A DNA stretch of 64,000 nt. Source: Lunularia cruciata (lineage: Eukaryota; Streptophyta; Marchantiopsida; Lunulariales; Lunulariaceae). The notes under the pieces were generated by a model. That model made no database searches, was not told where the DNA came from, and worked only from the letters and a program-made list of their open reading frames with translations. The position numbers and the translations under genes were made by a program. Shown here in pieces: positions 1 to 64,000 of the stretch. Where the stretch lies: positions 37,548,243 through 37,612,242 of the forward strand of contig OX419761.1 of assembly GCA_948567375.1 (NCBI GenBank), in the 5' to 3' direction. Within the stretch, counting starts at the first letter, position 1. Each line of letters opens with the position of its first letter.

Positions 1-329
1 TAAAGAGTTAGATTTGACAATCTACATTCTATTATGATGCAATAAATCTGAATATACCAAATCCTCTTCCTTTCAACACTCAAGTAGAAATATCTTACTA
101 TATGTTTAGATCAAAAGTGATATTTAAAGATTTCATAGCCCATAATTTTGGTGAGGAAAACTATCAATGAGTTATAGCCTTGGAGTCCAAATAGTAGATG
201 CCCCCTCTTGAGTGATCATATTAGCCCTCTATTGAAGTAAGAAGTAGTGATTGAGCATCTATTGTGTATACAAATCATGGAACCATAGTTCTAGGATCTG
301 ATGCAAGGAATCTAGGTATTGTTGAATGA

Positions 330-1086
330 GTTGCAGGAGATCAAGATAACAATGGAGGCATAGCAAAGTCAAATAAGTACCTTCAAGAACAATTAAGTAA
401 TGCAAGAAGGTGAACTATCCCAAAACCCACTACTAGCGGCCAAAGTACCTAAAGAGTCACTCAAGCCAATAACACTAACCCTAAGTCAACAATGAAGCCA
501 CATTGTTACTCCAAATAAAGAAGATGTGCAATATTAAGCCTTACAAGGGATAAAATTCCATGGGATTTGTGGAAAATATGATTTTAAGAATGAATCAATA
601 CTTTCTACTACTCATAATTGAGATCATAGATCAGTCTGCAAGTGTCTTTGCATGTGGATATTTGACCAATAAAGCTCTCACATGGTACAATGCTTGGGAA
701 CAATCAATGTTGGTAGAAGGAAGAGAGATTGTTTGGATGGTAATGCAAGAAGTACTATTGAAGAATTTTTAATCCGTGGATTCTATGCAGATGGTTTGAA
801 CTCGAATATGGGGGTTGGAAAAATAGAACAACATAAAAAAGTACATGGAGTCATTTTTTGATCTTCAGGCCACAATAATCAATATGAGTCCAACATAAGC
901 TCTTGGTAGTTTCAAATTGGGATTAAAAGAGCAAATTTGCCAAGATGTAATGGTACAAAATCTTTGTACTTTTTTTGAAGGCATTGCTCGCACTCAAAGA
1001 ATAGTAGGGGTGCTTGGAGTAGGTGAAAAGGTAGTCTCAAATCAACAATATTGTGCTAAAACATAATGCTTTGGTGGACCAATTCT
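330..1086 (+). pseudogene. Ty3/gypsy gag fragment
   Basis: Gag (capsid) relic of the first gypsy element. One open stretch (560-772) carries a retrotransposon-gag-like segment with the tryptophan-rich LTWYNAWEQ. After a stop, the region 835-1010 reads in pieces as YMESFF, then INMSP, then FKLGLKEQICQDV, which is the usual helical gag spacing. Several stops and frame changes separate the pieces. It is cut off on the right by the inverted LTR and resumes as a zinc knuckle near 1962. Capsid proteins of this family package element RNA; this one cannot be expressed whole. Confidence 0.6.
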
Positions 1087-1087
1087 T

Positions 1088-1690
1088 ATGGAATTGTGTA
1101 ACATTCAATTTTGATATCAAAGAGCACAACAGCTCTGAAGAGATGTAATACTCCGAGGACAAGAGAAGAGAGAAAACACAGATTGCACACTCAAACATTC
1201 GATGCCCCAAGGGAGCACCTTCTCTTTATTATATAGACAAAGAGGATCTCCTCCAAGGAAGCTCCGCCATAGGATTAGGGACACAGATAGGTGACATGTC
1301 AGCAAGCTTCACCCTTGGATTACTTACTTGGATGGGTGACCTGTCTGGTCTAGGTCCTATCTGGTTGGTCAAATGAGCTTTGACCGGAGGGAATCTTTTA
1401 GGGAATCTTCCTGTAGGAATCTCAGAATCACATGAGTAAGGTACCATTGGAAAGCTCTCGACAAGACAAACCAGGGGGAAGGGAAGGCTAGCCTTTCCTC
1501 TGATGGGGGGGGGGGGAATCTGTACATTTTCAAGGCCTAATTCATCCGTTTAGGCCTCCGAAATTGCCTTCAAAGATTTCAGGCATATTTCGATTCCTAC
1601 TCTATTAGTAGAAGTCCCCTTTTGGTGATACCTCTTTCTGATCTGTTTAGTCCATCATGTGTAACATCCTTCCAGATGTTACCAAAGCAA
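1088..1690 (-). repeat. Inverted solo LTR inside gypsy gag
   Basis: Read on the minus strand, this stretch aligns along its length with the 3' LTR at 5547-6165. Shared landmarks in order are the ATCTGGAAGGATGTTA-type start, GGCCTAAA..GATGAATTA, TTTCCAATGGTA, ATTCCCT..GGTCAAA, TAATCCAAGGGT and TATAATAAAG. No coding part of a second element follows, so it looks like a solo LTR or recombination remnant in opposite orientation. It contains a run of about a dozen G residues near 1505. A transcript crossing both copies could fold into a long hairpin. Confidence 0.75.
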
Positions 1691-1850
1691 TTCTCACCTT
1701 TAAATCATATATCTAGCTATTGGTTCTAAGGTTCTCAAGTCTATTTCGGTTTCTGCCCTATTAGTAGAAGTACTCTTTTGGTGATACTTCTATCTGATCT
1801 ATTTTGACCATCATGTATAACATCATTCTAGATGTTACCAAACCGAATTT
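1588..1850. repeat. Partial direct duplication at LTR edge
   Basis: About 100 bp around 1588-1690 (ATTAGTAGAAGT ... CAGATGTTACC) is repeated with divergence at 1741-1845. Both match the start of the element's LTR read in reverse. This looks like a second, truncated LTR end lying beside the solo LTR. Confidence 0.6.
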
Positions 1851-1961
1851 CACATCTAGATCACATGGCTAACCCTTGGTATTACAAGAGAATAAGAAGG
1901 GGTTGAAGAAAGGAGAGATGGAGTCACAGAAGGAAAAGAGGTTCAAGAAAAACAATGATGT

Positions 1962-2003
1962 TGTTACAATTGTAGTCAAGTTGGGCACATGGGCATCAAT
2001 TGT
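1962..2003 (+). pseudogene. Gag CCHC zinc knuckle and degraded protease site
   Basis: The reading C-Y-N-C-S-Q-V-G-H-M-G-I-N-C fits the retroviral-type knuckle C-x2-C-x4-H-x4-C, the RNA-binding end of gag. About 250 bp downstream (near 2257-2330) a protease-like stretch reads MIDPIATINFLS. The family's catalytic D-S/T-G-A is replaced by D-P-I-A, so the aspartic protease site is dead. Downstream in-frame stops separate it from the polymerase. Confidence 0.7.
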
Positions 2004-2707
2004 CATGCTCATCTTCTTAGAGGCCCTTGACCTCCATAAAAGTGACCTTTGAATAACATGGAGAGATAAATTGAAGAGGAAGGTGCTGAAATCATATAAA
2101 AAATGAAGATCACCAATAAGTGCACCTTGTGGCCTTATTGGCTCAATGGAGAAGAGTAAAAGTCAAGAGAGGAAGAGGAAAAATGCACAAAGGTTAAGGA
2201 ACATAAAAACACAATTGGTTGTTGTAAATGGAGTACTATAAGGTAATCAAGTGAGAGTAATGATAGACCCTATAGCAACAATTAATTTCTTGTCTCTCTT
2301 TGCTGCAATAAAGTTAGGGATGGAACTAGAGAAGGATGAGAATGTAGAAGTAGAGTTACCTTATGGTTAGACATAGATGATTGAGTCATTACCTAAAAAG
2401 GTAGCACTCTATGTAAGAGTATAAGAATAAATTGGGTGTTGAGTGATACGGTTAGCTTGTTACAATGTGATCTTAGGTATGCTATAAATGGAACACTACA
2501 AACCCACTATTTATTCGAGAAACAAAGTAGTGAAAACAACCAATAGAAGATCATTGGAGTTAAAGAAGTTCACAAAAGCAAAAATTGCCTCTCTATGTCA
2601 TAAGGAAAATAGATATTAGTAGACATATAGATGTTTCATTGGTTTAATAACAAAATTATAGAGTGCAACTTGATGGAAAAATTCTTAAGAATTTGAAAGA
2701 TACGGTC

Positions 2708-3420
2708 AATGAGTTTTAAGATGTCTTCTTGGATTATTTACCCTCAAGATTACCACCAAAAAAGAGAATAGATTATAAAATTGAGATACTTCTTGGGAAG
2801 ACACCTTCTTGTAAGGCCCCATGTCGACTATCACCTTATGAGTTAGAGGAGTGTAAGGCTCAAATCAAGGATATGCCATAAAAAAGGTTTATCCATCCCA
2901 ACATATCACCATATAAAGATCTTGTCTTATTTGTGAAGAAGAAGGATAGTATAATACGCATGTGCATTAACTATCAAAGTCTAAATCATCAAACAATGAA
3001 GAACAAATACCCATTACCTTGCATGGATGAGATGTTTGATCAACTCAACAGGGCAAAAAACTTCAACAAACTTGATATGTGGAGTGATTACATCCAAATC
3101 AAGATCATAGAGGAAGGTATACACAAAACTACCTTTCAAACAAGGTATGGTCACTTTGAGTACCTGGTGATGCAATTTGGCTTCACCAACACACCAACCA
3201 CTTTCATGAACTTGATGAATGACAAATTTTGTTTATACTTTGATAAATCTATTATTATTTTCCTTGATGAAATCTTAGTCTACAACATGATGATGATGGA
3301 GCACAAGCAACATCTACAAGAAGTCTTCCAGATTCTATGACAAAATCAATCATATACCAAAATCTCAAAGTGCAAGTTTGGCAAGTCTAAAGTAGACTAC
3401 TTGGGGCGTAGAGTAAGTGT
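2708..3420 (+). pseudogene. Ty3/gypsy reverse transcriptase relic
   Basis: The region starts with a DVFLDYLPSRLPP-type RT entry and PCRLSPYELEE. It then has an open stretch 2933-3340 with MCINYQSLN, KNKYPLPCMDE, KLDMWSDYIQIKI, TTFQTRYGHFEYLVMQFGF and FLDEILVYN. The family's catalytic Y/F-x-D-D box reads F-L-D-E, so the second essential aspartate is lost in addition to flanking stops. The domain copies element RNA into DNA in live relatives. It is followed directly by RNase H. Confidence 0.85.
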
Positions 3421-3649
3421 AAAAGGTATCCAAGTGTTAAATAATAAAATATATTATTAAAAAATGAAGTGCTCTAAGAGATCAGACTCAACTCAAGAGT
3501 TTCTTGGGGTTGATAGGGTTCTATTATCAACTTTTCAAGGACTTCTCTAAGGTGGCATAACCTCTAACAACACTACTTGGCAAGGGGAAGAAGTGGATGT
3601 GGTGAACCACATAAGAACTGGCCTTTTAGGAATTAAAAGATGCCAATGC

Positions 3650-4010
3650 ACTAGTTTTGAAATGATATGATCCAAAATGCCCAATCTAGCTTGTTACAAA
3701 TGCATCAAGTGTTGAAATAGAAGTAGTCCTACAATAGGGATGCAATGGCGGATGGCACCCAATTGCATATTTATCTTGAAAATTATTATTGGCAAAATGC
3801 AACTATTACACCACCAAATGAAAAGAGTTGGTCATTGTCCTTGTAACCAAGCATTGGAAGCACTATCTTGGTGGGAAGGCATTTGTAGTGGAGATAAACC
3901 ACAAACCTCTAGTCTACCTCAAGACACAAAAATATTTATCTCATCAATAGATTTAATGTGCAGAGTAGAGATAATGGTTCAACATGAATATCAAATATGT
4001 AGAAGGCAAG
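3650..4010 (+). pseudogene. Ty3/gypsy RNase H relic
   Basis: Broken frames read as LVTNAS, then WHPIAYLS, KCNYYTTK, HWKHYLGGKAF and INHKPLVYL. This is the order of the RNase H domain that degrades the RNA strand during element replication. It lies between RT and integrase as expected. Frameshifts near 3725, 3830 and 3960 prevent translation. Confidence 0.7.
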
Positions 4011-4199
4011 AAGTAATTTGTAAATGCATTCACCCAAATGCCTATGGCAAACAATCTGGCATTAGAGGTCAAGATGAGCTCAAAATTCTGGCCAAGGAAT
4101 CTTATTATTATAAAGATAGATCCACAGATTGTAGGAACTCAATCATCCAAAGGTATGATCAATACCAAAGGACTCACCTTTTTTGATTGCAAGTTATGG

Positions 4200-4980
4200 A
4201 TCCTGGATGCCAATGCCCCAAACATAAGAATCATCATCCTAGCAAAATGTCATGATTTTGCCATTATAGGTCATGTTGGAGTAGACACTACCTTAGATGT
4301 AGTCAAACACCATTACTATTGGTCCAAGATGAGTAATGATAGGATGGAGTACGTTGAAAGCTTCCTACTCTATCAAAAAAATAAAGTCTCTAATTAGGCT
4401 CCCATAAGAGTCCTTCAACCTCTCCCTACTCCTACACAATGTTGAGAACAAGTCAACATGGATTTGGTTTGTGAATTGCCCAAGACCACCTTAAGCTTTG
4501 ACTCCATTGTAATCTTTGTAGACCAACTCAACAAAAGTATTCATGTGTGTCCTATGACCAAGAATATAATTGCTCCATAATAGCTCAATTGTATTTTTTT
4601 GTAGTCTTTTCTCACCATGGTATGTCTCTAATGTTCATCACCAATCAAGGAACTCAATTCACTAGATTTTTTAGAGAACACTCTTTGGCATCTTTAAAAC
4701 CAAATTGGCCATGTCCACAAGGAACCATCCACAGTTTATGGACAAACAAAATAGGCTAATTGTACTATTGAAAACATGCTCCGGAGCTTCACCTTAGAGG
4801 AGCAAGAAAGGTGGGCACCTTACTTCCACTGGTGGAACTTGCCTACAATAATCTAGTGAATGCATCTACATAGGTCACACCATTCTTCCTCATGTATGGA
4901 GAGCACACTTTCACACCTTCAAGCTTGGTAAAGATATGCCTAGTGGCTACAAAGGTTGATATTGTCAACACTTTTATTTC
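4200..4980 (+). pseudogene. Ty3/gypsy integrase relic
   Basis: The N-terminal zinc-binding part is seen at 4240-4400 as HDFAIIGHVGVDTT, HHYYWSKM and a degraded Cys pair. The core follows as VNMDLVCELPKT, FDSIVIFVDQLNKS, MFITNQGTQFT and a WAPYFHWWNL..YNN-like tail, spread over several frames with stops. The tail region to about 5250 includes GPCKLKPCLIGPF-type linker sequence and no clear chromodomain. Confidence 0.75.
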
Positions 4981-5532
4981 TAGAATCTAACCAGGTGTGG
5001 AGAACACCAAGCATAGGTTGCAGATCACCCAAAATTGATAGAATAGTATGAAGATGCGCATCATAGGCACTTGGAGTTTGGCATTGGGGATCAAGTCTAG
5101 TTATCCATAACCAAACTCACATTAGTTGGCCCTTGTAAGCTCAAACCTTGTTTAATTGGGCCTTTTTTCATCTTGTATTGAATCGGCATAGTGGCCTATC
5201 ACCTCAAGTTACCACCACATATGAGAACCATCAAATGTTCCATTTTTCCTTACTTTGTAAATATGCACTCCAACTGCCCCACTTTCCTTTTCATACAAGA
5301 AGTTAGACCTTGCCTAACACTCATTGATGGCACGGAAGAATAGGAAGTCAAAACATTCTCCAAAAATGCAAATGCATACATGGTACCCACCATCCGTGTG
5401 TGGAATATCTTGTACATTGGAAAGGGTAGCCATTGTATGAGGCAACATGAGAGTTAGTAGCTAACTTGACCCATGCATTGGTGTTAGTGCAGTCTTTTGA
5501 GCTACAACTTTACAATGAGGACATTGTGTCTT

Positions 5533-5546
5533 AAAAGGGGGAGGAT
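5533..5546 (+). other. Polypurine tract of gypsy element 1
   Basis: The run AAAAGGGGGAGGAT lies immediately upstream of the TGTAATACC start of the 3' LTR. This is the position and composition expected of the plus-strand primer of an LTR retrotransposon. Confidence 0.75.
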
Positions 5547-6165
5547 TGTAATACCATTAGCATGACATGTTATCTAAAGGTGGAAATTTTCTTGATAATA
5601 TCTAGAAGGATATTATGTATGATGATTTACGTAGATTAGATAGAGGTGTCACCAAAAGCGTACTTTCACTAATAGTGTAGAGGCCAGAAACACACTAGAA
5701 ACTTTTGAGCCAATTTTGGAGGCCTAAATAGATGAATTAAGCCTTGAAAATTAAAAGATTCCTCCCCTCTTTGGAAGAAAAAAGTGTTTGCTTTCACCCC
5801 ATGTCTTATCAAGAATTTTCCAATGGTATTGTTCTCACTCATATTGTTTTGAGCTTCTTATAGGAATACTCTCCAAAGATTCCCTCGAGTCAAACTTTTT
5901 TGACCAGCTAATTAGGACAAGGATCAACATGTCAACCCATCCATGCAACTAATCTAAATGTGGAGCTCAGTGACATATCATCAATCCATATGTCTAATCC
6001 AAGGGTTAAGCTCTCTTTGAGTAGATACTCTTTGTTATATAATAAAGACAAGATGATCTTTTTACACATCATACAATTGAAGACTGAAGCCTTGTTTTTT
6101 TTCTCTTGTATTTCTCCTATCCTTGGAACATTATACCTTATCAATGATCTATTCTATAATATTTA
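5547..6165 (+). repeat. 3' LTR of gypsy element 1
   Basis: It starts TGTAATACC directly after the polypurine tract and ends near 6165, where similarity to the inverted copy at 1088-1690 fades (possible terminal CA near 6171). It contains a TATA-like TTGTTATATAATAAAG near 6030, consistent with an LTR promoter. Length is about 620 bp. Confidence 0.7.
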
Positions 6166-6170
6166 GCATG

Positions 6171-8300
6171 CTTTTATCAATCAATTTGCAATAATATTTC
6201 CATACTAATTACATTATCAATTAATATATTCTATCAAATTTAGTATGATTTTATAAATTAAAGAAAATTTATATAATAAAAATTAACTCTTTCATTAATC
6301 TATCCCATGTGATCATTTACAAATTTTAGCATCAATTTCATCCACCATCTTGTCTACAAAACAACATTTACTTAAGACATTTTAAAGATATTATTGAGTA
6401 CACCCAAGATTGGAAATACTACCAACACCTACTTTCAAAAACCAAATTTACACAATTAAGTTTCTGTATTACTTCTTTTGTGTAGAGGAGAACAAAATTC
6501 ATGCAAAGTATCCTCTCTAAAGCTCAAATTTACGATACATCCTATCTTGAGGAGACTATATCCTATCTTGGGGAGACTAGAAAGCAGAGCATTAGTGGTA
6601 TATATGACTACTTTGACTTCACAAATAGTGCTCTTACAATGCCTAAAGAATTATTAATAATATGTATGGTAACTTTGAGGTAGACTACGAGTAGTTACCA
6701 AAAAACTTTAATTAAAATTTAATAAAATAATTATTCTAGCAGATTTTTTGAGATGTTATAAATTATGTAATAATAAACTACTTAAGTACCTCAATCAAAG
6801 CCAATAAATATGCTATATTCAATCACTTATCTAATCATCTAGAAATGGTTAGTAATTACTTGTCTATAACCATAAAATCTGAGTATAAATTGTTACTATC
6901 TACCTTAAAATATTTTATGTTCTTAAGAGAAGTCTCTACTTGCTCAAAGTCAACCTTGTATTGATCAAGGTTATCAATTGTGGAGGATTATTAAACCCTC
7001 TTTTTTGTTTCCATACAAACAACTACATCTATCCTTTGAGTTTAGAAATTAAGACAAGGATAGAATCTATTATCAAATGGAAAAAGTTACTTTCAAATCT
7101 ATTTAAAATATACGGAGACACCAAAGAAGATGATTCAATTCCAAAGTGCTTTGGTACTAAGATTGCATGGCAAGGACAATCCCTTTTAGAGATCTTGATT
7201 TAGTAAAAATTGCTTATTTACAAACAGTTTGTAGTTTTTTGAACAGTAAACTGACATATATAATGTGAAGTGTTTAAATTTTTTATAAAAAATAAAAAAC
7301 TTGTATATTCATATTCAAAGGTATTAATTATAGTAATTTATATATTTTTATTTTACTTAATTGGCTTACATCAGATGTAGTGCTGTACATATTTTTATTT
7401 CATGCTCTTGAATTTTACTCCGATGTATTATTATTTTAATTTTTTGAAATGATTTGATTGTGTATTTAATTTAAATCTTAAAGTTTCTTATGATCAAAAT
7501 CCAAGGAAAATTAATATTTTTTGTATTATTACCTCTATCCAACTCTACAGTTTTACAAGAATTAAAATTTTAGACAATATTATAAGCATGAAATAGTACA
7601 CTATCTCTTCAATCTTCTTAGATTTTACAATAAACAAGATCTTATAATGTTAATTGTTGTCCTCCGTATTCTTTATTTTCCATAGGTACTTTCAAATTTT
7701 CAAGGGAAATTAACCTGGAATTATATTTTCTTCTTGAAGTTCTCAACACTAAACACCATACCACATCTCTTCAATCATTTTTATGCTTTTATAGGAGGAA
7801 AAGCAATGCAGAAGCTAGATTTGTATAAGTTTGATTTTAAGTTAAATTTTGGTTGGTTATTTCCTGTATTATTTTTCAGTTTTATCAATCTCAGAAAGTA
7901 AGTTAACTGATTATATATAAAAAATGGTAAGAAATATTTTCCATAAATAAGAATTTATGATAAGTGATAGATATTAAAACAAAATATTAGAGAGATATTA
8001 TGATGTGGAGAATTGATTTGTTAACTTTTGATTAATGAACAACTGATTTGTGAGGTTGTACATACATTTATCGTGAATATGAATATTTGACTTAAAAAAA
8101 TCTGTATTTAATGTGAGGAATTTGTATCAATAAAATGGAAACGTAGGGATTATTTTTGGCCACGGGTTTGAGGAGATGTTTGCTAGCAAAAAGAAAGTCT
8201 ATTTAATATTTTTCAATTTAAAAAGTTTTCAATAACAATGTTTTCATATTCTCTTGACGATTCAAGAGAATATGATATGTCATAAGTTTTGCAGGAGTGG
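6171..8300. other. AT-rich non-coding stretch
   Basis: No recognisable gene was found. Short open frames (6501-6683, 6940-7203) match nothing I know and have the composition of the surrounding AT-rich DNA. A short imperfect direct repeat of a TATCCTATCTTG.GGAGACTA unit occurs at about 6538-6582. Confidence 0.6.
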
Positions 8301-10260
8301 ATGTGGAGAGAGTATATATATGGAATTGCGTCAATCTCTGTCGTAAATTATTGATTGTATTCAAAAGCACTCTATGTTAATGGCAGGTAATCATTATTAT
8401 TGTTACTGTGCTCAAAGACATCAATTGTAACAATAAGTTTACTCTTATGCCAATATAGAATGGGGAGGTATTTTACCACCACAAACGAGAGATTTTTGGG
8501 TTTTGAATTAATCATTGGGATATGAATTAGTCATTCAAATCTTCAATATATCCCCCGGTTAACGTACACTACCCTCAACTTTTATAATTCGGTTTATTAG
8601 TTCTATCTTCATGAGAAAATCAAGCCAATTTCTGTCAAGAAGGTTTTTGAAACGATTCATCACTAACACTGCTCTAAGATAAAGCTAGAAACACCACTTA
8701 GTATAGAGTCTAAGAAGCCCAGTATGGACCACGAACTTTAGTAAGATTATTCTCCGACAAGAATCCCAAAATCCTCATGATTAGTGTGTACGACATATAA
8801 TGAATAGGTAATGGAGACACACTCAAGAAGATGAGAGTGCCAGCGCATGGAGCTTGGAGCAGGAATCTGGCAATTTGAATTTCGTACTGGCTGCCAACGA
8901 ACACTAGATAATGCGGGGTTCCGTATGAGTTCAAACTAAAAGAGAAAGAAAGTTCAGAACAGCGAGGCATTCGAAACTGAGAGCCACTACGCGGAAAGAA
9001 CGAGTACTATGCACTTTACAATATAATCCGTCTTGCAGTTCAGAACGCTACGCGTGATGTCTAGATCTACTATTCATCAGACACGATCTGGTGAAGCGCA
9101 GGACGAGACTAGCGCTACTGGACTTTCGAGCTGAATAGCTTTGGTACAAAGATCATACTCTTGAATGCTGTATCCTGGCAATTCAATTCGCATTCGGAGC
9201 CAGATTTGTTATCTTGGTACTTCTGATTTGTTACATGCATTTCTGTTTGTGTCTGGTGGATGAAATTCACCGAGTTCACATAGAAGCAGAAAGGACCCTA
9301 CCCACAGAAAGCCAAGGACTTCAACACTGGACCCGGAAAAACTTGTTTGAATCTGAGGGGACTTCCGACAGATAAAAGTTAAGATTAAGGCAATCTCTCT
9401 GGAATTCTCACCAGCGCCTGGTAGAATTGGAATCAGCTGAGAAGAAAGGATTTGGCCTCCAAGATCATGCCCCAGATTTATCCTCGCTAAGAGTTCACAG
9501 TTGGATGGAGTAAATTTTGTGAATATCGCTTCTTCGAGCTGGAGTGGACCTTTATTTACTGCGTTTAGTTCGTTCATTCCGACCAAGGGTTCGCAGCTAA
9601 TCTTTAAGCTTGATTGCAATTTGGACACAATTTTGAGGTGCAACAAGGCTTTTGCTTACAGTATGATGAACGGAAAGATTGAGCAACACTCGTGGATTAC
9701 TATAGAACAAAGATGCAGCGCGGAAGACCCAGCTTGGGATCCAAGACCTAAAAGAAAGTGTCAGGGAAAGGGGTCGTGTCTCTTCTGGGCGCCTTGCAGA
9801 ATATGTGCGAGAATCTTAAAGGTGTGGAGCAAATGCTGGATCGGATCGAAACCAAGCAACAAAACCAGAACTGTAAAGAAATTGCCCAGGCACTGTTATT
9901 ACAACTGAAGTATTTGATGGTTTTCTACCCAAGACTCCGTTTCTTTCTTTTATTTCGCGTTTGAATTACTCAAGGTTCTTCCAAGTATCCGGACAGCAAA
10001 AACATGGCCAAGGTGAATTTAAAGATGGCCGTATGAAGCTTGTGTGCAAAGAAGGGAGTAGCATATGGTCAGTATTCAAGGAGACATGTTCTGGGATGGA
10101 ATGTCCAGAGCACATTAGCAAGATTTTTGTTCGCGATTACTGACTAGAATGCGGATTACCAACCCCGACTTGACTTTGCTATGGTGGATGAGTATGGTAC
10201 TGGGATAGTACTGAATCTCACTCCTGACGACCAGAATTTGTGAAATTTGACTTGAACAAC
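8301..10260. other. Unrecognised sequence, possible gene relic
   Basis: Base composition becomes richer in G and C than in the preceding 2 kb, and several medium open frames occur. One is on the minus strand (9209-9646). Plus-strand frames occur at 9758-9964 (VVSLLGALQNMCENLKGVEQ, helix-like) and 9961-10143. None could be assigned to a family and no convincing exon chain emerged. It could be a decayed spliced gene. A protein-profile search of all six frames would decide. Confidence 0.3.
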
Positions 10261-10884
10261 CATAATATATGAACAGTATTTTACTTAAATATCTGATTTC
10301 TCAGAGCAGGTCCTGGACCAGCTTTTAATAAGGTTGGTACGGTAGCTGTGACAATGGACGACTACGTGTACCTGACAATGCAATGCTCTTTTAAACTTGA
10401 AGTATACTCACGTCCAGCCAGATTCTTAATTACCTGCTATGATCTTGCAAGTTGAACTTGGAAATCTGGTATTTCATGTGGTACTTACTAGTCTGCTTCA
10501 GAGTAACCCAGCTCCAGAGAGATAAGCTCTGAATCAAATAACGTTCGTTTTGTTTGAATTGGTTACCTATGACTTGAAACGTTCGTACGCCAACCTGAAA
10601 CGTTCATTTCAAACTTTCCAGTCCGCAATTTGATTTGTACGACTGGTAATTTATCAGGAGTTCTCATCAAAATCTACATTGTCACCGAACCGCACTAAGC
10701 GATCTGGCACCCTTCCTCTATACGAAAATATGCTCGGGAAAACACACGTATTGAACTAAAGTTAAGGAAACGTTCTTCAACGCTTTTGCAACATGGAAAT
10801 TCACTTTCTAGTCCACCCGGCATTGTAACCAGAAAATTCACTTCGCATTGTATGCTATCGTTTCTCTATTTCTCTATTACACAG
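10261..10884. other. Non-coding interval with AACGTTC motifs
   Basis: Nothing coding was recognised. The octamer-like AAACGTTC recurs at about 10540, 10575, 10602 and 10768. This may be chance or a short degenerate repeat. Confidence 0.35.
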
Positions 10885-12040
10885 ATGGATTTCTTCCAAG
10901 ACTTGGTGACAAGAATGGAGATGATAGTTCCAAGGCACTTCAAGATCAAAATACAATCTTATGACTATGAATTGTATGGGAGTATTTTTTTTTTTAAGAG
11001 TGTGAAAGATATATTGTACTCAAAATTAAGTTGATGTAAGAGAGAACCTTGATGTGCTCAACTGGAGTGGGAGCAGAAGGTACACTTGAAATATCAAATA
11101 TCAAAGCAAAATATGTTTTATGTACATAATGAGCTTGCATTTGCCGAGCCTTCAAAATACCTTTCTATTATGCTTGAGACATTGTATCATAGTAAGACTT
11201 AGATCTCTTGTACTTCAAGTACGTTTTAATCTTTCTAACATAACTTTCAACCATTACTAAATTGGGATGTTGACAAATTGTTTTGGTTGTTTTGTCTATT
11301 TGGCATTAGTTGGTTTGTTGGGTGGTAAACCTAACTATTGCTAAGAAGTGAGCTCTTTCATCAAGTGTTTCCGCGACATGGAAATTGTTCATTAAGGGTT
11401 TCCTAATTAAGTATTTTCATAACTTGGAGATTTTTGATGGTGATTATCGAGGTGATCTTTCCTTTTGTTGTGGATGGAAGTGAGATGCTTGATCTGATGT
11501 ATTGACGGATAAAGAGAGCTTCAGAAGACCTGTCTAGACGTTCGTGGTGGGAGTCTTGATTTCATAGACAATGTTCTTTGGTGTGCAAATAAGAATGCAG
11601 CAATGGCAAGTGCAATGAGTGATACAAGCAAGTTCCATACTTTCCACAACATCGACTCATTAATGGGACAACTCATTAAATAATAACAAAAATTTACTTT
11701 TCATGATCAAATAAATTCGAGGCGAAGGCAAGCGCAACAAGTGATACAAGGGAGTTTAATACTTTTCCACAACATTTATTCATGAACGGATAACTCATCA
11801 GAAAATAATGAGAATTTGCTTGTTACGGTTTTTATGAGTAATTTGTTACTAAGGATATTTTCATCTCAGTACGTTATTATAAAATTATGAGTTAAATTTT
11901 TGCTAAGGGTATTTTAAGCATGCTGACATAGTTTTATAACTTCCTCAGGGTTGGTCATTCTCATGAGATGATTAATGCTTTGTATTTTATAAATAGATCA
12001 ACTCTTATCAAAAAAGGTGATGCATCTTAGATTGATACAG

Positions 12041-12258
12041 TTTCTGGCCAAGGTCTTTAGGTCTTTAGTACAAAAAAATGTGAAAGTAAATCTTTTCTCA
12101 TGCAAGAAGTTATTGATTACAGATCTTATATTGAAGCATATGTGTTCAAGATGTTTCTGGCCAAGGTCCTTAGTTAAAAAAGTGTGCGAGTAGTTCTTTC
12201 TTCATGCAAGAAGTTGTTGATTATAGATCTTATATTGAAGTATATGTGTTTAAAATGA
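12041..12258. repeat. Two-unit tandem repeat, period 113 bp
   Basis: The block from TTTCTGGCCAAGGTC to GAAGCATATGTGTTCAA (12041-12153) is repeated with divergence at 12154-12258. The matching place in duplication copy 2 (about 28912-29012) has one unit only, so the doubling followed or was lost after the segmental duplication. Confidence 0.8.
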
Positions 12259-14119
12259 CAAGGTAATCTTCTGCAATTTTCTTTTGAATTTCTCTATATT
12301 ATAATTTACTAAAATTCCAAACATACAGACTTTCAAACATACTTTATTTATCAACAAAGTGTATTCTTTGTAGAAGATGGGATATCCTACTTTCAAGATA
12401 AATGTTTCTATTATGTTATCTTTTAGTGAACCCATGTACATACAAGTCATGGTATCCAAAATACATAGAGATACTTCTCCATACCAAACATTTAAGAGAG
12501 ATTGGCAGGGATTCTAGAGGGAAATAGTATTAAGATTTACATTGTGTTATAGTATACGAGGAGAAAGTCTACACCTTTTCAAGCTTGAGGAACTACATGG
12601 AATATAAAAGCAGATCAGAATTTGAAGGTGGTTTTTGGCCAAGAATAAAGCATGGTCCTAAAGTAAAGAATATGTCAAGCATAAGAGAAGCTTCTATGGT
12701 TTCTAAGTCCTAAGATATGTGTGCTTGTGAGCTTGCTAAAGGACTTGAAAAACTTTGAACTTTTTTATTGGTCTTGCAAGTGTACAATTAAATCTGTGCG
12801 ATTTATGTCTTTGCAGGATATTGTTTAGATTATGAAGCTCATCATTAAAACTTTCATATGAAAGATTATGTGTGGTATATAAGAGCACCTGGTCCTATAA
12901 ATAGGGAAAAGCCTATTATGGGGCTTGAGAGACTATACGGAGAGCCAGTGTAGTACCTCTCTTGTATCCTTGTCCGACAGTCTCTGGGACTACAGTTTGT
13001 AGACCCAGAGTGGATAGTCTCTAGGTTCCAAGTGGAAAATGCGTCATGCGCTGGTGCTTCATAAATGTAAGATATACACTTTCTTTTGTACAAAAAGACA
13101 AATTTTGAGAAAGAATACTTCATATGATGACAGGTCAAGTCACAAGTAGACAAATGGAAACATTTGTATGTTCTTTTTGAAATGTAGAGTCGAAAGGATT
13201 CAAAGTAAGCATTTAAAGATAGTCAAAAAGTACCTTGACAAGTAGAAAAAAAAGAGGAAAGAAATTCATCTGGTTTGATGGATTATCTTTGAAGAGAAAG
13301 GACGACCGTGCAGAAAAAATTAAGGATGAGAAGATCCCATCAAGCCGTAAAGTATAGAGTATCTTTTGGGATATACAACGCTAAAAGTAACTAAAAATAG
13401 AAAAATCCCTTTTGGTGCATAGTTGAATATGTTAAATTAAAAATAATAATTCTTGATTCATGTGAAGACCTTCAAGTTGAACTATCTCCCCACCTTTGGG
13501 AGATTCAGAGTTGGAGATATGAGCTCTTTAACTTGAGCCAAAGTATACCCTTCTCCAGCAACCTTATTGCAGATGACTTTGGTGATACCTTAGTTGCCAC
13601 TATACAAGTGGCGGACACCTTGAAGAAATGATCTTCACAAGGGATAAGAATGAAAACTTTGAGAGGTTTGTACATGCTTTCAAAACACTTCTTTATTCTA
13701 TTTTCCTATAACATTTGTAATAATCCTCTAGAGGATACGTTAAATGTAATGTGTGAAGAAGTGTAATATAAAATTATTCACACAGTTATATTAGACTTTA
13801 TAACAGCCACTTGAACAAATGCGGGACTTCCAGTATTTTTAGCATAAGATCTTGAACTTGAGTAGAAACATTTTGGTTGATAGAAGAAGATGTCCGAGAT
13901 TGAATTCCAGATTTGTGCGTCAAATATCGTATGCAATACAGTCGACTTGGAAAATTGTCTTGCTTGGCCATAATTTTATAACTAACAACTTGGCCATGGT
14001 TGGAGTCTACAATCATAACCCTATATTAGACAATCATGGATTAGTTCAAGATAAAAGGTTTAATCTTGAAGTTCCAAGAAGACTTGCAATTGTAAGACTG
14101 ATATCTCCACATCAATTTA

Positions 14120-15670
14120 TAATATTTCTACCCCTCCCGCTAATAATTCTGAGTCGCCCGCTAAACAGGAGAGTTCTAAATTAGGTGACGAAGTTATAGG
14201 TCACGTGGGCATCCATCCATTGGTGGGTCGGAAATTCTATAGCAGTTGTGGAAGCCTCCGCTTCGGACCCTATTTTCTATGCTCATCACGCGAACCTCGA
14301 CAGGCTGTGGGACCTGGTGTGTACAAGTTACCCGGTGGAGAACGAGTTGATAACTCGGACCCAGATTATAATCTTTTGTCTCACCCTTGATGGGTCTCCA
14401 CATCCTTTATGTTTTCTACGCGGTTGTCGCCTTCTCGTGATTATCTAGAGCCGAATTTCTTTTCTACGATGAAACCGCGATTCCAAGAAGAGTTAAAGTG
14501 AAAGATGCTCAAAACAGGGAAGAATACTCGAGAAAGTGAACGATGCCGTGTGGATCAACTACAATCCAGCCACGAATTCTAGCACCCCTTCATCTCCAGG
14601 CTCATTCGGGCCGGTTGACGTTCATCTCCCGACAAGGTGGAACAGAGTGTGAGCTCACATAATTCTGTTCTATGCCTTGTGATCATAATCCATCCCGAGG
14701 GATTCCAGAATCAGATAAGCGACATTACCGTATGAATCGTGAGTGGAGAACCGAGGATGAGTTCTAAATAGTTTTTGGCGATTGACATAGGTTAGTCGTG
14801 AAATTGAAGAACGCACATTGCGTCGCAGGAGACTAATAGCCGAATCTGAGAAATAGATTCAAGATTCTTTAGCAATAAGTTATACACGTTACCAGGAGAC
14901 TTTATTAAATCAGAGGACCAGGGTGCAATTGGTTGATTCGTGAATAATGAATCAAGCTTAGCATCCTGTCACACGGTTGATTCGGTCTCGTATTCGGGGA
15001 TCGTTGAACGGGCAAATGGAAGGAGTTTGATCCGGGTCAGCGTTAGGTCTGCGTTTGTTTCTGAAAATGAATCGCAGTTTATGTTATGTACTGCATCGAA
15101 TGCTTCCTCACATCTTCGAGGCTCTTGTTAAATCAAAATTTCAGGAGTCTTATTCTCTACATTAGCTTTTCAGGGAGTGTCTAATTCATGACATCAGGTC
15201 ATAAGCAAAGTGGTGTTATCTGAGATGAGGTCATCACTAGGCTGAAGTTCCGCTCCATTCGAATGTGATAAGGAGGTAGGACATGCGAGCTACCTTAATC
15301 CTTACCTGAATTGACAATTGCAATAAATCACAGACGGTTCAGAGAAACATACGATCGTCAGCACGTCCCTCAATGGCACAACGCAGGGTGAAGGAAGTCG
15401 TGATATACCAAGTAAACGAGGTCCAGGGCACTTCCTTCGAGCTTCGAGTTCCAGCACCTGATTGAGCTCCTATACCAGATGCCTACTTCCAGGAGACACT
15501 TCATAATACACAGCCAAATTTAGGAAGGACGTGGAATCATCCCTTAATTTAGAATTTTCCAGTAGGGGAGTTCGGCGATATATTTAAGATTTATTATTAG
15601 AAATATTAGAAATATAATATAATTTTTAAATTTATTATAAATTACTTAAAATTTTAAATAAGAAAAGAAA
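14120..15670 (+). other. Copy 1-specific insert carrying the PPO relic
   Basis: Duplication copy 2 passes from its counterpart of 14100 almost directly to its counterpart of 15680 (near 31340-31380), so this block is an insertion in copy 1 or a deletion in copy 2. Apart from the polyphenol oxidase relic at 14186-14640, the remainder (14650-15600) holds short open frames only. One of these near 15400-15460 reads KEVVIYQVNEVQGTSFELRV and I could not assign it. Confidence 0.6.
14186..14640 (+). pseudogene. Polyphenol oxidase (tyrosinase family) fragment
   Basis: Frames joined across frameshifts give FYSS, then EASASDPIFYAHHANLDRLW (about 14250-14310). This is the CuB copper-binding signature of plant polyphenol oxidase, with its paired histidines and DRLW. 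Downstream, about 14452-14540 reads AEFLFYDETAIPRRVKVKD, the start of the plant-specific PPO1_DWL domain that follows the tyrosinase core. A 60 bp gap, an in-frame stop (REEYSRK then stop) and the lack of any CuA half mark it as a relic. Live enzymes oxidise phenols to quinones, usually in plastids or secretory compartments. It lies between the duplicated P450 flank and an unrecognised stretch. Confidence 0.75.
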
Positions 15671-15764
15671 TCAGGATCATAATATATTACTCGATCCTTA
15701 CAAGGTTAACTAAATTATGTAGTCCGTCAACCAACAGCAAAACACCTTGTATTCGTCAGCCTTT

Positions 15765-15968
15765 AGTAAAAGAACCTGCCAGATAAACAATCTAGGAGGG
15801 CCTTCATTAAGGGAAAATAATCTTTTATTAATGTTAAAGGTTTTGCAACTTAGCAATGCAAAGTATAGTAAAAGAACCTGCCAGATAAACAATCTAGGAG
15901 GGCCTTCATTAAGGGAAAATAATCTTTTATTAATGTTAAAGGTTTTGCAACTTAGCAATGCAAAGTAT
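15765..15968. repeat. Exact-looking two-unit tandem repeat, period 102 bp
   Basis: A unit starting AGTAAAAGAACCTGCCAG and ending TTAGCAATGCAAAGTAT (15765-15866) is followed immediately by a second copy (15867-15968) with no difference that I can see. Copy 2 of the segmental duplication has a single, shorter version at about 31463-31570. The near identity implies a very recent event. Confidence 0.9.
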
Positions 15969-16139
15969 ACTTTTGACGGGATGTAGGCGGGATAAATAAC
16001 CAATTTCGTTACTACTTTTAGTGAACTGTAGGATGTAGACGGGATCAATAACCAACTTCTTTTCTATTTTTAGTGAACTCTATAAAGAGATGAGGGGCTA
16101 GTAAATGAATGTGATACACCGTAAAACGATTTATGGTGT

Positions 16140-16352
16140 ATCATTTGCATTTTGTGTTTATTTATAAAAATTAGATATTATATTATTGATATTTAGTATT
16201 ACCATAGTGAAATAAATAATTGTCAAAAGAGATAAAATGACTCTTGGAGAGTTGTGGTGTCATTTGCATTTTGTGTTTATTTATAAAAATCAGATATTAT
16301 ATTATTGATGTTTAATATTACCATAGTGAAATAAATAATTGTCAGAAGAAAT
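16140..16352. repeat. Two-unit tandem repeat, period 119 bp
   Basis: CATTTGCATTTTGTGTTTAT ... GAAATAAATAATTGTCA occurs at 16142-16232 and again at 16261-16350 with few differences. Confidence 0.85.
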
Positions 16353-16971
16353 AAGAGGACTCCTTGAGAGTGTTGTTATATTTTTGGTGTGTGATTTTTA
16401 GAGTGTGATTTATGAAATTTTTTGATATTTTCAAAATACCATTATTAACTATTCAAATTCAAATTCACCATTTGCAAATGCGATGTTGTATGCAAATGCT
16501 CATGTTAATCATCTAAACCGGTGTGTTTTGTAGTTTGCATTGGTGTGATAATTCATTTATATAGATTAGTGTGGCTGGGGAGATAGTGTGAGTTATGGAA
16601 AATGATTCGCATTCACAGTAACCAATGGGTTTTGTAGTTTTACATTGTTGTGGTGATTCATCTACGTAGATTCATGTGACAAGGGAGATAGTGTGAGTTA
16701 TGGAAAATGATTTGTATCATGTTGCAATAACCAAGAAATTAATAGAAAATTGAAGAATTTTACTCCAAAAGAGCAACAAAAATTTAGAAAAAGAAAATCA
16801 AGAACCTAACTGCAATGTTTGCTGACGTTTGGATGTAAAATCAATGGGTGCTAATGAGAGACAACAAGTGGACTAACAATGGCAATGAGCGGCTACATGT
16901 GGCTAAGAGCAACAACAAGCATACTACAAGCCATGATGAGGAGCAACTAGCAACTCCGGGCCATTTAATTA

Positions 16972-17190
16972 TAAATTAACATATTACATAAGGCAGCAAC
17001 CAGCTTAGATCATATTCACCCTAAACTATACACTTTATTAACCCTAATATATAATTAATGCATTATGGTGTGATACCATATTATTAAATTAACACATTAC
17101 ATAAGGCATCAACCAGCTAGATCATATTCACCCTAAACTATACCCTTTATTAACCCTAATATGTAATTAATGCATTATGGTGTGATAACC
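16972..17190. repeat. Two-unit tandem repeat, period 113 bp
   Basis: A unit containing ACATAAGGCA, CAACCAGCT, CACCCTAAACTATA and TAATGCATTATGGTGTGATA occurs twice (about 16972-17084 and 17085-17190), nearly identical. Confidence 0.85.
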
Positions 17191-17492
17191 AAAAACTGCA
17201 TGTCCCTTATTTCTCCTAACCACCTCTTATGGAGTTTACTAATAATAAAGAACTTGAGACTCTTTCTTTCTTCTACCGGGCCGTACCATTCCAATTTAGT
17301 CCATGCTCAATAATAATCTATACGGAAATATACCCAACTTTGTAAAACTATTGCGGACACCCCTAGTATTAAGGGAATATAATCTCTTATTACTGCAATC
17401 TCTTATGATCTCTTTTGCAACTTAGCAGTAGTGAACAGACTATTGCATGCAGTACTGAACATGAAGACACGGTGATTCTCACTGTTTGAGAT

Positions 17493-19497
17493 CTAGATGG
17501 TCATACCCTCCTTGACATACACATGTGAGGGTAACCGAGGACGAATAAGAACTTGAAGTGGGCCCACTCTGGAGGCCGCAGGACCCTGTTTCTCTTCCAT
17601 TCCCAGCTCTTGGGGACTCATGGAATCTGGGAGAGAGATATCACAAGTGTGAAGAAGCTGGGCTAAAGCGTATTCTACTGTGATCAAGCCCAAGTTGTAC
17701 CCTGGACACATTCTTCTTCCAGAACCGAAAGGAAGTAGCTGAAAATGCTGACCTTTGGAATCAATGGAACTTCCCAAGAACCTGTCAGGATTGAAGTCTA
17801 ATGGGTTATCCCACACTCGAGGGTCCCTACCAATGGCGTAAACATTGACGAACACTCTCGTCTTCGCTGGAATATCATACCCCGCTGCTGTGGTGCTCAC
17901 ATCTGTAGAATGTGGTATCAACATCGGGACAACCGGGTGCAGCCGGAAGACCTCGTTCACCACGGCTTTGAGGTAGGGGAGGGCCGTAAGATCGTCCTCT
18001 TCCACTAGCCTTTTCTTCCCGACTACATCGTCGATTTCTTTCTGGGCTCTCTGTAGAACATGCGGATGTCGGAGGAGCTCGGACAACGCCCATGATACCG
18101 AACCTGAGCTGGTTGATGAAGACGCTATAATCACATCCTATCCAAATCAATACCCATAACAAAGTTAGTAATTGCATGCGGTATAAGCCTGCGCACCAGG
18201 TGCGCGTGCAAGTGTACATGTAACAGCTGAGACACTCATTGTAACAGATGGCAAATGTAGTTCTGTCGATTTAGAGCGGAATTATTCCATCCATACCATG
18301 TTTCGTACCTGAATAGCAGCTTTGATCAAGTCATCCGAAACAGGGTATTGCCCCTCTTCTTGCTTTGTCAAGAAGACATCCACAAAATCCTGCTCCGAAG
18401 GGCTTTTATATATGTGTCTACCATCTGCGTCGCGATGGTCAGCTAAGACACTGCTGTAGAATACGTCGAGGTTGCTCGCTAGTTTTCTGCAACGCGCTTT
18501 AGCTCTGAAATCCAAGAAACCCAAGGCCGGGAATAGGTCCCCAACCATAAAGAAACTTGTATCAGTGAGTAGTTCATGCATCAAAGACAGATATAGGTCA
18601 GCTCCATTTGTGACATCTTTACGTCTTGCACCATAAAATCTTTTCCGGAAGCAAAACTGAGTCGTTTGATTGAAAATCAACTCCGTAATCTTCTGATCGA
18701 TGTCCACGAACTCACCGCTTGAGCCTTCAGCCAAAATACTTTCGACTGAGTAAATAAGTTCTTCCCTCCTTATACTCTACACAGTTAAATCACACGAGTC
18801 TAAGTCAGTCTCAGATCGAATCATACAATGAAAATAAAATCTCAATTTGTGGAATTTTGCTTCAGAAGGAAGTGAGACTAAACTACACCTGCAGCGCCTT
18901 GCGGTTCTGAACCTCAATTTTTGCGTCTTGCGGCTCTCAACCTGAGATTTCTACATCGATATCGTTCCCAGTACAATCATGATGGAAATGATTGATACCT
19001 TAGACAAGAAAACGTGTTGATAGTACCTGAGCTTGTGCAAGTCGCTTGGCAGAAACAACTTCCGTAGAGATGGTTTTGCGCAAAAATCGCCATGTTTCAC
19101 CATTAGATACTGAGGTCGATTTACTTCCATAGGCCAACAGATCTCCCGCAATCATGTATGGGCGAGTAGAAAACTGATGATCTCAAGTTTGGAGAATCTC
19201 CCTCGCTGAATCAGGAGTTGACACAACTAATGCTGGAAATTGACCAATTTTCAGGAACATAATGTCTCCTTAAATTTTGGCCAGTTTTGCCAAGGACTGA
19301 TGAGGAAGGCCACTAAGCATATGCAAATTCCCAATCACGGGCAATTTTGGAGGACTAGGTGGAAGATGGAGAGTCTTATGGCCATTAAACATCCTGAAGA
19401 ACTGCTTGAAAATCAGAATTCCGATGACTGCGATCCATACCGTTCTGGATGAGAAGCTATTGAGTACGCTCCAGTCCCCGACATATGTTTCTCCCAT
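17493..19497 (-). pseudogene. Cytochrome P450, A-type, copy A (two nonsense codons)
   Basis: Three exons on the minus strand, 19497-19027, 18776-18309 and 18137-17493, with GT/AG ends and phase-0 joints, give a 527-codon frame, normal for a plant P450. Seen: N-terminal membrane helix (residues 19-35), proline hinge LPPSPPKLP, K-helix E-V-F-R (375-378), P-D-R-F (430-433) and haem loop FGSGRRMCPG with the cysteine at 457. Live enzymes are haem monooxygenases on the ER membrane. The frame has two stops in exon 1: codon 76 TAA where Y is expected before GDIMFLK, and codon 105 TGA where copy B has CGA. The I-helix reads ASSSTS, so the usual acidic residue is serine. Exons 2 and 3 are open. The assignment is firm for the family but not the substrate; it resembles CYP71-clan proteins. 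Confidence 0.9.
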
Positions 19498-19566
19498 TCT
19501 GCAGCTGGCTGAAGAGCTTTGTAAGAAGGAATTAAATCGATAAGAGCACCAGGTAAAATTTAAGCC

Positions 19567-19688
19567 TCATGCTCACAAGCAAATCCTGAAATGAGGCCTC
19601 TTGGGGGAACTGTAAGTTGTTCACATGTGTACTCATGGGCCACCAGTACTCATGCTCAAGCAAATCCTGAAATGAGGCCTCTTGGCCA
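19567..19688. repeat. Short direct repeat upstream of P450 copy A
   Basis: About 37 bp (CATGCTC..AAGCAAATCCTG ... GAGGCCTCTTGG) is present at 19567-19606 and again at 19650-19688. Copy B has one version near 33650-33685. Confidence 0.75.
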
Positions 19689-19938
19689 CTACTACTCATG
19701 CTCTTGGGTCCCTCCATAGCCACGTGAAAAGCCCGCCAGGCCAATGAATCGACGTGGTAAGAATGTTCTGACCAGACACTGCCTCCAAAAAGATGCATTT
19801 CTCATCATTTACACATCAAGAATTCTTGTGTATATAGAATTTACATGCAGCGCTTCTTATAAGCGAAGGAGTCAGCTTCCCATTACTCCAGTGGTTATTT
19901 GCTTTTACTTTTATTGGCGTCGAAACTTCTAGTACCAA

Positions 19939-19960
19939 AGTCAAAAGTCAAATACAATAT
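19939..19960 (-). promoter_or_regulatory. Possible W-box pair upstream of P450 copy A
   Basis: On the gene's strand two TTGACT cores lie 7 bp apart (19939-19944 and 19946-19951), next to a TATA-like CCTTTATATT at about 19955-19964, some 450 bp before the ATG. TTGAC[C/T] is the core bound by WRKY factors, typical of stress-induced plant genes. A third core is present in the copy B promoter. Regulation is inferred only. Confidence 0.35.
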
Positions 19961-20079
19961 AAAGGTTACACATACTTTTTTGGGGATGGGAAGTATAATA
20001 GTTTTCTTTCGAGTACAATTTCAGATATGATACAAATTCACCGGAAGCACTTGAGTTTATAGGAACTGATATTTCCCAA

Positions 20080-20790
20080 ATCCTTTTTTGATATTTCAAT
20101 ATCTCCTGCTAAGTTAAGTTGGGGAGTTTTAGATTAGCTGGGGTTCAAATATGGTTTTTGATATACCTACACTCCCAAATGCACCTACAGTTCCTAGCTC
20201 GTTTTCACCAAGGCGCCGAGATACAGCTAATGTGCGGCAGCATGTGGAGGTGTATGGAGGTGATGCACCCAGCATTCGAAGCGACTCCACCTTCTTGCGA
20301 TTGTTCAACTTACAATTCATTTCTGTTTACAAATGCAAAGTTAGAGTAAACCTGAAATTTATGCTCTGGTTACAAAATTGGAGTTGAAATTTAGCAAAGA
20401 ATACAAAATTGAGGTTGAAATTTTACCACAGAACACAGCTTGCGAAACAAGCTCTAACTTTGACCATAGATTTCAACTTTTTGCAATTGGCGAAGATTTC
20501 ATACTACGATTCGTTTATAAATATGGAATCATGGCAAACCTTAAACTTGTATTCTTGCTAGAAAATTGGGGTTAGGATCTACATATAACATAGTTCCTAA
20601 AAACATTTCATGCGTCTACTTTAGCCTCGATGCCTAATAATCCTTGTCCAAATATGGAAATTATATAGAAATATCAAAAAGCATAATTGAACATATGCTA
20701 ATTTAAAGTTACACAACTTGGCGAGAATATGGAAATATTTTTTTTCAGGAATATCGATTCTTTTAAAATATCTAGTTTCTACATTTGTCG
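20080..20790. other. Copy 1-specific 0.7 kb insert upstream of P450 A
   Basis: Copy 2 joins the CACCGGAAGC flank (34100) almost directly to the ACGAA..GGTAACCAGG flank (34165-34210). Copy 1 has about 0.7 kb between the same flanks. An open frame at 20151-20387 starts MVFDIPTLPNAPTVPSSFSP and is relatively GC-rich, but its later part is repetitive AT-rich sequence. No family was recognised. It could be a captured gene piece in a non-autonomous element. Confidence 0.45.
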
Positions 20791-21589
20791 CGTCAAACGA
20801 AAGAGGGACAAATTAAATCACTTAGTAACCAGGTTAGTGGTAACTAAGTTTTGTTCAAAATCTTATCTGAATACCCTGATCGAAAGGCCCCTCGGTTTAT
20901 ATTCTGAAATTTAAATCACTTAATTTTATTTCAAAAATTCATTCAAAGAACGTGAATTACTGTTATTATGGTTGACATGGGCTCCAAAAATAGAGACAGG
21001 TTACATGCAGATGAACTTTCCTAAATCCGGTTGTCAGGCTCTAAAACCCAACAAAACGGGCAGTTGACTTAGTTTTGGGAAAATGCCATCTCAATGTCAT
21101 CCCCGATACCTGAGGAAAAGACGGAATCTCAAAACCCGACCATACCGTCGTCATCATGAAACTCGAAATTAAAGGTCTGTTCCCCATTTAGCGCTCAACT
21201 AATAAAGACATCACGGATTCCAAAACAAAACACTTGCTTTTCCCATAGTCATAAAGATGGCTTAGTCTCATCTCAAGCGCAGATTAATATTCTTCACTTC
21301 TCCACCTCTAATATCCTAAGTTGAACTCGTTCGATTCAATGATAGAGTAAAGTACTCTCACATCCATCCACGATTTAAAGTGCAAATCGGCAACTTTCCA
21401 TATATGATGATTGAGCTCTGGGGCCGGAAATTTATGTAGATTTGGAATAATAATTCTGAAGGTTGATAGAGTGTCACACACGCTATTATTCCTATTGGCT
21501 AGTGCTAGTAGTAAAAACTAAGTTTTTAGTTAGCATATGGTGAAGAGAGACTATTCTAGTTGTTCATATTTTTCCTCCAAATATACATA

Positions 21590-21640
21590 TAAATAAATAA
21601 ATATATATATATATATATATGGATATATATATATAAAAGA
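21590..21640. repeat. AT microsatellite
   Basis: Runs of (AAAT)n and (AT)n, including a long uninterrupted AT stretch near 21600-21620. Confidence 0.9.
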
Positions 21641-21790
21641 GCAAGATTGAGTTTATTTGGAGTAAGTTGACTTTCATAACCCATTCTTCGGTGAACTTTG
21701 GTGTCTTCACTTCTTCTGTCTGCCTTGTAAATATGGTATCAGTGCAGAAGAGAGAACGTGTGAGTCTTTCAGTTTGTGAAAGGGTCTAGA

Positions 21791-24700
21791 ATGATAAGAA
21801 GTAATCTGATCTACATTGTGAGTATTAAATTGATATGTTTAATGAAAGCAGCAATTAATGGCGTTTAAGAAAGACAATTAAGCATCATTGACTGTGTTTA
21901 TCACATTTATGGTTTGATTCGTCGGTTCGTTGAGCTAGTTTCAATGTTAGGCTTTAAAGAGATAGGGTCCAAGATGACGGTAGTGATGTTGTCACTCAAG
22001 ATTAGATGATGTGTTCCGAGAGAGGTTGTGGCAAAGGTAGAAGAAGTGGAGACCCATTTTATGAAGGTCCTATTCGCAGATGTCAATTCTCGTAAAGGTG
22101 TCAAATATCACAAAGCGATTTTACAATGGACAAGTAATGCAACTAGTACCACTCATTATGAGAAGACTTGTTTTAAAAAACAAACTAAGATTCAATTCCA
22201 AAAATATCCTCAAGCAAATGATGCGCACAGAGAGTTTTATTCCACAGATCATCTACTAGTGAGGACTCACACAATTGTATTGATAAGACTTGTTTTAAGA
22301 AGCAAATCAAGATTCAATCCCAAAAACATCCTCAAGAAAATGATACGGACAAGAACTTTTACTCCTCAAATCATCTACTAGTGAGGACTCACACGATTGT
22401 ATTGATGGCCAAGAGTGAAGCGGAATATACTAGAATAAATGATGATACTAAACATACTATCACTCATATGTATTACCCCATTCTGAATTCTATAGATCAA
22501 TTTTAGTGGTTTACAAGTTCAGATGCCTACAATCACCACCCCTTTATATTGGCCAAATTATTGAGAAGGATTTTCAGGTTTAATTTAACCAAGATGCTAC
22601 TTTTTTACAAGTATAAGAAATATACAAATTTGGATGATATTTAAGCTAATATTTAAGATCCACAATAGTAAAATTAAAATGATATTTTTATTCATGGCTT
22701 GATTGCACTTTCAGATTTTGAGATGTGACATAAAAGAATAGGTCACATGAGCCTTATCAATTGAAGATACTACCTACTTCAGATTTAGTTCCAAGTCTTC
22801 CAGCATTCTTAGATCCTTTTCCTTAGGGGGTTGTGAGGCTGTCAATTCAGTAAAAAAACAAGCTTGATAATATTTCAAGGATCACACTATAAGTGTGATC
22901 GTATTAAAACAAGTACCGTCGTGAAAGTACCAAGTTGTTAATAATGGTACACACTGTATGGAGTGCTTTAGAAATGAATTTGTAGGTTACTAATATTTTG
23001 TCTTATTTATGATGAAATTTCAAGATTTACATGGATGTTCTTTCTAAGAGCAAAATCAAATGTACTTTTAGTCCTCCAAATATTCAAGCTACTTGTGGAG
23101 AAGTATGGTCATAGTATCTTGAGTCTAAGTTGTAATGGAGGATAATAATTCATTTAAATATTTTGATGCTTTTCTACATAAGCAAGGTATCAAGTGGAAA
23201 GCCATTTGCAGCTAAACACCTCAACACAATGGAGTTATTGAGCAAAAGAACTGACATATTGCAATAGATGCAAGAGCCATGCTCTACACAAAAGTAATGC
23301 CCAAGTGCTATTGTGCAAAAACAGTAAGTATGCAATTTAATTGATAACTTATTTCCTACCAAAGTGGTGCATAAAATGATACATTTTCAAGCTCTTAAAT
23401 GTAAAAAGCTTAATTTATCAAGTCTGAAGGTTTTTGTTGTATTTTCTTTGTTCACATTCTTAAGGAGAAGAGGCAAAAGGTAGATCCTCAAGCAAAAAAT
23501 GTATCTTTCTTTGATATGCCTCAAATTCCAAAATAATATATGTGTTATAATACTGATTAAATTTATTATTATTATTATATATAGATGTTGCATCTGAGGA
23601 GTTATAATGTTAGCATCTGGCTCCTACAAGTTGGACATATGATTTACCACTTATACCGTCTATATTTTCCAACTAGTATGTCTATTCCGTATGGTAGTCT
23701 TCAAGTTCCACATCTGTTTCTATTGAGCAATCTAATGTACTCATCTATTTATAAATCCTTGGTCAGAACAGATTGTTGAGAATCCTTTAGTCCAAGTCTC
23801 TAAATCAGTAGAAAATTTACTCTCTACATTGTCCATTTATAATTCCAGTCCTTTAATAAGAAAATGGTCAATCACTACATAGAACATTCCAAATTCCTTA
23901 GATGCAGCTACAGGTAATGCTTCTGAACTTGAATCTTTGCATCAAACAAACCTTTAATCACAGAAATGATCAATCAATTACATAGAACATTCCAAATCCT
24001 TTAGATGCAGCTACAGGGAATGCTTCTCAATTTGAACCCGTTGCCTCAACAAAGGACCAGTTCATGGGTCAAATATCCCATTAGATGCTTTTAATTTGAA
24101 CATTTTTATCCCAACAGGCTATCCAATAACAAGAACCCAATTGTCTTAAGGAGGTGATGTATCATAAAAGATTGAGTGCAAGCCATAGAGCTTGACTATG
24201 ACTATCTCAAAAACAAGGATAAGAGTTGGTGGATTTATCTCCCTAGAAGAAGACAATGCGCTAAAAATTAGAATTTAAAGATTAAGAGAAATTCTGATAG
24301 TTTAGTGAGGAATGCAAACTAAGACTTATGGCAAACGGTTGTTCACAACAATATATAATCATTTTTTATGAAACATTCAGCCTTGTTGCAAAGATGTCTT
24401 CAATTTGTGTTCTTGCAATATTGGACACCTTAAATAAATAGAAGTTCTATCAGATGGAGTTGAATAATGCTACATGATGATCAGAGGAGTGCTCCATGAT
24501 CCAACCATCTGGATATGAAGATCCAAGATATTAAAACAAAACTGTTTTATTAAAAAAATCTCTTTATTAGCTTACACAAGCTTCTATAGCTTAGAATACC
24601 AAGGATAAATTTCTCTATCTTATCTATTGGGTTTCAGGTTTGCCATTTGAATTATTTTCTATACTAACTACAAAAGTAAGTGACAAAATGGTTTTATTGA

Positions 24701-25031
24701 CTATTTATGTTGATGACCTGATCATCACCTGTAGCAATTATTGAGCTCTCAGTGTGCAAGTTGAGAGATTCTTTGAAAAGAAAGTTCTACATGAATAACT
24801 TGGGGGAACATAAATAATTATTGGGTATTTATCCAAGATGGAATATAACCTTTGATTATCATAATATCAATATTATTTTGACATATTGGAAAAATTTAGT
24901 ATGATTGTATGTAAGCTTTACTCTTCTCCCAACTTTAGCTAAGATGCCAAAGATGGTGACTTCTCGGTTGATCTTACTATGGATAGATAGATTATCAAAA
25001 GTCTCACTTATTTAACGTTTCCTATGATACG
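21791..25031 (+). mobile_element. Degenerate Ty1/copia element inserted in duplication copy 1
   Basis: Copia domains occur in the order expected of Ty1/copia on the plus strand: a degraded knuckle-like CFKKQ area near 22165, GAG-pre-integrase (HKRIGHMSLIN, about 22730-22765), and an integrase core tail (FDAFLHKQGIKWK, TPQHNGVIEQKN, about 23160-23260). RT follows (LLTIYVDDLIITCSNY, catalytic YVDD at 24706-24717). Stops are frequent everywhere. No intact LTRs were seen. At the matching site in copy 2 (35143-35160) the flanks GGGTCTAGA and TCTAAGCTATTTTG are joined directly, which marks the insert limits to within a few bases. Confidence 0.8.
22165..22408. repeat. Two-unit tandem repeat, period 122 bp
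   Basis: GACTTGTTTTAA.A..CAAA ... CATCTACTAGTGAGGACTCA occurs at 22165-22286 and 22287-22408 with moderate divergence, inside the copia relic. Confidence 0.85.
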
Positions 25032-25339
25032 ATCTAAGCTATTTTGTTAGATTAGTGAGTCAATTTGTAACCCATAAACCACTTGTTGACATGGTTAGAA
25101 GAAATTTATGAAACTAAAAGTCTACCATTCACATTCATTTTGGTCTTCACTATTCAACTTATGGGTTATGTGTTGAACAAGATTTAATTTATGAACAAGG
25201 GTTTCCTTATGTAGTAGGTATAGAAAGTGCTCAAGATACGAAGTCAACATCAGGTTCTTTAGACCATTGATTCCATTCCCGTTCGCGCTGCACGCAGAAA
25301 AGTTACGAGACCATGAAGCAATAGAGTATTTCAATGGGG

Positions 25340-26107
25340 GTTTTAAAAATGCCTTTTTCACTTCCGTTAAGATGCCATAAAAGAGCTGTATGGGTGTATG
25401 GAGTTGCGGAAAGCCAGGGTGGGTATGCTATATGACCTATGGGAAGTGTTCCTTGTCTTAAAAGTTTACATTATGTGAAAAAGATAACCCGTAGTTTTGT
25501 TACGGGACCTGCGATAAACCTTAATTATGTATTGAGTGTAAATTCGATTATTGAAATGTGCATTGTTCGGAACTCGTTTCGTCTCTATTTTGGACACACA
25601 GTACACATTATGACACAATCTGACACTCACCATGCGTTAGCAATAAATACGATAACTCTAAAGTCTCACTTAATCTATCCCGTAACCCTCATTTGATTTC
25701 TAAAAGATAAAAGGATTCACCCCGTAACTGTTTACGGACCATTGTGTGCCCCCTCATTTGATTTCTAAACGATGGAAGGATTCACCGCCGTAAATGATGT
25801 TGCCGGACCATTCTTGGCCCCCGTTTTCTTTCCGGACACCGCAAAATATTTTACGAGAGCGATCCATTACAGGAAAGTTCCCGTAAATTCTGTTTTCGAA
25901 ACCCCCAGTGACTTCCTTCCAGACTTCCCTAACTCCCTTCCAGTAAACCGCCGAAGTGTATGTAAAGCTCTAGAATTCGTCGGAAAGAAGAGGAATGCGT
26001 ATTGGCAAGCACAGTGGCGGGAAAAATCTGACGATCGAGCTGGAAAGACCAGTCAATGTGACCTTTCACCAATACTAGTGCAACCTCTTGTCATGAGCAG
26101 AAACTAG
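25340..26107 (+). other. Open frame with partial match to duplication copy 2
   Basis: An open frame of 111 codons (25772-26107) is present. Its last third (25905-26090) matches 35418-35575 in copy 2. In a shifted frame both copies read GKNLTIELERP followed by V/L-NVT, which looks like a real protein tail. I considered the C-terminal domain of polyphenol oxidase because a PPO relic lies in the same duplication, but I cannot support it. Copy 2 lacks about 570 bp that copy 1 has before this point. Function unknown. Confidence 0.3.
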
Positions 26108-27657
26108 CATACTGGAAAAGCACTGTTCATGGGAAGTTTCAGGAAGTCGAAGGCGGCCATGCAAGAATATCAGTGAGAACACGGGCGGCTTGTGAATCCA
26201 CGACGCGAGATACAGAGTTTAGAGAGGATCGATAACGTATACCCGGACCTTCAGGGTGATGAGACCTAGTTCGAATGGATGCGAAGTTTCTGAATAGGCG
26301 TCCGCTTAAGATGTGCCGATTCAACCACAGGATAAATACAAGATGAAGACTATGGAGATAAAATTGGAGATAAAATTGACTTGGAGATAAAATTGACTAT
26401 GCTTTCTCTTGATCATATGTAAACGTGTCTCTAACGATTCTAATTGATCTTTTAATTTCTTTTGGGGAAAAAGGACAATGGCCCTCTGGACGATGCGATT
26501 CTTTACTCCCCAAGTAAAAGAGGACAAACGAGAGGGTAGAAATCACTAACCGCCCGTGGGTGGGAAGCACGCAAAGTTCGGGACCGCCAGAAATCCAGCC
26601 GAAAATAGGAAGAAGCTGAAGCTCCAGAACCAAGCCTGTGTTCATTAAGAGGTCGATCCGGAGGGCCAAGAGTGCAAGAAGTGCGTACTGAAGTCTTGTA
26701 GTATAAACGAGGGCGATTGGTTCAAGCCTCAATGGCTGAAAATTGAATGAGGAACTAGGAGGTCCATCAGGTCATACACAGGGACGAGGTATAGCGGCTA
26801 GATATCAAATTTCACAGTCTATTGTATGAGCTAGGTGAACTTAGTGGGTGGTATTGGTCCGCTTCTGTGTCTGAGGAGGCAGGCAGATTGGAACTTGACA
26901 GCTGGGTAATTCACTGGCAGTAGAAAACCTTCATGAGTTAGATTCCGCCTCGTTTGGCATGGACTTTTCAATTTTCTTCATTTAGGGAAGTTTTGTCGTG
27001 GATTTAAGACCGAGTTGAGACATAGGATACTGCTGAACCTCGTGAAGTAGAGGACATGCAGAATTTCAGTTTGCATGTAAACAGAGTTCTAATTTTGGTT
27101 GGTGGTGTGTCTTTGGTACGCTTATCTTGCATTCACTGAAAGCTAGTAATACCTTCGCGTTCAGGCGCTCTGGGTGACGTGTGCGAGGTGCGGATCTGTT
27201 TAGTGAGTGAGATACTTATACCTTCAAGCTATTGATTTCACACTTATAATTGGGACGCTAGACGTGTTTAATGCATTCGACTGTTGGAAAGTCTGAATGC
27301 CAAGTGTAACAATAATGCTTTTCAGCACCACACGAGGTTGAATTTCGAACTGAGCTGCTCAAGCCTACTTCGGTGTCAAACGCACCTAACGACATCGGAA
27401 CTTCGCAAGTGAGAATCTCAGAATAGTGAGATTTGCCGGTATAATAAACATAAAACAACAAAAGAGATATCTATATAAACTATATAGAAGTATAACTGAT
27501 GATACCGGCTGTTGGAAACTATTGATTGTCTTGGCCCTTGGCTGGCCCTGGATAAGAAGATTTGGATATAAACATCTTCAATCAGCCCTAAAGTTGAGAC
27601 AGATATAGAGTCAATAATGTGAAGAAAGAGATCAGCATGGCTTATCTATGATAATAG
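26108..27657. other. Unrecognised intergenic stretch
   Basis: Scattered short frames on both strands (for example 26397-26732 minus and 26139-26324 minus), none recognisable and none forming an exon chain. Composition is less AT-rich than the transposon areas. A triplicated AT-rich 'AGATAAAATTGA' motif is visible near 26358-26398. Confidence 0.4.
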
Positions 27658-27765
27658 ATTCGCGGATGAGGATGAAACACAGACGGCTCTGGTAATGTTT
27701 ATTTGGACTTGAGAATGTGTACTCTGCTTAAAGCTCAACTTGCATCGGGACATTACACAGATGTT
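27658..27765. repeat. Boundary repeat shared with 45706-45825
   Basis: TTCGCGGATGAGGATGAAAC, then CGGCTCTG.TAATGTTTATTTGG, GAGAATGTGTACTC and AGCTCAACTTGCATCGGGAC are shared in the same order with 45706-45825. One copy lies directly left of duplication copy 2 and the other directly right of the copia element, as expected for edges of tandem units. Confidence 0.8.
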
Positions 27766-30306
27766 TTGCAACAAGATTTCTTCAAAGACTTGGTGACAAG
27801 AATGGAGATGATAGTTCCAAGCACTTCAAGATCAAAATACTATCTTATGAGGACTATGAATTGTATAGAAGTAGTGTTTATTTAGTGTGTGAAAATTATA
27901 TTATACACTCTAAATGAAGTTAATGTAAGAGAACCTTGATGTGCTCAACTGGATTGGGAGCAGAAGGTACACTTGAAATCTTGAATATCAAAGCAAAATA
28001 TGTTTCACGGACATAATGAGCTTGCATTTGCCGAGACCTCAAAATAGATTTATAGTATCCATAAGATTATCTATCAAAGTAGGACTTAGGTCTCTTGTAG
28101 TTCAAGTTGGTTTAAATCTTTCTAACATAACTTTCAACCATTACTAAATTGGGATGTTCATAAATGGGTATGGTTTTGAGTGTTTTGTCTATTTGGCTTT
28201 TGTTGGTGTGTTGGCTTGTAATGCTAACTACAACTTGAAATTGTTAACAATTGAGCTCTTTCATCAAGTGTTTCCGTGACAAGGGAAATTTCTGATCATA
28301 ATTTGGAGATTTTTTGATGGTGATTATGGCGGTAATCTTTCTTTTTGTTGTGGATGGAAGTGACATGCTTGATATAATGTTTTGACGGATAAACCGATCT
28401 TGAGAAGACTTGTCTAAACATTCGTGGTGGGAGTCTTGATTCCTTTGACGATGTTCTTTGGTGTGCAAATAAGATTGAAGCAAAGGCAGGTGCAATGAGT
28501 GATACAAGCAAGTTCCATACTTTTCCACAACATCAATTCATTGAATTGGATAACTCACCAAATAATAACAAGAGTTACGTGCAAATAAAATTGAAGCTAA
28601 GGAAAATGCAACAAGTGATACAAAGGAGTTTAATAGTTTTCCACACCATCTATTCAATGACAGGAGAACTCATGAAAATATAACGAGAATTTCCTTGTTA
28701 TGGTTTCTACGAGTTAATTTGCTATTATGGGTATTTTTATCTCAGTACCTTCTGATAAATTACGAGTTAACTTGTTGCCAGGGGTATTTTAAACATTTTT
28801 GACATAGTTTTATAACTTCCTCGTTGTTGGTCATTCTCATGAAATTATTGATGTTTTGTTCTTATAAAGAGATCAACCCTTATCAATAACGATCATCCTA
28901 CATTGATACAATTACTGGCCAAGGTCTTTAGTAAAAAGAATGCGTGGTAGTTCTTTTTTCATGCGAGAAGTTGTTGATATAGATCTTATATTGAAGTAAA
29001 GGTGTTCAAAATGACAAGGTAACCTTGCCCAATTTCCTTCTGCTTTCCTCTATGTTATAATATACTAATGTTTCAAACGAGAGGGTTTTAACAAACTTTA
29101 GTTATCAACAGATTGTAACTCTTAGTAGAAGAGGGAGTAAGCTAATTCAAATCAGACTTTTCTATCATCTTACTTTCTAGTGAACCCATGTTCATAGTTA
29201 TGGTATCCAAAGTACATGGAGATACTTTTTCATAGCAAACATTTACGAGAGATTATTAGGGATTCTCGAGGAAAATATTAATAAGATTTACATTATTTCA
29301 TAGTTAATGAGGAGAAAGTGTACACCTCTTTAAAGCTTTAGGAACTACATGGAATATAAAAGCAGATCAGAAGTTGAAGGTGGATTTTGGCAAAGAATAG
29401 AGGATGGTCCTAAAGTGAAGACTATGTCAACATACGAGAAGCTTATATGGTTTCTAAATTCTAAGATATGTTTGCTTGTGAGCTTGCTAAAGGCCTTGAA
29501 AAATTTTGAACATTTTTATTGGTCTATCAAGTGTACAATTACATCTGTGTGGATTTTATCTTTGCAGGATATGGTTTAGATTATGAAGCTCATCATTAAA
29601 ACTAGTGCATATTTCCATATGGAAGATTATATGTGGTTTATAAGAGCACCTGGTCCTGTAATAGGAAAAGCATATTGCCGGGATTGAGACTTTACAGAGA
29701 ATCCACGTAGTGACTCTCTTGTATCCTTTTCAAATCAAGAACTAAAAATCTACCAACTACAACAGATTCAAAGTGGAAAAGTAGTCTTTAGTATGTTAGG
29801 AATGCATGATAATATTATTTTATGATATATATAAATTTACTCGTAGTGTATGACATTTTAATTTATAATATGATAAAAAATGAATCTTTATGTGCTTTAG
29901 GAATATACCATATCATTTTTATGACTTTTCAACTCATGTATTAAATGATATTATGATATTTATTATTTTATCAAATATTTTATCCTCTTTTAAATTTATT
30001 TAAATTTAATTTATTTTCAATATTAAATTATCATAATATATTTTGTCTTATAAAGTTCCAAATCTCATTCCAAATGTTATATTAGATCAAAATAGAATTT
30101 AAACTTTCAAATCTAATTATATATATTTTGATCTTGAAATGCCCAAAAAGTTTGGACTGGTCCAAATTTAGTGAATAGGTTGAATTCAGCGATGCCTATG
30201 GAAATGCATGTACTGGTTATAATATCTCTTGTCAGAGATATGCTCAATCTTCAAACAATAGAACTCAAATAAAATTTAAAATTTATACACTAGTAGATTT
30301 TATTTA

Positions 30307-30602
30307 TCACAAAATAAGATAATATTTTTTAACACATGCATCAGCTAAATCATGAATCAGGTACAGCCTCAAGAATAGTTTGATTGCTATCTTCTTAGTA
30401 GGTAATTGATCTAGAACCTCTTCTACCACTTTACTAAACCTTTTCATCAAATCACTAATGAACTCTTTACTATTGGCTAAAGGAAGATGTCCCATAGTTA
30501 ATTAAGATGGAAGACCAAATGCCAAGAGAGATACCTGTATTATAGGAAAAATTTTGTCATCTGGTATAATAGAATAACTTTTGGGATATACATACTAAAA
30601 GA

Positions 30603-30650
<48 letters not shown>

Positions 30651-30948
30651 TTATTTATATTTATATTTATATATATATATAATTTAAGTGCCTGGTTGAA
30701 TAATGTTTGATTGAGAAAACTTTCTTGATTCATTTGAAGACCTTTAAGTTGAACTATCTTCCCACACTTAAGAGATTAAGTTTTGGAGATATGAGCTCTT
30801 TAACTTGAGCCAAAGCATTTCCTTCTCCACCAACCTTATTTGCAGACGACCCTGATGATACCTTAGTTGCCACTATACAAGTGGCAGATACCTTGAAGAA
30901 ATGTTCTTCACAAGGAATAAGAACAAAACATTTGAGCTGTTTGTACAT
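30307..30948 (-). other. Short minus-strand frames, possible gag relic
   Basis: Two small minus-strand open frames (30307-30495 with KVVEEVLDQLPTKK, and 30754-30948) flank the TA microsatellite. The second has a partner in copy 1 near 13500-13650. They have the character of old retroelement gag but no firm assignment is possible. Confidence 0.25.
30606..30682. repeat. TA microsatellite
   Basis: A long (TA)n run is followed by TTTATATTTATATT-type repeats and a second (TA)n run. The matching place in copy 1 (about 13380-13400) lacks it, so the expansion is private to copy 2. Confidence 0.9.
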
Positions 30949-31624
30949 TCCTTCAAAACACTTTCTCTTCCATTCTCCTATAACAATGGTCCTTTTCCTC
31001 TAGAGGATACGTTGAATGTAATGTGGGAAGAAGTCTAATATACAATTGTTCACTCAGTTATATCAGACTTTATAATAGCCACACGAACAAGTGCGGGACT
31101 TTCTGTATTTTTAGTATAAGATCTTGAATTTGAGTAGGAACATTTTGGTTGTAAGAAGAAGATGTCAGAGATTGAATTCCAGATTTGGGCGTCAAAAATA
31201 GAATGCAGTACAGTTGACTTGCAAAATTGTATTGCTCCGCTATAGTATTATAAATAACTTGACCATGGTTGGAGTGTATAACTATAATCCTATATTAGAC
31301 AATCATGAATTAATTCAAGTTTCATATTGAAGATCTAAGTCTTGCAATTCTAGGACTCAGTTTATAATAACATCAATATAATATATTACTCGGTCTGTAC
31401 AAGGCCAGCTAAATTACGTAGCCTGTCAGTCTATAGCAAAACACCTGGTATTAGTCAGCCTTAAGTAAAAGAACCTGCCAGATAATTCCAGGAGGGACTT
31501 CATTGCAAAGTATCAAGGGAAAATTATTTTTTATTAATGCAGATGCTTTTGCAACTTAGAGATTGTGAAGAGACTACTGCAGTACTGAACATGAAGAAAC
31601 ACAGTGATTACCGCTGTTTGAGAT

Positions 31625-33573
31625 CTAGATGGTCATACCCTCCTTGACATACACATTTGAGGGTAACCGAGCGCGAATGAGAATTTGAAGTGAGTCCTCT
31701 CTGGCGGATGCAATCCCCTGTTTCTCTTGCATTCCCAGCTCTTGGGGACTCATGGAACCTGGGAGAGAGATATCACAAGTGTGAAGAAGCTGGGCTAAAG
31801 TGTCTACTGTGATCAAGCCCAAGTTGTACCCTGCACACATTCTTCTTCCAGAACCGAAAGGAAGTAGCTGAAAATGCTGACCTTTGGAATCAATGGAACT
31901 TCCCAGGAACCTGTCAGGATTGAAGTCTAATGGGTTATCCCACACTCGAGGGTCTCTACCAATGGCGTAAACATTGACGAGCACTCTCGTCTTCGCTGGA
32001 ATATCATACCCCGCTAGTGTGGTGCTCACATCTGTAGAATGTGGTAACAACAACGGGACAACCGGGTGCAGCCGGAAGACCTCGTTCACCACGGCTTTGA
32101 GGTAGGGGAGGGCCCTAAGATCGTCCTCTTCCACGAGCCTTTCCTTCCCGACTACATCGTCGATTTCTTTCTGGGCTCTCTGTAGCACAGGCGGATGTCG
32201 GAGGAGTTCGGACAACGCCCATGATACCGAACTTGAGCTGGTTGATGAAGACGCTATAATCACATCCTATCCAAATCAATACTCATAACAACGTTAGTAA
32301 TTGCATGCGGTATAAGCCTGCGCACCAGGTGCGCGTGCAAGTATACATGTAACAGCTGAGACACTCATTGTAACAGATGGCGAATGTAGTTCTGTCGATT
32401 TAGAGCGGAATTATTCCATCCATACCATGTTTCGTACCTGAATAGCAGCTTTGATCAAGTTATCCGAAACAGGGTATTTCCCCTCTTCTTGCTTTGTCAA
32501 GAAAACATCCACAAAATCCTGCTCCGAAGGCCTTTTATATATGTGTCTACCATCTGCGTCACGATGGTCAGCTAAGACACTGCTGTAGAATACCTCGAGG
32601 TTGCTCGCGAGGTTTTTGCAACGCTGTTTAGCTCTGAAATTCAAGAAACCCAAGGCCGGGAAAAGGTCCCCAATCATAAAGAAAGTTGTATCAGTGAGTA
32701 GTTCATGCATTAAAGAAATGTATACGTCGGCTCCATTTGCGACATCTTTACGTCTTGCACCATAAAATCTTTTCCGGAAGCAAAACTGAGTCGTTTGATT
32801 GAGGATCAACTCTGTAATCTTCTGATCGATGTCCACAAGCTCACCGTTTGAGCCTTCAGCCAGAATACTTTCGACTGAGTAAATAAGTTCTTCCCACCTT
32901 ATACTCTACACAGTTAAATCACACAAGTCTAAGTCGAGTTCAGATCGAATCATACAATGAAAATCAAATCTCAATTTGTGGAATTGTGTTTCAGATAGGA
33001 AGTGAGACTAAACTACACCTGCAGCGTCTAAACCTCGAGAGTTTCCAGTACAATCATGATGTAAATAATTAACATCTTAGACACGGAAACATGATGGTAG
33101 TACCTGAGCTTGTGCAAGTCGCTTGGCAGAAACAACTTCCATCGAGATGGTTTTGCGCAAAAATCGCCATGTTTCTCCATTGGACATTGATGTCGATTTA
33201 CTTCCATAGGACAGGAAATCTCCCGCAATCATGTGTGGGCGAGTAGCAAACTGATGATCTCGAGTTTGGAGAATGTCCCTCGCTAAATCAGGAGTTGACA
33301 CAACTAATGCTGGAAATTGACCAATTTTCAGGAACATAATGTCTCCATAAATTTGGCCAGTTTTGCCATGGACTGGTGAGGAAGACCACTAAGCATGTGC
33401 ATGTTCCCAATCACGGGCAATTTTGGAGGACTAGGCGGAAGATGGAGAGTCTTGTGGCGATTGAACATCCTGAAGAACTGGTTGAAAATCAGAATTCCGA
33501 TGACTGCGATCCATATTGTTCTGGATGAGAAGCTATTGAGTACGCTCCAGTCCCTGACATATACTTCTCCCTT
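31625..33573 (-). pseudogene. Cytochrome P450, A-type, copy B (start lost, frameshift)
   Basis: Same three-exon layout as copy A: 33573-33104, 32905-32438 and 32266-31625. Exon 2 has the same length as in A. Exon 3 is 3 bp shorter (ITVDTLAQ versus ITVEYALAQ). Two lesions are seen. The initiation codon of copy A corresponds to AAG at 33573-33571, and exon 1 is 1 bp shorter (470 versus 471 bp). One A is missing from a run at about 33349-33354, which throws translation into a stop a few codons later. The rest is open and keeps K-helix EVFR, PDRF and haem loop FGSGRRMCAG. The I-helix again reads ASSSTSS, without the acidic residue. An internal ATG (MFLKIGQF) at 33337 could start an N-terminally truncated protein, which would lack the membrane anchor. 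Confidence 0.9.
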
Positions 33574-33996
33574 TCTACAACAGCTGGCTGAAGAGCTTTG
33601 TACGAAGGAATTAAATCGAAAAAAATACCATGTAAAATTAAAGCCCCTTGCTCACAAGAAAATCTGAAATGATGCCTCTTGGGGAACTGTAAGTTGTTCA
33701 CATGGGTACTTATAGGCCACTAGTACTCTTGCTCTGGCGTTCCTCCATAGCCACTTGAAAATGCCAGCCAGGTCAATGTTTCGACGTGGTAAGAATGCTA
33801 TGAGCAGATACAGATACCCCAAACTGATGCACTTCTCACCAATTAGACATCAAAAGTTCTTTTGTATGTAGAGTTTGGCCGGAATATTACATGCACTGAC
33901 TTTTGTCTAACAAGCAGCGAGTTAGAAGTAAAGGAGTAAGCTTCCTTTGCTCAAGTGGGCATTTGCTTTTAATTGATTCGAAACTTCTAACACCAA

Positions 33997-34025
33997 AGTC
34001 AAAAGTCAAAGTCAAAATACAATAT
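33997..34025 (-). promoter_or_regulatory. Possible W-box triplet upstream of P450 copy B
   Basis: Three TTGACT cores on the gene strand (33997-34002, 34004-34009, 34010-34015) lie next to a TATA-like CCTTTATATT at about 34019-34030. Copy A has two cores at the same place. WRKY binding is inferred from the motif only. Confidence 0.35.
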
Positions 34026-35625
34026 AAAGGTTATATATACTTCTTTGGGGGGAAAGTATATAGTTTTGTTTAGAGAAAAATTTCACAAATGACACAAATT
34101 CACCGGAAGCTGTTGCAATTAGAGTTCTTACATTTTGACAGGGGAGTTTATAAGAATTAATATTTGTTTTGACAAACGAACAAGGTACACATTAGACTAC
34201 TTGGTAACCAGGTTATTGGTAACTAAGTTTTCTTCAAAATCTTGTCAGAATACCCTGATCAAAATGCCCCTCGGTTTATATTCTGAAATTTAATTCACTA
34301 TCTTTTATTTCAAAGAAATTTAATTAACATTATTATAGTTGAGGAGGCTCAAAAAAAATATACAATAAAGACAGGTAACATGCAGATGAACTACTCTAAA
34401 TCCCATTATCCTGCTCTAAAACCGAACAAAACGGGTGGTCGACCTAGTGAATTATCATGAAAAACTGGGTTTTGGGAAAATGACATCTAAACATCATCCC
34501 CAATTCCTGATGAAAAGACGGAATTTCACAACAAGGCCATACCGTCTTCATCATGAAACCCGTAATTAAAGGTCTCCACCATTCACCGCTCAAGGACCAA
34601 ATAATCGAGATGTCACGGATTCCAAAACGCAACGTAGTAGTGTTTTACCCAAGGGCAAGATGGCTCGATCAATATTCTTCAATTCTCTTCGTCTGAATTC
34701 TAAGTCGAACTCAGTCAAGTCAGCGATAGAGTAAAATACTCTCACATCCAAGCCTCAAAGACCAAATCAGCAACTGTCCATATATGGTGATTGACCTCTG
34801 GGCCCGGAACTCTCTGTATATTTGATAGCGTTTGATGATTTTGTAATAAAAGTCAAAATGTGAGGAGAGTCCTGACGGTTCATAGAATGTCACAAGCTAC
34901 TCTTCCTATCAGCTAGTGCTAGCAGGAAAGCTAACTCTTTAGTCACCATTCTCTTTTATTTAAAGTGAGAAGAGACTCAATATTCTACTTGTCCATAGTA
35001 GTCTTCCTATACATATTGGGGCAAGACTAAGTTTCAAATACCATTCTTTGCTGAAGTTTGGTGTCTCCACTTCTTCTTTTGCCTTGTCATATTGTGTCAA
35101 GAACAGAGATTGTGGGAGCCCTTGAGTTCAAATTTGTGGGAGGGTCTAGATCTAAGCTATTTTGTTAGATTAGTGAGTCAATTTGTATAGTTTGAAGAAT
35201 TTTGTGAAACTAAAAGTCTACTTTTCAATTTTGCCTTCACTATTCAACTTATGGGTTATGTGTTGAACAAAGTTTTATCTATCATCAAGATTTACCCATG
35301 AATATTGGACAGGAAATGCTCAAGATAGAAAATCAACATTCAGGTTATTTAGGCCATTGACTCCATTCCCGCTACACGCATAAAAGTTATGAGGCCATGA
35401 AGCAGTAGAGTACTTCGATGACTTCCTCGCTTCCTCCAGTAAACTGCCGAAGTGTTTATAAAGCGCTAGAAATTCGTCGGCAAGAAGAGGAATACGTATT
35501 GCCAAGCACACCGGAGGAAAAAATCTGACGATCGAGCTGGAAAGACCACTCAACGTGACATGTGCTTATTAATACCAGGAGATATAAAGATACAAAAGTG
35601 TTAGTAAGCGGTCAAGGGATCCAAG

Positions 35626-36252
35626 TGTTAGGTTGTGGAGCCTGATCCATTCGATTTATCCATTTGTGATGTTGAGATCTGTGGCTCAGATCATCCACAC
35701 GATGTATTGTCCAAGGTTGAGATAGATGTTTGCCGATCCAGGATAGTGGGATGACAATGACTGTGTTTTCTTGTTTTTCTTTATGCAACTGTGGAAGGTA
35801 ACGGTGCAACCTGCAGAGTGAGGTTATTCGCAAGTTGAATATAGATGTGTTTGTGAAAAAAGAATCAGTGTAACTTTTGGTAACTTTGATTTGCATGAAG
35901 CTGGTTAGGCAAGGTCTGATTTTGATCAGACAAAGCAGGAGATAATCAGGAGAAGGGCAGATCAAGATAAACACAGGAACAAATTGAACAGGGAAAGATT
36001 TCGTTGAGATAGAGCTTCCGAGTGATCTTTGTATTGAGAGGGAGTAAACATCCTAGATCTATGTTGTTGTGGATGTAAGAGCAAAGTGACTTTGAACCAC
36101 ATTAATTTTTGTGCACTTATTGATGTGTGTGAGTACGTTTTTCACCTTTCTCTTTTCTCTCCTGATATGTTTTTCCCTTCTTCTGCAAGGTTGATCTCCA
36201 TAGTTAAAAGATAATCATAAGAGGAACAAATAAATCAAGAGAGACCCCAACA
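35626..36252 (+). repeat. 5' LTR of copia element
   Basis: It begins TGTTAGG (the 3' LTR begins TGTTGGG) and ends CCCCAACA, giving the imperfect terminal inverted repeat usual for copia LTRs. Length is 627 bp. It shares TGATGTTGAGATCT, CAGATCATCCA and AGATCAAGATAAACACA with the 3' LTR. Confidence 0.85.
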
Positions 36253-36254
36253 AC

Positions 36255-36264
36255 TGGTATCAAA
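36255..36264 (+). other. Primer binding site (initiator tRNA-Met type)
   Basis: TGGTATCAAA two bases after the 5' LTR matches the start of the common TGGTATCAGAGC complement of plant initiator methionine tRNA, with decay at its end. Confidence 0.75.
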
Positions 36265-36294
36265 TAGATAGGTTTGAAGGAAAGAGTGAGAGCA

Positions 36295-36651
36295 ATGGCA
36301 GGAGAAGAAGGCAAGGTCAGGATAGATAGATTTGATGGTAAAGATTTTGGTTTCTAGAAAATGAAAATATAGAACTACTTGTATAAGAAAAAGCTTCATG
36401 TACCTCTTGGAGGTGTGAAACCAGAGCTCATGTTACCAGAAGATTGGGATTTGATGGATAGACAAGCTTTGGGAGTTGTCTGCCTACCACTAGCTAGAAA
36501 TGTGATGTTCAATGTTCTAGAGGAGAAGACTATTGCAGGTATACTAAAAGCTTTGTCTAACATGTATGGAAAACCATCACCTTCCAACAAGGTGTACTTG
36601 ATGCATGTTCTTTTCAACCTAAAGATGAATGAAGGTCACTCTATCATACAT
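36295..36651 (+). pseudogene. Copia gag fragment
   Basis: It starts at ATG 36295 with MAGEEGKVRIDRFDGKDF, the usual copia gag opening. A stop where tryptophan is expected follows, then an open stretch from 36379 with DWDLMDRQALGVVCLPLA and LFNLKMNEGHS. The family (UBN2-type gag) forms the particle coat. The gypsy LTR cuts it off at 36652. The remainder of gag, the knuckle and the protease are absent from the element. Confidence 0.8.
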
Positions 36652-37083
36652 TGTAACAATATGGAGTTTAGCGACGTAGTTAATAAGGTTAACAAAGTAA
36701 ATAATAAGCCAAATTAGCATAGAATATTCCAGAAATATCTAGGAAACTTCTTGGGAAGCTTCTCGACTAGCTTAACTTGCACCCCAAGTAGATAGTTTCT
36801 AGAATGAAACTTCTATAAGCTTCCAAATAGCTTAGCTTGCATGCCAAATAAATAACTTCTAGAAGAAAGCTTCTTGAGAAGCTTCCGAGTTAACTTGGCT
36901 TGCACTCTAAGAAAGCGGCTCAAGGAAACTTCTTGAGAAGTTTCTCAAGAGCCTTGTATGTTGTCTATCAATACCAAAGCCAAAGCTCATGCTAGGCATT
37001 CAGAGTTTTCCCACACTCAAGTGTCCCAATATGAGTTTTCATTCTCCTTATTCTCTCCTCAGTCCCGATCTTGATCTTTTACA
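36652..37083 (+). repeat. 5' LTR of nested chromovirus
   Basis: It starts TGTAACAATATGGAG and ends with ACA before a TCAGTATCAGAGC primer-site-like motif. It is rich in AAGCTTC/GAAGCTTC half-palindromes (CTTCTTGGGAAGCTTC, CTTCTTGAGAAGCTTC). It is 432 bp long and its first 260 bp match 41873-42132. Confidence 0.85.
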
Positions 37084-37084
37084 T

Positions 37085-37096
37085 CAGTATCAGAGC
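37085..37096 (+). other. Primer binding site of nested chromovirus
   Basis: CAGTATCAGAGC resembles the TGGTATCAGAGC complement of initiator tRNA-Met with two changes at its 5' end, directly after the LTR. Confidence 0.65.
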
Positions 37097-37329
37097 AAGA
37101 ATGGGATGGATGGAATTTATGGACCACCAAATCCACTTTCACCAAACCATTGGGATTTTTGTGTCCAAGTACTATCCAAGTATCATTTCACACAATTTAT
37201 CATCTCATGCTTTGGATAAGATTTTTTGCATATGATCACCATATTTGAGGAACCCTTGGTGCTTCTGGTTGTAACTTATGGAGAATGGTGGATGTGATGC
37301 TTCTATGTGTTACTAAATTAGATAGATTA

Positions 37330-38260
37330 GGGATGGCGTGATAGAGTAGCAACCATGACGGCAATGCAAGAGGTTATTTTTGTTATGCAACAAAAAATTG
37401 AACACCTTACTTGATTGTTGGATGAACAAGAGCTTTGATGATAAGAGCACGTAGAGAGAGTACCAGTTTGAAAAGGAGAAGATGGAATCCAATTCTCCAA
37501 ACCTAAGGTATTTGAAGGCTAGAATCTCGCGGGTGTAGTGGAGAATTTTGTGTTTAATTGTGAATGTTACTGTGAAGCTACTAATCTACAAGATGAACAA
37601 AAATATATTCTCTTGGCTTCTAGTGAATTGGATGGAGTAGCAAAGCTATGGTGGAGATTTTGAGTGGAACAAGCTGAAAGACAATTGTTGCACCAATCTT
37701 GACATAAGAAAAATTGAAGAGTGCAATAATTAATCAGTTCCAAGCTATAAATACCACACAAGCTGCACGTGATAGGTTGGTAGAGTTTGAATAGATTAGC
37801 TTTGTAAGAAATAACATCACGTAATTCTAGAACACCATCATGCAAATTCTAGATATCTTGGAAGGTGAAGCTATGGATCAATTTGTGAGGGGCTTGAAGT
37901 CAAAACCAAATTAGAAATAACTATGCAAGAGCCACAACACTTGGAAGAAGCCATACGGTTGGCCTAAGTTTTGATTCCTTGGTGCAACAACTTGGTCTCG
38001 ACCTCAACCTCCATAAAACCTACCAATACACTACGTACTAGTGGAGGAGCTGGCACTAATGAAGATTGATGCCATTGAACAAGACCACTTAGCATTATAG
38101 ATAGAGAAAAAATGTGACAAAATGGGGGTTGTTTTTATTATCTCCAATTATGACATCATATCGCTGAATGTTCACTCAAGAATGAGATCCCAAATGGAGT
38201 TTGTGGAGCAAAATGATCAAGGAAACAAGGAATTCCAATAGGAGATTTTGAGCCGCCTAT
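37330..38260 (+). pseudogene. Chromovirus gag relic
   Basis: In pieces: FVFNCECYC, QDEQKYILLASSELDGVAKLWW and QFVRGLKSK can be read across several frames between 37500 and 37910, typical of Ty3/gypsy gag (helical capsid with the A-x-x-W-W stretch). The knuckle area near 38130-38170 is decayed. It is not translatable. Confidence 0.6.
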
Positions 38261-38358
38261 TGGGAGCTTGATTAGTTCCAATGAGATTGAAAGTTCAGCC
38301 TATGCAAGTTTACTTCACTTGTAAGGTATGATATCTAATTGGGGTTATAGGATTTTGG

Positions 38359-38620
38359 TTGATTTTGGTTGATTTTGGAAGTTCAAAGAATTGCATGTCT
38401 ATGCAAGTACTAAAGGAATTGGGTATTCCAATTAAGTTAATAATTAGAAGTAAATTGATGATGGCAGATGGTAAAAAGGGTTCTGCATTCAATACCTTGC
38501 ATCTTGTTGCCTTAAGGGATTGGAAAAGAGTATTTGGATTATATGAGGTTAGTAGTGGCACCTTTACACTATGATGTCATTCTAGTACTACCTTGGCTTG
38601 AACATCATAAGGTTCAATTG
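38359..38620 (+). pseudogene. Chromovirus aspartic protease relic
   Basis: The open stretch reads ILVDFGSSKNCMS followed by a LMMADGKKG-type segment, the fold of the retropepsin in Ty3/gypsy Pol. The active-site D-S/T-G is D-F-G, so catalysis should be lost. A small duplication of TTTTGGTTGA sits at the start. Confidence 0.7.
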
Positions 38621-38725
38621 GATTGAAACCGATGACAGATTCAAGTACAACACCAGGGTAAGAATTTCCGATTAGGTTGTTTGGCACCTCTGAGTAAGAC
38701 ACCTAAAAATAGTCAATCCCAAGAT

Positions 38726-38905
38726 GTGAAGTTTTTTAAGAAGTTAGCCATAGAGCAAGCCTTGAAGGATGATAAGTCCCAGGATGGGAATTTTACCAAA
38801 AAAATAGCCATGGAGCAAGCTTTGAAGAAAGATGAGTACCTAGATGAGAAGTTTGTTAGTGAAGCAGCCATAGAGCAAGCTTTGAAGGAAGATAAGTCTA
38901 TTTTT
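38726..38905 (+). repeat. Three 60 bp in-frame repeats between protease and RT
   Basis: Three consecutive 60 bp units (38726-38785, 38786-38845, 38846-38905) encode 20-residue repeats with the shared core A-I/M-E-Q-A-L-K-x-D. They differ at scattered positions but keep frame and length. They lie in an open stretch of 139 codons (38681-39100) that ends in the QIVQEFVDVF start of the RT region. They are likely a helical spacer. Confidence 0.85.
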
Positions 38906-38979
38906 ACGATGTGTATCAAACAGATTGCACAAGGACAATATGAGGAGGGCCAAGAGCCTCATCAAGCAATGGTTGATCA

Positions 38980-39640
38980 AATAGTTCAGGAGTTTGTGGA
39001 TGTGTTTGTTTTTGGATGCTCTATTGAAGGGATTACCCTTCAATCATGGTATGCACTCAAGATTGAGTTATTGCCAAGGAGTACTCCAATGAGTAGATAA
39101 TCTATCAACTCTCACCAAAAGAGTTGGAAGAGTTGCAAATAACACTTAAGGAGTTGTTAGAGAAGGACTTCATACGACATAATACCTCCCCTTGGGGAGC
39201 ACCGGTACTATTTGTTCAAAAAAGAGATGGATGACTTCATTTTTGTATTGATTATTGTAGGTTCAATAAGCAAACAATGAAGAATGCATATCCTTTGCCT
39301 CAGATTGATGAGTTGCTTGATTGAGTGGAGCACTATACTTTTCCAAGTTGGATCTTTGCAAAAATTATTAGCAAATCTCCATTGATAGGGAGGATATGCA
39401 AAAGACTACCTTTCACACGAGGTATGGGCATTTTCAGTGGAGAGTTCTACCTTTTGGGCTCACTAATGCTCCAACAATCTTCATGGATCAAATGCATCGG
39501 GAACTGGATGGACTATTGGATTGAAAAATGGTGGTGTTCTTGGATGATATCTTAATCTATAGCAAGATAGAGGTAAAACATGTGAATCATGTGCAAGAAG
39601 TCCTAAGATGACTACGACAATAGAAATTTTACTATAAGAA
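38980..39640 (+). pseudogene. Chromovirus reverse transcriptase relic
   Basis: Frames joined by eye give EFVDVF, FCIDYCRFNKQTMKN, AYPLPQIDELLD, YGHFQWRVLPFGLTNAPTIF and FLDDILIYS (catalytic DD at 39543-39548). The catalytic aspartates are intact, unlike gypsy element 1, but stops (near 39230 and 39323) and frameshifts interrupt the chain. Confidence 0.85.
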
Positions 39641-39879
39641 GTCAAAATGTGCGTTTTGGGTAAAGGAAGTTACCTTCTTGGGTCACAAGATCTCATCAAA
39701 GGGGGTCAAGATGGAAGAGGAGAAAATCAAGTCCATTATTGATTGGTCTACTCAAAAGGATGATATAGAAGTACGGGCATTTAATGGATTGGCCAAATTT
39801 TACTAACGGTTCATCTATTATTATGCTCATGTAGCTGCACCATTGACTGGCCTCTTGGAGAAGAACTTGACCTTTTAGT

Positions 39880-40330
39880 GGACCACCAAGTGCAAAGAAG
39901 CATTCTAGAAGTTGAAACATATGGTGTCTTCAAGGCCCATTCTCCAATCATATGATCCTCAACAACCATATGTGGTTGACTTTGATGCTTCAAACTTTGC
40001 AATTGGAGCCACATTGCAACAAGAATTCCCGAATGGACTACATCCTATTGCCTTAGTGTCTTGCATAATAAATACAATTGAAATATATTACTTTGCTTGA
40101 GATCGAGAACAACTTGTAATGATATATGCCACTAAGGTATGGAGGCATTATCTCTTGGGAAAACAAGTGATCATGCAAATTGATCACAAACCATTTTTAC
40201 AGACCTTACACTTGGAACACACGAAGAGTCAACATCATCGATGGGAGAAACAACTCCAATTTTTTGACATCAAACTTGAGTACAAACCAAGTCAGTTTCA
40301 TGTCATCATTGATGTTCTATAATGACGACT
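39880..40330 (+). pseudogene. Chromovirus RNase H relic
   Basis: SRPILQSYDPQQPYVVDFDA, SNFAIGATLQQ, REQLVMIYATKVWRHYLLG and IDHKPFLQTLHLEH give the RNase H order with its acidic residues. One stop near 40098 breaks an otherwise continuous frame. Confidence 0.85.
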
Positions 40331-40334
40331 TGAT

Positions 40335-41560
40335 TTGAACTCTCTTCTTCTCATCAAGGCAGCAATTATGACGGTGTCAATTGACTCCAAGGTCCAAAAT
40401 GAATTTTGGTCAGCTCTACAACAAGATCCCTTCTTCCAAATGGTATATGGTCATCTTACAGCATGCAACAAGGAGTACAATACTTTCTCCTTCAAGAAAG
40501 GCCTTCTATTTCATGAGTATTGGATCTATGTTCCAACCAAAGGTGATCTTCAACTTGTGCACCTTCAAGAAGCCCATGATTTATCCATAGCTGGTCATAT
40601 GGGTGTAGAAAAGACCTTAGGTACCCTCCAATGCCAATGGTGGTGGCCCAACATGACACAAGAAGTTCAAAAGTTTGTCCAATCATGTGAGAGCTACCAA
40701 TGTAACAAGGCCAAAAACTAGAGCCAAGTGTACTCCTTCAAACACTCCTCATTCCATCCACTCAATGGGAACACGTGAGCTTGGATCTCATCACATCCTT
40801 TCCCAAGACAAAGCAAGGACACATAACAATCATGGTGTTTGTGGATAAGCTTAGTAAGCAAATACACTTGGCACCAACCTTTGATACCGTGGATGCTCCA
40901 ACCTTAGCGCAAATCTACTTTGAAAATATCTTCAAGCATCATGGGATGTGACATATACTCATCTCCGACTGTGATCCTTGATTCATTAGGAAGTTTTGGC
41001 AAGAACTCTTCCAAATACTCGGCACCAAGCTTGTTTTGTCCACGGCCTATCATCCTCAAATTGATGGTCAAACCAAATGTGAAAATTGTACCTTGGAGGA
41101 TACATTGCATGCTTTCATCAATGTCTACTATACCAATTGGGATCAATGTCTTGTAGCTACAAAATTTACCTACAATAATTTTAAACAAGTAAGCACCGGA
41201 TTTTCTCACTTCTTTCTCAATTTTGGCCAAGATCCGCTTGTTCCAGATTCTCTTATTGCTCCTTTTCCATCTCAGGTCCCTCATAATTCAACCTTCTTGA
41301 CCACCATATCTCAATCTCTCTAACAAGCCAAATCTCACCTCCTTGTTGCTCAAAATAATCAAAAATAATATGCGGACCACCATCATCATGATCTCACCTT
41401 TGAAGTCAATGATAAAATCATGCTATCATTTAGTAACCTACCCCTCCTACTTGATACCCAAGTTTGTGAAATCCCCCCTAATTGGATAAGACCCTTTGAT
41501 TCACCCAAATCATCTCTCTTATTGCTTATTGCCTTGCCTTACCTTATCATATGCACATCC
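40335..41560 (+). pseudogene. Chromovirus integrase relic
   Basis: Zinc domain: LSIAGHMGVEKTLG, WWPNMTQEV and the Cys pair in SCESYQCNKAK (to 40721). Core: WEHVSLDLITS, IMVFVDKLSKQIH, LSTAYHPQIDGQTK and ATKFTYNN (to about 41320). Stops near 40722, 40950 and 41324. It inserts element DNA into the genome in live relatives. Confidence 0.85.
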
Positions 41561-41659
41561 ACCCTATCTTTCACATTTTTAAGTTGATACCCTTTGTTCC
41601 TAACCCATCTTCTTTTCCCTCTCATGTCCAACCTCCTCTTCCTCCCATCCCTATCCATG

Positions 41660-41830
41660 ATCATGAGTACAAAGTTGATTGTATCCTTGCACGTCGCCAC
41701 ATTCAATAAGGACGTTGACAACATATGGAGTACAAGGTCCTTTGGAAAGGGTACCCTCTTCATGATATCACATGGGAACCTCTTTCTCACCTCTTGAATG
41801 CAAAAATGGCCATCCAAGAGTTTGAAGCTT
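41660..41830 (+). pseudogene. Chromodomain of nested gypsy element
   Basis: EYKVDCILARRHIQ, two stops, then EYKVLWKGYPLHDITWEP and a final helix MAIQEFE. The aromatic cage-type Y/W positions and the W-K-G-Y and T-W-E-P signatures are those of chromodomains fused to integrase in chromoviruses, which steer integration to histone-marked chromatin. Two in-frame stops inactivate it. Confidence 0.85.
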
Positions 41831-41857
41831 CAATGGCAACGAGGACATCACTAATTA

Positions 41858-41870
41858 GCGGTGGGGGGAA
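41858..41870 (+). other. Polypurine tract of nested chromovirus
   Basis: GCGGTGGGGGGAA lies two bases before the TGTAACAATATGG start of the 3' LTR. Confidence 0.7.
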
Positions 41871-41872
41871 TA

Positions 41873-42132
41873 TGTAACAATATGGAGTTTAGCAACGTAG
41901 TTAGTAGGGCTAATAGAGTAGAGAATAAGCCAAATTAGCCTAGAATATTACAGAATTATTTAGGAAGCTTCTTGGGAAGCTTCCTAACTAGCTTAACTTG
42001 CACCCCAAGTAAGTAGTTTTTAGAAGAAAGTTTCTACAAGCTTCCAACTAGCTTAGCTTGCATGCCAAGTAAACACCTTCTAGAAGGAAACTTCTTGAGA
42101 AACTTTAGGGTTAACTTGGCTTGCACCCTAAT
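41873..42132 (+). repeat. Truncated 3' LTR of nested chromovirus
   Basis: Matches the first 260 bp of the 5' LTR, ending at GCTTGCACCCTAA. The last 170 bp of the LTR are missing and copia coding sequence follows at once. Confidence 0.85.
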
Positions 42133-45060
42133 AGGTGTGGAAATTGAAGAATGTTAGGTATGTTCTAGGCTTGAAGAGGAATCTAATCTCAATTGGGAAA
42201 CTTGATAGTGAAGGGTATGTCACAACCTTTGTAGGTGGTTCATGGAAAATCCCCAAAGGCATTATGGTGGTTGCATGGGGAAACAAGTTGCGGACTCTCT
42301 ACTTGACAAACAACACCAAGTACACGGTGGCACTTGGAGACACAATATCAAATGGTACTCTTTGGCATTGCAGGCTTGAGCATATGAGTGAAAAGGGCAT
42401 GAAGGTGATGATGAAGAAGGACAAGCTACCAAATTTGAAAACCTTTGATGTAGGTTTTTGTGAAGATTGCATATTTGAGAAACAAGAAAAAGGTTAGTTT
42501 CTTGAAGAGTGGAATAGCACATAGGATAGGGAAGCTAGAGCTTGTACACACAAATGTGTGTACAAGCTTCTCTAGTTGCATCTCTTGGGGGTTCAAAATT
42601 TTATGTCACCTTCATAAATGACTCAACTAGGAAGGTTTGGGTATATTTCTTGAAGCACAAATTAGAGGTATTTGCCACTTTCAAGAAGTGGAAAAGCTTG
42701 GTTGAAAATAAATTGGGTGCAAAGCTAAAGCCACTAAAATCTAACAATGGTGGTGAGTATGACAATTGTGAGTTCAAGGAATTTTTTGCAGTACATGGAA
42801 TTAAAATGGAGAAGACCTTACCAAGCACACCATAGTAGAATGGAGTGGATGAGCACATGAATTGAACTCTAAATGAAAGAGCTAATATCATGAGGATCCA
42901 TGTTAGTCTTTCCAAGGTGTTTTGGACTGAAGCAATCAACATTGTATCATACTTGATCAACAGTGGTCCATCAGTTCCCTTAGACCATAAGTTGATTGAA
43001 TTGGAGTGGATAGGAAAACAGATGAGTTTGTTGTACTTGAAAGTCTTTGGGTGTGTCTCTAACGTGCATGTCAATGCAAGGAAAAGGACAAGTTAGATGC
43101 AAAGTCTAGGAAGTCTTTCTTTATTGGATATGGTGTAGATTAATTTGGGTATAAGTTTTGGGATGTAGAAAATAAGAAAATCATCAAAATCAAAGATGTG
43201 ATATTCAATGAGTGTCTTCTTTACAAGGATAGAAACACTCTGGATTTTGATAGTGTAGATGAGCAGAGCAAAGGAAGCAATAAATTTGAGTTGCAAAAGA
43301 TAACAAAAGAAGAGGTTATTGTAAGGGGTTCATGAAAACTGAAAGCTCAGAAACTACTCTACCACAACCTCAACCATGTGCATCGCAGTTGATTAGATCT
43401 ACAAGAATCACAAGACCACCAACAATGTATTCTCTCTCTACATTACTTGTTATTGATAGATGGAGGTGAACTTGAATGTTATGAAGAATTTATGCAAAAT
43501 GAAGACTCAATGAAGTGGGAGGTCATGAAGGATGAGATGAGGTAATCGGATAAAAATTCAAACTTGGGAGTTCAGCTTACTACCAAAAGGCAAGAAGGCA
43601 TTACATAACAAGTGGGTCTACAAGGTAAAAAAGTAACACAATGGTAGCAAACGATACAAGGCAAGGTTAGATGTGAAAGAATTCCAACAAAAGGAGGGGA
43701 TTTATTACACTGAGATTCTTTCACCGGTGGTCAAGCACTCAACAATTAGAGTGGTTCTCAATATAGTGGCAGCAGAAGACTTGTATTTGGAGCAAATGGA
43801 TGTCACTATTTCTTTTCTACATGGTGAGATTGATGAAGACATCTATGTACAACAACCTGTTAGCTTTGCAATCATTAGCAACAAGAGCTTGGTGTGCAAG
43901 TTGCAATAAAGGCTATATGGTTTGAAATATGCACCAGGTTTATGGTACAAGAAATTTGACAAGTTCAGATTCATGATCAATAATAGATTCACAAGATGTC
44001 ACAAGAACCATTGTTGTTACCTCAAAAACTCTTGATAATAGTTTTATTATCTTACTTCTATATGTTGATGACATGGTGATAGCTGGACCAAGCATAGAGG
44101 TTGAAGCATAGAGGTTGACAGATGGAAGAAAAAATATCAAGAGAGTTTGCAAATAAATACATGGGTGCAGCAAAGCAAAGATTTGGGCTGAAGATTGAAA
44201 GGGACAAGGTGGCTAGAACACTTAAGCTTGCTCAAGGTAGCTACATTGGAAAGGTGCTTAAAAGGTTCAACATGAAAAATGCAAATACTATGAAGACACC
44301 TTTGGTAAGTCCCGTTAAGCTATCAAAGGAATAGTTGCCCAAAAATGATGAAGAGTTGAAGGATATGTTAAAGGTACAGTATGCTTCAGTTGTAGGCAGC
44401 CTAATATATACAATGATATGTACTAGACCAAATATTGCACATGCAGTGGGAGTTGTGAGCATGTACATGGCCAATCCGGGAAGACAACATTGGGAGGTTT
44501 TCAAATGGATTTTTAGATATTCTGAAAGGTACCAAGGGTATAGGTTTTTGTTACAATAGAGATAACCACATAGTACAAGGTTTTGTGTATGCCGTACTAG
44601 GAGGTGATATGGATACTAGAGGAAGCACCACAAGTATGTTTATACTATAGGTAGTACAACAATGAGTTGGTTCTCACCGTTGCAAAAATTTGTTGCTTTG
44701 TCCTCAATTGAGACATAATATGTTGCAATTACAGAAGCTAGAAAGGAGATGATTTGGTTATAGAACCTTCTAAAGGAGCTAGGCAGAGAGCAAAATTATA
44801 GTCTTTTATTCTCATACAATCAAAATGTCATTCACTTAGCAAAGAATCTAATGTACCATGCTCAAATGAAACACATACAATTGAGATATAGTTTCAAAGA
44901 ATCTAATGTTCCATGCTAGAATGAACATAAACAGTTGAGATATAATTTCATATGGGAGTTACTTGAAAGAATCAAGGTGCCAAGAACTCTACTGATATGT
45001 TGGCAAAGATTGTCACTTCCAATAAGTTAAGGCCATGTATAGTATCAATTGGCTTCCGAT
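42133..45060 (+). pseudogene. Copia pol relic (pre-integrase to RNase H)
   Basis: GAG-pre-integrase: LKNVRYVLGLKRNLISIGKL and LWHCRLEHMSEKGMK (42135-42497). Integrase: KFYVTFINDSTRKVWVYFLK, LKSNNGGEYDNCEFKEFF and FHVSL..VFWTEAIN (to 43100). RT: YYTEILSPVVKHSTIRVVL, LEQMDVTISFLHGEIDEDIY and LLLYVDDMVIAG (YVDD at 44061-44072). A connection/RNase H-like end carries YASVVGSLIYTMICTRP and decayed later motifs. Frames are broken by about a dozen stops or shifts. The catalytic YVDD is intact. Confidence 0.9.
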
Positions 45061-45169
45061 GATAACTAGACAGTAAGGCTGCATAGAGTATGTAGCTCAA
45101 GCAAGGGAAGTTTATTATCCTTTTTTGAAAATATACAATCAAGAAGTCTCAATCTCCAAGTGAGAGAGT

Positions 45170-45690
45170 TGTTGGGTTATGGAGCCCGATCTGTCCAATT
45201 TAATCCATTTGTGATGTTGAGATCTATGGTTCAGATCATCCATGAGATATATTGTCTAGGGCTAAGTTAGGTATTTGACAATCCAAGATATGGGGGTGAC
45301 GGTGTGAGTGTGTTTTCTTGTTCTTCTTTGTGCAACTATAGAAGGTACCCTTTGCGACCTGCCAAGTGAGGTTTATGATGGGTTGAATAAAGGTGTGCTT
45401 GTGAAAAAATAATCAATGCAACGTCTAGTAACTGTGAATTGCATGAAACTAACCAAGGTCTGATTGTGATCAGACGATCATGAAACTGGTTAGGTGAGGT
45501 CTGATTTTGATCATACACACAGTAGTAGAAAATCAAGAGAAGTGCGGATCAAGATAAACACAAGTATCAATTTCCAATAAGAAAATCAAGAGAAGTGCGT
45601 ATCAAGATAAACACAAGTACCAATTTCCAAGTAGTCTGATTGTGATCAGACTAGTATGAAACTGGTTAAGTGAGGTTTGATTATCCATGG
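45170..45690 (+). repeat. Truncated, internally duplicated 3' LTR of copia element
   Basis: It starts TGTTGGG after a weak purine stretch (AAGTGAGAGAG). It matches the first part of the 5' LTR, then contains two units of a GAAAATCAAGAGAAGTGCG .. ACACAAGTA block and repeated TCTGATT.TGATCAGAC blocks. It breaks off near 45690 into the 27658-like boundary repeat. Confidence 0.8.
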
Positions 45691-45699
45691 TCGTAGGTT

Positions 45700-45830
45700 T
45701 CGCGGATGAGGATGAAACACAAACGGCTCTGATAATGTTTATTTGGTCTTGAGAATGTGTACTCGCTTAAAGCGTATGCATATAACATTGGTGCATGAAA
45801 GAGCTCAACTTGCATCGGGACATATTGTGA
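45700..45830. repeat. Boundary repeat, possible start of third duplication unit
   Basis: Matches 27658-27765 with one extra internal piece (about 25 bp around CGTATGCATATAACATTGG). After GGACAT the similarity to the left edge of copy 2 stops, so only the edge of a third unit would remain. Confidence 0.65.
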
Positions 45831-46249
45831 CAGTTAAGGGTAAGGAAGAACTGGCCATGGCTTACCATTTGAATAACGTCCGTAAGATCATGATGAGCTC
45901 AATCCTGTTGCAATTCTGTGTGAATTCGTCAACCACCTTGGTCAACATGAGATGAAACCTCGTACAACAAACAGACGATATTTCCGCACCCGGGTCTGAA
46001 AAGTGAGGATTGTTTGGAGAAATTTTAGAATGTCCTGATGCTTCTCCATGGAACAGGATACCATGAATTGATTGATAAGAGGTAACAGCAAAGGAAGAGA
46101 TAGTTTTGCAATCCGTGCAACAACAAAATCCTGAGACCCCCACACTCACAGTTCTTTGGATCAGAAAATGAATGTTAGCAAGATCACTAACTGTGAGAGC
46201 TCTGCGACCAAGAATTTCCCGGAGTAATGGTAGTACACAGAATACAGTA
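45831..46249 (-). other. Unrecognised minus-strand open frames
   Basis: Overlapping minus-strand frames cover 45862-46260 and 45942-46145. The second reads DFVVARIAKLSLPLLLPLIN and KFLQTILTFQTRVRKYRLFV, which looks protein-like. No family was recognised. It abuts the tandem repeat at 46250, which may have copied part of the same gene. Confidence 0.3.
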
Positions 46250-46735
46250 GTACGAATCATAATGATTGCTCATATTTTAGTCTCTGCACAACACACCACG
46301 CTAGGACACCGAAAAGTTACTACAAGACACGGATCCTACAGGTAAACTTCTAGTAGAATTAGCGGCAGGGGCCAACCAATCTCATATCGTAAGGCGGTAT
46401 TTCCGATTATTTCAACTGGTGAATTCTATAGAAATTGAAGTTCTAAAAGATCCTGAAGTTCCTTGCATCTAACCCGCTCACCTCATCTAGTAGTACCAAT
46501 AATCATGATTGCTCAGATTTTAGTCTCTGCACAACACACCACGCTAGAACACCGAAAAGTTACGACACGAAAGGGATCTTACAGGTAAACAGTTAATAGA
46601 ATCAGCGGCAGGGCCCTACCAATCTCAAATCGTAAGGCAGTATTTACGGTTATTTCAACTGGTGAATTCTATAGAAATCGAAGCTTTATAAGATCCTGAA
46701 GTCTCTTGCATCTAACCCATTCACCTAACTGCTGA
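46250..46735. repeat. Two-unit tandem repeat, period 243 bp
   Basis: ATGATTGCTCA.ATTTTAGT ... TCTTGCATCTAACCC occurs at 46250-46492 and 46493-46735, with scattered differences (for example GGCAGGGGCC versus GGCAGGGCCC). It may duplicate an exon of the neighbouring minus-strand relic, since each unit can be read as TALR.EIG..LPLILL on the minus strand. Confidence 0.85.
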
Positions 46736-48060
46736 ATTACTTCAGCAACAACACACGACTTGGAAGACTCTTGCACTCAACCTTTACAGAAAATAACTAT
46801 ATTTCGTAAGCTTTAGTAACCTCGTTCATCCGAACTGAAGTTAGGTTGGTTCAATGGTTATGCGGAGGGTTTGGGCGTTGTAGCAAATGACTTTAATTCG
46901 AGTGTCTGTACCTTCGAATTCGGGTTCCTCCGGAGCTATTCAATTCTAATTTAATAATGGTGGCTCTTGAGAACAAATGCGTCTGTTCAATTTCTCCAAC
47001 CAGTTGTATTCCATTAGCAATATTGCAAATTACCAGAGCTGGAAAATCAGGAGTCGTTCGCAAGACGCTTTTTAGGGGCGGTCAGGTACCAGTTTTGCGC
47101 AATGGAGTGGGCTCAATTGTATTGATGATGGTTGTACCAAACATCCTATCTAGGCCATCCCTGACTCCCAAGATATCTATGCTCTGCACCTGGAAATTTG
47201 AGGTGTATCTTTTGTAGTTTACAAGTAGGTCGTCGTCGCATGATTGGTCTGCAAGCAGCAGTGAAAGTTGCTTTCAGGTTCTGAGCTCCTATAGAAGATG
47301 TGCTTTGTTCATGTGACTCTTGAGAAACATAATTTTTACTTCGGCACACAAGGACCTCAATGATTTCATTTCGAAAATAGTGCTAGACGGAAAGAGATAA
47401 ACCTTGTTCTGTCTAGGCCATGGTGGAACACATTGTGAACAATCTGTTCCATCGAGCAGATTATTAAGCCGAGGTTTGATGGAGTGGTTCGGGTCACCTG
47501 AGCTCAACCAGGTACCCTCACATATGTCTTCCAAGAATTGATTCCCAGTGTCAAGGGTGAACTCTGTCAGTAAGATCAGTCAATACGTACAGTGATTGAC
47601 CGAGTGGCCGTCTATAGTGAACGGAATGCTGGTAGGGAGATCTCACCTTATCCAGCTCTGCTGACTCTTGAGCTCTAAAGGTCCTCTATATTATTTTGTT
47701 GCATGAGAAAATGCTGGTGTTTGCAGATTCGAAGCTGTTGGGCATGCATTCTCACCAGCGTACAGGTGAAGGTGAAGTTTGGCTACTACTTTCTTTCGTC
47801 ATGGGACATTTGACCAGGAATTTTAAATTGCAGGTCTTCTTAACTTGGGCATTAAGTAAGCTGCTTAACTTGGGCATTCAGTGAGCTGCAAGCCATGTGA
47901 AAGAGACTTTTGTGTCCTGGAAAGCCATGACGCTGGATTGTCCGGGTCATGCGAATTGGCACTTGCTTCAGCAAAGACGACAACTGATGACAGGTCCAAG
48001 GAACAAAGGAATTCTGAAGATACTTCCCTGTGAAGTGCAATCTCCCACCTCCTCTCTCAT
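46736..48060. other. Unrecognised stretch
   Basis: Short open frames (46957-47217 plus, 47289-47534 minus, 47696-47884 plus) without recognisable motifs. A short direct repeat with the core GCTTAACTTGGGCATT is seen near 47835-47880. Probably decayed gene or transposon sequence. Confidence 0.4.
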
Positions 48061-49512
48061 GTTGTCCAAGTAACCGCGTTTTCTCATATGATATTAGATA
48101 TGTTTTCTCATATGATATTAGATATTTTCAAACTTTTTAGATTAGACACCTCTTTTGCCATATTTAATAATGCCTATGATAATGACGTGGTCTGCACTTC
48201 CAATGTTCTGACTTGTACTGCATAAAGTCCAAGGGTCTTATGCAGAATTTATACCAATCCACTACAGTATCACCAAATCTTATGAATCTTTACAAAACCA
48301 TAAGCATAATATATGGGCGATATTACTCAATGATAAATGACACGTAACATGCAAGTATCCGCTTAAATCAAGGTCCATTTCCTGCAAGTTAGTCTGTTAT
48401 CACATTCCCATTTTCTTTGGTAAAGATCTCAATTCTTTTATGTAGAATTCTGGTGAATCGTCGTGTCTAGAGGTACCAAATTTACTGTTTTGCACTTAGC
48501 ATCAATTTTGCCCTCAATGTTGCGAACCCGATGACTTTAGTACTCGTAATCTTGTTACTTAGGTTACTTATAGGTGTGTAGCGGAGATGGTTCCTATGCA
48601 ATAAAATTTTTATTTGATGTGTCCCCTCACATTGAACATTAAAGAGGCAAGCTTGTCAGCTCTTTCATTTGTCAATAAGTTTATCAAGAAAGTTATTGAC
48701 CTGGTTTTTTTTTTGTTCTTTATGAGTCTATTGAATGTTATTTGTTGATTAGATGTGATGCATGTTGACTCCAACTGAGGTAATGTAAGATTAGTGTAAA
48801 TGAAAAATTATGTATCGTTCCAACCTGCACAAGGTGACCAACTCATGGTAATAGCATGCTCAATAGACATACCTTTGATTAAAAAGTTAGATATAGTAAT
48901 TCTTTAACAAGAAATTTATTTATCTTATAGACTTGGCCTCACAAAAATTATAGTGCATATTTTTTCAAGCTAGTCTAACCCTTTCATTTCATCTTATTTA
49001 TTTAAAGATGTGATGACTTAAAAGCGTACCAAGGTTGGAAGATGGTTTTGGAACATGGTTTTAAACCATTTACTTGTGACATAGAAGGAAACTGCAAAAA
49101 ACAGAAGAAAGATGAAGAAGGGAGAGAGCGGAAGGAATAAGTACAAAGAGGTTGGACACAAAGGAGAGGCCGCACCAAAGAAGACCTTTGGCAAGGAAGG
49201 CCTTTGGCTTAAGAGTCAATCAGTTTTAAAAAGGAATTTTGACAGCTTGAAGGTACTGCCACGTTAAACCAAGAATTACAATTAATAACAATTAATTTAC
49301 AATTAATTTGGTTGTAATGAGTTGCCTACATGTGTAGATTGTGATTGTGCACCCACCAATATCTGAGAACAACCAGACTAAAGCTTTAAAACCAAGACCT
49401 TGTCAGTTACTTTTCAATTTTTCAAAGCTAAACAAGTGTTAGTTTGAGAAAATTTGAGGGGTTAAATAAGCAGGTGTTTGGGTGGTTGCAAATTCTATAG
49501 AATAGGTTCACC
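48061..49512. other. AT-rich non-coding stretch
   Basis: No gene seen. A short direct repeat (TTTTCTCATATGATATTAGATAT) opens it at about 48073-48126. Confidence 0.5.
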
Positions 49513-49728
49513 CTCACCTCACTGTTAGACATCATGGGCACTATGGTGAACAAGGCAAAACAGCATAGGGCAAGTGCCCAAGATAATCCTCAAGAGGTAA
49601 CAAGTGTGCAATCCATTGTACTCACCTCACTGTTAGACATCATGGGCACTATGGTGAACAAGGCAAAGCAGCATAGGGCAAGTGCCCAAGATAATCCTCA
49701 AGAGGTAACAAGTGTGCAATCCATTGTA
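49513..49728 (+). repeat. Two-unit in-frame tandem repeat, period 108 bp
   Basis: CTCACCTCACTGTTAGACAT ... GTGCAATCCATTGTA occurs at 49513-49620 and 49621-49728 with a single visible difference (AAAACAG versus AAAGCAG). The period is exactly 36 codons and the frame (starting MGTMVNKAKQH at 49534) stays open across both. Confidence 0.9.
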
Positions 49729-52700
49729 GGGAGGATTTTTCTACAAAAGGAAACTCAGTTTCTTGCTGTGAAATTGGGAATTGTGACCATGCCATGCTCT
49801 ACAAAATTAGAGACAATAGGGACCCATCAACAAGGAACTTAAGAGGGAAAATATTTGCTTGGGTAAGGAGAATTGGCGAGACATCCTTGGTCCCAAGAAT
49901 TCACCACCAAGAGCCATGACCTTGGATCCTCATTGGACTTGCCTGGATGTGAGTATGGACGTAAGAGTGAAGTTCCCTTTCAAGGATGAGAAGACAAACA
50001 ACAGATTGCAATCAGCAAGCTACAAAAATCCTGCCCAACAAGCCATCATGGAAGCAATCATGAAGATGTTCAAATCAAAGAAAACAACATACTTGAACAA
50101 TAGCACACCACGTTCTTCAAGTACCTATATGAAGGAAGATCAGTGAATTGGGCTCCGATGTTCCATGAACAAGTCTAGGATCTATGCGGGGACATGAACA
50201 AGGATGGAGGAGTAACACACTTAGCTCCCTTTCTCATGCATTTCTATATGGAAATGAAGATGCGAACTTGAGCGGAGTTCTTGACCCCTTTTCATCCCAA
50301 GGGGTACTTCTACACACATCCAAAAGCAAAAGCAATGTACAAGAAATGCAAGTTAGCCAACTCAAAATTCACCAATACAAGGAAGTATATCTTTATGGAG
50401 GAAGCTAGCAACACCTTGGGCTACAAGAAGAAGAGGAAGATGGTACTTGCAAGGACAAAGGTAAAGGCTGGGAAGGAAAAGGAGAACCTTGAAGTGATTG
50501 AAGATGCAAGGAACCCAAAAAGAGCATCAATTTTGCAAGGAAGGAGTATATGGTGCTCCCATTTCTTGAAAATTTACTTTTGTTGATCATATCAGACTTA
50601 AGTGCTAAAGAATCACCAGGAATAATGTAGTTACTTGGAGAAGTGCCTCAAAGAGAGAGGTACTCATAAGAATGTGTCAAGAGGCCAAGAGGTGCAATAC
50701 TTGGAGTGATGTAGGATAATCCTTACTGTTGATAGCTAGGATAAGTAGTGCTTAGAGAAGTGTAGGACAACCCCAAGTAAATGGAGGATGAGAAGCACTC
50801 AAAGTGGTGTAAGATGATACCGAGTGCTTGAGAATGGAACAACACTTGGAGTGCTTGCAAGAGATGTAACACTTGGAGTGCCAACAGGTGAAGTGTATAC
50901 GCCGAAGTGCCAAGTGCCACCTTGGCACTAGGACTTAAGTGCCATTATGATTTGAATGCACCACTAGAGGCACTTGCTGCCAAGGGCCATTAAACTCAAG
51001 ATAACCATTAGCATTTGTTGAGCAAGCATGGCGCAGAGGAGAGTGATTGGAGAATTTTGCCATGTGGGAGAGTGACTTCTTACCAAGGATGACATACAAA
51101 GGCCTTTGCCTGCATAACAATGAGTGCCTACCTACTCTATATAATAGATGGAGTGATGACAAATGACCAAGAATTCAGAGTATAAATTGAAGTGTCTATC
51201 TACCAATTGCACTTTTTGCAAATCATTTGTCTGCTTAGTTGATCAAGTAGTGTCATGCACTTCATTACAAAGAAGTGAGTTACTTAGAGTCATTTTGAGA
51301 GTGGCCCTTGGTGCGGTTTTAGGTACTTGGAGTGAAGTGAGTTACTTGGCATAGGGTCTTAGGTTTTAGCAATTTTAACAATGAAGAACCCAGAGTGGTC
51401 ACTCCAAAAGCTTACAAGAAGGCACTTGAGCCATCCTTAGATTCCTTGCTGTCAAAAAATGGACAATACATTGTAGAATGGATGTCATTAGGAGCAAGCA
51501 TATGGGATTCTTGCTCTGGAACTAGGAGTTGATAGACTTCCACATTATCCATGAGATGAGGGGCAAAAAATATAAAACTTCTTGGGGATGAGAGGTAACC
51601 CCTAAAATTGGACAAGAGATCATTGGCGAATGGTACTTGGCCGGGATGTTGGAGTTGCAGGGGTGATGACAATAGACAATAATTTTGCAGGCAAATAGCT
51701 TACAACTAACATCAAGGGCCATTTCAATAGTAAATGTTTGAAGAACAATAGGTGGAGTGTGGCCAATTACAAAGGATCCTACATGAAGAGCCATTGTAGG
51801 AGCAGTTCTAAAACAAACAAACCACCTACCTTACAATGGCCAAGCAGTGTTCTTTGATTATATGTACTTAGGAGAGCTTGTAGATTGGGCCAAAATGTTT
51901 GATAGACAATGTAAGCTCCTGCACCAACATTTGGTGGACAAAGGAGGTGCCATATACATTGCTCCTTTTCAGTTCACTACTTCATGGAGACCAAATTTCT
52001 GACCAAGGAGGAGAGGAAAAGGTTCATTATGCATTTTGATATTGTATGTTATTTCAAAGCACAAACTGAAGGACTGACCTAGATTGCTACGCATTGGCTA
52101 GCCGATACCAAATTTGCTGAGACAGGCAAGTTTTTGCTTGTAGATGAAGAACTAGCCATGCCAAAGGCTACAAAGAGGAAGAATACCATGCCACATAAGA
52201 AGCCATCTCCTCCAACAAAGAAGTCAAAGGCCAATGCACAGGTTTTAAAGAGAACAAATTGTTCTCCTTCTAAAGAGAACAAATTGACAGGTTGTCAATT
52301 TGTTCTCTTTAGAAGATGAGGCTGAGGACATTGAAGGGGAAGAAGATGATGAAGAAGGGGAGAGAGGATTATTCACCCAACAAGGACTGACCTCCACTTT
52401 AGGAGACAAAGACAATGAAGAAGAAACATGGGAAGATGGCTAGTCTGCTCCAAGTTTGCAAGACCAAAACATATATAAGTGCCTTACAGCTGTAGAAGAG
52501 CACCTGATGGAAGGAGTGGTAGTGCCAAGACTCATACTGCTAAGTCCAACTATGCAAGAAGGAGCCATAGTAGAAACCCAAGATCAAGCTGAGTGCTCAA
52601 AGAACCAAGAAACTTGGCTTGAAAAGGAGAAGAAGACCAAAGACCACCCAGAAGAAGAAGAAGATTGCATCACCAATTATGTAGAACAAAAGGAGGAGAT

Positions 52701-53560
52701 CAACATTGTAACTGATCTTCCAGAGGCTGCACCAAAAGTGTAGATTGAAATGCAAGAAGCAAGTTCCAAGTTAGTGTGGGTGCAAGAAGGATCAAGCTTT
52801 ATCATTCATTTGGTTGGCATTGCACTGCAATTGATGGAGATGTTGTTGCTTCAATACCAAGTTGAGTGCCCCAATGTAGTAGACTACACCACTTTGATCA
52901 GAAATATGCATAAGCAGGTCTACACTTGGAAGTCTAGAGAAGACTTGGTGAAAGAAAAAGCAGCAAAGGCCAAAGGACTATACAAGGCAAAAGCCACAAA
53001 GGTATGTACCTTGTTGTAGGTGAACCATGAACTCAAGTAGAGAAGTGCAACAATACAGAATGAACAAGACCACTAGGCAATAGAAATCCAAAGGTTTGAA
53101 GTGTTTATAAGGCACTCTACCTCAAGTTTAATCAATTTAAGAAGGAAGCCAAAGATCAATTTCATGGTAAGTGCCAGGAGTTGGAGAGCACTCAAAGTGC
53201 TTTGAAGGAGAAACATGACTGAGAAGTGACTCTGAAGCCACAAATGCAGGAGTACCAAAAGGAGGTATCAATGCAAAGGAAGTAGAAGAAGAGAGGGCCA
53301 AGTATGTAGAAAGTACTCAGTTGCTAGAAGAAAACAAGGCCAAATGGAATTGCTCAAACCAAGAGAGTTGAGGAGGACCAGCTCAAAACACTACAACAAC
53401 TAGAAGAGACCCAAGCCTTGTTCATGGATATGCTAAAGGAAGAGGGAGTAGTGCATGCCTTACAAACCAAACACCATGAATTGAAGATACAAGTCCATTG
53501 CAGAACCATGCATATGAAGACGAAAGAATGAACATCATGTCCTTGCATACGACAGAGCAA
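49534..53560 (+). pseudogene. Long degraded repetitive coding region, possible retroelement
   Basis: Plus-strand open stretches follow one another with the same charged composition: 49534-49842, 49859-50146, 50281-50586 (THPKAKAMYKKCKLANSK), 52134-52319 (lysine-rich), 52456-52743, 52750-53019. Coiled-coil-like pieces such as CQELESTQSALKEKHD and VEEDQLKTLQQLEETQALF follow to 53520. They are broken by stops and frameshifts, so this was probably one long polypeptide. No RT, integrase or transposase was seen. The region 50600-51400 is full of short AAGTGCCA/ACTTGGAGTG words. A non-autonomous gag-only element or a plant mobile-domain type gene is possible, but neither is shown. Confidence 0.4.
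52267..52315. repeat. Perfect 23 bp inverted repeat with 3-base loop
   Basis: Arms 52267-52289 and 52293-52315 are exact reverse complements (starting CTTCTAAAGAGAAC), with GGT between them. Just upstream is another AAAGAGAACAAATTG copy, so the hairpin probably grew from a local repeat. It would form a strong cruciform or RNA hairpin. Confidence 0.95.
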
Positions 53561-53799
53561 TTAGACATGAATTTTAACAAAGTGTGCTAGACCTTCTTGC
53601 TTGAGATAGCTAGGTATCTGGCATAGACAAACCATTACTTAGATATACGACAGCTGAACATAGTCCTTCATTAGTTCCAACCCAAGGCACTCCTCCAAGG
53701 GAAAGTCCTTTGGTGAGGCATGCACTCTTAGGCAGATTTTAGGCACTCAAAATTGTACAGTAGTTATGCACGCTGAGTAGGCCATTAGTGACTGCACTC

Positions 53800-53904
53800 A
53801 AAATTGTTTGTGTTTTACCCTAATATGATTTAACAAAATTGTTTGTGTTTTACCCTAATATGATTTAACAAAATTGTTTGTGTTTTACCCTAATATGATT
53901 TAAC
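53800..53904. repeat. Three-unit 35 bp tandem repeat
   Basis: AAAATTGTTTGTGTTTTACC plus a 15-base remainder ending TTTAAC is repeated three times head to tail with no difference seen. There are no spacers, so it is a minisatellite and not a CRISPR array. Confidence 0.95.
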
Positions 53905-56007
53905 GGTTAAAAAGAAGGATTATGTGTTGGAGGCTTACAGAAGAGAATTTTATACTCTCCATTCAATCAACGAATTAATCGTGCGTCTTCTCGACGGGAT
54001 TAAGGTGCAATCTATCTGGATTTTAACCAGTTTCTGAAATTAAATGAGAATTAACTCATACTAAAATCATATGGACCGGAGACAAAATCTTTGGTTTATC
54101 TTAAACTTTACGAGGAACACTAAATTGAAAGTTAATAACAAGGCGGCCTTCTTGATTCGACTTCTCATATCTTTGTAGACCTTATCTCAAATGGATCGTA
54201 TAAACGCTCTTCGATATCCATTTGAGAGAAGGTCTTTGATCCATTTGAGGAAAGGTCTACGATGAATGCACCTTTGAGTGCTTTGGTGTGTACGGCAAGA
54301 TCTCAAAGCACTCAAATCCTGTTTTCCCATAAGCTATGCAGATTTAGAAGTAATCAGAAGGAATGAAACTGTAGCACAGTTGTTTTTGTTGGCTCAGCTT
54401 CCTTCCGTCATGCTTACAAGTATGGTCGTCTTAGCTAGCGTCTTGGCTAATCCATAGAAAGCACTCCTCGTGTCTTTGTACCTAGTGTCGACAAGGATTT
54501 ACAGTTGACTCTTTTAACCTTTTCGCAAGTTCTAGGTGAGTATGTGGCTGGACAGCACACCAGTATTTCTCGCTGCATATGAAATCGGCCCACGTGGATT
54601 TGAAGTGTTTTTTTAAGTGTTGTGGTGTGCATATGGTTTCCTTCTGATGTTTAGATGAGTCTTGTGTTCGAGTTCCTGATGTGAAATCAAGCAGTTAGGA
54701 CATTCATGAGACAATCTACTAAAACGTTCACTATATATCTAGATGTCGATTGCGTTCAAGTGCAGCATTCGTACCTTTTTGCATCACAACGATTCATGAG
54801 GTGTAAACAGTCCGGAGTAGTGAGCATCAGTGCAACTGCTCAGAAGGTACAAATGGAGTAGAACAGAGTAGGTACAAATTTAGTAGGTACGTAATCTCAT
54901 TGTCCAAATTGCGCAGGAGGCGCGGGAACAGGGCAGGAAGGGCCTACTGAGTACCACCTCATCATTGCTGCTCTAAGACCTTCAATTTCCATGTAAAGAC
55001 TCTTCTTGTTTGTCGGTAATTGGCAGTTTGACGAGGCGGTGGTGTAGATAGACATGCAAACCAAGCATCAATTTTAAAGCTCTCAAGTTAGGTGGGCAAC
55101 CATAGAACGAGGAACTGAACGAGGACACTATAGGTCCCCGACAGTTTTTCAATCATTTGAGCTTGTAGAAGAGTTCAGATCAAGGCATCGGCGTAGATTG
55201 AGCTAACTTCAGTTATTAGTTCCACTCACCAGACTTGAAATTTGGAAGTCCCGAGACTACTGATGGTGGGGGTCCAGAGTACCCAACTCTGAGCTCCATT
55301 CCCAGCGAATCCTTCCCATCCATTTCCTGGATACCTACAATTCGATCATCTTGCCAGATCTTCGAAATTGGGCAATTTATGCACTCAATAACGGTTGCCG
55401 ACGGTGTGGTATTCGCCTCCAGTGCACGGATATCAACCGATTTGAACCGATAAGCTTTACCTCTTCATCTTTTCAGGGTGGTACAGTCTTGAACATTCTT
55501 CTGGCCACCGGGAGTTTTCATTTCGTCTGGTTAATATTTGCACGTTTGGTTTGATAGCAACGTGACTTCATTCGGGGTAACTTCTCAAACTTTTGTCTCT
55601 CCTAACCTGGTAATCAGCTCTCAAGGTCATACACTTATGCTATCAATTAGCAACGTCTTTCAATTTATGCTCGTAACTTCCTGGGGCCACAGAACGTAGC
55701 TTGTTCCTCGTTTACACATCAATCGCATTTCCCTGCTGCTAATCGATTGCTAGCTGAAATTATAACGGATTTCGGTGTGAGATGTCAAGGCTTCGGCGCA
55801 GAGCACATAGTCACGTTGACATGCTCAAAAAGAACAGGGTGTCTATGTACTCACACGATACTTTGCAACATGTCCACGGCATATATGTGATCTGACTGGA
55901 AGTGAATTCAGCAGTTTACGCAAGATGTTTTACTTATTCTGTTTATTTTCACTGGCAGGTTGTACATCTAGAGTTCTCTGAGAACGTGGACGAACGGAAC
56001 CACGTGA
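53905..56007. other. Unrecognised stretch before the GH16 gene
   Basis: Composition is balanced. Small open frames occur at 55235-55453 and 55351-55554 (plus) and 54447-54632 (minus). None was assigned. It may hold promoter and leader of the GH16 gene, or a first exon with a signal peptide, but no convincing donor site and exon was found. A CCATTTGAG..AAGGTCT repeat lies near 54217-54262. Confidence 0.4.
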
Positions 56008-56130
56008 CCCGGTATATCCCAGTTATACACAAGTAAGACTATAAACCCTTGTCTCGAATTCCACAGCTTCCACATTTCAGTATTGAAGGAACAGGAGAAA
56101 CCAGGCCAAGAAAGAGGAGTTCCTGGATCC

Positions 56131-57039
56131 ATGACTCGCGTCCAACCTGATGTGCTAAATAGACTGGGGGGAGTATGGGAGTGTCAGTTCTATGATGATT
56201 TCTCCGACCCCGCAACACTTGCCAACAACTACTTTCACCCATTCGGTGACTCGCATTGGAGAGAAAATCCAGCCAACAAGTGGAAGTGGGATGCACATTC
56301 CAACAAGGAGATCCATTGGGATTTCACGTGCTCAAGTACAGTCAAAGATGCAGAAGGTAGCCGTGTACGTATTTGTGTTTATTCTGATTGGTTCCATAGA
56401 ATAGATCGGCTTGCTACCAAACGAGTTTTCGGATATGGATATTTTGAAGCCAAAGTTCGCTTCAAAGGTGCCGAGGGTATGCACGCTGCTTTTTGGCTGC
56501 TTCCTGACAGCATTGATGATTCAAGGGTTTATCCAGCTGGGACCGTACCTGGAGGTATTGAAGTAGACGTTGTTGAGCATCGTCTAATGGATGGTTCGAG
56601 AAAGAATATAAATCACATCGGCAACACTTCCACCCACTGGAGTGGGTACGGACAAAACCATCAATCGGCTGCGTACAAGGAGATAAATTTGCCGCAAGGA
56701 GCTTCTCATTGGTGTACTTATGGTGTGCTACATGATGTCAGTGGCATCAAATGGTATTATGATGGACGCCTCGTGAATCAGACGATCGTAAACTCCTCAA
56801 CTCCAGCACACATATACTTCTCCACCGAGGTAAACGAAAGCGGTGGTTGGGCTGGAATGGACATGTCCAGCTACGGTTCGAAGAGTGATCCTGCAGGTTA
56901 TGTGGAGTGTTCCGAGGTTAGCTTCTGGACCAAAAGTTCAGGAACTTCAACTTCAAGTGGGAAAGGTCCGGACCATCTGATTCAATCAGCCAAGAAAATT
57001 GTGGATAAAGTTGTTGCTAGGATAGAGAAGTACAAATAG
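56131..57039 (+). CDS. GH16-family glycoside hydrolase, non-XTH type
   Basis: A 302-residue uninterrupted frame, TAG at 57037-57039. The catalytic motif E144-V-D-V-V-E149 fits the beta-bulge form E-x-D-x-x-E of GH16 enzymes (laminarinase, agarase and carrageenase relatives), where the first Glu is nucleophile and the last is acid/base. Other GH16 features: FYDDFSDP at the N-terminus, FGYGYFEAKVRF (100-111), AAFWLLP before the motif, HWCTYGVLH and WYYDGRLV after it. Plant XTH enzymes have H-D-E-I-D-F-E-F-L-G instead. A Ser/Thr linker (269-277) and an amphipathic helix (IQSAKKIVDKVVARIEKYK) end the protein. The start is the first in-frame ATG. No signal peptide is visible, and the frame is open upstream to 56008, so a missing first exon is possible. 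Substrate unknown; the bacterial or fungal-like character suggests transfer. Confidence 0.85.
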   Translation: MTRVQPDVLNRLGGVWECQFYDDFSDPATLANNYFHPFGDSHWRENPANKWKWDAHSNKEIHWDFTCSSTVKDAEGSRVRICVYSDWFHRIDRLATKRVFGYGYFEAKVRFKGAEGMHAAFWLLPDSIDDSRVYPAGTVPGGIEVDVVEHRLMDGSRKNINHIGNTSTHWSGYGQNHQSAAYKEINLPQGASHWCTYGVLHDVSGIKWYYDGRLVNQTIVNSSTPAHIYFSTEVNESGGWAGMDMSSYGSKSDPAGYVECSEVSFWTKSSGTSTSSGKGPDHLIQSAKKIVDKVVARIEKYK

Positions 57040-59290
57040 TAGAAAAGTAGTGCCCTTTAGGTGAGATAGAGGAAGGAGGCTTTAGATCATGTCACCTTTC
57101 TCCGGTATATAACTGCAACACATGTATGAAGATAGGTGAAAATGCACTGCCAAGAATTCGTACCCAAGGTACCAGCAAAGCACTTCATACCACCCCAGCA
57201 TAGGCATGACTTAAATGACCACTGTAGTTTGTGAGCCTCTATTGTTGTCCATAATTGCCTGTACATTTTATAATTCAAGCAAATTTGTTGATTCAGCTAC
57301 CATGTGCAGTGGTTTTGAAATCGTTACACAACCGTTCCCTGAGCAGAAACAATAATCTCCGTCATGTTAGCAAAAGGGGAGGTGTCCTTGGGGTGAGTTT
57401 CCTACACAGAATCAGCCACAAAAGTAACTGTGCTAGCGTGGGCCACTCTTTATTGTTCCGAACTCTTATTATTTTGTGCAGTCCTTTCCTCTTTCAAAAC
57501 TGTTGATACCATTTTTTACAAACTTCCAAGAGAAGTACAGAAACTCATCTTAACGGCGGTTGGTGTCCGGAAGTACATTGCAGGTTGTAGCTTAACTTCG
57601 AGCACTTCATTTATACCTCCTGTGTTGTTAGCGAGTGCAATAAGATCTTGTGTGTACATATATGTACATTCTACACGCAATAACATACAGTCTAAGACCC
57701 GCAACTTATGAACCTAAGATATGGACTAAGGTTTCCACTGAGGGTGGGTATTGCATTTCACCCTCCACGTTTCGTTAGGAAATCATCACCACCTACACTG
57801 AACATCTAAAGCGAACCTGAGATAACTTGGGTTCCTCATTCAACGCCAATCTTATCTTCAGTCACCGTTCGACCTGCAGAGATTTCACGCGTATTACAAT
57901 GAAAACGGATGGATTCCCGCAGCTGGCACTGATGGCAGGTTGTCAGTCTTGGGTCCTGAGTTGTTTTCCTACTGAGTTCCTCGTGGCCTCAGACACACTC
58001 GTCTGGGCACATACGTCATTCTCACCACTGTCGAGCATGACTAATGGCCGACTGCGACGTTTATGCTTCGTTACTGCTTGACATTTATGCTCGCAGGATG
58101 GCAGAAGTCAGTAGGTGGCCTCTGTCGTACGATGGATCTACGATGTGTTGCAAGGGTCGAACTATTCTAAGAACTCGTACTGTAGGGTAACCTTCATGTG
58201 GTTGTCGGCCGGGAGGAACCTTGTGCGAACTTTCTACAGATCCAAAAGATTCTATGTGCAATAGCGTCACCGTAAAGATTCACTTATGCCTGTCAGTCAG
58301 CGACTCTGATTTACCCTGCAGTTGACAGACTCACATCTTCTCGCAAGCATCTGTGCATGTAATCATGTGTGTCTGTAAATCCGAAATCCATACACAAAGC
58401 AGCACAACAACTGACCTCCGGTTTTTTGCTTCTTGACCTTAGTTCGATCTGTTGGACGTAGACTTTTGCAAGGTGTTTAACTTGCAGAAACTTCAACGGA
58501 CTGAACAACTTTGTAACTTCACTCCTCTGAGACGTCTGCTTGTCGCTTCTGATTCCTGCTTCTGTATTGCTTCGGTTGATCCTGTAGGTTGTTTACGATT
58601 TAGGACTGTTGAAGTATCTTCGTTCGCCGGCTTATACAAAAACACATTTTCATTACCTGCATAGCCATCTCCCGTAAGGCGATTATGGAATGGTCTGATT
58701 GCGCGCTCGATAAGCGTCCAGCACAAATAGTACATGCCATGACAATGTTCACTCATTTCTTCCATCAAGATACCTTTCCGTTAAATACAAGTTATGTCCA
58801 TACAACATGCTGTCGCTTCTTTCCTGTCAACAGCATGACAAGAATCGACCTCTCAGAGTTTGCAGCTCAAGTATGGATACAAGGTCTGGGCAGAGCAACG
58901 ACACCCTGAACACTGGGATAGAAAACGTCAACTATATGACAGCATGAGTTACATAAGTAGTGACAGCATGGAACTGGGAGCTCATCCCCGCCGTCTCCGC
59001 GGCACTTGGCTCGTATTAAAGCTGCTGCTGAAACAGCGTTGTGTCTAGGTTGAATATGCAACACCGTAAGACACGTGAGTGCAACATTGTGTCGATACCG
59101 CTGGTAACTTGCCAACTGGCATTCCAAAACGACGCAAGCTTCCACAAAACTTGCAGGGAATGTTCTTTACAAGCTAAATGTAATGATTCTATTTAATTGG
59201 CTGATCCTGAAGGTAGAGAAGCATAGCCATGGGCTTGCACTTCTGAAACCTTCAGTGTGTATAAAAGGACAACGAAGGCCCTAAAGCCTG
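57040..59290. other. Intergenic stretch between GH16 and DUF3755 genes
   Basis: The first few hundred bases are probably the 3' untranslated part of the GH16 gene, and the last about 270 bp before 59558 that of the convergent DUF3755 gene. The short open frames between (for example 57827-58081 and 58493-58768) show no recognisable motif. Confidence 0.5.
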
Positions 59291-59557
59291 CTTGACTTCT
59301 AGACATCGTTAAATATGTTGATAAAAATGACTTGGCCTTCTGTAATGGATCTATGAACAGTTGCTCTATGGATGGCAGAACTAAAGACCTTCATATTGCG
59401 GGCCTTTCATAGAAATCAAGGGATGTGCAAAGTGCTGCTTCATAGCTGCAGAGGAACTCATTCTAAAGATAGCACTCCGTTTAGCCTTACGAATATGGAT
59501 GTAAAGTACAGAAGATTCACGGGACTGGAACATTTAAACTGGGATTGTCGTCTGCCG

Positions 59558-62500
59558 TCACGACTGCGAAGGCGTTGATGTTTGTTGAGGCTTGGGAAGG
59601 ATTGTATCCGCCAGGTCTGTGTTTAGTTTCACAGGAAGTGGAGGCATTTGACTCATAATACCTGGCATATTGGTCATCCTACAAGGAACAACACAAGCTG
59701 TCAGGACAATCAATAAAAGCTTATCATTTCCGAAAGTCAATGCCATTCAGGTCAGTGGGCACAAATGTCAGGAGGATATATCAGAATATGCTCACTTTTG
59801 CGAGAAAAATTTATTTCCAAGTTAACTTCCAAGCAGGCCAAACTAAAACAAAATATGATCGAAGTTGCTCCAACTCACCCGTTCAAGATGGCACAGATGT
59901 TATCCCTGAATCTCACAAGCAATTCGGTATTTTCTTGCAACTGCACAATTCAAACAGTAGCAGAATCCAGACTTTCAGGTATCTGAGACAAAGTTGATAA
60001 AATTGGACGAAAACCATGGCATTCTGTTAAGAGGAGCGGGGGTGATATAGGCAGGGAAGACCTAGAAGTCTAAAGATCATTAGGAAGGTAACTAGTTATC
60101 TATCTTATTGTGAGCATACCTTCATAGCGGCAAGATTCGCCCGGATTTGCAATATGACTTGGGTGTTTTGTTCCAACAACTGGCCAGTTGTGCCGCCGAT
60201 TGCTGAAACAACAGGAAAAACACGATCAGACACTTGATAACATGATTTCATCGATGATGTGGTAAGGATCAAGAGGTGATTGCACTGGATAAGAGAAGAA
60301 GGGCCAACACTTCCGACTACAATATCAAGTTGTACTCATGTCAATGAATGCCAGAAAAACCAACCATCATTGGAGATGCCATCCTCGCTATCTACGGGTG
60401 GGATAGGGGCGGTGTAACTGGGAACTCCAGATCTGTTGTGTCCGCTAGGAGCCTTTGTGGATATTGTGTCTGTCTTGTCCTGTTCAGCACGGAAAAGAAT
60501 CGCGTTAGAACACATTCAATGCAAACTTTTAGTCGTTCAACTTGCTCAGTCGACCATGAATGATACAAGGAACGCCCACAAGGTAGCACAACTAAAACTA
60601 ACGCTCAGGACATAAGAAGACAGGAATGGACATAAAAGTTTGACCTCTCTAGTAATTTAACAGGAATGAAGAACAAGGAAGAATTTTGGGGCAGTAAAGA
60701 ATGGAACGGAAAATCTTGTGAGAAAATATGCGATGTGCTTCTACCTTCTTGTCTTTGTTCTTTTTGCTTGCAATGTGATCCTCCCGATTTCGCCTCTTCC
60801 CGCACTCCTTTTTCTGCGTCTTGGAGGGATAGGTCGAGAGTCAGGATAAGGGTGTGACTTGGAGCACAAAGAAGGCCCCTCTCGTATCTGTGAATTCCCA
60901 CTTGACGAGAGTGTAGATTGGGAATAAGCACAGTTCTATTACCGCAGAAAATCTCCAAATGTGTACCGGTATTGTGCATGGGAAGTATGCTACAGACTCT
61001 AACAGCGAATACTTTCTTGTGAATGTCGGGCAAAAATAGTTCAGAATAATACCGTCATCCATCTGCATCGCATAGCGACATCTCGTACTGTTTTATCTGG
61101 AAGCAAGTTGGCAATTTTGATGTATTTATTCAGATTGTTCGCTTCGCCAGCAAACCTACTTCCATCAAGGTAAGTGCCAGTGGGTGAGAGTAAACTCGCA
61201 ACAAAAATTAGAAAAGCTCAACTAAGCTGCTAACGACTGAAAAAGTACAAAACGAAAGTACTGTTGAGCAAGTCTCCGAGGCAGATAAGACCTTCCAAAA
61301 TATTGGAGGAGTTCATATGAATCGAGCAGACATCAGAAGTGTTACACAAAATTGATAAAACGATATCTGACTCCCATAGACAGACAATCGTTTGGCCTGA
61401 AGACAGACAATCGTTTGGCCTGAAGACACGACATCGATTCCGGCACTGAGTGCACAGCTTTATCTACAGAAAGAGTGGAAGACTTGATGGACAAACTTGC
61501 AGCTTTTAACACCTATCTGACACCGTATCGCTATCAAGGCATGATAATTCACGAGAATGATGAAAAATGATCACTATCTGTGGATCCCCAATATCGACAC
61601 TCTTGCTCTCAATCGCCATAGAATGAAAAGTGAAATGAATATTACGCCTCTAAGTTGGAGCCCCTGACTCGTCCAATGATACAATATGAGATCCACAATT
61701 CCCTGCGGCAGCGACGGTCGACTTACACAACTATCATTTGCTCCGCGACGGCTTGCTCTTTGGTCAAAACTAGAAGGTGGGTTTCTTGGACATGGATTCT
61801 TGCTATTCTACCTTCAATTCATGCCAGGTTCGTCAGTGTCTCGGTCTGACGACACGCCCCACCGAATCTCCATATGGTTTGAGATAAGAACTGTATCAAA
61901 TCTGTATGCCGAGCATGACTCGACCAACAGGACCGTTGGTGCTGATGTCCTACTTCAGTCGGTTAGCTAAGTGAAGGAGAATCTCAGGGTAATGAATACC
62001 GTCTGAGCGCTCAATGCAAAACGACGTCACTTTCAGGCTTAAAACGGATTGTGTTTGCCCGTAGCAGATACGCAAAACGTTGGAGAGTATGATGACAATG
62101 AATGAGTTACTTGATACGGCCCGCGTTATAGAGTCAGGAATGATAGTTGCAAGCTCCAGAGAAAACACCTTCATTGAACTTGATTCAGATAGTTGTGAAT
62201 TTAAACCTCACTCCTGGAACATACAGCCCTAGCTTCATAATATTCAAAGTGGGTGAAATGGTGATCTGCGCGTGTCACGGATATTTCAGAGGGAACTAGG
62301 TTCACAGTGAAAGAGGCAGAATAGGCCACACCTAAAGATATTCCCTCTCATAGATTTTAGCCCTAGCACGCCTGAGCAGCGCGAGGTAGGGTGTGGCGAT
62401 CATAAATCTTGCCTTGATTATGTAAACCTGGGACTTTAAGATGTAGAAGACGTGAGCTGTTCAGAAACTAATATTTGATTCAGAGGCAGAGTGCAGAAGG

Positions 62501-62854
62501 TGAGAAAACAGAGGTACACTTGGTAACTCACTTGGTGAGGCCTTCATCAAGAGTGCACTGCTCCTCGGCGCTCCACTCGGCTGTGATCCCCGGGTCGTGC
62601 AGCAATTGGAGCTGAAGGGGTGGAGGATCCGAAACGATGCTGTTGGTCCCATTTCCACTTCCATTAGTAGCGGAGCCATTTGGACGACTGATACCATTGT
62701 TGCCACTGTTTATAGTCGTGGTAGTCGACTGACTCGAGGCTCCCTGCGCATTGCTGTTATACATGCTGCTATGATTCCCATTGACTGTCGGTGAGGGAGA
62801 GGCTGCTACAATACCCGAATTGGTGTTAGAATTGTTTCCAACAGAGCCCGCCAT
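59558..62854 (-). CDS. DUF3755/SANT-like plant protein, seven coding exons
   Basis: Exons (minus): 62854-62532, 61155-61053, 60813-60745, 60479-60365, 60202-60120, 59940-59879 and 59678-59558. They sum to 876 bp, exactly 292 codons with TGA, and all joints keep frame. Ends are GT/AG; donor 4 (GTTGGT) is weak. Residues 1-85 are a low-complexity Ser/Asn/Thr leader. Residues 91-142 form a SANT/Myb-like helix set: AEWSAEEQCTLDEGLTK, YIKIANLLPDKTVRDVA, then MRCRWMT. A basic KKECGKRRNRED stretch (143-154) may be a nuclear signal. IGGTTGQLLEQNTQ (205-218) and LQENTELL precede the C-terminus MPGIMSQMPPLPVKLNTDL, a hallmark of plant DUF3755 proteins. The function is not established; a nuclear role is inferred. 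The first ATG after an in-frame GTG was chosen as start. This is the best-preserved spliced gene here. Confidence 0.93.
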
Positions 62855-63622
62855 CTCCGAGCGGGCCACTCACACCCCTCTAAAGTGTTCCCATACGTCT
62901 TTCATCATTTCTGGTTGCATCTACGATCACGTGCGGCGCGGCAGCTCACCCGAGCCGACCATGTAGAGACGTGTTGAGAAACTCTTTTCGGAGAAATCAA
63001 CTCGATGTCACGATGTCCTATTCCTCTTACTGTTAAACTTCTAATCGCCTGGATACATTCAGAAAAGTTTCCCGAGCCCGTTTGTATTCACGCCGTGATT
63101 CCACTCACAGAGGTTTAAGCTATTCTCAACATACTACACAGCACGCTGTCCGCATCCCTTCTAACGCTCAGACAAAATACAAGCTATTCTCTTCCTCCCT
63201 CCTCAACTGCGACGATGCGCGCCATTTCGAAGCTCCTGACGGCAAAAATCTCCTCCTCTTCCTCTTCAAGCTGGTTGAAGAACTTCCGTGTTCTCTTTTC
63301 CTCCATCCCGACTCTTCCTCCTCCAATCTTTCCTCCCCTCCGCTATCCACGTCCTCCAGTAACCTCCAAGAATTCGCCTCCCCGTCCGTGCTGTCAAACA
63401 AACACAGAGCCGCTTCGACACGAAAGCCTCTCTTCGGCTACCTCAAACTTCCGATTCTCAATACAATCTGCCTGTTCTTCCACCTCCTCTCCGTAAGAGA
63501 AAAAATTGCTGCCAACTCTTTGTGATGATTCAAACGTGGACAGCAGCAGCGACTGTTGTTGTTTGAGCGGAGCGTCTACAAGAACGAGAGGGGGGAAGAA
63601 ACGGGCGAGATATTTCCCGGGC
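62855..63622. promoter_or_regulatory. Shared upstream region of divergent gene pair
   Basis: About 0.77 kb separates the DUF3755 start from a plus-strand TATA box. It contains a CpG-rich part (near 62925-62960, CGTGCGGCGCGGCAG) and a long C/T-rich part on the plus strand (63180-63480). Open frames here (63082-63525 and 63215-63496) are rich in Ser, Pro and Leu because of the pyrimidine bias. I see no family in them, although an organelle-targeting N-terminus (MRAISKLLTAKIS at 63215) cannot be excluded. Confidence 0.45.
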
Positions 63623-63630
63623 CTATATAC
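63623..63630 (+). promoter_or_regulatory. TATA box of putative plus-strand gene
   Basis: CTATATAC stands in an otherwise GC-rich stretch, about 170 bp before an ATG. A GAGAGAGAGAGCGAGAGC purine repeat follows at about 63682-63700, typical of plant 5' leaders. Confidence 0.5.
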
Positions 63631-63791
63631 ATTACCCAGCGGTGTCCCGTCTCGACCCGACCCGACCAACACCAGCAACTTGAGAGAGAGAGCGAGAGCA
63701 AAAGAGGCAGCTGCGCCGGCCTCGCCTTCCGCCGTTCTTGTTTTCTTCGCTCTTTCTGGACGCCGACGTCAACTTCACCTCTCGACGAATA

Positions 63792-63807
63792 ATGATGGGC
63801 GACAAAA
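63792..63807 (+). CDS. Possible first coding exon of a gene leaving the window
   Basis: ATGATGGGCGACAAAA is followed by GTAAAC, a possible splice donor, and then intron-like T-rich sequence to the window end. This would give a tiny first exon (M-M-G-D-K, phase 1). With the TATA box at 63623 and the GAGA leader it suggests a plus-strand gene divergent from the DUF3755 gene. It is far too short to identify. The alternative is that the longer frames at 63506-63811 are coding. Confidence 0.3.
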
Positions 63808-64000
63808 GTAAACCCCTCTAAGTGGTCCTCGCTTCCCCCTTTCTGTGTGTTAGTTATTTCCTAGTGCTGCTTCAAAATTTTTGTCCCACTGAGGAATTCC
63901 AATCAAAATGCGAGGCACTAAGTTACTTCAGAGGGTACGGATTGGAATCGCTTAACAAACTAACTGCTATACGTGTTGCTTACATGATGACGAAGTGAGT

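Follow-up and report, generated by a model that had tools for sequence, protein, structure and literature searches.

The window analysed here, a stretch of 64,000 nucleotides from the genome of the liverwort Lunularia cruciata, contains a GH16 coding sequence of 302 codons plus a stop, which runs from ATG to TAG with no break. The whole stop-free stretch around it spans 343 codons (56008–57036). The GH16 frame is the longest in the window, with a pair of P450 exons (213 and 212 aa) next in length, and the stop-free stretch exceeds the maxima obtained in simulated first-order Markov windows, which were 202 codons with the composition of the whole window (n=100) and 254 codons with the composition of 54–60 kb (n=100). 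An initial reading made from the letters of the DNA (hereafter, the sequence-only reading) had described an intact, long and intron-free frame. The length stood up to these controls, and the absence of an intron is a reading of the sequence, based on a frame that has no break and aligns with the orthologues over its full length. An alternative ORF of 318 aa, with an upstream TTG start at 56083, was also listed; the in-frame extension that it adds is probably non-coding, and the ATG at 56131 agrees with the start of the Marchantia polymorpha orthologue, which begins nearby in the alignment. The GC content of the coding sequence is 46.4% and its GC3 is 43.7%, the corresponding values for two P450 exons being 50.5–50.6% and 52.3–53.5%. 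Composition is uninformative here and carries no foreign signature, so it was discarded as proof of a foreign origin.

The GH16 frame had also been described as sitting next to a clearly plant gene. A plant P450 gene does lie in the window, but within the tested set of three ORFs plus 16 stop-free stretches out of 175, the nearest plant-type gene, represented by the P450 exon at 33080–33388, is about 23 kb from the GH16 frame, and copia-type retrotransposon pieces are nearer (Table 1). The two P450 copies are very similar, lie about 14 kb apart and apparently represent a duplication. The window also holds a fragment of the central domain of a tyrosinase (polyphenol oxidase), and an inverted repeat is found about 1.9 kb upstream of the GH16 gene. 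Regarding RNA genes, ARAGORN detected no tRNA in the window, and there was no Rfam match at gathering scores.

Table 1. Location of the features identified in the 64,000-nucleotide window
Feature	Position	Strand	Details
Retrotransposon piece	2882–3337	+	Reverse transcriptase, RVT_1
Tyrosinase central-domain fragment	14200–14445	+	PF00264
Cytochrome P450, plant-type, one copy	17493–18776	-	
Cytochrome P450, plant-type, other copy	31625–33388	-	
Retrotransposon pieces, copia-type	42135–42494; 43637–43906	+	gag_pre-integrs and RVT_2
Inverted repeat	54170–54265		28-nt arms, 86% complementary, 40 nt apart
In-frame extension upstream of GH16, from TTG	56083–56130	+	No hydrophobic leader; orthologues begin near 56131
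GH16 coding sequence	56131–57039	+	
Insert HWRENPAN	56254–56277	+	8 residues; common to liverwort proteins and P0017, absent in mosses and P0022
Catalytic strand EVDVVE	56560–56577	+	E144, D146, E149
WAG..YG motif	56848–56877	+	W240 to G249; common to bacterial relatives
Predicted C-terminal helix	56971–57033	+	Residues 281–301, outside the jelly roll in the AlphaFold model

The encoded protein matched the Pfam GH16 profile PF00722 at 8.8e-9 with a score of 35.5 bits, above the cut-off of 22; this was the only family reported by Pfam at E up to 0.001, XET_C being absent. NCBIfam returned three matches only, all far under their cut-offs. The E-V-D-V-V-E catalytic site highlighted in the sequence-only reading was located, and its three carboxylates are invariant in 22/22 rows of alignment A1 and in 14/14 rows of A2. 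Following GH16 chemistry, we take E144 to be the nucleophile, D146 the assisting residue and E149 the acid/base. Given the invariance of these carboxylates in all 22 aligned rows, catalysis is presumably preserved. XTHs belong to the ExDxE side of the GH16 split. Plant XTH and EG16 proteins (GH16_20) are GH16 members too, but plant XTHs combine the ExDxE site with an XET_C domain, and the window protein has neither; its site is ExDxxE. Viborg et al. (passages of PMC6827312) place the difference between ExDxxE and ExDxE among the earliest features that divide the GH16 subfamilies. An XTH (GH16_20) identity was accordingly rejected, as the sequence-only reading had anticipated in noting the lack of an XTH signature. 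Profile A5 matched 56 PDB sequences at E up to 10, and none of these chains was named as XTH, a result that alone excludes nothing. The sequence data support a microbial-type GH16, not an XTH.

In the AlphaFold model (pLDDT 89.7), the protein is predicted to adopt the GH16 beta-jelly-roll, and GH16 chains rank first in the fold comparison. The GH16_3 laminarinases, such as ZgLamC (4crq) and PtLam (8xph), share the beta-bulge site with the window protein, were the best solved-structure matches by sequence profile A2 and ranked high by fold. Their sequence similarity to the window protein is weak, its beta-bulge motif is compatible with GH16_3, and the fold scores do not separate laminarinases from agarases, lichenases or carrageenases.

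A first protein search retrieved 23 matches among 524 candidates, comprising 22 plant-type proteins and one bacterial-looking protein (P0023). The closest were MPTK1_5g07570 of M. polymorpha (78% identity over 94% of the query), R1flu_027057 of Riccia fluitans (78%) and a protein of Calypogeia fissa (70%), while two proteins of Physcomitrium patens and two of Ceratodon purpureus represented the mosses, with 49–54% identity, further proteins ranking in between. These database proteins (MPTK1_5g07570, R1flu_027057, Ceratodon KC19_6G171500 and others; 49–78% identity) have the same catalytic site as the window protein and show no essential difference from it; their database entries read hypothetical protein or GH16-domain protein, with no assigned function. 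The orthologues of M. polymorpha, Riccia, Calypogeia and Ceratodon sit on contigs of 19–53 Mb, and the liverwort rows form one clade (100/99). The presence of named orthologues on such long contigs indicates that the GH16 gene is resident in the plant genome and rules out contamination, which the sequence-only reading had already considered unlikely.

P0017 and P0022 are divergent plant-type proteins that have several residues in common. P0017 carries the liverwort insert and groups with the liverworts in the 58-row tree described below (99/95), its placement not being resolved with 36 rows; P0022 lacks the insert. P0006 and similar proteins have a C-terminal extension (about residues 295–461 of P0006) that ends in a predicted long helix. 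The extension had no Pfam match, and its fold model (mean pLDDT 61.8) was too poor for a structure search.

A profile search then recovered 46 proteins from 6916 candidates. The 23 plant-type proteins were followed by a drop from 242 to 109 bits, by 18 bacterial-looking proteins (P0025–P0042) and by a tail of five weak matches, one of them named Subtercola lobariae. Inspection of 15 of the 18 sequences (all but P0035, P0039 and P0040) suggests planctomycete-like C-termini for P0025, P0026, P0028, P0032 and P0033, and a resemblance of the other 10 to Myxococcota lipoproteins or secreted forms. Scanning genome contigs with 13 bacterial-looking rows yielded 27 named loci (L001–L027), headed by those of Anaeromyxobacter, Opitutales, Chthoniobacteraceae and other Verrucomicrobia and followed by more distant GH16s. 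Two of the verrucomicrobial loci, L005 (2941–6342) and L007 (272–3673), encode proteins of 1134 residues in which the GH16 domain is followed by a carbohydrate-binding domain, CBM_4_9. In a third protein search, for which 7994 candidates were scored, the only organism names among the best 120 of 301 matches were those of bryophytes and Anaeromyxobacter. No vascular-plant, algal, fungal or animal name appeared among the matches listed, a minority of which carry an organism name, and the protein searches reach only proteins with short exact words in common. The bacterial proteins are the nearest non-plant relatives of the bryophyte GH16 among those found.

The GH16 proteins of the Anaeromyxobacter, Verrucomicrobia and planctomycete-like kinds are about 30% identical to the window protein and have the ExDxxE-HR, EV..WAG and WAG..YG motifs in common with it. 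We counted motifs in seven groups, namely the plant rows P0001–P0019, P0025–P0042, P0048–P0135, L001–L009, L010, L011–L027, and P0023 with P0043–P0047. In this order, E.D..E[HN]R was present in 19/19, 18/18, 87/88, 9/9, 0/1, 0/17 and 0/6 rows; EV..WAG in 19/19, 17/18, 85/88, 7/9, 0/1, 0/17 and 0/6; WAG..YG in 19/19, 18/18, 87/88, 7/9, 0/1, 0/17 and 0/6; and the looser [WY].GY in 19/19, 18/18, 88/88, 6/9, 1/1, 2/17 and 1/6. The E.D..E[HN]R count is biased in the L rows, EIDVVEHR being one of the two patterns that fetched these loci, and the agreement of P0048–P0135 is partly built in, since they were retrieved with a profile made of plant and bacterial rows. EV..WAG and WAG..YG were not used for fetching loci, and both are absent from the 24 more distant GH16s. 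Viral contigs were scanned twice, with 57 and 74 pattern matches; not one was confirmed as a relative, and a viral origin was dropped. A bacterial copy of the plant version was likewise sought in genome contigs, where none of 24 pattern matches was confirmed.

The main tree was built from 58 of 69 trimmed rows, and its chosen outgroup is not a clean clade. All 19 plant rows fall into a single clade (100/100), within which the window protein groups with the other liverworts (100/99). This clade is placed beside the Verrucomicrobia L005 and L007 (97/91) and joined next by L006, L009 and the planctomycete-like rows (95/86). Support is only 92/61 once Anaeromyxobacter and L004 are added, and 98/98 for the wider group with L010, L011 and P0023. 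The pairing of the plants with L005 and L007 is also recovered with 36 rows (92/86). The plant stem is very long, with 1.88 changes per column in the 58-row tree and 2.06 in the 36-row tree, so long-branch effects are possible. When the bacterial rows were kept together and apart from the plants, the cost with 36 rows was 7.3 log units (p-AU 0.133) or 6.2 (p-AU 0.184), and in a 43-row set the same separation had a p-AU of 0.112. In the free tree of the 43-row set, the plants and 16 chosen bacterial rows do not form one clade, and their grouping was not rejected (p 0.303). The plants nest among bacterial rows in the best trees, but the AU tests, at p 0.11–0.18, allow the bacterial rows to stand apart. 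The same tests do not fix a donor phylum, which in the best trees is Verrucomicrobia, and we refrain from naming one.

The bryophyte GH16 may alternatively be an old eukaryotic gene that was passed down vertically and disappeared from most plants, no transfer from bacteria having taken place at the base of the bryophytes. The very long stem and the AU tests, which allow the plants outside the bacterial rows, are consistent with it, and the trees were built with no XTH, fungal, algal or other eukaryotic GH16. We nevertheless regard it as unlikely, considering that the shared motifs, within the set of rows compared, occur in a single bacterial group, and that the matches listed contain no algal, fungal, animal or vascular-plant name, which is not proof given the minority that is organism-named. 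A bacterial ancestry of the bryophyte GH16 is likely on the sequence evidence, and we infer the direction of the transfer and its donor. The clade fits vertical descent within liverworts and mosses, and a transfer, if any, predates the split between the two. For the horizontal acquisition put forward in the sequence-only reading, the bacterial nature of the nearest relatives argues in favour, but the gene is not peculiar to the Lunularia genome, being common to liverworts and mosses. A plant-wide vertical clade had been named as the observation that would contradict an acquisition; half of that pattern was found, as a vertical clade whose named members are liverworts and mosses.

No hydrophobic N-terminal stretch was found in the window protein, in the in-frame upstream sequence or in 20 of the 23 plant rows, three of these 20 being shortened at the N-terminus. 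Such a stretch is present in the other three plant rows (P0019, P0020 and P0021) and, in a clear difference from the window protein, in 11 of 12 bacterial rows. The leader is absent in the complete liverwort orthologues and in most moss orthologues. The leaderless window protein is probably cytosolic, and the lack of a hydrophobic leader makes ordinary secretion, and hence a secreted antifungal role, less likely. A secreted antifungal or anti-algal beta-glucanase would need either a leader encoded by a hidden exon further upstream or an unconventional secretion route. The laminarinases among the closest solved folds, the three plant rows with a hydrophobic N-terminus and the induction of Marchantia genes of microbial origin upon fungal infection, reported in passages of PMC12890914, fit this possibility; we consider it improbable in view of the leaderless window, upstream sequence and orthologues. 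It is very unlikely that the GH16 domain has become non-hydrolytic, serving as an intracellular glycan-binding or scaffold protein that in some mosses is fused to a long-helix extension. The long stem branch, the leaderless protein and the predicted helix of P0006, taken from a low-confidence model, are compatible with such a role, but catalytic carboxylates invariant in 22/22 rows would be unexpected if catalysis had been abandoned.

We therefore favour, with reasonable but far from full confidence, the view that the bryophyte GH16 is an ancient bacterial gene, vertically inherited, that encodes a leaderless, cytosolic, retaining endo-beta-glucanase. A GH16 domain of the Verrucomicrobia, planctomycete-like or Anaeromyxobacter kind would have been taken up by the plant lineage no later than the common ancestor of liverworts and mosses, its bacterial export signal would have been lost after entry, and inheritance would have been vertical since. 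The enzyme would combine the beta-jelly-roll with a beta-bulge ExDxxE site and act by a retaining two-step mechanism, with E144 as nucleophile, E149 as acid/base and D146 assisting. Its substrate, guessed from relatives, would be a beta-glucan, the most probable linkages being beta-1,3 or mixed beta-1,3/1,4; a leaderless enzyme may meet it inside the cell or after cell damage. Catalytic activity, substrate, role and cytosolic location are all features that we infer. More tentatively, and at less than even odds, these proteins might constitute an unrecognised moss-liverwort GH16 subfamily that was obtained from a Verrucomicrobia-like or planctomycete-like bacterium, shed the signal for export and came to act on beta-glucan in the cytosol. 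If so, an enzyme class that is otherwise mostly extracellular would have an intracellular use, for example on an undescribed internal glucan or a wound-released store.

Among the literature matches listed, the titles and the beginnings of abstracts included no bacterial-type or transferred GH16 of bryophytes, the surveys of Yue 2012 and Ma 2022 lying outside this scope. Passages of related studies provide some context. The five GH16 proteins in the cell wall proteome of M. polymorpha are called endoxyloglucan transferases (PMC8792609), transfer is discussed for GH16_20 in the Zygnema genome papers (PMC11096116, PMC9915684), and the term GH16 does not occur in the passages of a review on plant transfer (PMC12448838). 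The transfer of a 'glycosyl hydrolase' (AANG004297) is mentioned in the hornwort genome paper, as is one family acquired from Verrucomicrobia, its passages leaving unspecified whether either is a GH16 (PMC7027989). GH88-type and terpene synthase genes have been reported as microbial acquisitions (PMC12890914). Like the proposed GH16, the GH88-type genes and the MTPSL terpene synthases have a microbial source and became fixed in early land plants or in bryophytes, but they belong to other protein families, and the window GH16 is absent from these passages (PMC12890914, PMC7027989).

The gene studied here is a real, intact and conserved bryophyte gene whose ancient origin is probably bacterial, not an isolated foreign gene. 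It is a further candidate for the set of microbial genes that became fixed in early land plants, and it shows that the GH16 proteins of bryophytes are not all XTHs. To our knowledge, no intracellular beta-glucan substrate has been described in bryophytes; should the protein prove to be cytosolic and active, the existence of one would be indicated. The presence of the orthologue MPTK1_5g07570 in a tractable model, Marchantia polymorpha, makes the substrate, location and role of this GH16 directly testable.
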